Positions 1 to 64,000 of a stretch of 64,000 nucleotides of DNA are shown here, piece after piece (positions within the stretch are counted from its first letter, which is position 1; each line of letters starts with the position of its first letter). The stretch is from Pyrus communis (Eukaryota; Streptophyta; Magnoliopsida; Rosales; Rosaceae), in NCBI RefSeq assembly GCF_963583255.1, contig NC_084812.1, positions 23,870,959-23,934,958 on the forward strand, read 5' to 3'. The translations under genes and the position numbers were made by a program. The notes under the pieces were generated by a model. It ran no database searches, had not been told where the DNA came from, and was given only the letters and a program-made list of their open reading frames with translations.

Positions 1-11
1 TTGATGGTACT

Positions 12-908
12 TTGGTGTGCCCTCCAAAAAACTTGCCTGGTGCTACCACTGTCAATCCTACATACAGTGCGTGGATTCAACAAGATCAAATGATCTTGAG
101 TTGGATAAATGGCTCATTGACAGCGTCTGTTTTAGCTACTGTGGCAAGCAAGAAAACTGCGCGTGCCACTTGGGAAGCTTTAGAGCAAAGGTATGCCTCC
201 ACTTCTCAGAACAGAATTTTGTTCCTGCGGAATGAGTTGCTGCAGACAAAGAAAGGTAATCTTTCTGTTGCGGATTACCTGGATCGCATGAATGCGATTG
301 CTGATAATCTTGCTCTCGCGGGTCAACCGGTCAGTGATGATGAACTCGTGCAGATTGTGTTGAACAATCTAGGACCTGCATTTGAGATGACAGTAAGTGC
401 TGCTCAAGCTAGGGATACCCCGATCACCTATCCCACCCTTGAGGCACTTCTGTTGACAACTGAACGACGAATGGTGGATCAGAATAATTCCTTGGCTGAA
501 CCTGCACCTGTCAACGCCTTCGTTGCCACTAGAGGACGTGGCGGTGGACGATCGCGTGGGAATGGAAGAGGAATGTCTTCCTTCACCCGTGCTTCTCCGT
601 CAAATCAGCGTGGCAACAATCCTCGCAATCCCACCAATCAGCGCAACCAGCAGTTTAATGGTGAGAAATCCTCGTTTTCTGGTGAGCGTATTATTTGCCA
701 AATATGTGGCAAACCAGGTCATCCTGCGCTTGATTGCTTCCAAAGGATGAATTCTGCTTATGAAGGTCGGATTCCTGCTCACAAACTCACAGCCATGTCC
801 TCCTCGCCTATTACTCTCAACAAGCAATCCAATGGTACCTGGCTGTTAGACAGTGGTGCGAATGCACATGTCACTCCTGACCTTCAAAATTTGGTTAATC
901 CCAAATAG
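12..908 (+). pseudogene. copia gag and start of protease
   Basis: A gag capsid-like region (UBN2 type) is followed by an Arg/Gly-rich stretch, then a CCHC zinc knuckle (CQICGKPGHPALDC, spacing C-X2-C-X4-H-X4-C) that binds RNA. The aspartic protease active-site motif D-S-G-A follows near residue 280. The ORF ends at a TAG at 906-908, just after the protease motif. The same frame stays open beyond it, so this is a nonsense mutation inside the polyprotein and not a natural gag end. The true start of gag may lie before the window. Confidence 0.88.
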
Positions 909-2592
909 TACACTGGTAATGAAACTATTGGGGGTGTAGGTAATGATTCTGGCATCACTATTTCTCATTTTGGTTTCCAACAACTAAATACTAAAGCTTG
1001 TTCTTTTGATTTGAATGACGTTCTTCACTGCCCAACTGCTTCTCAAAACATCATATCTGCTCATAGGTTTACTTTAGACAACAATTGCTACCTGCTAATC
1101 TTCCCATATTTTTTTCTTGTTAAGGACCTCAAGACTTGGAAGACGCTTTTCCGAGGGAGATGTGAGAATAGGTTATACCCATTTCCAAATGGCAGTGGAC
1201 GGTTCCAGTCTTCAATGTCAGCTTTGGTAGGGGTACGGTGTTCAGTGCAAAAATGGCATGCTAGACTTAGTCATCCTGCCAACTCAATAATTAAGTTTTT
1301 AATTTCCAATAAACTAGTACCACTTCATGGTCCTCCTCATGTAAGCTTTTGTGAGTCATGTCCCTTAGGAAAGAGTAAAAATTTACCTTTCAATTTGTCC
1401 GAGTCTGTTTCTACATCTCCATTGGAACTTTTGCACTCTGATGTCTGGTCTTCTCCCGTTATTTCTAATGAAAATTTTCGTTACTATGTGTTGTTTGTGG
1501 ATGACTACTCTAGGTATTCTTGGATTTTTCCCATGAAAAATAAAAGTGAAGTTTTTGAGATATTTGTAAAATTTAAAGTCACTATCGAGAACATGTTTAA
1601 TCTTGCCATTAAAACCTTTCAATGTGATGAAGGGGGGGGAATATAAAAGTCGTGCTTTTCAACAGTTTCTTTCTGACAGTGGGATTTCACAACGTTTTTC
1701 CTGCCCAAAACATCCTGAACAAAATGGACTTGCAGAAAGGAAACATCGCCATATTGTTGAAACCAGTATAGTTATGCTTTCTCAATCTCACGTTCCTAAT
1801 CAGTTTTGGTTTGATGCTTGTTCTACCGCTACGTACCTGATAAATCGCATGCCAACAAAACTTTTATCCAATATGTCACCTTATGAGAAGTTGTTCAAAA
1901 GAGTTCCAAAGTATGACATGTTGAAAGTGTTTGGTTGTCGATGTTTTCCATGGTTAGTCCCATACACACAACATAAACTGCAACCAAAATCAAAAGCTTG
2001 TGTTTTCTTAGGTTATTCACTGAATCACCAAGGCTACAAATGTTTGGAATTGTCCACAAGACGAATTTACTTGTCTCGCCATGTCCTATTCGATGAGGAC
2101 TCTTTCCCTTTTAAGGGACTCACATCTACCTCAGAAAATGTCGTCGATTCAGGTACATTTAACTCTCCCGTGGTATTATTTAATTTTGATGATATTAGCA
2201 CGTCTCCTTTATCTCACTCACCTAATTTACCTGCTATTCCTCTCCGTCAAAATTGTCCTTCTAATGAAATTCTTTCCTTACCCTCCACTGCACCGTCTGA
2301 ACCTGTCCCCAATCCTTCAATTGACTCATCCCGTCCACCCTCTACTACACCTGTGTCGGCCTTACCTCTGTCATCACCCATACCTTCACATGAACAAGCT
2401 GTGGTATCCATGGAATCAGTACAAGTGCTGTCAGAAAATAATGGCCATCGAATGACTACACGATCAAAGTCTGGCATCCAAAAACCTAACCCTAAATATG
2501 CTATGCATGTAACTGTTGACCAGTTTCCAATTGAACCAACTTGTTTCAGTCAAGCTGTCAAGTCTCAGGAATGGAGAAATGCCATGGTATAG
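909..2592 (+). pseudogene. copia GAG-pre-integrase and integrase, frameshifted
   Basis: The zinc-binding HHCC region (WHARLSHP ... CESCPLGK) is followed by the integrase core. The first catalytic Asp is in LHSDVW, the second lies at the poly-G frameshift (CDEGG), and the Glu is in PEQNGLAERKH. The shift in the G8 run at 1632-1639 moves translation from the frame of 1011-1646 into that of 1603-2592. The Pro/Ser-rich linker toward reverse transcriptase spans about 2150-2450. A TAG at 2590-2592 cuts the frame before reverse transcriptase. Confidence 0.88.
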
Positions 2593-4176
2593 GAATTTAA
2601 TGCGCTACAACGATGTGGCACGTGGAGTTTGGTCCCGTTTCATCCAAAGATGAATTTGCTCCCAAATAAATGGGTGTTCAAATTGAAAAGACGTGCAGAT
2701 GGAACAATTGAGCGCTATAAGGCTCGCCTTGTCGCAAATGGTTTTCATCAGAAGGCTGGTGTGGATTATAATGAGACTTTTAGTCCTGTGGTTAAACACA
2801 GCACTATTAGGCTTGTTTTAAGTCTTGCAGTCTCCAAAGGTTGGCAAGTTAGGCAGCTTGACGTCCAAAATGCGTTTCTGCATGGTTTCTTGAACGAAGA
2901 AGTTTACATGCATCAACCGTCGGGTTTTGTTGATCAACAGTTACCCAATCATGTTTGTAAACTTCAACAGAGCATTTACGGTCTTAAACAGGCTCCGAGG
3001 GCATGGTTTCAGAGGTTTTCAGATTTTCTGCTTCAACTTGGTTTTCAGGAATCAACTTGTGATTATAGTTTGTTTGTGTTCAACCAAAAAGGGGTGTATC
3101 TTATCCTGCTCATCTACGTGGATGATATTCTGATTACTGGCAACAGTTATTCTCACATCATTCAGTTAATTCAAAAGCTGGGTACTTTGTTTTCCATGAA
3201 GGATTTGGGACTACTTAATTATTTTTTGGGTGTAGAGGTTAAGTACGATGGAAATCGAATGCATTTGTGCCAATCCAAGTATGCTCTTGACTTATTGTCA
3301 CGCACACATTTCACTGATGCCAAACCGATTTCTACACCCATGTCTTCTGGTCAAAAACTCAGTGCATATGTTGGAGATCCGTTTGATAAACCAGAAATGT
3401 ATCGTAGTGTTGTTGGTGCTCTACAATACTTAACGATAACTCGTCCCGATTTATCTTATGCAGTTAACCAAGTATGCCAGTTTATGCATGCTCCAACAAC
3501 TCTTCACTGGATGGCAGTCAAACGGATTCTACGATACTTAAAGGCGACGCATAGTCATGGTCTCCTTTACAAGCCAGGTACTACCCATCTTTCTGCTTTT
3601 TCAGATGCGGACTATGCTGGGAATCCGGATACTCGGCATTCAACTGGGGGGTTTTGTATTTATCTTGGTTCAAATCTGGTTTCATGGAGTTCAAAAAAAC
3701 AGAAAACTGTTTCTCGATCGAGTGCTGAGGCCGAGTATAGGCAACTTGCCTACACCGCAGCTGAGCTTTCGTGGTTGAGGTCTTTATTTCGGGACTTGCA
3801 GTTACATCTTACTCGACCTCAAATATGGTGTGACAATGTGTCTTCAATTGCTCTTGCTTCCAATCCGGTGTTCCATTCTAGAACCAAACATTTAGAGGTT
3901 GATTATCACTATGTCAGGGAGAAAGTGGTTCGTGGTGAACTGTTGGTTAATTATATTTGTTCACAAGATCAGCTTGCAGATTTATTTACCAAAGGTCTGT
4001 CTTCGTCTCGATTCAATTTGTTGGTGTCCAAGCTTCCAGTTGTTCCTCAACCTGTTAGCTTGCGGGGGGGTGTTAGACGAAGTCAAGCTCAAGCTGTTCT
4101 TGTTAACCCAAGTATTGGAAGAAGGACAGCAGGCCAAGTTGTACAGACAGCACAGCAAGCATTTACTGACTCATGA
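2593..4176 (+). pseudogene. copia reverse transcriptase and RNase H
   Basis: The reverse transcriptase contains the active-site box YVDD (YVDDILITG, around 3115). RNase H follows, with the acidic residue in FSDADYAG and the conserved SSAEAEYR box. The domain itself has no internal stop from 2629 to 4174. Translation ends inside the right LTR (LTR starts at 4071), as in some copia elements. The enzyme is part of an element broken upstream, so it is probably not expressed as a polyprotein. Confidence 0.9.
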
Positions 4177-4500
4177 ACAGTAGGGAAAGGAATGTGCATG
4201 TGCGTGTGTGCTGTCCGAAGTCTTCCCATGCGTGCCTGGTTACTGTTAAAGCTTTTTCCCATGTGTACTGTCAGAAGACAGCAGATGGTGCTGCTGCATG
4301 TGTGTGTGTGTGTTACCTAGTAGTTTAATGTGTAAAGGTGTATAGATGGTGCTGCGGCATGGGTGTGCATACTGTCACCTAGTAGTTTAATCTGTAAAGT
4401 TGTTGTTGTGGTGTATATAACAAAGCCTTCCCGTAAGGCTTGGAATGGAGAGATTTTGAAGTATTATAATTGAGATCAGAAATTATTACAAGCCTCTGCA
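4071..4500 (+). repeat. Right LTR of the copia element
   Basis: It starts TGTTAGACGAAG directly after the purine tract and has a TATA-like GTATATAAC near 4412. The 3' boundary is set at the TGCA ending at 4500, but a few bases further right is also possible. The left LTR is outside the window, so target duplication and LTR divergence cannot be read. Two related sub-blocks sit inside it, around 4284-4335 and 4345-4398, sharing a cctagtagtttaat motif. Confidence 0.65.
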
Positions 4501-5397
4501 GTATGACTCTTAGCAGTGTATGAAGAATCTGGCACCCTTGGATAGTGGTGGATTGCCCTATGAGTGGTTTGCCTTTTAATTTACTATGTTTTTTATTGAT
4601 TTCTAGGACTTTAGTAGCTTGCTCGTCGTTATCTTGTGGAATCTAGTCGTTCTTTTAGGCTTTTCAATTAATCTTCAGACCCCTGAATTGGATTTTCTTT
4701 CCCTTGCTCTCTCTTGCTCTCTTTACTCGTTCCGCTCCTAAAGTTCCGCTACGGGATGCATGTTAATGATTTGCATACTCTCATTGATGGTAAAGAATGG
4801 GCTGCAATGCTATAACACAACATCCTTGATTCTTCCATTGTTTATATTGAGGAAACTGTGGTGCCTCAAATATTTATTTGTACATATTATTTGCAAATCT
4901 TTATATTTCTTAAAGGGATCTGGATTGAAGGATTTAGAAGTAGGGATTTTTTATTTTTAAAGTTGCCAATCCAAATATCAGATATATTTGTGCTGCATTA
5001 GAAACTAATATCGAATATCGTGCTCGGAGTCGAAGGTACCAGTTTAGTTAGACGGTACAAGCACTTGCACCCGCGCCCACCAAGGTTTAATGGGTAGGGT
5101 CCTGTGTGTACCCGTTCCTGCGATTATTTTGCCCATCCCTAATTCTCTTAAGAGGAGCTTCACTCTTTGCTCTCAGGGGTTTTGCGTTGGAATCTTCTCT
5201 GGTGGAAAAATGTTTCCAACATATAATGATGCATGCATAGACCTAAGGTTGTTTAACCAATTCAGAAAGTCACTTGATCAGTTTATCCTGTATATATGAG
5301 GAAGATTGTGCATGATATTGACAAACTTCGGTGTTGGACAGTACTTCATTTGATCAACAACGCTTATTTGCATATCTCCTTTGCGAATAAAGTCTGG

Positions 5398-5434
<37 letters not shown>

Positions 5435-5815
5435 TTGCATAACATCCCTCGGCCATCTTTCTAAGCCAACTTATTTGATTGTTTTTAAATCATTAACCCA
5501 CAACAGGTGCCTAATGAGGAATAGCAAAGCATATAGGCTATTGGAAATAATAAAATAGCATGAGGAAGAAAAAGATGGCCTAATTAAGAACAGGGAGAAG
5601 CATAATGTGTTGAAAAAACAAGTACAGAAATCATAAATGAAAATTTATTACTTTGCTATGGGAATAACTCTGATTACTACTACAAACTTTCTTTTTATTT
5701 GAGTGAATCAATCTACTGTAAACTACGATGGGAGATTCAAACTTGGCTGTATAAGGGGAGGCACAAACTTCTACCCAACCTGACTATGCCCAGACGTAAC
5801 GCAGACTAACAAGTG
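4501..5815. other. Intergenic, with A32 tract and hAT-like end
   Basis: I see no convincing gene. A run of about 32 A (5399-5430) lies roughly ten bases after an AATAAA at 5384-5389, as at the end of a retroposed transcript. The 10-mer GATTTGCATA occurs right after the A tract and at about 4778-4787, a possible target duplication. At 5130-5141 the sequence ends TTGCCCATCCCTA, the reverse of a hAT-type terminus, preceded by GC-rich subterminal sequence. Both assignments are tentative. Confidence 0.4.
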
Positions 5816-8147
5816 CTACATTATTTCATTAGCATCTTGGATTAAACTTTGTGACTCTTCGACTTCATCTTTCGATGGTCCTGATGACCATGTTGTTTCT
5901 GAATCATCTTCATCATCCAGTACCGGTTTCTCTTGTGGGTATAGGAAAGGCTTTGGAGGCATTTCAAGACACCCAATTTCTCCTTCGAGCATCTCTACTA
6001 CTTTGTTCATTGAAGCAGGACGGTCACTAGGCTTCATTTGGATGCACCATAGAGCAACAATAAGCATCTTCTTTGTTATTTCATTTTCTTCTTCCGTGGC
6101 ACCTTCGCTTTCTATGTCATTTCCTTCGCTGAATTGGTCATAAACCCATGACGGAAAGTAAATTTGGCTTGAATGTGCTGCAACGTTCAGGTTCTTTCTT
6201 TTGCCTGCAATTTCCATCAGTAGCATTCCAAAACTATAGATGTCTGCTTTGTTAGACACACCTCCAATATTTTTGTAGAATAACTCAGGAGCTATGTATC
6301 CAATAGTTCCTCTTGCTGCGGTCAACGTTAAGCTGCTATCATCTGCTGGACAGAGTCTAGCTAGGCCAAAATCAGAAACCTTTGGAACATAATTGTCATT
6401 GAGAAGAATGTTGTGAGGCTTGATATCAAAGTGCAAAATCTTCATGTCACATCCTTGATGTAGATAATCGATACCACGAGCCACACCAAGTGAAATTTCA
6501 AAAGCTCTCTTGCAACGCAAGGAGATGAGTCCTTCTTTCGGAAATATGTGCTTATCAAGAGATCCATTTGACATGAACTCGTACACAAGAGCACGCTTTG
6601 ATCCCTCAGCACAGTAGCCAATTAGTTGCACCACATTGACATGATGAATCCTTCCAATGGTACCAACTTCATTGATAAAATCTTGTCCATTAGCTTTGGA
6701 CTTACCCAGCATCTTAATCGCCACAAACCGGCCACTCCGAAGTTTCCCCTTGTAGACAGAGCCATAACCTCCTTCGCCCAATTTGTCCTTGAATCCTCTG
6801 GTCATTTTCTTGATGTCAGAGTAGGAGTACCTTATTGGCATGAGGTTGTTGTGACTTTGTAAGAATTCTTCAATAAGGACATACATTGATAAGTGCCGCC
6901 TTTTCCATTTATAGATTAAGAGCACAATAACACACGGAACGCCGAATACAACTCTTGCTCCAAAAACCAATATAACTGTAATGGAAATAAATCAAATAAG
7001 AATCAAAGGGGAATATTTCGAAATTGCATTCAACCATCTCAAATGGAAAATTCCTTTTGCATTTAAAAATAAAGACTAGAAATACTTACAAATGGGTCCA
7101 AGCGCAATAGAGAAACCTGCAAGAAACAAATTTAAATAAGTAGAGAGATAATTTGGAAGGGTTCACTGATAGTAAAGAGTGAAAATTATAAAATTTCTCA
7201 CGTAGTAGGTAGCCGTAAACGATCAGCTGCATGATGCCTGCATCATCCAAGAAAACAAAAAGTATCGTTCATGTGAAGAATATAGACATGAAAAAAAAAA
7301 TTAGCAAACCGGACAAGGAGAATGACTTTTCCAAAAATAAGAAAGAACGTACTGTTATAACTACAAGCTGCTTTCTTTGTGTTGTAGTCGATGTAGCAAC
7401 TACTCCAATGATATCTGTTTTTGCTCTGCAACCATGAAAGTTCAAATCCATAGACTAGCTCTTTGTGGATGTCTACATAGGAGACATTCTTATCCTTTGC
7501 ACCAGGCCACGATGTCGCAACTGTAAGATCTATTCGGCACAAATCCCTCATATCTGAGGCATTTAAATGACCAATCTTAACAAAAACATGCCCATTTGAG
7601 CTACTCATAAGACTAGTGCAAGGAGCTGTATCCACATAGAGCGGAGATTTACTTGGGTTTCACAGGTCATGAAAATTATACTCTTCGATAATTCTTTGCA
7701 ATCTCTTTGATCAAAGAGATAAGGGAACCATTTTCTTGTTTTACCTGTGATTTGACAAAGGCTATATGGATGATATCCAGTAATTCGGTTATTATATTCT
7801 GTCAATGAATGATGGGGCATTGAAGAGCAGTCATCCTCACGAAGATTGACGTCCACAATTCGGATTGTGTAGTTATCATAATTGATTGCCTGGACATAGT
7901 ATTTTCCTGAATACAAGTACAATACTGTTCGATTATTCTCACAAGACAGGTTATACCTTTGGTCACCACAGTTGTCCGGGTCATGTTTCAGTCGGAAAGG
8001 GTATCTTATGTTGGGGATGATTCCACAGGAAGAAGGTACACAGTGATGACGATCATCCTTTGCACTGCAAACTACACAGAAAAAGCCAACAACTAGAAAT
8101 ACTGTGAATAAACTAGATATAAAGGGTAGCATTCTTATGGCAGCCAT
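5816..8147 (-). CDS. LRK10L-type receptor-like kinase, one frameshift
   Basis: Single-pass plasma-membrane receptor kinase of the LRK10L (rust-resistance kinase Lr10-like) family. Exons on the minus strand: 8147-7353, 7237-7202, 7116-7090, 6975-5816. Exon 1 has a signal peptide (about residues 1-29) and a GUB_WAK Cys-rich domain (CVPSSCG ... YPFRL ... LSC). The mini-exons and start of exon 4 encode the TM segment. The kinase has [13 protein letters not shown], a non-RD loop [11 protein letters not shown] and the GTIGYIAPE activation segment. Exon lengths sum to 2018, one short of a multiple of three. Reading-frame comparison places a one-base loss at about 7643-7657 in the ectodomain, giving premature termination at 7605. 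This is either a recent pseudogene or a sequence error. A TATA-like TTATAAG lies about 90 bp upstream. Confidence 0.85.
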
Positions 8148-8736
8148 GGTGAGAGAGAGGAAACCGGAGGTTTCAAATGCTAATAGCTTCCTCAGTTTGT
8201 GGTTAGGAGTAGATGATTGTGAACTTCATTAACTACTTATAAGCACATGCAAGACCCTCCTTTCCTCGATGTGAGATTCATTTCTGATGTGGAATTGAGG
8301 GCCATTGACCCTCTCTTCAGTTCATGAGCACAAGGCAGGCTACCAGAGGACGTGCCGAAGATATATAAAATATAAAGTAGAAACTTCATCGAAATTACAA
8401 TAATCCAAATTTACTAAGTCAAAAACACATACTATATTAAATATCGGTCTAGACGTGAAGTAGTGAGTAAAATAGACAAAAGGATTGTTCCTTACTTTTG
8501 CGAAAGGGTACAACGAATTAGTGAATAAAATACACAAAATGATGCATTTTGGTGTGGAAAGTCAGGAAGGGAAGAACTCTTCTGGGGAAATGTATTTTGA
8601 TGTGGACAGCCAGCAGTTCAGTCGTAACTGCTGAAAAGTCTGCAAATGGAAGAAGAATTCTTCTGGGGAAATGTAGGAAAACTCTTCCAGGGAAGCCAAG
8701 ACCATACATTTTATTTTAGGTAGATTTTGGGAGAGT
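8148..8736. promoter_or_regulatory. Shared divergent promoter of the two LRK10L genes
   Basis: The 589 bp between the two start codons must serve both genes. A TATA-like TTATAAG at 8237-8243 fits the minus-strand gene. The plus-side half holds imperfect duplicates: a block with gtgaataaaatacac is seen near 8463 and 8519, a block with ttttgatgtgga near 8536 and 8594, and a block with cttctggggaaatgta near 8577 and 8659. I recognise no specific factor site. Confidence 0.5.
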
Positions 8737-10903
8737 ATGAGAAATTCTGGTGTAAACTCAAACATGACAATCCCTTTCTTCATCCTGTTGTTCACGGTAG
8801 GTCTCATTATTAACCTTGGAGCATGCCAAAATGAGTGCACAGAAGCACAATGCGGACACCATGGTCCGCCTATCCGATTTCCATTTCGACTCAAAGACAA
8901 ACAGCCAAGCCACTGTGGCTATCCTGGATTTGATTTATCCTGCGATCGAAGCAACAGCACGGTGCTTGAGCTGCCAGTTTCCGTTACGCTCTTCGTCACT
9001 AGTATCAACTACAAATCTCAGGTGATTCAAGTATTTGATCCAGATCATTGTGTTCCTAGATACCTTCCGAAACTTAATTTATCTTCCTCTGCTTTCATAT
9101 TCCAAGAGCCGTACCTGTTTGACTATACCTTATTTAATTGTTCACCAGCAAAAAGTGATCTATATTATGATTCAATCCCTTGCCTTAGTGGGACTAGCCA
9201 TCACATATTTTCTGTACCTTCAGATAGTTTCGTTGACAGTCTTCCCCTTACATCTTGTACCAAGTTGTACAACTTTCCATTCAGTGTTCCATATGATATA
9301 TTCGAACCAAATTATTTTCTTCGTTTGGAATGGTCCAAACCAACATGTAACCGATGTGAAAGGAGAGGTAAAGGATGTAGACTGAAGAACAACAATCGCA
9401 CCAACTCCGAAACTGAATGCTTCAATGTAAAGCAAAACGGTATGGTCTTTCATCCGCTTCATGTTTTTACTGCTTCTTCACATTTTTGATGCATTAATCA
9501 TGCAGTAGTTAGTCAGACACCGCCCCTTTGCTCCCGCTGCTGAATCTCCGCATTTATAAAATGTTCCTTTTGCAATTAAGAACTTGAGAATGTTCTGTAA
9601 ACAAATATGTAATGATTTAATGATTTGGTACACATGAAGAACTAATGGGATTGTAATCTTTCTACAGGAACTGTGAAAAAACTAGTTGTTACAGGTTCGT
9701 TCTACATGCATTCACCATAAAGATTTTTATTTTTCCTTTTTAAATTTCGAAGTTAGGTGTAGAGGTTCTTAATTGAACTTAAAATATGCAGGTGCAGTCC
9801 TTGGTTCATTTTCACTTGTGCTGATACTTGTCGGACTCCATCGTGTATATACTTTTGACCGAAAAGAAAAGGAGCGGCAAACCATGATCGAAGAATTTTT
9901 GGAAAACTACAGAGCTCTCAGGCCTACAAGGTACTCATATGCAGATGTCAAGCGGATTACAAATAAATTTAGAGACAAGTTGGGACAGGGAACATTTGGA
10001 ACAGTGTTCAAAGGAAAGCTTTCGAGTGAGATCTTTGTTGCTGTAAAGATGCTCAACAATTCCAAAGGAAATGGAGAAGAGTTTATCAATGAAGTGGGAA
10101 CATTAGGTCAGATCCACCATGTTAACGTGGTTCGCTTGGTTGGATATTGTGCTGATGGATTTAGGCGAGCCTTAGTTTATGAATTTGCACCAAACGGTTC
10201 ACTGCAAAATTTCATATCGTCAGCAGACAGCAAGAACTATTTCCTTGGTTGGGAGAAGCTGCAACATATTACACTCAGCATAGCCAAAGGAATTGAGTAT
10301 CTTCACCACGGATGTGACCAACGAATCCTTCATTTCGATATCAAACCTCACAATGTACTCTTAGATGACAAGTTCAACCCAAAAATCTCGGATTTTGGTC
10401 TTGCCAAGTTGTGCTCCAAGGACCAAAGCGCAGTTTCCATGACAACTGCTAGGGGTACCATGGGTTACATTGCACCGGAAGTGTTCTCAACGAACTTTGG
10501 TACTGTGTCTTACAAGTCGGATGTTTACAGTTTCGGAATGTTGTTACTTGAAATGGTTGGGGGCAAGAAAAATGTTCAAGTCCCACAGGAGAATGCCGGG
10601 CAAGTTTATTTCCCCGAATGGATCTATAATCTTCTGGAACAAGGGGATGACATACGTATCCATGTTGAGGGAGAGAATGATGCTAAAATTGCCACAAAAC
10701 TTGCAATTGTGGGGTTATGGTGCATCCAATGGTATCCAGTAGACCGTCCCTCAATGAAAGCTGTCGTTCAAATGTTGGAAGGAGAAGATAATGTAAAATT
10801 GCCTCCTAATCCTTTCTCCCCCGCTGGTTCAGTAAGGAACGGTATTACTATGCTTGCAAAACGCCATCGCCAAGAGTTACCAATCATCTCCGAATTAGAA
10901 TGA
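8737..10903 (+). CDS. LRK10L-type receptor-like kinase, intact
   Basis: Plasma-membrane receptor kinase, 613 aa, exons 8737-9439, 9668-9694, 9792-10903 (1842 nt, in phase). Signal peptide at about residues 1-30; a second Met at codon 11 is an alternative start. The ectodomain has a GUB_WAK domain (CGHHGPPIRFPFRL ... LSC) and a WAK-associated C-terminal Cys-rich domain (CNRCERRGKGC). TM about 245-262. Kinase: P-loop LGQGTFGTV (307-315), Lys329, catalytic loop HFDIKPHN with Phe in place of Arg (non-RD, 424-431), DFG 444-446, GTMGYIAPE. It is the head-to-head paralogue of the minus-strand gene and lacks that gene's frameshift. Family members act in defence and stress signalling; the ligand is unknown. 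Confidence 0.93.
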
Positions 10904-12430
10904 CTGGAAATGATTGATCATAATTGCCGCTGTGCTGCAACTTGTAATCATATTAAATAAATTAGAGTGTTGAGAATAAATTGGTGAGAACATAGACTCA
11001 AATTTGGAGGTCAAAAATATCGAAAATCAGTGTGTTTGTGTAATACATCTATCCTATCTCTTAGTTATTGCTGCATTCAGTTTTCTCTTGCTTATATATG
11101 TTGCATTCATAGCCCGATTGCTTATATTGCTTACGAATTCATCCTAGTTTACATTCATTTTTGTATCTGTAAAACGAAAACAACTGTTTTGTAAAACGCT
11201 ACGAAACAAGCTCTAATGCATGCATGGATTACAATTTATACTCGCCACACGATTACGAAGAAGGCTCACAATTATTGATGACAATCCTGCTGTAAAGGGT
11301 AGTACTCATCTCGCAACCACTATAAGGAACGGAGTATTCGACATCCATAGAAATAGCTTTCCTTAGTCCCACACGTTTACGTTGACTTATGGTGAGGAGC
11401 AGATGATTGTGAATTTCAAGTATTTTTATGCCAAAATGAACAGCCAACTCATACCAGATTCCCTCCTGGATTCACAGCTCGAGGTCTGATTCGATCGTTG
11501 TCGTGCCGAGGTTGAAGAGCGAAGATTGAAATGGCGAAGTTCGGAGTGTGATTGGGAGACAGTGATAAGGGTGTTATTGGAATGTAGAAAGTTTCATTAT
11601 ACATTTGCTCTGCATGTTTTGAAAAAGGATAATATTAAGTGTACCAAGTTTTTTTAACTAAATTTGCAAATCAAATATTTTGGTTGTTAATGATTGAATT
11701 ATTATTTAAGCATTGATTTATGTGTTTATTTACTATTAGTTACACATCATTTGATTTGTAAATTTAATTTAAAATTTTGATTTCCCTAGCATATTTAAAA
11801 AAAAAAAAAAAGAACTGAAGCGGCTGCTTTGACTGTTCTACTTCATTCACCAAAACTTCCTAAAAATAATCAATTTTGTTAAGTTTACTAACCACCTTAA
11901 ACATAAAAAATTATAAAATAAACTGATTTTTCCACAATTCCAAATCAGTACTTAATCATGGTTGTCCAAGTCAATGCCGGAGCTTGCTAATGCCAGAAGA
12001 GTCAACTGACCCTCGTCACTCCTCTTAAATATATATGTAGAGAGGGAGAAATTTTTCATTATGATCAAAACACGGGAGATACACTACGTGTTTTTATAGA
12101 AGTGATGAGAAATTTTTATTTTTTTAAGTTATTAACTTTTTAACACATATATCTCACCATTTGTATAATAACACATAATGCATTATCCTATGTACCAATC
12201 ACATTGAAAAATCTCTCCATATGAGGGTCTACTAACCAATTACATTTAATTTGCTGAGCTATTTGGTGACTTTTCCCCCTCTAATTTTGGTCCATCTAGA
12301 ATTTATTTAATTTCATATTTGTTTGATTTTGTCAAATACTTTAAATCAACATCTACATCACAATTAAAATTATAAATATTTCAAGACGATATTGTTTTTT
12401 AGTAAGGGGGGACAATTGGGGCAACACACG
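10904..12430. other. Intergenic, no gene seen
   Basis: AT-rich DNA. A short stretch at about 11395-11420 resembles the upstream region of the minus-strand LRK10L gene (shared agatgattgtgaa), perhaps duplication debris. Nothing else is supportable. Confidence 0.4.
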
Positions 12431-12663
12431 GTTATCCACCCATTTTGGGTCTGGAGAGGTTATAGAGAATTTCATTCTGTCCGTGGCCACAAACAAGCAC
12501 AAGATGATATTGCTTGGGCAAGCGGATTCCACCACAAAACAACTAGTGGCAAGCCATAGTTATCCATCCATTTTGGGTCCGGAGAGGCTATGGAGAATTT
12601 CATCCTAACCATGACCACAATCAAGCACAAGATGATATTATTTGGGCAAGCGGATTCCACCAC
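12431..12663. repeat. Tandem duplication, 128-bp period
   Basis: Two similar copies, the first from gttatccacccattttgggt at 12431 and the second from 12559. Both end in gcggattccaccaca (12522 and 12650). The period is 128 bp at both ends, with scattered substitutions. Short minus-strand ORFs in each copy are parallel by-products of the repeat. Confidence 0.8.
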
Positions 12664-12834
12664 AGGACTACGAGTATAAGATTAAACACTTTTAAACACT
12701 TGAGCTACAAGTCCATTGATAACTCGTAAGATATACCAAAGTTTTCATTTAGGATAAACAAGTTAAAATTTGTGATTATACCTAAGTTAATATCTTTTTA
12801 ATCTTGTGATAATTTAAAGATCATTCTACGTAGC

Positions 12835-13440
12835 CTTTGTTGGCATATACTGTTCATGTGGAACTGTCAATGCTGCTAAGGACGATCAGCACCATTACGA
12901 TAACATAACATAAATTCGACGCGGAACGCTGACTTCAGTGACCAGAATTCATTTACTAGTGTTTCTCAAGTTCATAAACTCGATATCAGATGGGGCGTCA
13001 GCTTCGCTTTCAAGAACATGGATCCGATTGAACTGCCAAAGCATATAATTTTCATGACCTGTGGGCCTTCGCATTGCTCTCTCTCAACCCGATTCGAGGA
13101 ATAGGTGCTGTGTTGAGCTTATAGTTATGACATCATGACCTGGTACAAAGAACATGAACATTTCCTGCATAGACATCAACAATGAAACTGGTATACGGAT
13201 TTGAACTCTCATGGTTGCAGAGCTTTGATATAGGTCGAAAACGGATTGATTACTAAATGACAAATATACCAACGAAATTAATTCAGCGAAGGTGACGAAA
13301 GAATTTGAATGCAGCTGCAGTTGCAGGCTTGCAGCCCGCTGGGGTTTATGACCAATTCAGCGAAGGAGACGACATATAAACTGAAGATGCCACAGAAGAG
13401 GAAAAGGAAATAACTAAGACGATGCATACGGAAGAGGAGA
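12835..13440 (+). pseudogene. LRK10L relic, plus strand
   Basis: Pieces match the minus-strand LRK10L gene in order. About 12870-12900 reads like the start of the mature ectodomain (AKDDQHH). About 13015-13062 reads ELPKHIIFMTC, like [11 protein letters not shown] in the gene. About 13125-13235 matches the [11 protein letters not shown] ... GFELSWLQS stretch, with stops. About 13345-13430 matches the C-terminal kinase segment YDQFSEG ... [10 protein letters not shown]. Most of the kinase domain is missing and frames shift between blocks, so it is a dead copy with large deletions. Confidence 0.8.
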
Positions 13441-13499
13441 GTAGAGAGAGTTTGAAACAAAGATAAAAAGCAAAAGTTCAAGGTAACTTCATTATTCTT

Positions 13500-13590
13500 A
13501 ATTCTTACTCACTTCGACTTTAAACTTCTCTCCTTACCCTCCCTCGTGCACCCTTAGTAGCATGTTAAACTTCACTTTATCGTCTATCCC
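13500..13590 (-). pseudogene. Dead third exon of the short cystatin
   Basis: The minus strand here reads KVKFNMLLRVHEGG, a stop, then GEKFKVEVSKN and another stop. This aligns with the last exon of the long cystatin ([25 protein letters not shown]). An acceptor-like CGCAG precedes it. It lies about 0.93 kb downstream of the short cystatin's stop codon, where its third exon would be. This suggests the pair arose by duplication of the long form, and that one copy then lost its C-terminal part. Confidence 0.75.
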
Positions 13591-14519
13591 CTGCGTTCAC
13601 AATGTAAACATGTAGAAATAAGCAAAAGTTCGAACAAACCAATCTTGCAAATGTTTAACCATATATATATATAACAAGATTTGAGCGTATCTACTATGTT
13701 CAATAAACATTACAAAAGTTTACTTACTTGCAAGCTCATGTGCATGAAACAGATTTAAATGCAAATTTAAGATAGGGTCCATTTGGATTCAAGAGTTCAA
13801 AACGGGACTTCGATCCTCCCCTCTTGGAAGTGTTAGTCCTCGGGCCTCCTTGTCTTCCAATATAGAATATCTACGCGACTACAAATATAACGTGCCAACC
13901 CCTACTTTTTAATGGTTTTTTTACTTTACAGACCTTTCTTATCATTCTTTTTTTTTCAACAAGAAGATTCAGTCCTTGACCTTCCAAACTATGAGACGAA
14001 GAAGAATACAGAAATGCCCACCGCTACGAGGAAACTTACAATAACTGAACAAACTCGGAATGTAACTACTGGGAACCACTCAAGAGTCAAGAAAAAGGAG
14101 GACAAAAGGAGTATATTCAATGGATATACACGGCTAAGATGAGAAAGCAAGGTAGCAGGAAAACCTACGCCGGAGAGAGGATCCAAGTTCCAAGTTTTCA
14201 AATTGAGGGATCGATTCTATTTCTGGGTCTACATTGCTTATAATTGAATTTTAGAACATCTTAAACGATCAAATTTCTGTGTAAACAGAGGAACTTAAGA
14301 TTCTTATTGTCAACTGCCTCCATCGAGCCTTGAATCTCTCCGTCAATACATTATTAAAGCTCTCAAAATAGAGTAATCACCCCAGTAATATTCTAAATCC
14401 TAATCTACAACCTTATATGCTTTCTATCAATATCAATTCTCCGAAAACAAGTAAACATGTAGTTACTGAGATTAAAAGACAACAAAAACAAATGGAAGGG
14501 CAGAAACCTTGAAGACAAA
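13591..14519. other. Intergenic / former intron, no gene seen
   Basis: AT-rich DNA between the dead cystatin exon and the surviving one. Short ORFs at 13912-14201 on both strands overlap each other and resemble nothing I know. Confidence 0.4.
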
Positions 14520-15215
14520 CTAGGAGTCCGAAACGAGCTTGAACTCCTGCACTTGCTTGAAGTTCTCCCATGGCTTTACCCACACCTTGGCTTCATAAAC
14601 ATTCTTCTTTCCGCCATCGGTGGCCTCAATTTTCAGATGGTGCAGAGAGCCTGAAACCACTCGTACCTTTTCGTGCACTACCCTCACAAACTCCAGCAAA
14701 GCATTCTGCACAATATTCAACAAATCAATCAATAACTAATTAGGACTCTATTCAATTACAAAGCCATAAGCGCTTCTATTAATATTACTTTCATTACAAA
14801 GCCATCGAATTTTCTTTAAAAATCCGGGCGTTTACTAGTAAAGCACTTCATGAAGAAGCATCCGGCAGGTGCTTCTAGAAAGTGCTTGTATGACTCAGTG
14901 GCTATTCAATTAATCAATCAATTTCTTCATTCAACTTCATTAACAATCCAAGAAAAAGCACTTGATGAAGAAGCATATGGAAGGTGCTTCTATAGAAAGT
15001 GCTTCAACGACGCCCCAAACAATCCATGGACAATTTTGATGCGAAGAAAAGGGTATGTAAGTGGAATGTACCTCCTTGTTGTTGTGTTCATCGATGGCAA
15101 AGCGAGCGAGGTTTTCGGTCTCGACGCTGTTGGCGAAACCTTCGTTTTCGCGGACTATACCAGCTGCGGCCATATTTGATTCTGCGGCGAGCTCTCTGTG
15201 TACTTTGACTTTCAT
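14520..15215 (-). CDS. Short phytocystatin (cysteine protease inhibitor)
   Basis: Inhibitor of papain-type cysteine proteases, about 109 aa. Exons 15215-15072 and 14705-14520 join in phase 0. It carries the plant-cystatin LARFA signature ([12 protein letters not shown], residues 34-45) and the second-loop PW (KPW, 92-94). The first loop, normally Q-x-V-x-G, reads RVVSG: Gln is Arg63. The frame stays open upstream to a Met at 15344, so a start 43 codons earlier is possible; I chose 15215 because it begins closer to the conserved region. No clear signal peptide. Unlike its neighbour it ends soon after the PW loop, at LVSDS, with no SNSL extension. The altered loop could weaken papain inhibition. 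Confidence 0.82.
14838..15010. repeat. Duplicated block in short-cystatin intron
   Basis: Two similar blocks of about 50 bp, at about 14839-14888 and 14955-15008. Both run agcactt-atgaagaagcat, then ggtgcttct and gaaagtgctt. They sit in the intron between 14706 and 15071 and look like MITE-type low-complexity sequence. Confidence 0.6.
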
Positions 15216-15344
15216 ATTTTTTCCTGTAGAAGAAGAAGAGGACTTTTGTGGCTGACACACCATGGCCGCAGCCATGGCTGCTACATACTGTGTGTTGCGC
15301 CATGCTTTATCTTCTTCGTTAGTATCCTCATCTTCTCGTCTCAT

Positions 15345-16267
15345 TTGCGTCCATTTTTTTTCAATTCGGAATTGGACGAGGACTCTGAGTTGGAATTCAA
15401 AGAGAATTCAAAGTTGGAATTCAATGTGAACTTGAATTGAAAGAGATTGAATTCAAATGTGTGTGAATTATAACCCAATATCCATTCTATTTATAGCAAA
15501 TAAAAATTCAAATCCAACGACTAGGTAGTTGATGTCATGCTGACGTCAGCTAGCTGTTGGATTTGAATTTGAATTTGAATTTTTTTTTTTCTACCAAATT
15601 TTTTTTAAATATTAAAAAATTCTCAATTTTTTCCTATAAATTTAAGTTGTTCTAGTTTTTAAATTTAATTTGTAATTTTTAAACATAAGTTGTTGTAATT
15701 TTTAAATTTAAGTTGTTGTAATTTTTAAATTTAAATAATAAATTATGTTTGACCCTTTGACCCTCGGTTGGAGATAGTTTTTTGTGATTGGGCTAAAACA
15801 AGCCCTATGATCCTTTGACCCTCGGTTGAAGATGGTAAGAAATATAATCATGCACTGTTAAATAAAATATTAATTTCTTGGAGAGTTAAAGGGATAAAAC
15901 GAGTTATCTAACCCTTCTTGAGTTGGAGATGGCCTTAATACACTCTCTCTGGAAGGATCCTCTGATATCTTGACACGTGTTTGCTTTGTCTGTAAACTTT
16001 GTTTTCTTCTTGTTTTTGCTTTTGCGTTGCTTACTGTCAACTCAGTTCGATATTATGTCATTGGTTTTATTACACAGCATTATCATGTCTCTCATGGCTT
16101 GAATCGTGCTAGATTTACAGTTTTCTTTACATTCTTATACCTCACCTAGTCATGTTATTTGGCCTGTGGCCAATGCATTTCTTCTCGAGAATAGTATTCC
16201 TGTTTTAGCAATGACGTGATTAAAACCAATCTTCCTTCATTTCACTTTTTTTATTTACATTTGTTTT
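15345..16267. other. Intergenic repeats upstream of short cystatin
   Basis: Inverted copies of aaattcaaatccaac lie around 15506-15578. A near-tandem taatttttaaatttaagttgttg repeat spans about 15655-15740. Two copies of cctttgaccctcggttg lie at about 15754 and 15812. This looks like the body of one or more MITEs, but I cannot fix the ends. No gene seen. Confidence 0.45.
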
Positions 16268-16420
16268 TTTAATAAACGATATTATCTATACAGTTAAGTT
16301 TAGCCTCATAATAGGATAGCAATAATATGATTCAAATTCGCCTCTCGTGAAAATCAAACCTACCGCCTCTCACTTACAAATGCAGAAGAATACTGCTAGA
16401 CCGTAATACTAAACGACACT
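16268..16420 (-). mobile_element. tRNA-derived SINE, minus orientation
   Basis: Read on the minus strand it starts acggtctagcagtattctt (box-A-like), then aagtgagaggcggtaggttt and tgattttcacga in the box-B position. It ends in a tail with ttgctatcctattatgaggct and gtatagataatatcgttt. A related copy lies on the plus strand at 52087-52246. Boundaries are approximate. Confidence 0.6.
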
Positions 16421-16882
16421 TTATTTACATTTTAGGCAAGCATATCACACATTTAGTTCGAAGTCCTCTAGTCTTCGAGGAATAAAAACAAAACTAATCG
16501 AACCAGCGTGGCATTCACTACTCACTTGTTTCGTTTAGTTAAGAGGTTAAATATAGCTAGACTGAATCTATTTGCAAGTTCCCTACGAATGATTACATTA
16601 AGTATCAATAAGGGTGATTGAAAAATGTAAATTGACCGATAACCCGGCAGCGCGGGACGAAGCATCATTTCAGATAGAAGAAACTGTTCATTACCTTGCA
16701 TTGTTTTCCTGTAAGTGCATTCTCAACTAGAGATGGTTTATCGGAGCTTAATGTAGTATTAGCATTTAAACACACACATTATTTAGATGCACAAAAGAGC
16801 TTAGTCTTCGGTATCGGGACATACAAGGTGTACTAAAGGTAAGCAAAGCATGTGCACACACATTCAGTTAGTTTACTTGGAT
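16421..16882. other. Intergenic, no gene seen
   Basis: Probably the 3' flank of the long cystatin gene. I find no ORF or repeat structure to report. Confidence 0.4.
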
Positions 16883-18603
16883 TTAGGAGTGATCTGCCTC
16901 CATCTGATTCAGACTGAAGGTGCCTTCCATATTCTTATGCACTTCGGCTTTAAACTTCTCTTCTTTGCTTCCCCTCTTCACCTTCAGAAGCATGTTAAAC
17001 TTTGCATGCTCTTCTGCCACCTGCTCCCCATAGTTTACACACAAACAATTCAGTATATTGATCCCACTGAGCTCAACGATGATGTCCAGAGAAAGCATTC
17101 ACATTTAACCGAGTCTATTATTTTTGAAGTACAACACGGCAAGACCTCAAAACAGAAAAGAGCGAAAGAATTGACGTGTGTACTGAATTCTAAATTGACA
17201 AGGGAACAATGTGTTTTAATCTTCTGAATTGCCTAAAGGCTAATCCAAACCTCCTATCCCAACAACAACAACAACAACCACTTATCCCACTAAATGTGGT
17301 CAACTAAATGAATCCTAAAACGCCATTGCACTTGATTTTGCGCCAGGCGTTCCGTTAGCTCCCAGTACTTTGTGACTTCTCTTAAGAGTTTTTTTCCAAG
17401 TCTCCCTAGGTCATCTTCTACCACTTTTTGCCTTGAGATCGTATCTTCTAATACATTTAATGGTTTTTTCGTACTCAATTCGACACATCCAAATATTGGA
17501 CCCATTACACACTACTCAAAGTGCATTTAAATGAACTTGAACCCCATTCCAACACACTACTCAAAGTGCATTTAAATGAACTTGAACCCCATTCCAACAC
17601 AACCAAATACTATCCCCCAATCCCCAGTTCTCCAAATTGCAATGAAATTGATTTTCATACTCGATCTCAACACAAAATAATACAATTCTCCAAACTGCAA
17701 TTAAACGCCAATCTAGCACAACCAAACACTATCCCAATACCCAATTCTCCAAAATCCATTTCGAAAAATTTTAGCATGCAATTCAACACAACAAGAAACT
17801 ACCCACAATACCCAATTCTTCCAATTGCATTTAGGTAGATTTTAATACCCAATTCAAAACAAATACTAACCCCTAATACTGAAATGGAAAATGAAAGGGC
17901 ACAAACCTCAGCCTGAGCGTGAACAACTTCTTGAAGCTCATAAGGCAACAAGGAATTAGACTTCTGCTGGAGGGACTTAACAGCATGGTTAGCCGCATCC
18001 TGCACCTGCGGGTCATGCGGCGGCACAGATTGCCACCCAGGAGGATGACCGCCTTGCTTGACGCCAAGATCGGAAGAGGTAACCGACGGCGTTTCCTCCT
18101 CATCAGCGTGCTTGAACTCCTGCACTTCCTTGAAGCCCATCCAAGGCTTCACCCACACCTTTGCTTGGTACAGCTTCTTCTTGCCGGCCTCGATCGCCTC
18201 GATCGTCAGATGGTGCAGAGTTCCGGCAACCACCTGTTCTTTCGCCTTCACAACCCTCACAAATTCGAGCAGAGCATTCTGCACAATTATAATTTAATTA
18301 ACCAAATCGTTAAATTAATCGAAATTGTTGCATAATTAGGTAAAGAAAAAAAGGGAAGGAGGGTAAACTAAGTACCTCCTTCTTGTTGTGTTCTTGGACT
18401 GCGAAGCGAGCGAGGTCTTCAACTTCGGCGCTGTTTTGGGCGCCGTGGGATTCGTGGACTCCGCCGAGTGTGGCCATGTTGCGGTGGGAGGTGTGGCCGC
18501 AGCCGATTCGGGTTGATGATTCTTCGGCGGTGGATGAGAATGCGAGGAGGAGGAGGAAGAAGAAGGAAGCGATTAATAGTGAGAGATGAGATTCCGATTT
18601 CAT
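16883..18603 (-). CDS. Long phytocystatin with legumain-inhibitor-type extension
   Basis: Secreted cysteine-protease inhibitor, 245 aa. Exons 18603-18376, 18278-17907 and 17020-16883 total 738 nt, all phase 0. Signal peptide about residues 1-26 with a long Leu/Phe core. Cystatin domain: LARFA 64-68, QVVAG 91-95, PW 121-122, all canonical. The C-terminal extension contains SNSL (183-186), the motif linked in long plant cystatins to inhibition of legumain-type (C13) proteases. A degenerate second cystatin-like domain follows, in exon 3 ([12 protein letters not shown] ...). It is therefore expected to inhibit both papain-type and legumain-type enzymes. The next gene downstream on the same strand is its shortened paralogue. 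Exon 3 is easily missed because intron 2 is 886 bp long and full of repeats. Confidence 0.92.
17262..17505 (-). mobile_element. RTE-type LINE 3' end, 5'-truncated
   Basis: The plus strand shows (CAA)n at 17262-17280 and then cccactaaatgtggtcaact. This is the reverse complement of the 3' end and TTG-type tail of a plant RTE LINE. The minus-strand ORF 17290-17505 resembles the C-terminal end of RTE ORF2. It sits in intron 2 of the long cystatin. A second, shorter copy is at 48634-48718. Confidence 0.6.
17511..17800. repeat. 45-bp direct repeat and degenerate relatives in cystatin intron 2
   Basis: Two near-identical 45-bp units (17511-17555 and 17556-17600) begin actactcaaagtgcattt. Downstream, to about 17800, are weaker repeats containing acaaccaaa-actatccc and ccaattctccaaa. 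Confidence 0.75.
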
Positions 18604-18791
18604 CTGCGTTTTGTGTTTGGGGGTTTTTTCGAGGGCTTGCAGATTGGAATTTATTGCTTTCGGCGCTCGGGATTTTTGTGGTACGTGTCATACACGTGTC
18701 GATCCCAGCACCAACTTTGCTTAGTCTGTAAGCAACCCCAACCCATGCGGTTTTGGACACAACCACATTTCTGTCGGGCATTTCACCAAAC

Positions 18792-18993
18792 GGACAAGGA
18801 TCATCTCCTGATCCTCTATGGAGGGATGTATAATATCGTGCGTTGTGCGATTAGAAAGTATTTAAAATTTAAATTTTAAAATTGAATATAAATAATATTT
18901 AATAAAAATTGATCGTATAATATACAATGAACGAATAAGATTAATTGATTCTTATGATTCGTTTGTGGATCCGGAGGGGATCCTTGTTCGTTC
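18792..18993. mobile_element. MITE with GGATCC-rich inverted ends
   Basis: The left end acaaggatcatctcctgatc and the right end ggatccggaggggatccttg are inverted copies with few mismatches. The core carries aaaatttaaattttaaaatt. The 9-mer TCACCAAAC sits at 18783-18791 and 18994-19002, a candidate target duplication, though the ends do not align perfectly with it. A related copy in opposite orientation follows at about 19195-19315. Confidence 0.65.
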
Positions 18994-19194
18994 TCACCAA
19001 ACACCTTGTGGGCACTTTGCAAAGGGGAAGTGACTTTGTTGGGAACGAATGCTTGGAAGAGGGTGCAAGAAAGACATATGGGTCTGACCGTACCTGTCGA
19101 AAACTTATGACATGCCGAGCGAGTGATAATTGTTCTGTACAAGACAGACTGTTTTGATGATAGTATTTGTGGGCGAAGAGGGTCAGCCATGCAG

Positions 19195-19315
19195 TGTTTG
19201 TACATCGTGCAATTAGTTTTTATTATATAATATTTAATTTTAATTTTAAATTTTAAATTTTAAAATAATTTCTGATCGCACGATATACGATAAACAGTTA
19301 CGATCACGGAATTTC
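19195..19315. mobile_element. Related MITE core, inverted orientation
   Basis: This stretch (catcgtgcaattagttttta ... tgatcgcacgatatacga) is similar to the reverse complement of the core of the 18792-18993 element. Its ends are not clear. Confidence 0.5.
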
Positions 19316-20410
19316 TATAGTTAAGGCTATCTTTTCTAAAGTTAAGGCTATCCAGCAAGATTCTTTTCTAAAGTTAAGGCTATCTTCAAACAGAGCTTGC
19401 TCAACCATTTATATTTTAAATTAATCATTAATTTAATTAAATTAAAGTTGGATATTTTTAAATTTTGGCATTGAAATGAAATAATATTACAATTGAAGAG
19501 TTGGTTCTCAAAAAAAGACTAATAGGAAGCTACGTTTGACTAGCTTGATACCTCTTTGGCTAGAGATGAGTTTTCCTAACAAATCAAGCTTTTTTTTTTT
19601 ATATACCTTTAAAGCCCTCCATTAAAGATGACCTTAAAAATCGAAGAGTTGGGAAATCGTTTTCAGCTTTGGGGGGTATTTAACGGGTGAATCCATGTCG
19701 CTTAAACCGCAATGCATACCTGCATTGACGTACAGAAGAACGAAAGCTTGCGAACCATTTGTGTGAACCCAAGATAATACAATTTCTATGCGGAGGAGGG
19801 ATGAAATTTAACACCAAATTGTATGCAACTTCTCCGATGATCGGAATATGAGAAATTGGTACCTTTCGCCATGGAGGCGAGTCCAGGGAAGGAGGGCGCA
19901 CTCACAAACAACGCTAAAGCCGGGAACATATAACGCAGGGGAAAGCCATTTGTAACTATAAAATTTAGTAGTACAACATACATATTTACTGGGTTCTTTC
20001 CCAGCTAATTGAAAACACATGAACTCCCTTTTTAGGCCTTTTGGTTTCGGGAGAGAAAAAAGTTCAACATACAAGCTGAAGCTGCAAATTCAACGATAGG
20101 GGTAACGATAAGGCTCTGCTACAACGGTAGTCCCAGAGTACTTACAGAAAACATTTTAAAAACTGGCACGTCCATAAAACAAGCGCTTGTGCTATTACAA
20201 AGATGGAGGAAAAAAACACGAGCCACAAAACTTACTCGCGTAGCATCCTCCGATGTAATAGCTAACGAGCGGAAAAGAGATCCCGTCATCAAAACCCGGG
20301 GTGGGGAAAAGTTAGACAGGAGACGTCTTCCTATTAGTGACCTGGGAATGCAGAATCGTACGACGAAGCAGCAAATATCCACAGCACAGACTTTCTGCTC
20401 CCTCGTTCTT

Positions 20411-23400
20411 TCAGCTGTCCCTTCTTACAAATACTATCTGTGAACTAGAACGAAGCTGGAACGCAAAGTTGCTTGGTTTCGGCTTCTCCTCAGCTTCTTG
20501 ATGGAGCTTTATCTGTAATATATTAACAACTAAACAACATTAGACAAGATATACGGCAAAGGCAAAAACTACGCAGTTGTTACTAAGTATACATCTAAGA
20601 CAAACATATAAACGAGATATGAACCCCAAAATGTTTACGTCGTGTGCACATCCTTGCAACAATCTTTGTATAGAGTGTGAAAAGTAGGTTAGTAAGACAA
20701 AAAAATTGAGAAATAGATGAAAAATAGTTTCACAAGCTAACATCAGAATTCCTTCCTTCGTCCACAATTCCTTCTCTCCTAGGACGAAAGTTGTTTCGTG
20801 TCCAGTTTAAGCATGCAAGTGCTTTTTGTTTGCCACGTAAGACACAACCTTATATTATTAACAGTTATAGGGCGACATGAGTTCATCTCATGGTGTTTCT
20901 CCCAGATGGAGAATCTAGATAGTAGGTCGGTTCGTAACAAATTGTATTACAGAAGGACCACAGGTACTTTTATAAGAAACAACAGTTGAAGTGATAGTGC
21001 AGCATTTCCACCGAAATCATCAAACTGATCCATTTTATGATTGATGACCTTCTAGATAAGAAGAAACCAATTTGTGCGGGAACCAATTGAAAACGATCTG
21101 ACAATTCGGAATGATACTCAATACCTAAGAAACACCGATTATAAAACCCTCCCACCCCCATGGGCACATCAGTCTCATAAAACAGTATAGTGGTTAGGTC
21201 AATGTTCAGTATCAAGTTACTAATGAAAGTGAATGAAGGCAAGATACAAGAGATGAAAATTATTTTCTTGGAAAATCTTAAATGGTTGCTGACAAAATAA
21301 GGTATTCAACATCGCTGTTGACAGAAATATTCCAGGTCAAAAATTACGAAAAAATTAAGTTAAAACTCAATGTAAGAAAAAGGTAACTATGAGAAGAATA
21401 TCACAATTTAAATTGAACTTAATAACAATTTTATTGTATAAATTATTTACTTTTAACTGAAAAATGTGATTCAAGCCCCCAAGAGCCCATCTGTGAGCTC
21501 ACCTCTGTATCACAATTTTAAATATAGTTGTCATTGGACGTCGGGAATTCAAAACTAGTGTAAAGATACAGGGACTTAACACATTCAACTCTAAGTTCAT
21601 TATCCCAAGTTTAGCATTGAAAGTAAATTTCTTTCTGCAGCAAGTTTTAAAACAAAAATTGCTTATAAAGGAAGTTAAAGAGAAACGGACAGAGAGTTAA
21701 AAACAAACAGTACAAACCTCATAGAATTCAAGCAATGAAGCGAATAATGTTGCAACTCCTTCAATTACAAATTTCTGGCCAATGCAGGCACGCATGCCAG
21801 AGCCAAAGGACAGGAACGCTGGATTTTTATCTGGATCATTCAAAACGAAGGAGCTCTCTCCAGTATGCACAATTTTTTCAGCAGGCCCTGAGAACAATTA
21901 AGAACCAAGTTTTGTCACACACAGAGCATGTTATAACATATTATAGAGATTAAACTCCCTATCATGTAGTTTAGGATAGTGAATATGTCAATTCATATCC
22001 AAGCTAACTCTAAATTCGCATGGAAAAAGCGGGTTCTAATTCTATAGAGATTAAACTCCCTAGGGTTATTAAGGATGCTTCTATCAAACAAAATTCTCTC
22101 TACGGTTATTTTGTACAGAGTAAACTACCTATCATTCAGTTTAGGACAGTGAAGCGTCAATTCATATCCAAACTAACTTTAAATTCGCGTGAAAAAAGCA
22201 GGTTCTATACAAGAATAAATTGAATATAAAATCCGCGAGTCGTGTAACAAAATAGGATAAAAGATTGGAAAGGGTAAATGATATAATAAAGTAAAAGCCA
22301 TATACTGCTGCTGCATTTGCAAAAAAAAATGGGAAGGGCAAAGTATGATTAGTTAATACTGGTATAACTGAAAATGTACTGTAGGGAACTTGAAAACTAT
22401 ATACACATCATGGGAATGGGTAGGAATGAAACCTGAGAATGATTTATTGAGCAATATATCAGATCCCTCTCTAGACTTCGCTAAAAAGCGATATGGATTA
22501 AATTCACCAGCATCACTTCCCCAGTTGTAATCATCCATCTGTACCAGCTGTACGGGTACAACCACCCCTGCTCCAGCTGGTATGGTTGCACCACCTTTAA
22601 GATTCAAGTCTTCAAAGAGAAAAGAAAGAAAATCAATTTAAACACCTATTCTAGTAAAAAATGAAATCACAACCATCATGGAAGAGGGAAGAGGGGGTAG
22701 ATGATGTTGAACTTAGCACCACAATTGGGTATGCTGCAACTAAAGATAAGTAAGAATCTCAAGGAGCATTGTCTGAACGGCATTCACACACAACACACAA
22801 AAACAGAGATGTAGAGTGAGTGATATCTCGATACAGAAAATTAAGCTTCTAAGAAATTGATTAGAAGTTTTACCATGTTTGAGAGAACATCTCTGTATCA
22901 AAGATCCAGGTGGCACAAGACGAGCAGATTCGTAAACAGTTGCCAGTAATAAAACCAACTTATGAATATCCAGTTGGCCTTCTTCCATTGAACTATATCG
23001 TGCCATAGTTATCTCCGAGTAGATCTTTGGAAACATAAATAAAGAAATTTAGGACAATAACAAGTTAATGCTTGTGATGCACACAAAAGCACGATCATCA
23101 ATATCACAAAAACCCAGTAGATTTTCTAACATGTTTACTTAAAGGGGTCTCCAAAGTTACAACCAGACTAGCCATGAATTTCCCTGTGCCACTATGAAAG
23201 ACAACTACCCTAGCAAAGTTATGATATATGTCAAGAATTCTGATTGCCTGCACAATGTCACAGATACGTGATGTCACATGGCACGGGTGATCAGCACCCT
23301 ACATATCAATACATGGGTTAGTAGTGTTGGATAGGCTTTTGATAAAATAAAGTAATCCATTCTCAGTTCTGCAGCCCAAGTGACCATTTATACAAAAAAG

Positions 23401-26400
23401 TACCATATAAAATTGCCGGTTGTCCCACCACAACCTCTGTATTTGACTCAGTTTGGACATGCCAATCAGTTTAATTTTCAAAACATTGGTCAATATATCA
23501 TTTTGAGTTTTCATTCCTACAATGATGAGTAGTGATTGTCTTATATAGTCACTCAAACTGATACTGCTTAAGATGAATACGTAATAACACATGAAACCTA
23601 TCTACTATCTAATGAATAGAATTGTAATAAGAATAATAAATTATCATTATAACTCAAAAAATTATAATGAACTATCACTATTATTCTCATTAGCGAGAGC
23701 CATCTCTAATATGGGGAAGCTTTAATTTTTTTGGTGGGGGGTGTGTTGAGGGACTTCAAAAACGGAGACAGAAAAATTGTAAAATGAAGACATGAAGCAC
23801 AATGAGCCAAGAAAGAGAACGTAAAGAGGTGCCTTGTCAACTAGATCAAATGTCAGTTTTGACAGGATAATTTCATGCAGAAACATTAACTAGAAAGGAC
23901 TCAGACAGAGACAGACAGAGCAATGGAGAGAGAGGCAAAAAGAAGACAGAAGGGCAGATTACCTTATCTTGTATCTTTGGATGTGTAACAAGGCTCACCA
24001 AAATATTATTAATCAAACCAGCTGTGGTAAGGCATCCATGAAACATAATGCCCATAAGATTCCTACATGGTTCTTCTTCCCTTGGATTAAGATGGCCATT
24101 AAGTTCCTGAAAGATTAGGTCATTTACTATTACAACTTCAGAACAAGATGGTCCATCAGACGCAAACTCCTTTCCCCAGTTTTCTGTTTCACTACGGTGA
24201 CTATGATCCTGACCAAATAGCATGCAGTTTATTTTGCACTGTCGAATAATATCTTGCGTTAAGCATTTCAGCTTTGTGCACAGAGACTGGTACTTCCAAA
24301 ATCCACGCTTCCAAACAGGAGTAACATTATAAGAAGCCCAAAGACGAGCATCCTTAGCTATCTTCATAAGGAGCTCCTCATAGATAGTTGCGTTAGACCA
24401 AGCTAAAAATGCATCTCCAAAGAGTGTGGCTCCTAGCATGGTAAAAGCCATATGTTGAGAAACCATTTTACTGTCAACACTGGCTTTCGCCATAAAAGTT
24501 TGTATCCTCTCCAAGATAGAATCCACAGCCTTTCTACGGATCACATTTTCACTCTCAAGAATTTTTCCGCTTAATTCTGTCAATAGTGCTTCCTGTCCCT
24601 TTTGCACCTGCAAATGAGAATATCATTCAGCAAACAACAATGAATGTTGCCAAATGGAATTGGGAATAATCACACAAGAAAAGTTGTGGAGTTTTTCATT
24701 CAGTCTTTGACAAACCATCATACCTGATAAACAAATATTGATAATAAATTATGTTTGGGAGATAATAAACTTCTCATATGAATATAAACAGTATGCAGAT
24801 AGTATCAATTAGCTCCCGCTTAGTTGAAGTTACTGATTCCATATGTAACATGTATAGACCAATCAATGTTCAGGAATTGGGACTACATTAGGGAAAGAAA
24901 AAAAAATCGTGCTTTCTACAAGGCAGTAACATATCTAATTTTAAAATCGTTTTAGTATGTTAGGGGAGGACTGTTATTTTACAGTTAAACTGTAGGAGAA
25001 CCAGCGGTTAGATCAACAAACTAATCGTTCTGTTACATCCATAAATTCGTTTATTTCTTTCTTTTCCTTCCCTTTGTCCTTTCCCAAGTGTTTCAAGTAA
25101 GACCTGCAGATAAGCTGATGATAATTGATAAGGCAGTCATTTTACTGCTTTCTTTTCGTTCCCTTTAACATTCCGTCAATAAAATGCCACGGAGTAATAG
25201 CACCTACGTGCAGAAACAGAAACACAGGCTTTTTTCTCTTCTGGCATTAATGTTTTACAATCTCAATGCAGACACAAAACACCGGTACAACATAGTAAGC
25301 TTCTAAGCATCACAAATACAAAAGTAAAGAAAGCAGAGAAAGAGGAGCCATAAAATGGGGCTCATACCATCTCAAAAGAAGAAGCAAAGAGGCTTGACTT
25401 TCCAAAGGCCAAATGGAATGCCCTTCCAGTCAAAGGCAATTTATCAGCAGCCTTTAGTAGCATCTCTTTGATCAGAATTGGATCCTTTATTGACACTAAT
25501 AGCTCAGTAGGACCCAACCACAACTTGACAACAGACCCGTATTTCTTGTGCAAACCGGATAGCACATCTGATCAACGCCAAACGAAAAGAGTAATCAGTT
25601 ACATTGTTCACTCTGTCATCCAAATCACAAATTCATAGTCACCAAAAAATAAATGTATTTTCTACTACTCAACCTCTTCATGTTTAGGGGAACCTAGGAA
25701 AACTCAACAAAATCAACGAAATTTGTATCGATTCTCCTTCCTTCAACTTATATTCCAAGTGTTCAACATAAATTTCAAAATTTCAACTTATATACGTAGT
25801 GCCCTACATCAATTTCAATTTTGATGAAAACCCAGAAACCTTTTTTACACATATTACTACTGCTCTACTTCAAGTTCAAAACTTTTTAGAAAACCCAAAA
25901 ACCGTGTTTGCTTATATTCCTGGAATTCTATTTCAATTTTAAATTTTGATGAAAACCCAGAAACCTTTTTTTACACATATTACTACTGTTCTACTTCAAG
26001 TTCAAAACTTTTTAGAAAACCCAAAAACTTTGTTTGCTTATATTCCTGGAATTCCACTTCAATTTTAAATTTTGATGAAAACCCAGAAACCTTTTTTACA
26101 CATATTACTACTGTTCTACTTCAAGTTCAAAACTTTTTAGAAAACCCAAAAACGTTGTTTGCTTATATTCCTGGAATCCCACTTCAATTTTAAATTTTGA
26201 TGAAAACACAGAAACAGGAACAATAAGCAAAACTTTCACTTCCATTAACATCCCAGCAACCAAACGCAGAAGTTGAGCCGAACCCAACAGCAAAGCTAAT
26301 CTACTATACATAACCAGAAAAATTCCAATAACAAAAAATGCATTAGAGATAGAGACCGGTAAAATTTTCGCGGGAAAGGAGCTTGTGGTGGCCGTAGAAG

Positions 26401-26657
26401 GAAGGGCACGGCGGGCCGGGGATGGACCTGGCCTTGACCCACAAGCAGAGCAGCTTAAAAACCCTTGCGAGCAAGAAAGCGGTGACGACGATGAGGGAAA
26501 CCCAAAGGAAGGCATTGAATTCTCTGGCGGCCAAGTCTCTGAGAAGAACTCGGCAGCAACTTTCGTCGGAATCGCAAGCTCCGGATCTCGAGAAATGGAA
26601 GAGAAGTGTGAAGAGGGTGTTTGATCCGCACGAGGAAGAAGAAGAAGTGGATGTCAT
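20411..26657 (-). CDS. Cytochrome P450, seven exons
   Basis: Membrane-anchored haem monooxygenase, 581 aa. Exons on the minus strand: 26657-26357, 25567-25368, 24607-23963, 23024-22874, 22609-22433, 21887-21718, 20512-20411 (1746 nt, phases consistent, no stop). TM anchor about 48-73, Pro hinge PGPP at 80-83. The K-helix ExxR is ESAR at 414-417. The haem-binding loop is FGSGMRACIG with Cys526. The I-helix motif, usually (A/G)Gx(D/E)T(T/S), reads GCLTT at 358-362, so the acidic residue is Leu. Six introns and the unusual I-helix argue against the common one-intron A-type families; a small plant clan such as CYP727 is a guess. The frame is open to a Met at 26813, so the N-terminus could be 52 residues longer. 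Substrate unknown. Confidence 0.9.
21947..22208. repeat. Duplicated ~90-bp unit in P450 intron 5
   Basis: Two diverged copies, about 21947-22037 and 22117-22208. They share gtcaattcatatccaa, ctaactttaaattcgc and aaaaagc-ggttcta. The offset is about 170 bp. Confidence 0.7.
25812..26216. repeat. 125-bp minisatellite in P450 intron 1
   Basis: The anchor gatgaaaacccagaaacc appears at 25823, 25948 and 26074, and as a variant at 26199, so the period is 125-126 bp. There are about three full units and a partial one. The units are nearly identical (differences such as ctgctcta/ctgttcta), so amplification is recent. It lies wholly in intron 1 (25568-26356). Confidence 0.9.
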
Positions 26658-27848
26658 TTTCTCATAGCAGAGGAGAAGAAACTGGGCAAGATCAACAGAA
26701 ATGGTGCGATCGTAATCGGAACAAGTATAAAGTATCAAGAAATACAGGGATGGAAAGTTGGGAGTTGGACTTTTCAAGCGTAGCAGATTGTGTGCCCTCC
26801 TGATTGGGTGCATTTCTATCTTCTCCGTTAGCCCACATTAATATTTTATAAGAATGTAATATTTACGTATCTTATTTTACTTGTCGCATATTTTTGATAA
26901 TTTATGTTCGTTAATTATATTCAATTCATCTGATTCGACGGTTATAAATTAAAAAGATATGTGAGAAGTAAATTATAATGCGTGGATATCAAATCTCATT
27001 TTATATTAATTTTTTATAAAAAAAATATATATATAAAATATTACTGTAACTTAATCGTGACTGGACAAATAAAATAAGACGGGAAGACAGACAATCTGCC
27101 TTTTCAAGTGCCGATATGTCTGACTTTTGTTTCAGTGTGCGCGTGTCGTTTTGTTTGGTTGTTTGGAAGCGAGAATAATGGTGCTGCAAGTGCCACGTTT
27201 GTGTACGTGTATTTTTCTTTCCCTTTTTTTATTACGAGAAAATTGAGCATTTGAACCAACATGACTGACATGATTGTTTGAAGTCTCAAAAGATGAAGCA
27301 AGAAATGCACATTGCCAAAAATTGTAGAGTTATAATCTTGGAGACAAGACTTGATTGGTTTCAACCTTCCTTATATTTATTGATTTGCTCTCTGTACTGT
27401 CTTTCAAGAGATCCGCGTCCAACATGAATTTGGCCACTCTCTAACTTTAATTTTTGTTTGACATTAGGACGGTTTGTAACTTAATTATTGTTTAACATAT
27501 ATTAAGTCTATGACATTAAAATTAAGAAAATGTAAGTTTATAAATACATGTCAGTCAACAATTAAACCAAAAAGAGATCACACTCATTTCGAATAAAAAA
27601 ATTTGATCTCGTCTTTTAATCTCACTTTATTTTTTAATACTGTCAAAATTAAGTTATTTGACGTTATTTATGTCCATACTGATATAAATTTATCAATTTT
27701 AGAGTTATAAAATGTACCAATTTAATCTCACTTTGTGTATTGTAAAATGTACCAATTTTTGTTTTTGTAAGTACCTTTTTTTTTTTTTATGTAAAATGTA
27801 TCCGATTTTTAATGTAAAACCTATTTTTCAATCTTGAATGTATACATT

Positions 27849-27891
<43 letters not shown>

Positions 27892-28880
27892 ACCAATTTT
27901 TCCATATAAAATGTACCACCATTTTTGTATAAAATGTACCAACTTTTAGTATGTAAAATGTACCGTATAAAAATTACCAATTTTTTGTATGTAAAATGTC
28001 ATTAATATAAGTAATGAAAAATCATGGGTTTTATTTCAATATAATTTATCTTAATGTATAAGTATAATTTATTTTAATATTTTCAATTCCACACAAATCA
28101 TGTATTTTATTTAAAGTCCCATTAATATAACTACAAATATCAAATTTTAATTTAAAATTATAATAACCTACATAGAAATGTATTATTATATTAATTTCAG
28201 AAACTTCAATCAAAAATTGAAAACCAACAAGGTTTCAATCAAAGAATGTTGATAAATAGGGACCACATCCAAAGTCACCCTTAAGTTTATGACAGTAAAG
28301 TTAATAAAAGGTAAGTTTTTAAATACTTGTTAGTCAACAATTGAACCACAGAGAGGCCACACTCATTTTGGGTAAAAAAAAAATTGAATTCGTCTTTTTA
28401 CCTCACATATCTTTTAAAACTATCAAAATTAGGTCATTTGACCTCATTTATGTCCACACTAATAGAAATTTAACAATTTTAGAGTTGTAAGTTTGAAAAT
28501 TTCATACCTCGTCAATAATAATGACTCATCTCTACTAGCATGATATGAAATGCCTGCACTGCCCTTTCATTTAACGTCTACATGTATATAGGGCAAACTG
28601 ACTCGATTTTTGACAATTTCAAATGATAAAGTAAGAAATCTAGCTTCAGATGGTAAAAGGCAGTTTCAAAGGACAAATCAATAAATATACCCTTCAACTT
28701 TTGCAGTATTAGTGCAATCCCAAATTGAGTTGTTTTCAATGGACGCAATTTTAAGTGACAAAACTTTAAAATTAGAGTTAAGCAGCTTGTTTTGAAAAGA
28801 AAAAGGTAGATTACCGACCGGGCCTTACTCTAAAACGTATTATTTGACTTGTAAGTTTTGAAAAGTTAAATTAAAACCTA
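26658..28880. other. Intergenic between P450 and CLPP3
   Basis: No gene. It contains a degenerate MITE at about 26840-27000 resembling the 63130-63278 element. It also contains a direct repeat pair (27502-27710 and 28281-28490) enclosing a TA microsatellite and an aaaatgtacc repeat field. Confidence 0.5.
27502..28490. repeat. 210-bp direct repeats enclosing an aaaatgtacc field
   Basis: Copy one at 27502-27710 and copy two at 28281-28490 are diverged but alignable throughout. Both include agtcaacaattgaacc-like, cacactcatttt and atttatgtccacact blocks. The 570 bp between them holds at least six exact aaaatgtacc units (about 27710-27965) and a (TA)n tract at 27851-27886. The copies do not start TG or end CA, so they are not standard LTRs. 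Confidence 0.7.
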
Positions 28881-28919
28881 ATCAAAACTTAAAACTTAAT
28901 TACCAGCCGGGGCTAATCC

Positions 28920-28946
28920 GAGCCCAGCCCATTTGGGCGCCGGCCC
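28920..28946 (+). promoter_or_regulatory. Site II-like GGGCC/AGCCCA cluster upstream of CLPP3
   Basis: The stretch agcccagcccatttgggc contains TGGGCT-type (site II) motifs in both orientations. It lies about 150-175 bp before the CLPP3 start codon. Such motifs recur in promoters of plant housekeeping and organelle-protein genes. The role here is inferred. Confidence 0.35.
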
Positions 28947-29096
28947 TTCTTAAAAAGGCGGATTTGGCAGTTGTCCTCTTTGTCGAAAAAGCTCTTTCAT
29001 TTTTCCATCCATCCCAATTTTTCCAGGAAAAAACAGAGATAAAGGAAAAAAAGCTTAGAAGCAAAGAAGAGAGAGAAAGCACACTCACAGAGAGAG

Positions 29097-29421
29097 ATGA
29101 TGACGTACGCAGCCACAGCTTCAAGGCCGCCGTGTTCTTCACAAACCCAAGTGCCCATTGCACGGATTGTGAGGGGCACTGCCCTCAACAGCAGCAGCTG
29201 CCGCAATAGTATTACCAGTTGCCGTCGGAGAAGCAATGGCTTCTGTGTAATTAAGGCCATGAAGAGCTCGTCTCCCCCAAGACTGACCTTGTCGAGCAGT
29301 TGGGATTTTCCGTCAGCTACTACTTCGGCTCCAAGGCTGCCCAGATTTGAAGAGCTCGATACCACCAACATGCTTCTCCGTCAGAGAATCATCTTTCTGG
29401 GTTCTCAGGTTTTCCCTCCCT

Positions 29422-29462
<41 letters not shown>

Positions 29463-32400
29463 GGTTTTCTTGCATCAGTATCTAATTTTTCGACATGGGG
29501 TTTGCTGCTACTTGTGAAATTTGCACTCTTTACTGTTTTTTGAAAGTTAAAAGTTCAGAATTTTGATGGGATTACTGTGTGTTTGTATTTCTTATTTACT
29601 AGAAGACTGAACTTGTATGTAAATTTGCACTTTTTTCTGTTTGTTGAAACTTGAAAGTTAGGAGTTAGAAATTTGAGGGGATTACTGTGTGTTTGTTTGT
29701 GTTTACTAACTTATGAAGAAGAAGCGTTGCTTTATTTAACTCTCTCTTCATTTTCCGCCCGTGGGCAGGTAGATGACATGACCGCGGATTTGATCATAAG
29801 CCAACTTCTATTTCTAGATGCTGAGGACCCCAAAAAGGACATTAAATTGTTTATCAATTCGCCCGGTGGTTCTGTTACTGCTGGTATGTTTTAAATATAT
29901 TCGGCATGTTTGATCCTGGCACCTCTCTTATTTCATTGCCTTTGATTCTAATATATCCCTGGTATTGGAGATAACAAGACATACAAAAAACTACATATTG
30001 TTATTACATAAGTAGGTAAATCAATTTTCAATTGTACAATTGTAACATAACTTAAAGCATTGGCATGCAAGTTAAATAGTAAATGAGAGCAGCATATCAT
30101 AACGCCAGGCTTTGGTAACAAAGCACAAAGGATTGCATATATTTACTACCTTATTTTTGCAACATAATGGATGAGGAAATGTTAAAAGGAGAGCACTGGA
30201 AGAATAAACTGCCATCAATGTAAAGGAAGTAATATATTGACTTGAGTAAGTGTGCTGCAAAACCACGAACGGTAAACTTTGATGTAATTTCTACTTACTT
30301 GTAGCTATTGATCATTACAATTATTATCTCGGATTGGGCTGTACAATGTCTGATGGCTTGGCTGGTAGCAGCAACTGTTGAAAAAACCCCGCACACTGGA
30401 CCTTGTTCTTTGATATAACCAACGGCAATAGACTAAACTAGCAAATATAGAAAACTTAGAAACACACAAGAATTATACTGGTTCGGCAGAACTTATGCCT
30501 ACATCCAGTTGTGATTTCCCTAGGTAGAGAAATCACCGCTTCTTTGATTAATAATAGAGATTACAGAACTTATGCAAACCCTAGAACTAATCTCAAACCT
30601 CTCTGCTGTTTGGCTGTTTTCTCTCTGCTGAAAATCAGCCTTGCCGCACCCTATTTATAGATATAGGGTTGGCTTACATGTCCTTTACAGATTATAATTC
30701 CTATTCTAAGTGGAATAGGAATTTAGACTTCCTTTCCAATTCCAAATAGACTTCTAGGATTTCTAATCTACATTGAATAAGGAAACTAAGATTCTTTCCT
30801 AGCCCTTTTAGGAGAAGAATTGGCGCACCCTTTCCCTAAAACAATCCTAAACAGAAAAGGACACAAATTGACGAGCCAAAAACTAACAATCTCCACCTTG
30901 GTGAGTCAAACCAAGTCTTGATCGTTTGCACCCCAGAGTATCTTTGAACCTTCTTGAAGTAGCTCTGGAAAAACTTCAAGAGTCTTCACCTTGGCAACCT
31001 CCTTCTTGCCTCATTGCACCTCAGGTGAGGAGGTGCTCCACTTTAATCAATCAACGAGATTGATCAAGTTCAAACAATGCTTGAACTTCTTGGCTGGCAC
31101 TATCTTTGTAAGGAAATCTGCGGCATTGTCATCCGTATGAACCTTTTCAATCCAAATTTCCTTAGACTCCACCCAATCTCTGATTCTGTGATATCTTGCT
31201 TCAATGTGCTTTGATCTTCCAGAAAAAACCTGATTCTTTGCCAAGTGAATGGCACTTTGACTATCACACTTAAGCTTCACACAATCTTGAGTGATTCCCA
31301 TTTGACTTACCAAGCCACTAAGCCAAATTGCTTCCTTTCCAGCTTCGGCCAATGCAATATACTCTGCCTCTGTGGTCGATAAAGCTGTAATTGGTTGCAG
31401 TAGTGCCCTCCAACTGATTGGTCCTCTTGCGCATGTAAACACATAACCAGAAGTTGACCTTCTCTTGTCCAAGTCCCCTGCATAATCGGCATCCACATAT
31501 CCTAACACCCCTGCATTTTCCTTTTGCTTCTCAAACATAATCCTTTGTCGCCAAGAACCCTTCAAATAACGCAAAATCCACTTGACTGCATCCCAATGTT
31601 GCTTTCCTGGATTTGCCATGTATCTGGAAACAACACTGATTGCTTGAGCTATGTCAGGACGTGTGCATACCATTGCATACATGAGGCAGCCCACGGCATT
31701 AGCATAAGGCACCTTCTTCATTTCTTGTTGCTCTTCCTCGGACGTAGGACACTGTTGTCCACTTAACCTGAAGTGAGCTGCCAAAGGAGTCGAAACTACC
31801 TTTGCTTCTTGCATGTTGAACTTCTCAAGAACCTTCTGAATATACTTGGCTTGTGATATCCAAATCCTTCCAGCGGTCCTATCTCTCTGAATTTCCATGC
31901 CAAGGATCTTCTGTGCGGCACCTAGATCCTTCATGTCGAACTCCTCGCTCAACATCCTTTTCAAGTCTTGAATTCTAGACTTGTCTTGACAAGCAATTAA
32001 CATGTCATCCACATATAGCAATAGCAATATGATCATCCCATCTTGGAACACATGATAGTACACACAACAGTCATACAAACACCTTCTAAAATTAATTTTC
32101 AGCATGAATGAATCAAACCTCTTGTACCACTGTCTTGGAGACTGTTTCAGGCCATACAGGGACTTCCTTAGCTGACATACTAGGTTTTCTTTCCCATATT
32201 CAACAAACCCTTCTGGTTGAGCCATGAATATCGTCTCCTCTAAATCCCCATGAAGAAACGCTGTCTTCACATCCATCTGCTCAATCTCCATGTCATGCTG
32301 AGCTGCCATTGCTAAAAGCAATCGGATAGAAGTATGCTTGACTACAGGTGAAAAGATCTCATCATAATCCACCCCTTCCTTTTGTGAGTACCCCTTAGCC

Positions 32401-35400
32401 ACGAGCCTTGCTTTGAATCTCACGGCATCTTGTTCATGTAGTCCTTCCTTTTTCCTAAATACCCACTTGCATCCAACTAGCTTTCTGTCTTTGGGTTTAG
32501 GAACCAACTCCCAAACAGAGTTCTTGTAAAGAGACTCCATTTCCTCTGTCATAGCACTTATCCAACTATCTCGCTCATCACTTGCTATAGCTTCTCGATA
32601 AGTAGTCGGATCTCCTTGACTAATGTTAAGAGCATAATTAACTTCGTTTTGGTCAAACCCAAACCTGTCAAGTTTCTTCTTGTTCCGCTTAGGTTTGTCC
32701 AGTGCTATGCATCTTTGGAATGCAGGTGGATTGTTGGGTGGAGTTTGACTCCTTTGGGATATCTGGCGGATTGGAGTACCTTCAATCTGTCCTGTTTCTT
32801 GCTCCACCTGATTCCTAACTGGTGAATGATGCTGATGCTCTTCTTCTTCCTCAAAACCATCAGATTCGGCCTCTTGCTCAATTTGCTCCACCTAAGCTTC
32901 TTCTTCATCTGAACTGATTAACGGAATCTTTGTTGCTTCAATTCCAGCATCATCCTTCTTCTCCCTACTGCTCTCGACTTTATTCAGAGGCATGGTTGTC
33001 TCATCAAAGACAACATCTCGACTGACAACCTTTTTCCTGTTGTTGAAATCCCAAAGCTTGAAACCCTTCACTCCTTTCTCAAAACCTAGGAATATGCAAT
33101 GTATAGACTTCGGTTTGAGCTTGGACCTTTCATCACTTGGAATATGTGCATAAGCACTACAGCCGAACACCCTGAGCTTGGAATAATCCACCGGCTTCTC
33201 AGACCATACCTCTTCTGCACTCTTAAAACCGAGAACTGTAGATGGTGATCTGTTAATCAAATAACTTGCATGATTAACAGCCTCTGCCCAAAAACCATCA
33301 GGCAATCCTGCATGAAATCGCATGCTCCTTTCTCTCTCCATGAGAGTTCGGTTCATCCTCTCAGCAACTCCATTTTGTTGGGGATTCTTCTTTACTGTGA
33401 AGTGCCTTATGATGCCTTCCTGCTTGCAGTAATCGGTGAACTCATTACTTGTATATTCACCTCCATTGTCACTTCTCAGATACTTGATCTTTCTTCCAGT
33501 TTGATTCTCGGTTTCTGTTTTCCATTCCTTGAACTTTGCAAAAACCTCGGATTTCTGCTTCATGAAATAAATCCAAACCTTCCTAGAAAAATCATCCATG
33601 AAAGTAAAAAAATACCTGGCTCCACCATTTGATTTAGTTGGAGCAGGACCCCAAACATCTGAGTGAATATAGCTGAGTTGCTCCTTACTTCGGCTATCTG
33701 CACTGCTACTTGCGAATGATACCTTTCTTTGCTTCCCAAGAACACAGTATTCACAAAAGTCCAGTTTGCAAGCTGACACGCCTTCCAACAGGCCTTGCTT
33801 GTGTAATTCTTGCAATCCCTTCTGGCTTATGTGCCCGAGCCTATGATGCCATAGTTCAGTCTTGTCTTCTATACTTTGATTTACAGAAACAGCTGCTCCC
33901 CCGACTATAGTGGTCCCAATTAACTTGTACAACTTATTGGGTTGTAGGTCACCCCGCATTACCACTAGCAATCCTTTGGTTACCCTGAGTCTTCCTTTTT
34001 TAGACTTGTACCCATAACCGGCCTCATCTAAAGTACCCAAGGAAATCAAATTCTTTCTTAGTCTAGGGACATACCTGACGTTCCCTAAAGCTCGTATCAT
34101 CCCATCGAACATTCAGATTCGAACAGTGCCGATTCCTCTTACAGGACATGAAGAATCATCCCCCATTAAGACTTCCCCGCTGCTGACTCCTTTGAAAGTA
34201 TCGAACCATTCTTTTACTGCACACATATGAAACGTGCATCCAGTATCCAAAATCCAATTGAAAGCCTTGGAGCCCGATGTTACCGAAAGAAGTTCCTCGT
34301 CACTCTCATGTTCGGTGACTGCACTAGCGGAACCTGAGCTTCCTTCCATCTTGGCTTTCTTTTCTTTCCAAATCTTGCAGTTCCTCTTCCAATGATCGGC
34401 TGAACCACATTCGAAGCAACCTTCCTTCTTTTCCTTTTTCTTCTTGGATTTTGAAGAGAAAAAAATTGAAGAGAAAAAAAATGAAAGAGAGTTGAGAAGT
34501 AGAGATAACTATCTGTGTCATTGTTGATATTCTTTAAAGCCTATGGAATCACTAAACTTTCAGAATGCAGACACAAAGTAATTGCATTATGTTCCTTTGA
34601 TTTTAGAGTTTTCTACAAGAAAAAAGTGTTTAGATTTCTTTTTCCCATCCTACGTGTAAAAATATTTTGAGTTTTTTCCTACTAGAAAAGTGTTTCAACT
34701 GTTTCTCCTAAGTTTTCTGCCATATATGGTGCCTTTGGATATGAGCAATGTCTATGGCTTATATGAAAAAGTCATTACCAAAAAAATATCGTTCGTATAA
34801 TTTTATTATAAATATATTTTGTGTGCCTTGTGAAGATAAGTTTTGACTTTTTGATCCGATTGTCCATTTCTTTTTATTGATTTTCTTTTCTTCTGCTTTG
34901 GATATGAGAGCGTAGTTAAAACAATACACCATTGATTTCTATTGACATGTAACAATAACAACTTGATAATTAAAAGTAGGGTATGAATTGACCAGCCCCT
35001 AGTGTTGTTTATTTATAAAATCTGTCAATTTCTAATTATGTGTTGAATCCAAGCAATTGCATATTTCATAATCTTTTTGTCTAATTTAATTGAGGAAGCT
35101 CAAGGGTGTGTGCGCATGGTCATTGATTATGCAAAACGATTTAACCACCACACTTTATAACTAGGATTTGCATCAAATTTTTTTTTTCTTGATTTTTTTT
35201 TTTTTTTTAATATTCGAGTCAGTAGTATGTAGAAGCTATGATATCTTTTATATTAAATACTCATTTTGAGTAACCTCAAGGATATATATCATGCATACTC
35301 TTTAGTTTCTACAAAAACACTTCAATAGCACCTACCACGGATGGTGGATAGTTTGTGCAATGGAATCGATATATCCATATATTATTTTGAACTTTTAGTC

Positions 35401-37584
35401 CAATTCTTCCCAGTGTAAACCACTACACGACAGGTTTTGGAAATCTATAGTTGCCTGAAGTACATAGTAAAAAAGATTAATGTAGGTGAGCAAGGTGTAG
35501 CGAGCAAAAGGTTTGGTTGGGAATAGACTAAATTTTGTTTATAAAGTTATAAAATGATGATAGTAAACAAGAACTTGACATGCTAGGGAAATACAAAGAA
35601 AAACAAAGATGATTAGCTTGGGGATAGAGTGAGTCTGCTCCCCAAAGGCATATTCTATATTCTTATAAAAACCAATGTGAAGACGATTTTAGTGTAAGGG
35701 ACAAAAATGATTACCTAGGGGAATTAGACAAGCAACAATGAATTAAAAAAGAAACAACAACACAAGAAACTAACAAGTGATACTAGTATGAGGAGGGAGA
35801 TTCTAAGTTGATTACTGTGTGGAACAAAGAAGATATGTATGGTTTGATGTTTGGGTACATTTTGTAACATCGAACAAAATTGGAGTGAGATATATGTTTG
35901 ACGTGGGGTTTTGTTTTGAGTCCACATGGTTCTTTTATCTGAAAGTCCAACAGTTTATCCGTTGTTATGCATAATGCGTATTGAAATTTGAATGAGATAG
36001 AGGACGGGAAATTTTTGTGGAAAGGAAAGAGGACAGAGGGCTGAGTAGGCTAGTGTCAATGAAAAGATTGAATGAGTTTTGCTGAAAACAAATAAAATAA
36101 TTGAAAAAGTTTCTAACTATTTCTGCTTTTGGGAAGCAAAGTAGCTGTTCTCCAGCTTTAGCCTCACCCCCCTCCCTTGTTATTGTGATGCGACGTGTGT
36201 TGGATTGAGTTGTTTTTTTCTTTTTAAAGTTCTCCACATTTTTCTTCTTTTATGTTCTTACCAACCTGCCCCATCTTGTAGGAATGGGAATATATGATGC
36301 AATGAAATTGTGCAAGGCAGATGTTTCAACTGTTTGCCTGGGGCTTGCTGCTTCTATGGGGGCCTTTCTCCTTGCTGCAGGTTCTAAAGGAAAGAGATTC
36401 TGCATGCCCAATGCAAGAGTGATGATCCATCAACCCCTTGGAACGGCAGGAGGAAAAGTAATTGCTTGTTATCTGCTTCTGTTGATGTCCATGTTTATGA
36501 GTACTGTTTGTTTTCCATAATGTTTTCAATATGATTATAAATCTGGCTTTTCACGGATACCAAAATCTTTATCCTTGATTCTACTGCATGTAGATGATGT
36601 TATCTAGTGTTTTTATTAGGAAGTTGTAGCTGACCATTAATTGCTTAAGATGCATTTACAAACTTAGTTTCCCCAAGCCTGATAGTCTCGGGCTTGAGGC
36701 ATGGTATATATTATCATATGTTGTTCTTGCAAAGTTATAGACGACCATTGTTCTTTAAGTTTGTATTAGCTCACCCCAGCCTGATGGTCTCTGGTTTGAA
36801 GTATGGTCTATGCTAGTAAGCATCTTCTTTCAGAACATTACTTCATCAATTTGATTTTTTGTAAGAATCTACGTTCTATTTTGATTGGAAAATTTGATGT
36901 TCTTTTTAATGCACAGGAAGGTAGAACAATGCAGATATGCTCTTAGATTATGTACTTGGGAAGTTCTCATTTAGATTTATTTTATTTTTACAACGATGGC
37001 CAAACTTTTGGTATTTAACATATGATGCATGCATTACCTATTTCATGGAGGACGCATACATATTGTTTGAATATGCTGTTAAGATATTGTTTTTTGTTTA
37101 CAAGGCTGATACATTTATCGGCATTTCATGTGAGTTCAGGCAACGGAAATGGGTATTCGAATCAGAGAAATGGTGTACCACAAGATTAAATTGAACAAAA
37201 TATTTTCAAGAATCACAGGGAAGCCTTTAGAGCAGGTCAGGCATCAGATAAGATCTCTCCATAGTAAATATTCTGTGAGGGTCTCCTTCCCCTTTTTTTA
37301 AGTTTATTTTGTTGGTGCAGATTGAAGAGGACACAGACCGTGATAATTTCATGAATCCTTGGGAAGCTAAGGATTACGGGTTGATTGATTTCGTTATCGA
37401 TGATGGAAAGCCAGGCTTAGTTGCGCCCGTAGGAGATTTCACACCACCACCCAGAACACGAGTCTGGGATCAATGGAAAGTTGAAGGGAGCAAGAAATCG
37501 AGAAAGAACTTGCCCTCAGAGCAAAGATTTTCCGACAATGGGAGAGAGGCTGAGAAGGAAAAGGAAGCACCCGCTGCTACATGA
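29097..37584 (+). CDS. CLPP3: Plastid ATP-dependent Clp protease proteolytic subunit 3
   Basis: Catalytic subunit of the plastid Clp protease core, which degrades stromal proteins with HSP100 chaperones. Exons 29097-29408, 29769-29883, 36282-36457, 37140-37235, 37321-37584 give 963 nt (320 aa) in phase. The first ~80 residues are Ser/Arg-rich, as expected of a chloroplast transit peptide. The ClpP fold starts at LRQRIIFLG. Catalytic triad: Ser167 (GLAASMGA), His192 (MIHQPLG) and Asp241 (DRDNFMN), all present. The C-terminal tail ([15 protein letters not shown] and on) is typical of the ClpP3 isoform. Intron 2 is 6398 bp and hosts an antisense copia element. All splice sites keep GT/AG, so the gene appears functional. 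Confidence 0.95.
29415..29457. repeat. CT microsatellite in CLPP3 intron 1
   Basis: ccctccctccctc followed by about 15 CT units, just after the exon 1 donor. Confidence 0.9.
30376..30888 (-). repeat. 3' LTR of the intronic copia element
   Basis: On the minus strand it begins TGTTAGTTTTTGGC after a GGTGGAGAT purine tract and ends TTTTTTCAACA, 513 bp. A TATA box (CTATAAATAG) lies at about 30650-30660. The LTR promoter therefore points antisense to CLPP3. Confidence 0.85.
31047..32891 (-). pseudogene. copia reverse transcriptase and RNase H (intronic element)
   Basis: Open for 614 codons. An acidic linker is followed by the reverse transcriptase with YVDDMLIAC, then RNase H with YVDADYAG and the [10 protein letters not shown] box, ending at NLINLVD. 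The sequence type resembles the Tnt1/Tork branch of copia elements, different from the element at 1-4500. It begins directly after the in-frame TAG at 32892-32894. Confidence 0.9.
32892..34112 (-). pseudogene. copia integrase (intronic element)
   Basis: The GAG-pre-integrase HHCC region (WHHRLGH ... CEYCVLGK) and the integrase core are complete. Asp is in IHSDVW, the second Asp in RSDNGGEY, and Glu in [11 protein letters not shown]. It is bounded by in-frame stops on both sides, which separate it from protease upstream and reverse transcriptase downstream. Confidence 0.9.
34113..34460 (-). pseudogene. copia gag zinc knuckle and protease (intronic element)
   Basis: Zinc knuckle [14 protein letters not shown] (C-X2-C-X4-H-X4-C) lies near 34400-34440. 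The protease motif LDTGCTFHM follows near 34240. The frame ends at a TGA at 34113-34115. Upstream of about 34460 the sequence becomes A-rich and no gag capsid region follows. Confidence 0.82.
34522..36281. other. Rest of CLPP3 intron 2, no gene seen
   Basis: AT-rich intron sequence between the truncated copia element and exon 3. Short ORFs here have no recognisable content and no LTR is found. Confidence 0.5.
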
Positions 37585-37782
37585 AACATTACACTAGTCT
37601 TGTGCTTTTTACCTCTGGTTTATTTTGATTATGTTGTAATGCTCACTCCTCATAGTATTGTAACGTAGGTCATTTGTCAAATAGTGAAAGTAGATTATTC
37701 AATATCTGCTCGGAGATTGACATATTTCTCAATTTTACGTGTCGGAAAGGGCACATTTAGATGTTTCACAGAATTTCTTCTC

Positions 37783-37981
37783 GGATTTGGATCCTCTCCT
37801 GAGCTAATGGAGAGAATCCTCCTGACCCATCATCGTGGACCGTTGGATTTTTATTTAACGGCTACAATTATTATAACTTTAAAGGGACCCCTCTGTTTGT
37901 AGCCGTTGGATAAAAATTCAACGGCCCACGATGATGGGTTAGCAGGAACCTCTCCATTAGCTTAGGAGAGGATCCAAATCC
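37783..37981. mobile_element. Mutator-type foldback MITE, 9-bp target duplication
   Basis: The left arm ggatttggatcctctcctga and the right arm, which ends aggagaggatccaaatcc, form a long inverted repeat of about 85 bp per side around a short AT centre. The 9-mer TTTCTTCTC flanks it perfectly (37774-37782 and 37982-37990). A 9-bp duplication fits Mutator-like elements. It lies about 200 bp after the CLPP3 stop codon. Confidence 0.9.
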
Positions 37982-37990
37982 TTTCTTCTC

Positions 37991-39528
37991 CGCCCTCTAT
38001 CTTATCGGTGGTGCATACTCCTCGTTAGTGGCGTAGAGTTTTGGCAAGAGTAAAACGGCAAACTTGTTAAGTGTTTGGCTATGTTCATTCGGTACTTTGC
38101 TGGCTAAAACCCTCCGGCTAGAGGAATGGGGATGCGTTTGGACCTTTTCTTGTTTGTCTATGTTCATTCGCACGAGTTTTTTCTTTAGAGACAGACCAAA
38201 CTAACGATACTCCGATATCTGGCTCGCCAAATAGCGTCGCCAGTCACAAGTATAGCAACATCGGCGATAAGTGTTCTGGCGTAACACGCGAAAGGCCTAA
38301 CCCAGCAAAGAAGTATCTAAACGTATCGCTTTGAGTTTACTAAACAAATTACAATTTGAGTGAATATGTCAGTTTATGATTTACAATTAAGTAGTTGTGA
38401 GGAGCTGAGCTGTGTTCAGTAACTCGCCTCCGTAACTAAACCAACATGAAGATTGATAGCAAAACCTTTCATGCAACATCAAGATCAAGTTGCGCTTGTG
38501 ATGCCATATGTGGTAACTTCAAAAGAACCTCCAAGACAAGAGGACAATGCCGGTGGAGTAAGGTCTCAAGGTCTCGTCTAATACGTACAAGCACGGTGCT
38601 TCAATTCAACTAACATGTTGATTACTTTGCAGTATAGAGTTGTTGTACAAGTTTAGGTTAAAACCTAAAACATATAATGCGAGCTGCGTGCGATAACTAA
38701 CTGGTACAATAAAATATAACACACTTTACATTGATCGCTTAACAAGCCCTTGTTTCAATACGGAAACAAAAAGTTAGAGTCGGGATGAACAAGATCTTAT
38801 CACACTCAATTTACCCTTCCGCACTCCTTTTGCAAGTGCAGGGAAATTGCGAAATATTCGGTTTGAAACGCATGTTGCTAAAGAGGAATTCCAGAATTGC
38901 AACCCTAAACAAATGTCTCATTAAGTTTTATTTTATGGGAGTTGTGTCATTGAAACCTCATAAAGGTCATCATTGGTTCCAAAACTGACAAAATCACGAG
39001 AAAATTCGTATACGAAAAAATGTAAAATGACATTTTCAGAGTGCTAATAACAACACTGTAATGTAATTTGTTTGAGTTGTGAAACTTGTCCCCCATTAAA
39101 TTTGAGTCATATTCTCTTCATTGAGCCTTTTCTCTCATGGTCTGGGCCTGGCTGACCCATTTCACTGATGGAGGCCCCAAAAAAAAGGAAAAAGTTAAAA
39201 GAAAAAGAAAAAAACAAACCGGAAGCAAAGGGCACCTTTCTTGGCGCCAACTTTTCGAAAAATACATATCCCTCTCCCCTTTTGCATTCATAACTCACAG
39301 TTAACCATATCTCTATCGATCTCTAGGGATCTTCTAGGTTCCAATTCTAATTCGTTAAACAAACCCAGAAAAACGGTGTTGTAATCGTAATGCCACCACA
39401 TTTCTCTCCCTCTCTTTCTCTGGGGTTTTGTTCGTCCCTTTTATCCTCTAATATCAGTTACTGCTAGTCTGCTACTACTCAGATCTTCAAAAAGACGTCG
39501 CGTCAATCCTAACATTTCGTCTCTCGCG
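37991..39528. other. Intergenic, no gene seen
   Basis: Mixed sequence with only short ORFs. The last ~250 bp (about 39280-39528), rich in ctctct and tctcta, could be the former 5' UTR and promoter of the MAP65 pseudogene. Confidence 0.4.
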
Positions 39529-39812
39529 ATGATCGCGAAGCCGTCGTACCTCTCTCCGTCTTGTACCACATGCGCTTCCCTCCTCCGCAAATTGCAAGTT
39601 CCATTTCTCTATCTCTATCTAGTTTTCGTTTCTTTTTATTTTCCAAGTGAATTTTGGTATTCTCGGCAGAGGCAGATGAGGGTTTAATTGGAACTTTGGA
39701 TTTTGAAAATTTCACATAATTTGGGATGAAATTGGGGAGAGTTACGATTAGAGGGACAAGATGCTTCTACAGCTTGAGCAATAGTGTCTTGATATTTACC
39801 GGAAGAAGATCG
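39529..39812 (+). pseudogene. MAP65 pseudogene, 5' exons
   Basis: MAP65 proteins bundle microtubules. Exon 1 at 39529-39597 encodes 23 residues (CTTCASLLRKLQ at the end) with a GT donor. Near 39716 the frame reads IIWDEIGESYD, a stop (TAG, 39749-39751), RDKMLLQLEQ, a second stop (TAG, 39782-39784), then CLDIYR. This is the MAP65 N-terminal coiled-coil start, with each stop where Glu is usual. Similarity ends near 39810 where a repeat begins. The other end of the gene is at 42472-43260. Confidence 0.75.
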
Positions 39813-39972
39813 TGTTTGGGTTAATATTTGAACATTGGGCTTGAGTGAAGGAAAGTCCAAGGGTGCCAAATTAAAGGAGATTTGCCCGAAGCCCAGCATC
39901 AAGCCCAAAGGCAGATTGAAGCCTTCTCAAGCCACGTGCTTACATTGAAATAACAAGTGATGTAGACTAACC

Positions 39973-41199
39973 TAGGGGTGGGCATAGGCCGAGCCAGGCC
40001 TAAATTTGGAGGGACTGGACCAGACCTGCTTAAAAAGGAAATGGGATGGGTCGGGCTGGGTATTGCAAATCTAATAACTGGAACTGGACCTAACCCGGCC
40101 CATTTCAAATGGGCCGATTCAGGCCAGGTACAAGGGTCCTCTGTGTTTTTTATTTTTATTTTTTTGGAAATTACCTTAATGAAGTAAATCACATCAGTTC
40201 ATCTGAAGGCTACAATTAGTTCATAAGCTACAATGCTTTACAAAATTTTGTACGTTAACAAGCACTAAATTTTTTGACGACAACCAACTTCCCCAATAAA
40301 TTAAATCCAGACCTTAATAGTTCTCTAAAAATTATAACCAAACATAGCATTACATTAACATTTAAATATCAAATAAACTTCAAATAACCAAAAAGACAAA
40401 TAATTTCATAACAAGCAAACTAAAAACAACCCAAAAAATAACAAACAATCAAAACCCAGAAACAAAACACCTAAAAAAAGAACAAAGTTTCAATTTTTCA
40501 GAGAGGAAAAAGAAAGAGAATTGAAAAAGGAACCTGTATTCCCAAGTTTGGAAACCAGATTAGTAAAGAAGGAAATGGAGAGGCTCCCAATAGTTGAAGA
40601 CCTCGTTGCAGTCGTGTATGATGTTTGATGTGGCGCTCATGTAGCTCAGCATTCTCAGAGCCACCAGCAAAAAGAACCATCCAAACCCTTTGTCAACGAC
40701 GAACGCAAACAAGTACGGTGAGATTGGTTGCTCCATCACAAACTCATCGATGACCCTGTCGTCAGTGTTCCACAAAGTGTCGCCAGAGATCAGCGCCGAA
40801 CAAAGCGTCAACAGAGATCGAGGCTTGATGATGTTGGTAGCGGACGGAGCGAGGAAGACAAGAGTGAATCAGGAGGAGAGATTGAGGTCTGATGATGATG
40901 GTGGCGGCGAGAGAAGAAAGGAGATTCAAGGAGGAGAGATCGAGGGAGGAGAGATCCAGAAAGGGGAGAGTTGAGTGAATTGGGTATGAGAATGGAATGG
41001 AGTCAACGGTAGGAAATCAACAGTCCGGGCCGGGGACCTTTTTTTCCAATTTCTAGAACCGGCCCGCCCCGTTATTTACCTGTACCCGCCTCGCCTCGTC
41101 CCGTTTTGTATTTATAATTTTTGGACCCGCCCTGTACCTGTACCAAACCTTGATTACCCGTCCCGACCCGCGGTTCCTATACTTGTGTGCCCACCCTTA
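39973..41199. mobile_element. Non-autonomous hAT element carrying an ALG9 gene fragment (Pack-type)
   Basis: Termini are TAGGGGTGGGCA on the left and TGCCCACCCTTA on the right, inverted with one mismatch. They are flanked by a perfect 8-bp duplication, GACTAACC, at 39965-39972 and 41200-41207. TIR type and duplication length are those of hAT transposons. Both subterminal regions are rich in ggcccg/gaaccgg motifs. There is no transposase. Inside, on the minus strand, lies a copy of part of an ALG9-like gene (40534-40694). Confidence 0.88.
40534..40694 (-). pseudogene. ALG9: Captured ALG9-like mannosyltransferase exon fragment
   Basis: ALG9 adds alpha-1,2-mannose to the lipid-linked oligosaccharide in the ER. 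The minus strand reads the ALG9 N-terminal region, including MSATSNIIHDCNEVFNYWEP and HFLLY. An in-frame TAA follows (40560-40562, where Lys is usual), then SGFQTWEY. The fragment ends at a preserved splice donor (CAG/GT at 40534/40533) with intron-like sequence after it, so genomic DNA was captured, not a cDNA. The open frame upstream to 40811 is not ALG9-like and may be a second captured piece. Confidence 0.8.
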
Positions 41200-42471
41200 G
41201 ACTAACCTACTACCAGCCAAAGAACACTTTCCAGTGGTATTATAAGTATAAAGTTGATGACTCACTGCCCTCCAAGTGCTTTCGGCCAAGAGCAAAGTTA
41301 CAGTAGTCGGGCTAAACTGCCTTTAAAAGGAAGAAGAGACAACAAAGATAAGGACACTCAACCAAACAAACAAACATACAAACTTTGCTCTCAAGCCAGA
41401 TTTGCATCCAAAAGCCGAAATCAACCCAAATTCAGTTCTTTTAGCAATAATTTCCTTAGGAAAGCTATTTTTTGTCTAGTATAAAAGCTCTGCTATCTCC
41501 CTTAATGGTATAGTATCGATTCCCTCATGTAAACTTGTTTACCATCCACCTATTTTTAGCATATAACCCTTGTAAATTCAAAGATAAGTGACTACAAGAA
41601 GTTCAACCTTGTCAAACAAGGTGAAATCTTGTCTGAAGGTCTTTGTTTGTTTTCTAAATTAGTAGATCTATTACTTAATACATTCTCCAGCATGTATTCA
41701 AGTCATTTCCACCTGTTTTTCTATTTTAAGAGTTTCATTGGCATCTGGATCTGGTTAGTATAATGGATATGTTTTCATTAAGAGTAATCTAGGACCAAAC
41801 AAATGATCTAAGGGGATAAGGACTCCCTTCATTCGAACATACAAGACCATGAACTAAAAGTCTTTGTTTATAAGGCAAGAAAAAGAACTTAATGTGGACT
41901 TAACCCATCCACGACAATCCTTTGATAATAAGAAGTTTGAAGTAACTTGGGACGCAAGTAATCAACTTAAAACACATTTGTTCTACGTCTGCTATACTAA
42001 GATAGCAGTGGCACGCCTAGCACTTAGTTAGTTTTGACTGCAAGCCTCAAGGCCTACACCTAAGGCCCCACAAAAGCACATTTTAGAATTAACTTTGTCC
42101 TCTTCTTGTAGCAAATCAACAAGCAAGAACCCAACTACACATCCAAAATACTAATCCCTTGGGGAGCTGTGCTAAGATCCGAGGAGCCTTATCTAGAGAA
42201 ATTTTTGCCTGAGCAAATCGAAATGACCAGGAAGCACAGGGCATATTTGCACCGGTACTTACCGGACGGTCAAACCCAGATCAAGGCCATTATTTCGGCT
42301 TTTGGAGAAGTCGACTCCTTTTCTCGCGAAAGAGGGACCCTTGAAGACTAATTGTCTACCCTCGAACCTATTTTGGATGAATTGGAATCCTGTATGGTTT
42401 ATTAGGTGTTTTTGTTTTTATAAATTGTATATTTTCTTAATCTTCTGTGCTTAGTCAACACCTACTTCTAT

Positions 42472-43260
42472 TCTAGGTTCCCCTGTTACGGAGGAGTACA
42501 CTGCACAACAACAGGAAAGTGAGGAGGACAAGCGTAAGTCTCGGGTATGCTTAGACTTGCTACTTCTACGCACGCGTTCGCTAATATGCAGATGAAACAC
42601 CTTTCCATCTAGAGTTTCATGCTTTCTGCAGTGCAAATAACATTCAATGCCCATCTTATGATCCTTTAGTTTAATCTGTTGCGTAAAATGCTAAATGTAG
42701 CCTAATTGCTACCAGAAAAATAGATATAATATCATTCTTCTATGTCAATTTGGCAGTTTTAGTCTCCTCATATCCATGTGTATGTCCTAAGTCTTGGATA
42801 TGGTAGATCATCTTGATAATAGCTATAAAAACATGTTGTTATCACTATGTATCACCGTTCATTTGGCATATTCATTGTTTCTGCTGCTCTTATGGATTGT
42901 GCGGGGCATGCCAATCGAAATTAGGAGAAAGATAATAACAATTTGGCCTATGGTTAATCTTTACAGGAGAAAAAACGGCTTCTAGAACAATTTAATGCAA
43001 AACAAGAGGCAATTTTTGGTTCAAGGCCTTCTACAAAGAAGCCATTGGGACAGAGCACCAATGCTAACACCATGGTTGGCACACCAATCAGTCGAGTACA
43101 CCCTTAGGCTGTCATGGAGTCTTAGATGGAAATGAACGCAGAGAAAGCGGAAGGGCACATAACGCAATGCCCATTAACTATGTTGTTCTTCAAAAGGACG
43201 ATTCAGTTCCTCAAAGAAACTAAAGAGCACATCTCAATCACTATTTTCGATTAACCAAAT
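42472..43260 (+). pseudogene. MAP65 pseudogene, 3' exons
   Basis: An exon at about 42478-42531 reads VTEEYTAQQQESEEDK before a GTAAGT donor. After an acceptor near 42966 comes EKKRLLEQFNAKQEAIFGS, a K-P-L-G-Q-S-T stretch and MVGTPISRV. A stop and frame changes follow, then PINYVVLQKDDSV in another frame at about 43171-43209. This is the C-terminal end of a MAP65-3-like protein. The central exons between the two relic halves are missing. Confidence 0.7.
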
Positions 43261-43329
43261 TCCAATCGACAAATTCGTCGAAAGGATGTTGATAGTACTA
43301 AGGACAATTCTCTTGTAAAAAATAAAACC

Positions 43330-43519
43330 TAGCTTGGTTTTGATTCTGTTATTTTCTTGTAATAGTTTGTTAGTTTGTTGAGTTAGTTTTGGCTAAGTTA
43401 GTTTTGTTTGTTAGGCTGAGCTGTCCACACAAGTGTGTGTGTTGAGTTTTGTATAAATACCACTTGTAAGATTATTATTATTCAATCAATGAAAGTACCA
43501 CGCTTCTTCTCACATTAGC
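43330..43519 (+). repeat. LTR-like fragment before copia remnant
   Basis: A gttagtttgttgagttagtt-rich stretch with a TATA box (GTATAAATAC at 43451-43460) and transcript-start-like sequence. It lies directly before the reverse-transcriptase remnant and could be an LTR that brought it. Ends not defined. Confidence 0.35.
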
Positions 43520-44490
43520 AGTTCAATGTGATTGGTTTTTGACCAACTTGATGTTAGCAAATACCTTCTTACATGACAATCTTTGAGATACTGTTTTCAT
43601 GAAACAACCACCAGGCTTAATTAAGCCTCATCATATCTGTCAACACCATAAATCCCTCTATAGTATGAAACAAGCTAAATTACATGGTGCTTTAAATTCT
43701 CTTGGTTTCATTGGTTCCCAGAATGATCACTCATTATTTGTCAAAAAGGTTCCCTCACTGGTTTTTGTTCTAGTGTATATTGATGATATCATTGTGACTG
43801 GACCTTCTTCTTAAGAATGTCAAGATACTATCTCTAAACTTAGTGCCATGTTTCCTATTAAAGATCTTGGACCATTACATTACTTTCTTGGTCTTGAAGT
43901 TAAAAGATCCACCATTGGCATCTTTATTTCTCAGACCAAATATGTATGGGATCTTCTCAAGAAAGCAAAAATGGATGGTGCGAAACCTTGCTCTACTCCA
44001 CCGAGTACTTCAAAATTGGATCATTCATCTCCTCTGCTTATGAATCCTGCAGAATATAGATCTCCTATTGGTGGATTGCAGTATCTCATATGAACCAGAC
44101 TTATCCTTTGCAATTAACCTTGTCTGGCAGTTCATTCACAGTCCAGTGCATCTCATTTCCAAGTAGTGAAACGAACTCGTAGATATCTCAAAGGTTCTTT
44201 GGATCTTGGACTATGGTTTTCTAAATGTTCTACACCTCTCATTATAAATGCATTTTCAAATGATGATTGGGCATGTTGCTCCATTGATAGAAAATCCACA
44301 GGTGGGTTTTGTGTTTTCCTGGGCAACTCCATCATTAATTGGAGTGCCAAGAAACAACTCACAATAGCAGGACATCAACTGAAGCAGAGTATAGATCATT
44401 CGCTAACATTGCTGCAGAACTTACTTGGATATGAAAATTGTTAGTTGATGTTGGTCTGATCCTTCCTTGTCCTCCCAAGCTGTTACTTGT
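43520..44490 (+). pseudogene. copia reverse transcriptase / RNase H remnant
   Basis: Reverse-transcriptase pieces in several frames: a block with YIDDIIVTG (43599-43814), a block MFPIKDLGPLHYFLGLEVK (43848-44093) and an RNase H block with RYLKGS, FSNDDW and KSTGGFCVFLG (44166-44444). Stops and shifts separate them. No gag, protease or integrase is present. It is a third copia lineage in the window. Confidence 0.85.
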
Positions 44491-46830
44491 AAGAATAAAT
44501 GAATATGATATAACTGTTACTTGTAAGAAAATAAGTTGTCAAATATTTAAGGCTTTGAATCTAAACTAATATGATTTTGTAGTTAATATGCATTTGGTCC
44601 TCACAGGTCCTAGAAATGAGAACCTTAGGAGAGCAGGACTATTGTATTTGTATCCTCACGAAAGAATATTAAGATAGAAAAAAACTAGAATCGTATTTTC
44701 GACGAATCCGGAAGAAGTAACTCTTATTCCTCTCATTTTTTAATCATTAGTATTTTCTGTTATGTTTTTAATAGTTAATTGTTCTTTCCTTTTTTTATTT
44801 TGAAGTTTTTAATTAGTATTTTGAAGTTTCGTACATTAGGTTTGATGATGGAGATAGTTTAACGGAACCCACGAGGCCAACTCACAGCCATATGTCTGTA
44901 AACATTTCGTATTGGATTCTAATACTTGTTAAAGTATCAGAGTTTGCCTCTAGACCAAACTTTTAGTTTATGCTAGATATTTATTAGTGGGTTCTAAATA
45001 CTTCAATCGTTTTACCTTTTCGTGCCTCTCCTCCTAATAATCATATATAGAACTCGACCAAAATAAAGTTTCTCCAAACTAATTATGAACAATTGCTTTC
45101 TTAATATTTTATATAAACCCCTAAGATTGATAGAAACACGAATGCGCGCGATATACATAAAAATTTGCAAAGAGAGCTGATTTTCGTACATATTTTTTAA
45201 TTTTTTTACACATTTTTTTTATCATCAGATTGAATAAATTAAATAAAAATGATGAATAAAATTAGCATGTAATAAAAAGAGGGTGTGTTTATTATTTTCC
45301 ATTTGAAAATGAGAAACATAAATCGAATAGCATATAAGTTAAAGTACGTCGCAGCTAGTGGGAATAATTTAAACAGATTTGGTTTTGATGAATGTAGAGT
45401 GTCTCCACGATACTTAGCAACATTGACTACTACAAAAAGCAGCACACGGCAGCTACAACTAGTATGTGGAGAATCAACAGTTGTTGAATATGATTAAACA
45501 AACCCTAGCGGTTGCCATGCATCATGCATGCATGCAGATAATTACGCTTGTAATTGTATTATTTCAACTCTGAAAAATGGGTGGATACTCGAATGGCATG
45601 TCTACCGTGTGTGAGACAATATTATAATAACTTATGTTAACAAACATATTAATATTATATTGTGCGTCTAAATGGAATTATTTAACTAATTGATACGTCC
45701 ATTGTAAACACATTACTTGAGTTTTTTTGTTTTTGGCTTTGTTAACCATGATTTGTATAGTTGATGAGTAGGATCTGCACCACAGCATGATGATCCCAAA
45801 TTGGTGCTCATGCTGGTCATGCATAGATTAGGATCCAACTAAAAGCACAAGAAGGAATTTAGGAATTAGCTCTGAACTTTTTTCTTCTGTTTTTATATAT
45901 TTTGTGAATTAAATGTCTCCTTTGAATCAATACCAATTCAAATACTTTAAATAATAATAATAATACAAAAAGAGATTCTGAATTTCTGAGTGGAATGAAA
46001 CCTGTTTGGGGCATTTTCAGAACCAAGTGGGGCACATTTTTGTAGAGACGTCTAGAACTAATATGGTGAAAAGATGAAAATTGAATACTATAAGCAGCCA
46101 AAAGAACGTTTTATTCGATAAACTTTCATTGAAATACTGGCATGTTTAAAAGCTAAAGCACATTCATGTCCATATCTGCATATTTTAGTGCACGTAAGAG
46201 ATAAAATTAATATAATATAGTTCACAAAAGTAATAGTAAATACATTTTTCTTTTTGATAAGTTTTGTTTTTTTATTTTTATTTTTAAGTAGAAAAAAATT
46301 AAGCGAGTTATAATCCAGAAAATTATCAACCATTTTGTGCGAGGAGAGAATATATTGGGGTAATCTTGCGTAATTGATGATGTGAAAGCAGATAGATATC
46401 CGCATATCTACATGGCTGTGGGTGATATTCTTTGTAATAAGGAACTGATGCAATTTGTCCACTTAAAATTTATATGCTGTGTGGAGAGTGACGGAGTGCA
46501 GTGGATAATGGGAATTAACTACAGATCCTTTGGAATTACTATTTCATGGAATTTTAAGCACACTTTATGAAATTGGTCGGAAAGATATATACAAATTTAA
46601 AGGGCTTTGGAAGCTGAATGCATTGCCGACTGGGTAACCAAAATTAAGTTTAATAATATCAAATGATTACTTTGTGTTAATTGTACTATGCATTGAGACA
46701 ATTATTGGTATATATAAAACTGACTAAAACAAAAGCATTATTGGTTGCTTGAATATTTATATTACAAACTTCTCCTTTTCTTTTCCTTTGGAAAACTTAA
46801 ATATTGAGAGCAACAAGACTTGCAAACTTA
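44491..46830. other. Intergenic, no gene seen
   Basis: AT-rich. Short ORFs are unconvincing. A MITE-like stretch of the tcacacatt/atgtgtg type may be present at about 45190-45300. Confidence 0.4.
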
Positions 46831-47385
46831 GGACTCGTTTGTAAGTGTTTTTAAAATGATTGAAAGCTTTTGTGGTGAAAATGTTTTTGGAACTAATCCT
46901 TGGTAAAAACGCAAGTGAATATTGAAAAACACTTGAAATGCTTTTTTATGCTTCTTCGCAAAAGCACTTGAAGTGCTTTTGAAAATAAAAAAAAAACATT
47001 TTCTTTTAAAGATCTTTTAGGGCTGGTTTGGTGTGGCTGTGCTTTGAAAAAAACTGATTTTGCTGTGCTGTGAGAATAAGCAATTGTGAAATAAAGCAGC
47101 AGAGTGTTTGGTAAACTTTTTTGTAAAAGTGCTTTTGAAAAGAAAAAAAAAAGCAGTATTATAGTGTTTGGTAAACTTTTATGTAAAACAGATGTGAAAA
47201 AAAAACTGGTTTTTCAAAGCTGGGTTTGCAGCTTCTTGTTTTTGGCTTTTTTTCACCCAAAACTGTAAAAAAAAGCTGAAGCTGAATGTTTACCAAACAC
47301 AAAAACAGCTCCTAGCTTTTTTTGATACCAGCTTTTTTCAAAATCACCTCAATACCAAACCAAGCCTTAGTCATTTTAAAAGAAC
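46831..47385. mobile_element. Nested MITEs: hAT-type inside another MITE
   Basis: The outer element starts ggactcgtttgtaagtgttt and carries cttgaagtgcttttgaaaat repeats. It is interrupted at 47018 by a second element with termini tagggctggtttggt (left) and accaaaccaagcctta (right, ending 47369). The outer sequence resumes as gtcattttaaaagaactt. Inner TIRs are hAT-like; the 8-bp duplication is not clean. Confidence 0.6.
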
Positions 47386-48500
47386 TTATCAAATCGGTAA
47401 GTACTTTGGTGGTGCACTTAATTATCATCTTAATAATTTTATAGAAAATATTATACACATAATAATTTACTATTTATTTATTAGGTGCCAAGAGATGGCG
47501 AAAGAATAGCCATTGCAATAGAAAATGACAGCCATGTACGACGCGTGCATCATCTTACAATATGACCTTCAACTTTGTTAGTATGCAGTCAGATGGAATT
47601 TTAGAATTCGTAGGTTAAAAACAAGAATGGGACTTTTAACAGTACTGTCTTCATAATGGACACACAAGTTTGAAGGAAACTGATCTTTCTACAGTGTGTT
47701 AATAACCATACATATACATATGTATATACATAATATTTTCCATTATTAACCACATATATTTTTATAGGTGGTGCCATCCACATACCTTTTTTTTTTACCT
47801 TTCACATATTCATGTTAACTTTTGTCATCGATCATCTTCAAATTCATTTGATTTGACTACGAACATTAAGAAGAAATGTGTGAAAGATAAAAAAGGATGT
47901 GTGAAAAGCTCAACCATTCTTATATTGCCTCTAACATTGAGAAAGTTATTGTCTATAAACTGATACATATATTAATTAAGTGGTAGATCTCTTTCAATTG
48001 TGTTGTGGCATTTTAAAACAAAATCCTAGCTATATCCTCATATGCTATTTTAATATAGTTATTCCTTTGATGGTTAATTTTGGGATAATATTAGTTCAAC
48101 GCATCATAACTTCTTACAAAAAAGAAGTTTTGTCTTCACAATGGAAGAAAGATAGAGGAACTAATTCAAGACAGTGCTAAAGTGGATTTGATTTCTCATC
48201 AAGCAACGTTATGCATGCAGTTAACTAGCTATTTCGAACGTATAGTGATAAGCTATACATGATACGCCTTCGAACGTATGTAGCAATAAGAAGAAAAAGT
48301 CAGAAAACATATGCATGATTAATTTGTTCTTTATCAAGTTCCTATTCATCCTTTTAAGCCGCTAAATCAAGACTCAAATCATTTAGAATCTTTTGTTTAT
48401 TACTATCTATATATAACTAGAAATACAATAAATATAGGTCATCCAATTGAAATATTATGCTCTATAGTTTTTTTTTTTTTTTTTGAATTCATACAAATTA

Positions 48501-48536
<36 letters not shown>

Positions 48537-49375
48537 CTTAATTTATGCAAAGAATTGCAACTCAAGTTAAAGATTAATAGTGTTTATATCTTTGCAACTG
48601 TGCAAGAACCAAATATAAGAGTTATGGTTTATACAACAACAACAACAAAGCTTTTTCTCACTAAGTGGGGTTGACTATATAAATCCTAGAATGTCATTGC
48701 GTTTGGTTCTGTGTCAGCAAGAGTTATGGTTTATATAATAAAAAATTAAATGAAATAAACTAAAAGTAATTTTGTTTATACATACTACATAAGCACACGA
48801 AGTACTAAACAAAATATCTGAATGAGTCCTAATATATAGCATACTGTATATATTTGTTATATGATTGATGAAGGAATCAATCATTTGGTAGCTGGTGTCG
48901 TGTTTATATATATATTCTGCACTAGAAATATTATAATGGTGGAATTAAATTGTATCAAGGGAATGAGGCATCGGATGCAAATAGTGGATACAAATCAAAT
49001 ATGATTCTGGGAACATGAACTAGCCAATATGGACTCAACTAGCTAAAAGGGTAGCCCCAACATATCTCAGTGTCGACCACGCATGCATGCAGTATCCCTT
49101 AGTGGAATCTGAATCACACGTAAGCAACTATGCCACGCGTCACAAACATACAAATATTCCAAATGAGAGAGAGAGAGATACCAATTGAGAATTGTAAAAG
49201 AGGCAATGCGATTCTCTTAATTCCATTAGCTCAAAATCATTACAATAACACAGTACATTCATGATAAAGCTAGCACTGCAAAACCCCATAAAATTTAAAT
49301 ACTAAAACTCTTAAGAAAATGAGGTGCTGAAAAGACAAAAAAGCCCATTGCCATGCATGCATGATGATCTCTAAT
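47386..49375. other. Intergenic, no gene seen
   Basis: Contains a possible MITE at about 47765-47930 (ccatccacatacc ... ggatgtgtgaaaag), a (TA)n microsatellite at 48503-48531 and a LINE tail at 48634-48718. No coding signal. Confidence 0.45.
48634..48718 (-). mobile_element. 85-bp RTE LINE tail with 17-bp target duplication
   Basis: It begins (CAA)n then ctcactaagtggggttgact, the reverse complement of an RTE LINE 3' end, as in the 17262-17505 copy. The 17-mer AAGAGTTATGGTTTATA flanks it perfectly at 48617-48633 and 48719-48735. It is a severely 5'-truncated retroposition. Confidence 0.85.
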
Positions 49376-51301
49376 TTAGGCAGTTGGCTTTGGGTTGGCT
49401 TTCATGGGGGGCTCCGTGATAGGCATTGAAATAGCAACGGAGGAGAGCTTGTTGTGAGCTCCAACATCTCCGTTAATGGTGGACATCGACACGCGGTTAA
49501 CTTGAGAACCCTTTATTGCTTCAGGGATCTCCTCCTCTTTCTTCTCCAGTCGTTCTTTGTGTTTACCCCACAGGACTGCATAAAGCCCGAACACGATCAA
49601 CACGGCTCCTAGTACACTGCACGCACAGGCGAAGTTAACAAATCAGCCAAGAGGGGATTAGAAATGTTAACGAAGACTGAAAACAAAATGTTATAGTTAT
49701 AGGCTATTATTAACAATGTTACAGAGGTAATCAATAACGTGATCAAGAAATAGGTCCCAAGTAGCATCACTCGAACAAATTTGTGTGGGTGTGTGTATTT
49801 ACACTAAGAGAATGGTGTTTGTGGATAAGGGTGCTAGAAAGCAATAGAAATGTCCTACACAGGCATATATGCAAAGACGGGGTTTTTAAAGGGAATAGAA
49901 AATTAATTACCTTCCAAGAAATATTTTTTCTGCCAGGATGAAGGAACCCATGATTGCTACAATGATCATCATCAAAGGGCTAAATGCAGTTGCAAATACA
50001 GGACCTCTTGTCTTCATCACTAGCCCTTGTACATAGTATGAAATGCTTGATGTGACAATTCCCTTTAACAAAAGAAAATAAAAAACAAAGTTAGTTTCAC
50101 TATTCATGAGAGATAGAGAGAGAGTGAGAGAGAGAGAGTTGTTATAACATACAGCATAGGCAGCAGCTAGGAGGTTCATGTCAAACCCAATTTTCCAGAC
50201 GGAGGGTTCGTGTTCCATCACAAAGGTAACAGCAATAGCCTGAAGAGTTCCTATGCCGCATATCATTGAAGTGAGAGACAGCTGATGGTTCTTGTAGGTC
50301 TTCAACGCGTTGTTCTGCATAAATTCAACAAACAAATTAAACAAATTTTTTAGATTTTAAATAGTTTTCAACTAAAAAACGATCGAAATGCAGAATTTGT
50401 TTGTTCTATAACCCTTACTTGCAACACAAACAAAGAAGCCCAGGCAAGAGTAGCAATGGTTAGCATAATGGATCCCAAAAGCCAGTGTTTGTCACCAGTT
50501 CCAGTGGTATCTGTGACATATGATGTTCGTGGATGAATATACTTAGACCACAACATCTCTACAATAGGCCCCCTGTACAAGGTCATCAGCATGGCCCCCG
50601 CCACTGTCAATACGGTTCCGAGGACCTTTGCTTGACACCTTACTTTCTTGATGTCTAGCACTTCCATCCTAATTTTCATTCAAAAAAATCAAATTAATTA
50701 ATATATACTATATTAATCATGATCATTAACAACTAAATTATAAATTAATGTGCGATTATTGCATGTATACGTATTTGATAGTTATTGTGCCCTTACCGGA
50801 ATATGACGGCCAGGACAAAAGTCATAGCCGGAAGCATGTTGCTCATGGCACAAGAGAACGTTGGAGACGTAAACTTCAACCCGGCATAGTAGAAGTTCTG
50901 GTCAATCACCGGACTACACAATGAAAGGCGTAGGGTTAATAATGTTGATATGGTTGGGGGAAAATATTAATCAAATTTTCTGACAAGAGAAACATATTAA
51001 TTTGTATAACTGATCTAACATATATAGTAACTAACCCGAGAAGACCGAGGATAAATATTTGAATGAACATTGAGAATGTCATTTTTGGTTGCTTCTTCCT
51101 CTCAAAAAAGAAGGCAAATGGGGCTATAATAGCAGTAGCAAAGGCATGTCGATAAACCACAAGCACATAGTGACTCATTCCTCTGTTGAGAGAAACTTTG
51201 GTAATGATGTTCATACCGGCGTAGCCAAATTGTAGAGAGATCATCGCAAAGTAGGGTTTTGAGCTCTCAAGAAAGCTGCCGAAGCAACCAGCCTTCTCCA
51301 T
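49376..51301 (-). CDS. WAT1-related / UMAMIT-type EamA transporter
   Basis: Multi-pass membrane transporter of the plant drug/metabolite exporter (EamA) family; relatives move amino acids or auxin. Exons 51301-51036, 50913-50797, 50668-50419, 50314-50153, 50062-49911, 49616-49376 total 1188 nt (395 aa) in phase. Two EamA halves are visible: the N-terminal half with PYFAMISLQFGYAGMNI and VLVVYRHAFATAI, and the C-terminal half with GIVTSSISYYVQGLV and PLMMIIVAIMGSFILAE, each with several hydrophobic helices. A Lys/Glu-rich cytosolic tail follows. The sequence is closest, from memory, to Arabidopsis At5g07050. A TATA box (TATAAATAGG, 51452-51461) lies about 150 bp upstream. Confidence 0.93.
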
Positions 51302-51451
51302 TTTTGAAGAGAATAAAAACTAAAGGACTTAGCTAATTAAAACCAGAACTGATATATCTCACTGAGAAAAACACAAGGCCGGAGAGGAAACAAACCACTA
51401 CTCAAGGAGGTTATGTGTTTCTCCCTAGAGAGGAGTAAGGGAGTGGCCACA

Positions 51452-51461
51452 CCTATTTATA
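51452..51461 (-). promoter_or_regulatory. TATA box of the WAT1-related gene
   Basis: TATAAATAGG on the minus strand, about 150 bp before the start codon, the only good TATA in the immediate upstream region. Confidence 0.6.
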
Positions 51462-52086
51462 TCAGGTGGGAGGGAACTGTTCGTATTGATATATACTGTT
51501 CCATTCACCGTCACTCTCAACTTGCTACCCAGCTTTCACAAATTTAACATCCACTATACAATAATGTCAGAATTAAAGAAATGAACCGTACTTCTAGATC
51601 GTCTTCTTTTCTTTTCTTTCCATTAAGTATTTCTTTTTCTTTAATACTCTCCGTCTCTCTATTTATATTCCAATTTTTTGCTAAAGATTCCTATATAAGA
51701 ATCATATCACTTTTAGTATTTTCTTTGGTATAAAAAATCCCTCCTATAGTAGTAATGGAAAATGTGTAGTTTCATTCCATTCTTTTTTTTATTTATATTA
51801 TGTTCTGCACATACATATCAAAATATTGACACACACACACACACACAGAGGTACATATCGATCGGATAATGTTTCGATTCTTCACCTAATTACCTGCAGG
51901 TACATAAACTTTTCTATTAATTTTGTTGTGCTAGAGTTACACGCACGTCGCTAGAGTTAGAGACTGAGATTTTACTTTTCTGCCAAAGAAACAAAAGATT
52001 GAGATTTTGCATTTCTCAAGAATCTAAAAATGAACAAAGACATTTTCTTCATATACACAATACCGGCCCTTTTTTTTTAATTTTAA
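51462..52086. other. Upstream of WAT1 gene, no gene seen
   Basis: AT-rich, with an (AC)n microsatellite at about 51827-51846. No ORF of note. Confidence 0.45.
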
Positions 52087-52246
52087 ATACGGTCTGGTGG
52101 TATTTCTTTTCACTTAGAAGTGAGAGGTCTTAAGTTAGAATATTGTGGATGACGAATTCGCTACCAAATTAGGCTTCCCATTATGTGGCTTAGGCGAACT
52201 CCCCCTCCTCCTACCGTAAAAATATCGATGTATTAAAAAAAAAAAA
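52087..52246 (+). mobile_element. tRNA-derived SINE
   Basis: Starts acggtctggtggtatttctt (box A-like), then cacttagaagtgagaggtct and a degenerate box B, then ggcttcccattatgtggct. It ends in an A-rich tail at 52234-52246. Same family as 16268-16420. Confidence 0.65.
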
Positions 52247-54660
52247 GTTTACAAGCACCAAAAAAAATAAAAAAAAAGGCATCTAGCAACTGAAATTTCG
52301 TATTCTTAGTTAAGCATGTAGACATGCAAATTTCGGTGAAAATTAAATGTTCACTAACATATTAAATTTCGGCATACGAGGGCTTACGTGGCATGTGAGG
52401 GCGGATGAGTCATTGATTTGCTTGATTTTAATTTAATTTTAATTTGATTTATTTGATTAAATCAAATATTAATTGATGGAGTAAAATCACAAATCACGAA
52501 TCAAGACACAAATCAAGTCCTGGTTCTTTTATAAGCAAAGCTTGGAGAGTTTATATATACAAGGCTCAAAGACAAAGAAAAGGGGCCAAAAAAATCAATC
52601 ACGCCCAAATGCTGAAGCTTTGAAACTCTGAACAAATACTCAAAACACCCAAACACTAAAGGAGACTCAGAAAATTTTCCGTATTCATCGTCAAACCCGT
52701 GAGATTGTAACCCTACATTTACATTAATACAAATAATATTACTTTATACACATTTTCTTGTTTGATTTGCTATAGGATTTTCATGTTTACAAAGCATACT
52801 TGTGTTAGAATGTCATGGTATTTTTAAATTTGTGTAAGATGCTTTTCCTCCAAAAGTTTGGTTTAAAAAGTATGTGGTTTTAGTCGACACCTTAGCCTAC
52901 AAACTAAAGTGCAGTATCCTTCTTGCGGTATCACTCTATCAGATATTTCTCCCATAAGACATTTTCACCAATGAAAATTTATGAAATAAAACTATAATTA
53001 CTGAGGTAGATTCCATGTTCCACTAGATCAAATGTAAGTGATATAAACTTTTCTTAAAAGATAATATTATCGATCAATAGCAACGTTGTTCCGAATACAC
53101 GAAATACTCCCAACCTATAAGTTTGACCTTATTTGAGCTAGGAGAGGTGGAAAACGCGTGTCATTCTCTTGACAAGGCAATCAAAGTAATCAAAGTGGTG
53201 AGGGTGTCGTAAGCTTTTGATGACAGAGAACTAACCCCATTTGCTAGTAAATTAATAAGGCCGACCAATTGCATTGCGAAAGCTAACATCGGTTCCTTGG
53301 CGTGCTTATTTGTCTCAACAAATCAACACCCTCCGATCAATCCAACTTTAAATTTTTAAAAAGCCAAATCGTCATATAAAAACTTCCATTCATCATGATC
53401 AACTTGTGCATGGACATCTCATTTCTTAATGCTAACCATCGATGTTGTGGTTTTTAATTTTTTTCTCTTTTTCCAATATCCTTTTAGCTTACTTCTCTCT
53501 TACTCCTTAGTTATATATCTTCATTTAGCAATTTAAAAAGCGAACGTGTTAATTGCATTGATCTATTTCTTTTTAATGAGTTTTCCAAATTTTTACAACA
53601 TCCTAATGGGAAGGTATCAAATTCGAGCTTAAAAGTGATGATAGAAAGGAATGAGATATAGAAAGCCAATGCTATATTATTGAATGGATATTAGTTGACG
53701 AAGAAAAAAAGATATTTAATTGATTGATTGATTTATTATTATTATTATTATTGTTATTATTATTATTATTCACTGTGGAAAACACAGCAATTAAACCTGA
53801 GTCCATCCCATTAGTATTTTACGGTAAAAATTTCATAATTTTCACGCTTTATTTCTTTAGTCGCTCCACCGCTGGTTATACATGTAAACACATAAGTTGT
53901 GAACATTTTTATTTGAAATCATATAATCTATATATAGTTATATACACTCAACTTAAATTTTAAATGTGAAAGGTTTTTATTACCCTCTTACATAGTTACC
54001 ATCAAGTACAAGATGAAATTAACGATAAAAATAAGATTTATTAATAAACTCACACTCAATAATCAAACCCTAACAAAAAAAGACAACAACCCGTACAAAT
54101 CACGTTATTAAAACTTGATCAGCAACACAATTTTTATGTTTATGTTCATGCTTCTTTCTCTTACACAAAAAATAACAGCACCCAGTACAAATGAACAAGA
54201 AGTTTTCTCACCAAATGGAGTTTCTCTCAACTAGCTTTTCTTCTATCTTCCTTCGAACTAGTTCTAGGTGCAAATAAATTTATGTAAGAGGGCAGTTTAG
54301 AGGGACGGCTTGTTTGACATGGTCACACAAAGCAACTTAAGATTTATCAAGAGCAACATTGTAGAGAGGGTGATAGCTAGAGACTCCATTAAAAGTAACT
54401 GTTGGAAGAAGAGAATGTCATATGAGAGAATGCTTTGATTTTGGTTTTTTATTTTTCAAATGAGTGTAAAGATAAATTTACATGTTGAATTGGGTTTATG
54501 AGGGTAATTTAGTTAGTAAATTGAGCTTAAAAAGATTTTGATTGTTTAATTAAACATAATATGCGTGTAAAGAGTAAGATGAGTGTAGAGAGACATTTTA
54601 TGGATTCAAAGAAAATTTCAATTTCTCTTAAGTTTTATACTAATAAGATCATACTCCTCA
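52247..54660. other. Intergenic, possible LTR-like block
   Basis: Between about 52330 and 52740 the sequence has an LTR look: a TATA box (TTTATATATAC near 52550) followed by a transcript-like region and gtgagattgtaaccct. No partner LTR or coding region is seen. An ATT microsatellite lies at about 53733-53770. No gene. Confidence 0.35.
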
Positions 54661-54663
54661 TTT

Positions 54664-55040
54664 ATAAAAGGCTTTTTATTCATAATAGTTCATGCGATTG
54701 ACATCACTTCTCACTTTGGTTCATGAGATTGAAATCAATAGAAATGGTCCCCGAGTTTGTCGATCATCAATCAATTTGGTATTTTCATGAAAATTTTGTT
54801 AAATAAGGACCAAAATGACAAACATACCCTTAATTTAATAAACAATGGGCCACAATGATTTGATAACATTTCAGGTATTTTTGTTATTTTATCTTTTATT
54901 TAATGAAGATTTTTCATGGAATGACCAAAATGATTGATGGTGAACAAACTCGGGGATCACTCCTATCGATTTCAAATTTTAGGAACCAAAGTAATGAGTT
55001 ATGTCAATCTCAGAAACTATTTTAGCTAAATAGCCTTTAT
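54664..55040. mobile_element. Foldback MITE with ~100-bp arms
   Basis: The left arm runs from aaggctttttattcataata through tgagattgaaatcaatag to about 54780. The right arm is its reverse complement with substitutions (about 54935-55040), ending aactattttagctaaatagcct. The centre contains a [20 protein letters not shown] hinge. Exact ends and target duplication are not clear. Confidence 0.7.
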
Positions 55041-55826
55041 AAGAGCATTACTTGAATAATAAATGTGTTTGATTTAATATGTAATGAATAACTATATCCT
55101 AAACTGACAATGAACACGTTAAAAATGTAAAACCTGATTATAAGATACATACAATTAGTAAATAACTATAAAAGTTCAGAATATATCTGATCAAATTAAA
55201 GTGTTGCAAAATATAGGAAGAAATGGGATTAGAAATTTAAAATACTTCGAATCTCTAGATACATTCAAATATCCACCTAGGTAATCTAACACGTGACATG
55301 CTAACATGGAATGACGAGTCCACCCAAATTATTACTACGTTGTTTCACTATACGTAGTGTTTGTAGTGTCTAAAATATCGATATGTAAATTTATAAAAAT
55401 ATCGATCGGCTGTTGTTTAATGGAAATTATGAAAATTTGCAATGAGTAGGTCTAACAACTTACTCAGATTTAATCAAAATTAGAGAAAAATTTCTCAAAA
55501 AAGTTCAATTGCAATAGATTCTAGCAAAATTTCTTATGTGAATCGGTAAATAATGTTGATTTTTCTATATATCACCATATTCTTACTGTCATGAACAAAC
55601 TGGATTTGATACATATATATACATATATCTACACACACACATATATCCCAGCAGATAACAAAATCAAGGAAATTAATTTTTAAATGATAATGGTAGACTG
55701 TGGAGGTATATACTTTGATGATGGCAGCAAAACTTTCAACCTTATCCACATTGACGATATAAGCAAGCATTCTACGCCACAGCATTATATTGGCACAACA
55801 TTCCCTTTTGTTATATTTAAGAAAAA
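55041..55826. other. Intergenic, no gene seen
   Basis: AT-rich, with no ORF or repeat that I can support. Confidence 0.4.
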
Positions 55827-55966
55827 TGTTATTCACACATTTATTTTTAATTTCAAAAGACCTTTATTCATTTTTAGTCATTGATCTTCTTCAACTCATT
55901 CGATTCGATGACCAAAAATTAAAAAATGTGTATGAGAAGTAAGAATGAGTGTGTGAATAACACTAC
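55827..55966. mobile_element. MITE, ttattcacaca family
   Basis: Left end aatgttattcacacat and right end gagtgtgtgaataacact are inverted. The core cattgatcttcttcaactcat resembles the core of the 63130-63278 MITE. The target duplication is not readable. Confidence 0.65.
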
Positions 55967-57610
55967 CCTTGCATCTATTTTATGTAGTGGTTAGCGAGGT
56001 TGATAATTCAGTAATCTTATTTTTCTATTTTGGTGCAATATCTGAAAATTTTGGAAGATTTTAGAGATATTTCAGTGTAAATACTAGTAAAGTTTTGATG
56101 AGTTTCAGTAATAAGGTTTCTTATATTTTCTAGTCAATAGATCATATCTAATTTGAATTGAAAGACAGGATATATAATAGTTGTTGCACCCCTCCCCTAA
56201 TTCATTTGTAATAATGTTACTTTAACGAACAAAACTAATGTTGTTGTTACAATCTATAATATAAGTAGGCCTTACTACCATATGTAGATCTCACTTTTGT
56301 TACAGAGTATGTTAACAATGATAATCTTTAAAGAGCATTACTCAAAAGCTACATAAACTTTCATAACTTATTAAAAACACATGGAGGTAGGATGGCCACT
56401 GGGATAGGTGTCTCATAGACGATCAATATCGAAGAACTAATATAGGGTGAAGTTTTCATTTCACTCTCCATTTCAAGTTTTCATTTCACTCTCCATTTCC
56501 ATATCGATCCTTGATTTTTCTTGACATTTAGACGGAAATATCGACAATTTCGTGAATATTTTAAACACTAAGTGTATGACGTCCACTATTGCTTTTCTAT
56601 ACATCCTGAAATATTTGAAATAGATACAATGCATTGGGCTCGCAATGTCCATTTGTTCCTGATTGCAAGTGAAACTTGGTACAGCTTCTGCATTTGGCCA
56701 CTACATAGTACTAGTCTCACTGTCAGCTGGTAACCAAGTCTTGGAAACTCTCAAGTGGAGCATCAACCAAGTGTATAAATGGGCGTCTAATCACCCCCCA
56801 ATCATCTCAAATGATTTGTGATCGCATACGGGAATTAGAGGCCTCTGAGAATCATATCTGCATAACATGCACAGTGCACACACTAAAATCTCATCGATAC
56901 AATCTTTTTATACTTGACCACTGCATATCAATTGTGGATCATACGTGACTCGACAAATTTCCGAGGGGACCTGTACATATGGATAATGGAGAAAGAAAAA
57001 CAAATAAATGAGTAGTAGCTAATATTAGTGGTTTGCGCAATTTGTTGAAATGAAAGGGGATCATAAGCATCGGTCTAGGGAAATTATAGCAAACAATATT
57101 TCAGGGGGAGGCAAAGGAGTTGTCGTGGGTGTTTGAGTGTTTCACACCTTCAAAAAAATGTGTGATTGGACTCCAATTGAGTACAAGTGCAAATGTGATG
57201 TGTGCCGGCCAGTGAAGTGTGGGGAGAGTGGGTTTGGGAGCATGTCCCACAAAGGCTGTAAATGTGTTGGAACTTGCCAGGCGTTTCTCAAAGGGAGAAA
57301 ACAAAGCTGTTTCTTATATCTTTCTTTGTCTGACTTTTCTTTTTTTCTTTCTTGATTTTCTTCTACGGACATAATTTTTACACATATTTTTTTAAACTTC
57401 TCACATGTTCTCTTTATTTTTTGCCATCGAAATGAATAAATTAAATGCAAATAATTCACATGATTAAATAGTAGTAAATGACATGCTTAAAAAAATGTGT
57501 ATTTATCATTTTCCTTTCCTTTATTTCGAAGCTTTCTGATGTTTTCTCTGGTCGACATAATTTCTCTAAATTACTACCAAAGAGTATTTCTAGAATGTCT
57601 TCATTTGAAT
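55967..57610. other. Intergenic, small Cys-rich ORF
   Basis: A 25-bp direct tandem repeat (56450-56474, 56475-56499) lies here. The ORF 57137-57355 (plus) is Cys-rich near its start but has no signal peptide and fits no family I know. No confident gene. Confidence 0.35.
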
Positions 57611-57619
57611 AGGATTTAA

Positions 57620-58411
57620 CTTTCATGTCGCCTTATCCAGAATCTGTGAAGCACTTATTGGAGAACAATTTAGAAACAACAAAATAACAGAAATATAGAA
57701 TCGAAATACTTTTACTTTATTATTCAAAACCACTTGCAATACAGAATACAATTACACAATAAATACAAAGATTATAATAATACTAACTTGAATGAATCGA
57801 AAGTAGAGGCTAGCGCAAAAGCTATGTCCTTCGAATAGTATTTCCGTCCCACTCTTGTGCTTGTGGTTCTACAATGTCTGCTCGACTAGGATACAACTAC
57901 CTAATTCTGCAACCCGCATTGGATTATAGAATTCTAGCGAATTGCTTTGTATGCTTACTCTCTAAGAATTTTGTATGGAAGAAAAAGATGAAGAAAGGAT
58001 ATCTATCAATGGAACTGAGGACTCCAGTTATAGGCTCTTTCATACCTCTTCAAATACCTTTTGGATATATTTGAAGCTATATAACTCTTTCCAAAGAGTT
58101 GTGTCTATTAATCAAAACACTTTTAATTAATTTAATTCAAAACTTAATTCAAAATTAAAACTAATTGATCAGATTAATTTTAATTCCTTGGCCCCAAGTG
58201 CCCCAAGGTCAAAGACACTTATCTTGATTAATTAATATTAATATTATAGTATAATCATCAAGCCAAATCCCCATAATTAGTGGTCCAAACCTCAATCCTC
58301 ATTCCAAATGACCGAACACCTAATCACTAATAAAAAAAACTTGACCTATATAAAGGCCTTCGACAAATTGTTGTTTCCCGATGTGGGACAATAGGAGCTC
58401 AAAACTCCATC
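57620..58411. repeat. Possible solo LTR fragment
   Basis: The right end (tgtgggacaataggagctca ... ctccatca) and a TATA box (CTATATAAAGG near 58346) give this block an LTR appearance. There is no internal domain, no second LTR and no readable target duplication. Confidence 0.3.
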
Positions 58412-58870
58412 AGCACTATCCCTTGCTAGCTAGCTAGCGTCATGAAGGTAACTTACTATATTTTAATTAGTTTACCTAGCAAGAAGATAAAAAACAAACT
58501 GCATATATATTCAGTTTCCCAGGCTTCTAGTGCCAAGAAAACCAAAAGCAAACTAGTTTTCTCGTCATGGTCATGTATTAATGCGTATAAAATCCAATAT
58601 GTAATTACGAAAATATGCCGGTGAAACTAAATAGTAGAGGAAATGTTGCCACTTAATACAACGTTCTAACGATATTCATCTTCACTTGTAATAATTATAT
58701 ATTACTAAGATTGAATCACAATTGTAAGTGAGGGTAGTTTGGACAAATCACTTACCGAAATAGACAAGTCATTTTTTTTAAACATAGATGTGTCGCTTAG
58801 TTTAAATTATATTTTAATGTGATTGAAATGGTGCAAAGCTATTCTTACCACATTTTTCATGTCATATTTG

Positions 58871-59455
58871 TGTGAGAATGTGAGGTAAAAGAGTTTCACA
58901 TTGGTGAAAGGAGAAACCTTGCAAAAGCTTATAAGTTGGGCTACTGTCCATATTGCCAATTGGTTTTATAGTGGAACCTCAACTTTCTTCATAGTATAAG
59001 AGCAAGTTATCCCCAAGTGTGAAGCCAAATGACCATACATGCTATAGGTCACCCAAGTTGTGTTGTCCATGTGTTAGGCTTGAAAATTCACCACATGTGT
59101 CAGGAGCTTGTTAAGAATGAATCTCACATTGATGAGAGGAGAGACTTTGCATGTGCTTATAAGTAGTTAGGCTACTCCTCATATTGTCGATTGGTTTTAT
59201 GGAGGAACCCCAATTTCTTCATGATATCAGAGCCAGGTTGGCCCATGTATGAAGCGCAATGGCTACATGTGCTCCACGTCACCTAATTCATGTTATCGAC
59301 GTGCTTGGCTTGAAAATTCATCACACGTGAGGGAGCATGTGAGAATGTGGGGTAAACAAGTCTCACATTGGTGAAAGGAGAAACTTTGCAAAAGCTTATA
59401 AGTAAGTTAGGCTACTCCACATATCACCAATTGGTTTTATAATGAAATCTACCAT
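58871..59455 (+). mobile_element. TRIM retroelement array, three LTRs
   Basis: Three LTR copies start tgtgagaatg or tgttaagaatg at 58871, 59109 and 59338 and contain cacattg-tga-aggaga and gcttataagt. They are separated by two similar internal segments of about 116 bp. Each internal segment begins at a degenerate primer-binding site (tgatatcagagcc in the second, like the tRNA-Met type) and ends in a purine tract (gtgagggagca). The layout is LTR-internal-LTR-internal-LTR. The third LTR is damaged at its 3' end. Confidence 0.82.
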
Positions 59456-60953
59456 CTCTAATAAAAATGTGACCTACATTTGTTAGTAAATCTATCTTTA
59501 ATAAAAAGATGATGCAAATGTAATATGAAAAATGTGAAAAGTTTAACATTATTCCTCGAGGATTTCCCGCTTGTTGTGCAGTAGCTTTTCCGTATTAAAT
59601 AAAGGTAAGATTTATTTCATAGGTGAACTTTATAGCTTGTCGATCAAGGCATGTTCACCTGATCTGCATGTTGGTTCTTGTATGTCAAAGCCTAGTTGTT
59701 TTCCAATCAAAATGTAGGGGTAAAAATGTCCATATATTTGTATATACTTCTCTAACTAATCACCTCCCTTCTTCTTCTCTTCTTTTTGCAATGAAGTTTG
59801 ACATCCCAACTTCAGTTTTGATGCATCGCGCAATAGGTGAAATAGTTAAAGCTTACAAATACACAACCTTCCGTTGATCTGTTTGATCGACCTCATACGT
59901 AGAGAACCAGAGCAAAGGCTGTCTTGTTCATGTAATTTAGTTCATGCGTATGTTGCTTCTATCTTTGATTACCAAACAATTAGGGCTTAGAGAAAAAATG
60001 TGATTTGTTACCACTTAATTAATCAACAACCTACCTGAGGTATTAGGATTTAAATTCTAGAACACTTGGAAGTTGGAATGAAGCATAGTTGGGCAAAAAT
60101 AAAAATGCACTAATATATTGAAGATCGTTCGGAAACAATGAAAAATGTCAGAGAATACCAACATGGCAGCACATACTATTGCTTCCTTTGCTGCTAGCTA
60201 GGGAGAATTGGTTAATCATGGGATCATTTTAAACCCATAGGGCTTTTATTAAATATTTTGGCTACCGATGTCAATGTATCTTCGTTTTTTAAGTTAGTAT
60301 TTAACAATAAATAAATCATTCATTCTACCTTTTGACAAAAGAAAACTTAAATAAAAAATAATTGACAACGTAATGAAGGCGAGCAACTGATGATTTTGTT
60401 CCATCATACTCCCCCGTTTAATAGAATTTTGATTCTAATGTATAGGGCTTCTGCAATTGGTGGATTGTCCATGTATATCTCATAATTAATTCCAATAACT
60501 TTTTTTAGTGAGATAAAAGTCCATTACTTAGCTGATCAGTGATCACTATCATGTTTTAATCAATTTACTTGAATGACATCTTCTTCTACTTTGGACCTAC
60601 ACCTTTTAAGTCTATGGTTTTAAATTTCTTGGAAATTAAGTTGCTTTTGATTAAAGTGTTACTTTAATTTTTTCGTTTGGTCCAAAAGTAGTTTTCAGTT
60701 AATTGAAATAAGGGTAATCCTATTTGCACAAGGGTCCTTCCCTCTTCCTTGACTCATGCATATACACGATCATGCATGCATGGTTCATCTTAAATTCGAA
60801 ATGGTTAATTACCAACAATAATAATTACGTTCACGTAATTCATGAATACAGGACAAAACTGGGAAAGAGGGAAGCAAATGAGTGAGGGGATGGATGCGTA
60901 TCTGCCCAATTAATTTTTAGGTCAAAATAGAACTAATCCGACCTTTAAATAAA
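59456..60953. other. Intergenic, no gene seen
   Basis: AT-rich. The ORF at 59623-59877 has no recognisable domain. Confidence 0.4.
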
Positions 60954-61144
60954 GGGAGCATTTTTGCTCACCATCATTTAATGTGGTGTATGCTCACCAT
61001 CCCATTTGTTACTATTAGATGAGTTTGAATTTCGAAATTCGTGTAGTTATTAAGCACAAATCTCAAAATTTAAACTCATCTAACGATGATAAATAGAATG
61101 GTGAGTATACACTACACTAAATGGTGATGAGCAAAAATGCATTC
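60954..61144. mobile_element. Mutator-type MITE with 9-bp target duplication
   Basis: Left end gggagcatttttgctcacc and right end ggtgatgagcaaaaatgcat are inverted repeats, extending inward to about 45 bp with mismatches. TTAAATAAA flanks it perfectly at 60945-60953 and 61145-61153. Confidence 0.88.
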
Positions 61145-61153
61145 TTAAATAAA

Positions 61154-63120
61154 TCAGTTGTGTGCGCTTAAAATTTCCCATATACATTTACTTAGTTGCG
61201 TCTTAGCTAAGTTGCTGCAACCATTTTAATTTGTATACAAAAAGTACGTACAACAACAATGACCTAATACACCATTATGATCTTCTGAAAATTGAGCATT
61301 TTTTTTCCTTTTCTCAGTTGGTAAATGTTTACAGTAGTACTATTTGAAATCTATCATTTATCATTCATTACATCCAATATAAAAAAAGGATTTAGGTTAA
61401 TCATTTCTCTTGGGTTTTCTGATTATCAAGTAATTAGATGAGGTTTAGCTGGCTCCTTTAAGTTAAAGACCTCAACCTTTCATCGTAATCAAACTCATCT
61501 TAGCACCAAGCACGCCCTCAAATGAATTATATGGTCAAATCCTTCTTGTACTCTCATCATCAAATAAGTATTCTGATTAATACAATGAACGACAGTCCAC
61601 TGATTTTTTTTTTTACATTAATTTATGATAGAAGTGGAGGAACTTTCCATCTCTTTAGCTAGAGTAGGCTTTCCGATCCAATAGACCCAATTCCTTAATC
61701 TTTTTAATTGATGTACAAATTTGTTGCCTACAATAGAAGCAAATGTACTCAAGAGTCCACCTACTCTTCCACTCAATAACTTACTTTTCTTGTACAACCA
61801 TATTGAGAGTGGACGTTGAGTTATACACAATGAGCCAGTAATAATTTGGTATCATTCATTATTCATAAGAGTCGAAACTTAAACTTTCAACTTGGCAGTA
61901 GAGAAACTACCACTACAGCGTAGTGCTTAATTGGGCTTTAAGAAAAGGACAAAACATTTTGTGTTGGGTCTTTTTGCAACTTTGATCACGCATGTAGAGG
62001 CTAAGTTATAGTCTCTTTGACCAAAAAGCCTTGTATTATTGAATCTACAAGATCATCATCACTTTGAAAAGTGTCTGGTCAAAGAAAAATTCATTTCTCT
62101 AACCCCGCATTTGACGAATATCTTTTCATGAAACCAATTACGTGCAATTGCTTTACAGCTTTCTCTGTTTTGGCTCATCGAACAGCTTTGCAATTGCTTG
62201 CACAAATGGCGTATTAATCGAAAACGCATGCTCCAAGAGAAAAAAGAGAAGCACTTAACTTATAAACATTTTCCCTTTTTGTTAAAGCTTTGGTTGATAG
62301 CTCTATTAGTTAAACATTGTGGAATTCATTTAGATGAAGGAGACCACATTGGTCAGCAAGAGACCAATAAAATGTTATAAATCAAAAGGGAATCTAAAGG
62401 CACAACCATTTTTCTTTTAATTGAAGTGAAATGCATGTTTAAAATGGAACTTCGGGAAATTGGAACTACAAGTATAGTTTAGACTAGGAATATTACTTAT
62501 ATTAAAAATTTATGTATGTATAACTACATAGGGTGACAATAATTCGGGACAAAAAATGGCCATCTTACTAAGTTGTAAATTTGTCCAAGTTCTAACTATA
62601 CTCCCCCTCAAATGGATTTGTCCAATTTGTTGTTAATTTGTCATTCTCAAGCGCTTTGGGGTGAAAATGTATAAGAATTGTTAATCTACTTCTTTAATGA
62701 AAGTGATATATACTTGATAATTAAAAAAAAAAAATTGAAATTGATACTTGATAATTGATTAGAAAAATGAAAGTGATTTACTTGATGGCGATATAAACAT
62801 ATTTTTAAAGTTTTTGATAGCGATATGTTTTGTGCTATATATATCATGATTGACGCAATTTATTTGTCATGGATCAAAATTTGTTGCTTGCCACAGTAAA
62901 TTTGTCTAGCTTTAATCTTACTTTTTAGTGTTTCTTTCTACTCAATTGCTTGTGAAGTCAAAGTTGTCTTTCCAATCCTCAGGCCACTTTGTTCTGAATT
63001 ATCCGCAAGAAAGAACAGTCGTAAGCCAAAGAGGGAGAAAACATAGCGTGCTGTGCTAATTAATTTGATGATCGATTAATCAATAGGATTGTGTCTTTTG
63101 TTGCTTTGTTAATATTAGAA
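61154..63120. other. Intergenic, no gene seen
   Basis: AT-rich. Short ORFs only, none with a recognisable domain. Confidence 0.4.
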
Positions 63121-63129
63121 ATTGCATAA

Positions 63130-63278
63130 GGGGTGTGCTATCCACACCCCCCATTTTACTTCTCACATACCCCTTGATAATTTCTATCCGTTGATCTTCT
63201 TCAATTCATCCAATCCGACAGTCGAAAATTAAAAAGATATGTGAAAAGTAAAATGAGGTGTGTGGATATCACACCCCC
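63130..63278. mobile_element. Mutator-type MITE with 9-bp target duplication
   Basis: Left end ggggtgtgctatccacaccc and right end gtgtgtggatatcacacccc are inverted repeats. ATTGCATAA flanks it perfectly at 63121-63129 and 63279-63287. The core (cgttgatcttcttcaattca) is shared with 55827-55966 and, degenerately, about 26840-27000. Confidence 0.92.
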
Positions 63279-63287
63279 ATTGCATAA

Positions 63288-64000
63288 CTCTCTCAGTCCG
63301 TAGTATGTAAATGTAGTTATTCGATTCATACGTTACTAGTTTTAGAAGCAACTAAGTTACACTTTTGTTAGAAGCACTATTACTAATTTTCATTAAAATA
63401 TCTACTTCTTTGAAAAATACTCCAAAGTACTTTTTGAAGACGACTTGTTTTATTTTTGAAGAAGCACTTGCTACTTGCTAACTGCTTCTTTATAAAATAC
63501 TTTTTTTTTTTATTTTTTATATAATATTTCATGTGTAATTTAATTTTAGCCCTTCTAAATCATTGCGAAACATGCCCAAAATATTTGTTTGAATTTTGGC
63601 CGACGTTTGTTCATTGTCCTTGTGGTAACAGCTTATTTTTAAAATGGCTGATGTAAACAAAGCTGTTAATCATTTCTATGTTGTGGGCAAGTGACTTGTA
63701 GCTCAATGTATTCGCCTTTGCACCTAAAATCTTGTGTTCTAATCTCTTCCTTATAGTTTAGATAAGTATAATGTAGATTATCCTATCATTTGTTAAAATA
63801 AAAAATCTATATGGTAGAAAGAAAAAAATTGGCTTACTTTTAGTCTAAGTTTAATTTGAATTTTTGTTTCAAGTAAACCTAATTATTGTTATAAATAAAG
63901 TAATAATTGTTCCACCCGAGGCTTTGCTTAGTAATCGGGCCAGTCCTGTCTGATCAACAGTGATTTTTGCGTCAAACGGTAGAGTTTTGGCATGGGCCAG
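63288..64000. other. Intergenic with SINE-like segment
   Basis: About 63688-63795 reads gacttgtagctcaatgtatt, then cttgtgttctaatctctt and tgtagattatcc. This is the order of a tRNA-derived SINE with boxes A and B. No gene. Confidence 0.4.

What the first reader, a model, noticed from the sequence alone, without database searches (positions are those of the whole stretch)
39973..41199. hAT transposon that has captured a host glycosylation-gene fragment
The sequence shows hAT-type TIRs and a perfect 8-bp target duplication (GACTAACC) around 1227 bp that contain no transposase. Instead there is an ALG9-like exon fragment with its splice donor and adjoining intron-like bases. Gene capture by hAT elements (Pack-type elements) is known but much less described than for MULEs. 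The open frame fused upstream (to 40811) is not ALG9-like, so it may be chimeric from two sources.
Basis: partly seen in the sequence, partly recalled or inferred. Interest (0 to 1): 0.75.

Follow-up and report, generated by a model that had tools for sequence, protein, structure and literature searches.

The report
hAT transposon carrying two host-gene pieces
A small jumping gene in an apple- or pear-like plant genome carries pieces of two unrelated host genes joined together, and comparison with its relatives suggests it was put together from halves of two older gene-carrying transposons.

Summary
The finding holds and goes further. Window 39973-41199 is a 1227-bp non-autonomous hAT-type element: 12-bp TIRs with one mismatch and an exact 8-bp TSD, GACTAACC. 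It sits in a repeat; 8 of 8 other copies fetched are uninterrupted at that point. It holds 525 bp of ALG9 exon 1 plus intron 1, 92% identical to an ALG9 gene on contig C8. Both pieces lie on one strand and in one reading frame, but the ALG9 part has a stop, so this is most likely a relic and not a gene.

The two ends resemble different subfamilies. The 5' end is 82-84% identical to elements E16 and E20 but 65-67% to the LTA4H elements E12 and E13; the 3' end is the reverse (59-61% versus 84-86%). The same LTA4H right half occurs with other left halves, one with a response-regulator-like gene piece. Pack-hATs are already published, so this is a new member of a known kind, with good (not conclusive) evidence for exchange of half-elements.

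The parts
39965..39972 (.). left copy of the 8-bp target-site duplication GACTAACC
39973..40167 (+). transposon 5' module: TIR TAGGGGTGGGCA plus subterminal region ending in a T-rich tract; shared with many other places
40168..40692 (-). captured ALG9 fragment (525 bp; 92% identical to C8:3906787-3907312)
40168..40533 (-). part of ALG9 intron 1, beginning with the splice donor GT (40532-40533)
40534..40692 (-). part of ALG9 exon 1 (159 bp) with a premature stop TAA at 40560-40562 (Lys codon in the donor)
40696..40799 (-). second captured fragment: exon piece of a leukotriene A-4 hydrolase-like M1 aminopeptidase (83.7% to C5 locus L050 647-750); 40693-40695 at the junction are ambiguous, and with other scoring the match starts a little further left, overlapping the ALG9 end
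40800..41199 (+). transposon 3' module: internal region with short GA-rich repeats, 3' subterminal region and inverted TIR; shared with E11, E12, E13
40560..40868 (-). 102-codon chimeric open frame: transposon-derived start, LTA4H piece and ALG9 piece in one frame, ended by the nonsense codon
41200..41207 (.). right copy of the target-site duplication GACTAACC

Best explanation
A non-autonomous Pack-hAT. It carries DNA copies of two unrelated host genes between hAT ends and was moved to its present site (inside a high-copy repeat) by a hAT transposase supplied elsewhere. Shown: the ends, TSD and empty site; both donor loci; genomic-DNA origin (the intron is present); a second, truncated place with the same TE|ALG9 junction; and ends that resemble two different subfamilies. 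Inferred: movement by a transposase in trans, and a two-step origin. First, an LTA4H exon piece was captured next to the 3' module; four elements share that right-hand boundary. Later, the left half was replaced by that of an ALG9-carrying Pack-hAT, probably by template switching during repair after excision or by recombination between two elements. The captured genes are decaying passengers, not a working fusion gene. The stated confidence is for the two-gene Pack-hAT; how the halves were joined is open between this route and rivals 1 and 2.
For: Exact TSD and 8 of 8 uninterrupted repeat copies. ALG9 donor with sharp limits and intron included. LTA4H donor. The right limit of LTA4H is shared by EW, E11, E12 and E13 (L050 748-750) while the left limits differ (647, 626, 623, 588). 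The same TE|ALG9 junction occurs at L014, C8:25.62 Mb, whose flanks do not match the window's. Subfamily switch: 5' identity 84.3/82.0% to E16/E20 against 66.7/64.8% to E12/E13; 3' identity 61.1/58.5% against 86.0/84.2%; Fisher p 1.3e-12 to 6.1e-11 for those four pairs and 8.5e-9 to 1.8e-4 for the other six pairs tried. The 3' tree groups EW+E11+E12+E13 with 96/91 support, and AU rejects EW+E20 there, p=0.0005. LTA4H is more diverged (17/104) than ALG9 (41/525), p=0.009, as expected if it was captured first. The ALG9 exon carries 8 EW-lineage changes including a stop, against 1 on the donor lineage.
Against: The 5' tree is poorly resolved and its bootstrap had not settled: EW+E20+L014 has support of only 34/78, and AU rejected none of the 5 alternative groupings tried, EW+E12+E13 included (p=0.126). 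L014 lacks its 3' half, so it cannot show that the whole chimera moved; only the left junction is at two places. Of the 8 bases that L014 and EW share against the donor, 4 are changes on the donor lineage and only 2 are shared derived. The LTA4H piece is short (104 bp), and its left limit in EW moves to L050 633 with other scoring. No autonomous partner was sought beyond ORF checks, and no RNA or population data were available.
Confidence: 0.85

Rival explanations
1. One Pack-hAT lineage captured LTA4H and then ALG9 by successive gap repair at a single element, without exchange of a half between two elements.
For: The left limits of LTA4H step inward in different elements, as serial one-sided replacement by repair would give. 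The AU test on the 5' ends does not exclude a common history with E12 and E13.
Against: EW's 5' end (first 172 bp) resembles a different subfamily from its 3' end, and the TE|ALG9 junction exists at another place, L014, so the ALG9 cargo probably came together with a 5' end.
Confidence: 0.25
2. Tandem-insertion hybrid: two neighbouring Pack-hATs were mobilised as one composite through outer ends and the inner ends were lost (the model discussed by Gisby and Catoni).
For: Proposed for Pack-TYPE elements of DNA superfamilies, with similar sequence-acquisition events noted for hAT (PMC8903248, passages). The two halves carry ends that resemble different subfamilies.
Against: The two cargo pieces abut within about 3 bp; no inner TIR or chromosomal spacer is visible between them. 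A large deletion would be needed as well.
Confidence: 0.3
3. Ordinary ALG9 pseudogene or segmental duplication into which hAT-like ends fell by chance.
For: The ALG9 exon is broken by a stop.
Against: Exact TSD, empty site, ends shared with 25 other elements kept for having both ends and a TSD of at most 3 mismatches, and abrupt loss of donor homology at both junctions.
Confidence: 0.02
4. A functional chimeric gene: the in-frame LTA4H-ALG9 frame is expressed and selected.
For: One 102-codon open frame spans both pieces. Same strand and frame would be expected about 1 time in 6 by chance, so this is weak.
Against: A stop in the ALG9 part, and amino-acid changes P>L, G>R, R>S, D>N while the donor exon has one change on its own lineage. 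Neither protein domain is complete.
Confidence: 0.03

Closest known systems
Pack-hAT elements among Pack-TYPE transposons of maize and rice (PMC8903248, passages seen)
   Same: TIRs, 8-bp TSD, non-autonomous, host gene DNA inside; sequence-acquisition events like the fusion of two element groups are noted for hAT too
   Different: Found here in an apple- or pear-like genome; two donor genes located; the two ends resemble different subfamilies
Ds2 and Ds-l4 elements with gene fragments in maize (PMC3260210, passages seen)
   Same: About 1 kb, variable filler, some filler from host genes with introns, often inserted in repeats
   Different: Different TIR family (Ac/Ds); the examples whose donor is named in the passages seen have one gene source each, though a compound element is also described
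Pack-TIRs of animals, most of them hAT or TcMariner (PMC8277862, passages seen)
   Same: Captured DNA, often with short microhomology at a junction; gap-filling and template-switching models
   Different: Those are mostly single-copy; here related elements share halves with different cargo
Pack-MULEs of rice (recalled; mentioned in the papers above)
   Same: Capture of several gene pieces in one element (recalled)
   Different: Different superfamily: longer TIRs and 9-11-bp TSD (recalled)

Membership tests
hAT superfamily | 8-bp target-site duplication | tested here: met
   GACTAACC exact on both sides; 8 of 8 fetched repeat copies uninterrupted
hAT superfamily | short TIRs with subterminal repeats | tested here: met
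   12-bp TIR, 11 of 12 matching; repeated G/C-rich subterminal motifs. That TAGGGGTGGGCA is a hAT-type end is recalled, not from a call
hAT superfamily | moved by a hAT transposase | not testable with these tools
   No transposase frame found inside; the autonomous partner was not identified
Pack-TYPE (Pack-hAT) | host gene fragment between TIRs, with the donor gene elsewhere in the genome | tested here: met
   ALG9 on C8 and LTA4H-like on C5
Pack-TYPE (Pack-hAT) | no transposase gene in the element | tested here: met
   6 frames in or overlapping the element against Pfam
Pack-TYPE (Pack-hAT) | captured DNA mobilised to more than one place | tested here: inconclusive
   TE|ALG9 junction also at L014, but that copy is truncated. 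The E20-type ALG9 piece recurs at 3 places with the same limits, one of them 2 bases shorter at one end
Pack-MULE | long TIRs, 9-11-bp TSD (recalled) | tested here: not met
   12-bp TIR, 8-bp TSD
Processed pseudogene (retrocopy) | introns removed | tested here: not met
   366 bp of ALG9 intron 1 present

The most novel reading that the evidence does not exclude
In this genome, Pack-hATs evolve by routine exchange of half-elements. A 5' module (end plus cargo) and a 3' module (end plus cargo) behave as separately inherited units that are re-paired by repair-linked template switching. Gene fragments are therefore combined in pairs without any new capture from a gene.
Probability: 0.4. Interest if true: 0.65.

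Novelty: new member of a known kind. Interest (0 to 1): 0.45.

Why it matters
How cut-and-paste transposons acquire and combine gene pieces is still open; a 2026 review (PMC13317346, passages) says there might be an alternative, undiscovered capture mechanism. A hAT family with located donors, shared and stepped breakpoints, and ends that look mixed in ancestry lets the competing models (gap filling, tandem hybrid, template switching between elements) be compared breakpoint by breakpoint. It also warns annotators: fragments like this can yield false ALG9- or aminopeptidase-like gene models.

Tried and rejected
Tried without result: DNA search of plasmid records (no match). Pfam on 10 frames, 9 from other elements and 1 from L051, gave one hit above its cutoff (RAM2-like GPAT, 27.2 against 27.0) and one below; 10 further frames, 5 from the window and 5 from other elements, gave none. 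Considered and rejected: chance TIRs, segmental duplication, retrocopy, Pack-MULE, working fusion gene (see rivals and membership). A weak PDB match to LTA4H (E=1.4) looked like noise at first; the C5 locus showed it was real.

Results against my reading: AU on the 5' ends rejects none of the 5 alternative groupings tried. The end-switch test is not unique to EW: 13 of the 25 other elements have at least one switch at p<1e-6, up to 15 of 600 triples (E27), against 24 of 600 for EW. The lack of correlation between 5' and 3' identity (Spearman -0.04, p=0.50; -0.14, p=0.014 without pairs of the full-length cluster) may partly reflect how loci were chosen, namely by similarity to one or other end of EW. 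E13 and L051, which both carry the response-regulator-like piece, share 7 bases against C4 over 260 sites, of which 5 are C4-lineage changes and 1 is shared derived, so those captures may be independent. L063 and L064 have no identified 5' end, so they are incomplete copies.

Rows dropped: of 39 loci L011-L049 examined, 25 were kept as elements, 13 had no TIR pair with a TSD of at most 3 mismatches, and 1 (L048, 4545 bp, poor ends) was set aside by hand. In the 25, the TSD is exact in 13, has 1 mismatch in 7, 2 in 3 and 3 in 2.

Full report
What is there. The window lies in an unnamed plant genome (G000, 487 Mb in 29 contigs; window = C10:23870959-23934958). The best protein hit to the ALG9-like frame is a Malus baccata model whose tail reads through the same intron (P0001), so an apple- or pear-like (Maleae) genome is likely; that is inference. 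In this report EW is the window's element, E11 to E45 are relatives numbered by locus, and q is the position within EW.

Observation. The element runs 39973-41199. Its 12-bp ends match at 11 of 12 positions and it is flanked by an exact 8-bp repeat, GACTAACC. The right flank is a repeat: the search scored 40 of 557 candidates and all 40 matched, one of them the window itself, the others at 83-87%. Eight copies were fetched, and 8 of 8 run straight through the target with no insertion; 4 of 8 have the exact octamer and the other 4 differ at one base. The same alignment shows the repeat starting near 39813, because the copies have unrelated DNA to the left. The hAT therefore landed in an older repeat. 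No transposase frame was found: 6 frames in or overlapping the element were tested.

Donor 1, ALG9. q196-720 (40168-40692) matches C8:3906787-3907312 at 92%. The match stops sharply at both ends, and donor DNA beyond it is unlike EW. The donor locus has further ALG9 exons (L009; Glyco_transf_22 in both frames tested), and a second ALG9 copy, probably a homeolog, lies on C14 (73% to EW). The piece is 159 bp of exon 1 plus 366 bp of intron 1, so capture was from genomic DNA. K2P is 0.059 in the exon and 0.093 in the intron. Polarised with the C14 copy, the exon has 8 changes on the EW lineage and 1 on the donor's; the intron has 18 and 8, with 4 unresolved. The EW exon changes give P>L, G>R, R>S, D>N and a stop. 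14 of 26 polarised EW changes are C>T or G>A, as in methylated, silenced DNA (inference). With recalled rates of 4e-9 to 1.3e-8 per site per year, the intron value would mean roughly 4 to 12 million years; treat this as an order of magnitude only.

Donor 2, LTA4H-like. q724-827 (40696-40799) matches C5 locus L050 647-750 at 83.7%; with other scoring the match begins at L050 633, overlapping the end of the ALG9 piece. L050 encodes a leukotriene A-4 hydrolase-like M1 aminopeptidase (Pfam Peptidase_M1 and Peptidase_M1_N; PDB LTA4H E=3e-77). BLASTP of the window frame to it covers ALISGDxLW..DDRV..EFVMEQPI.PYLFAF. Both gene pieces are read on the minus strand in one 102-codon frame, which chance would give about once in six; the stop and the substitutions argue against function. 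LTA4H is more diverged (17/104) than ALG9 (41/525), p=0.009, which fits an earlier capture.

Relatives. The first search returned 53 matches, with 40 of 307 candidates scored, so this is a lower bound. Of 39 loci examined, 25 were taken as elements with both ends and a TSD of at most 3 mismatches, exact in 13 of 25. Interiors fall into groups with different cargo: E16, E17, E18, E19 and E21 are full-length relatives; so are E23, E29 and E30 (E35 and E27 share parts of them), which carry a piece resembling a RAM2-like glycerol-3-phosphate acyltransferase (Pfam just above cutoff in E23), with a 94% match over 147 bp at C5:17329563, not examined further. E11, E12, E13 and EW share the LTA4H piece and 3' module. 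E13 also carries 5' DNA of a gene that I read as a type-B response regulator (name recalled from the peptide MAxPDRFPAxLRVLVVDDD; Pfam gave no hit). Its likely gene is at C4:1083929-1084346 (95% to L051; E13 89.7%), with a second copy on C6; these two places were not tested for transposon ends. L051, a truncated element, carries an overlapping piece of that gene with other limits.

How EW was put together. First, four elements share the right-hand limit of LTA4H (L050 748-750), but the left limits are 647 (EW), 626 (E11), 623 (E12) and 588 (E13); one capture followed by replacement of what lay to the left is the simplest reading. Second, L014 (C8:25.62 Mb) has the same TE|ALG9 junction (q139-338 at 86%) and then is cut off; its flanks do not match the window's. 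Over 144 sites L014 and EW share 8 bases against the donor: 4 are donor-lineage changes, 2 are shared derived relative to C14, and 2 are unresolved. Third, EW's ends disagree: 5' identity is 84.3% to E16 and 82.0% to E20, but 66.7% to E12 and 64.8% to E13; 3' identity is 61.1%, 58.5%, 86.0% and 84.2% respectively. Fisher p for those four pairs is 1.3e-12 to 6.1e-11; for the other six pairs tried it is 8.5e-9 to 1.8e-4. On the 3' tree, EW+E11+E12+E13 has 96/91 support and AU rejects EW+E20 (p=0.0005). On the 5' tree, EW lies apart from E12/E40/E43 (88/86) and E13/E25/E26 (95/82), but the bootstrap had not settled and AU rejects none of 5 alternative groupings (EW+E12+E13 p=0.126), so this side is suggestive only.

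A second ALG9 capture type. E20 carries the neighbouring 109 bp of the same exon (85%, overlapping EW's piece by 16 bp). Its limits recur at C2 (identical) and C1 (2 bases shorter at one end). L064 (C1) is 90% identical to E20 over most of its length; L063 (C2) matches E20 only in its left half, and among the sequences compared its 3' end is nearest E43 at 74%. Neither has an identified 5' end. This may be another case of one left half with two different right halves.

How general. Across 26 elements, 5' and 3' identities are uncorrelated (Spearman -0.04, p=0.50), and EW has the most end-switch triples (24 of 600 at p<1e-6). 13 of the 25 others have at least one (E27 15); E12, E13 and the five full-length relatives have none. 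The sample was drawn by similarity to EW's ends, so this is a lead rather than a measurement.

Mechanism. Transposition by a hAT transposase in trans is inferred from the TSD and TIRs. Joining of halves could be template switching during repair after excision, recombination between elements, or the tandem-hybrid route described for Pack-TYPE elements (PMC8903248, passages). The two cargoes abut within about 3 bp with no spacer, which favours the first two slightly.

Known or new. Gene capture by hATs is in print: Ds2/Ds-l4 of maize, called rare there (PMC3260210, passages), Pack-hAT in maize and rice (PMC8903248, passages) and animals (PMC8277862, passages). A full-text search for Pack-hAT in the held library found 2 papers. 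Searches for Malus, Pyrus or Rosaceae together with hAT and capture terms listed none whose title or abstract start describes this (listings only); a listed survey of Rosaceae transposons (PMC11197308) was not opened. I therefore file it as a new member of a known kind, with good but not conclusive evidence for a mosaic origin.

Noticed in passing
window 39813-39964 and 41208-41807: The element's flanks are a repeat with at least 40 copies in the genome (others at 83-87% identity) that begins near 39813 with TGTTTGGG; possibly an LTR-type repeat (class not tested).
   Followed up: partly
L020 (C12), L063 (C2), L064 (C1): A separate small set of hAT-type copies carries the adjoining 109-bp piece of the same ALG9 exon, with the same or nearly the same limits at three places.
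   Followed up: partly
L013 1861-2900, L051, L061, L062: Pieces of the 5' end of a response-regulator-like gene (likely gene at C4:1.08 Mb, second copy on C6) sit in two hAT-type copies with different limits.
   Followed up: partly
L023, L029, L030: Related hAT elements share a piece resembling a RAM2-like glycerol-3-phosphate acyltransferase, with a 94% match at C5:17329563-17329709.
   Followed up: partly
window 36209-37585: Exons of a Clp protease subunit gene (CLP_protease) upstream of the element's neighbourhood.
   Followed up: no
window 42960-43110: A broken stretch resembling the C-terminus of a MAP65-type protein (recalled resemblance, not tested), possibly another pseudogene fragment.
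   Followed up: no
window 2593-4173, 31050-32891, 43815-44090: Copia-type reverse transcriptase frames (RVT_2), the third one short.
   Followed up: no
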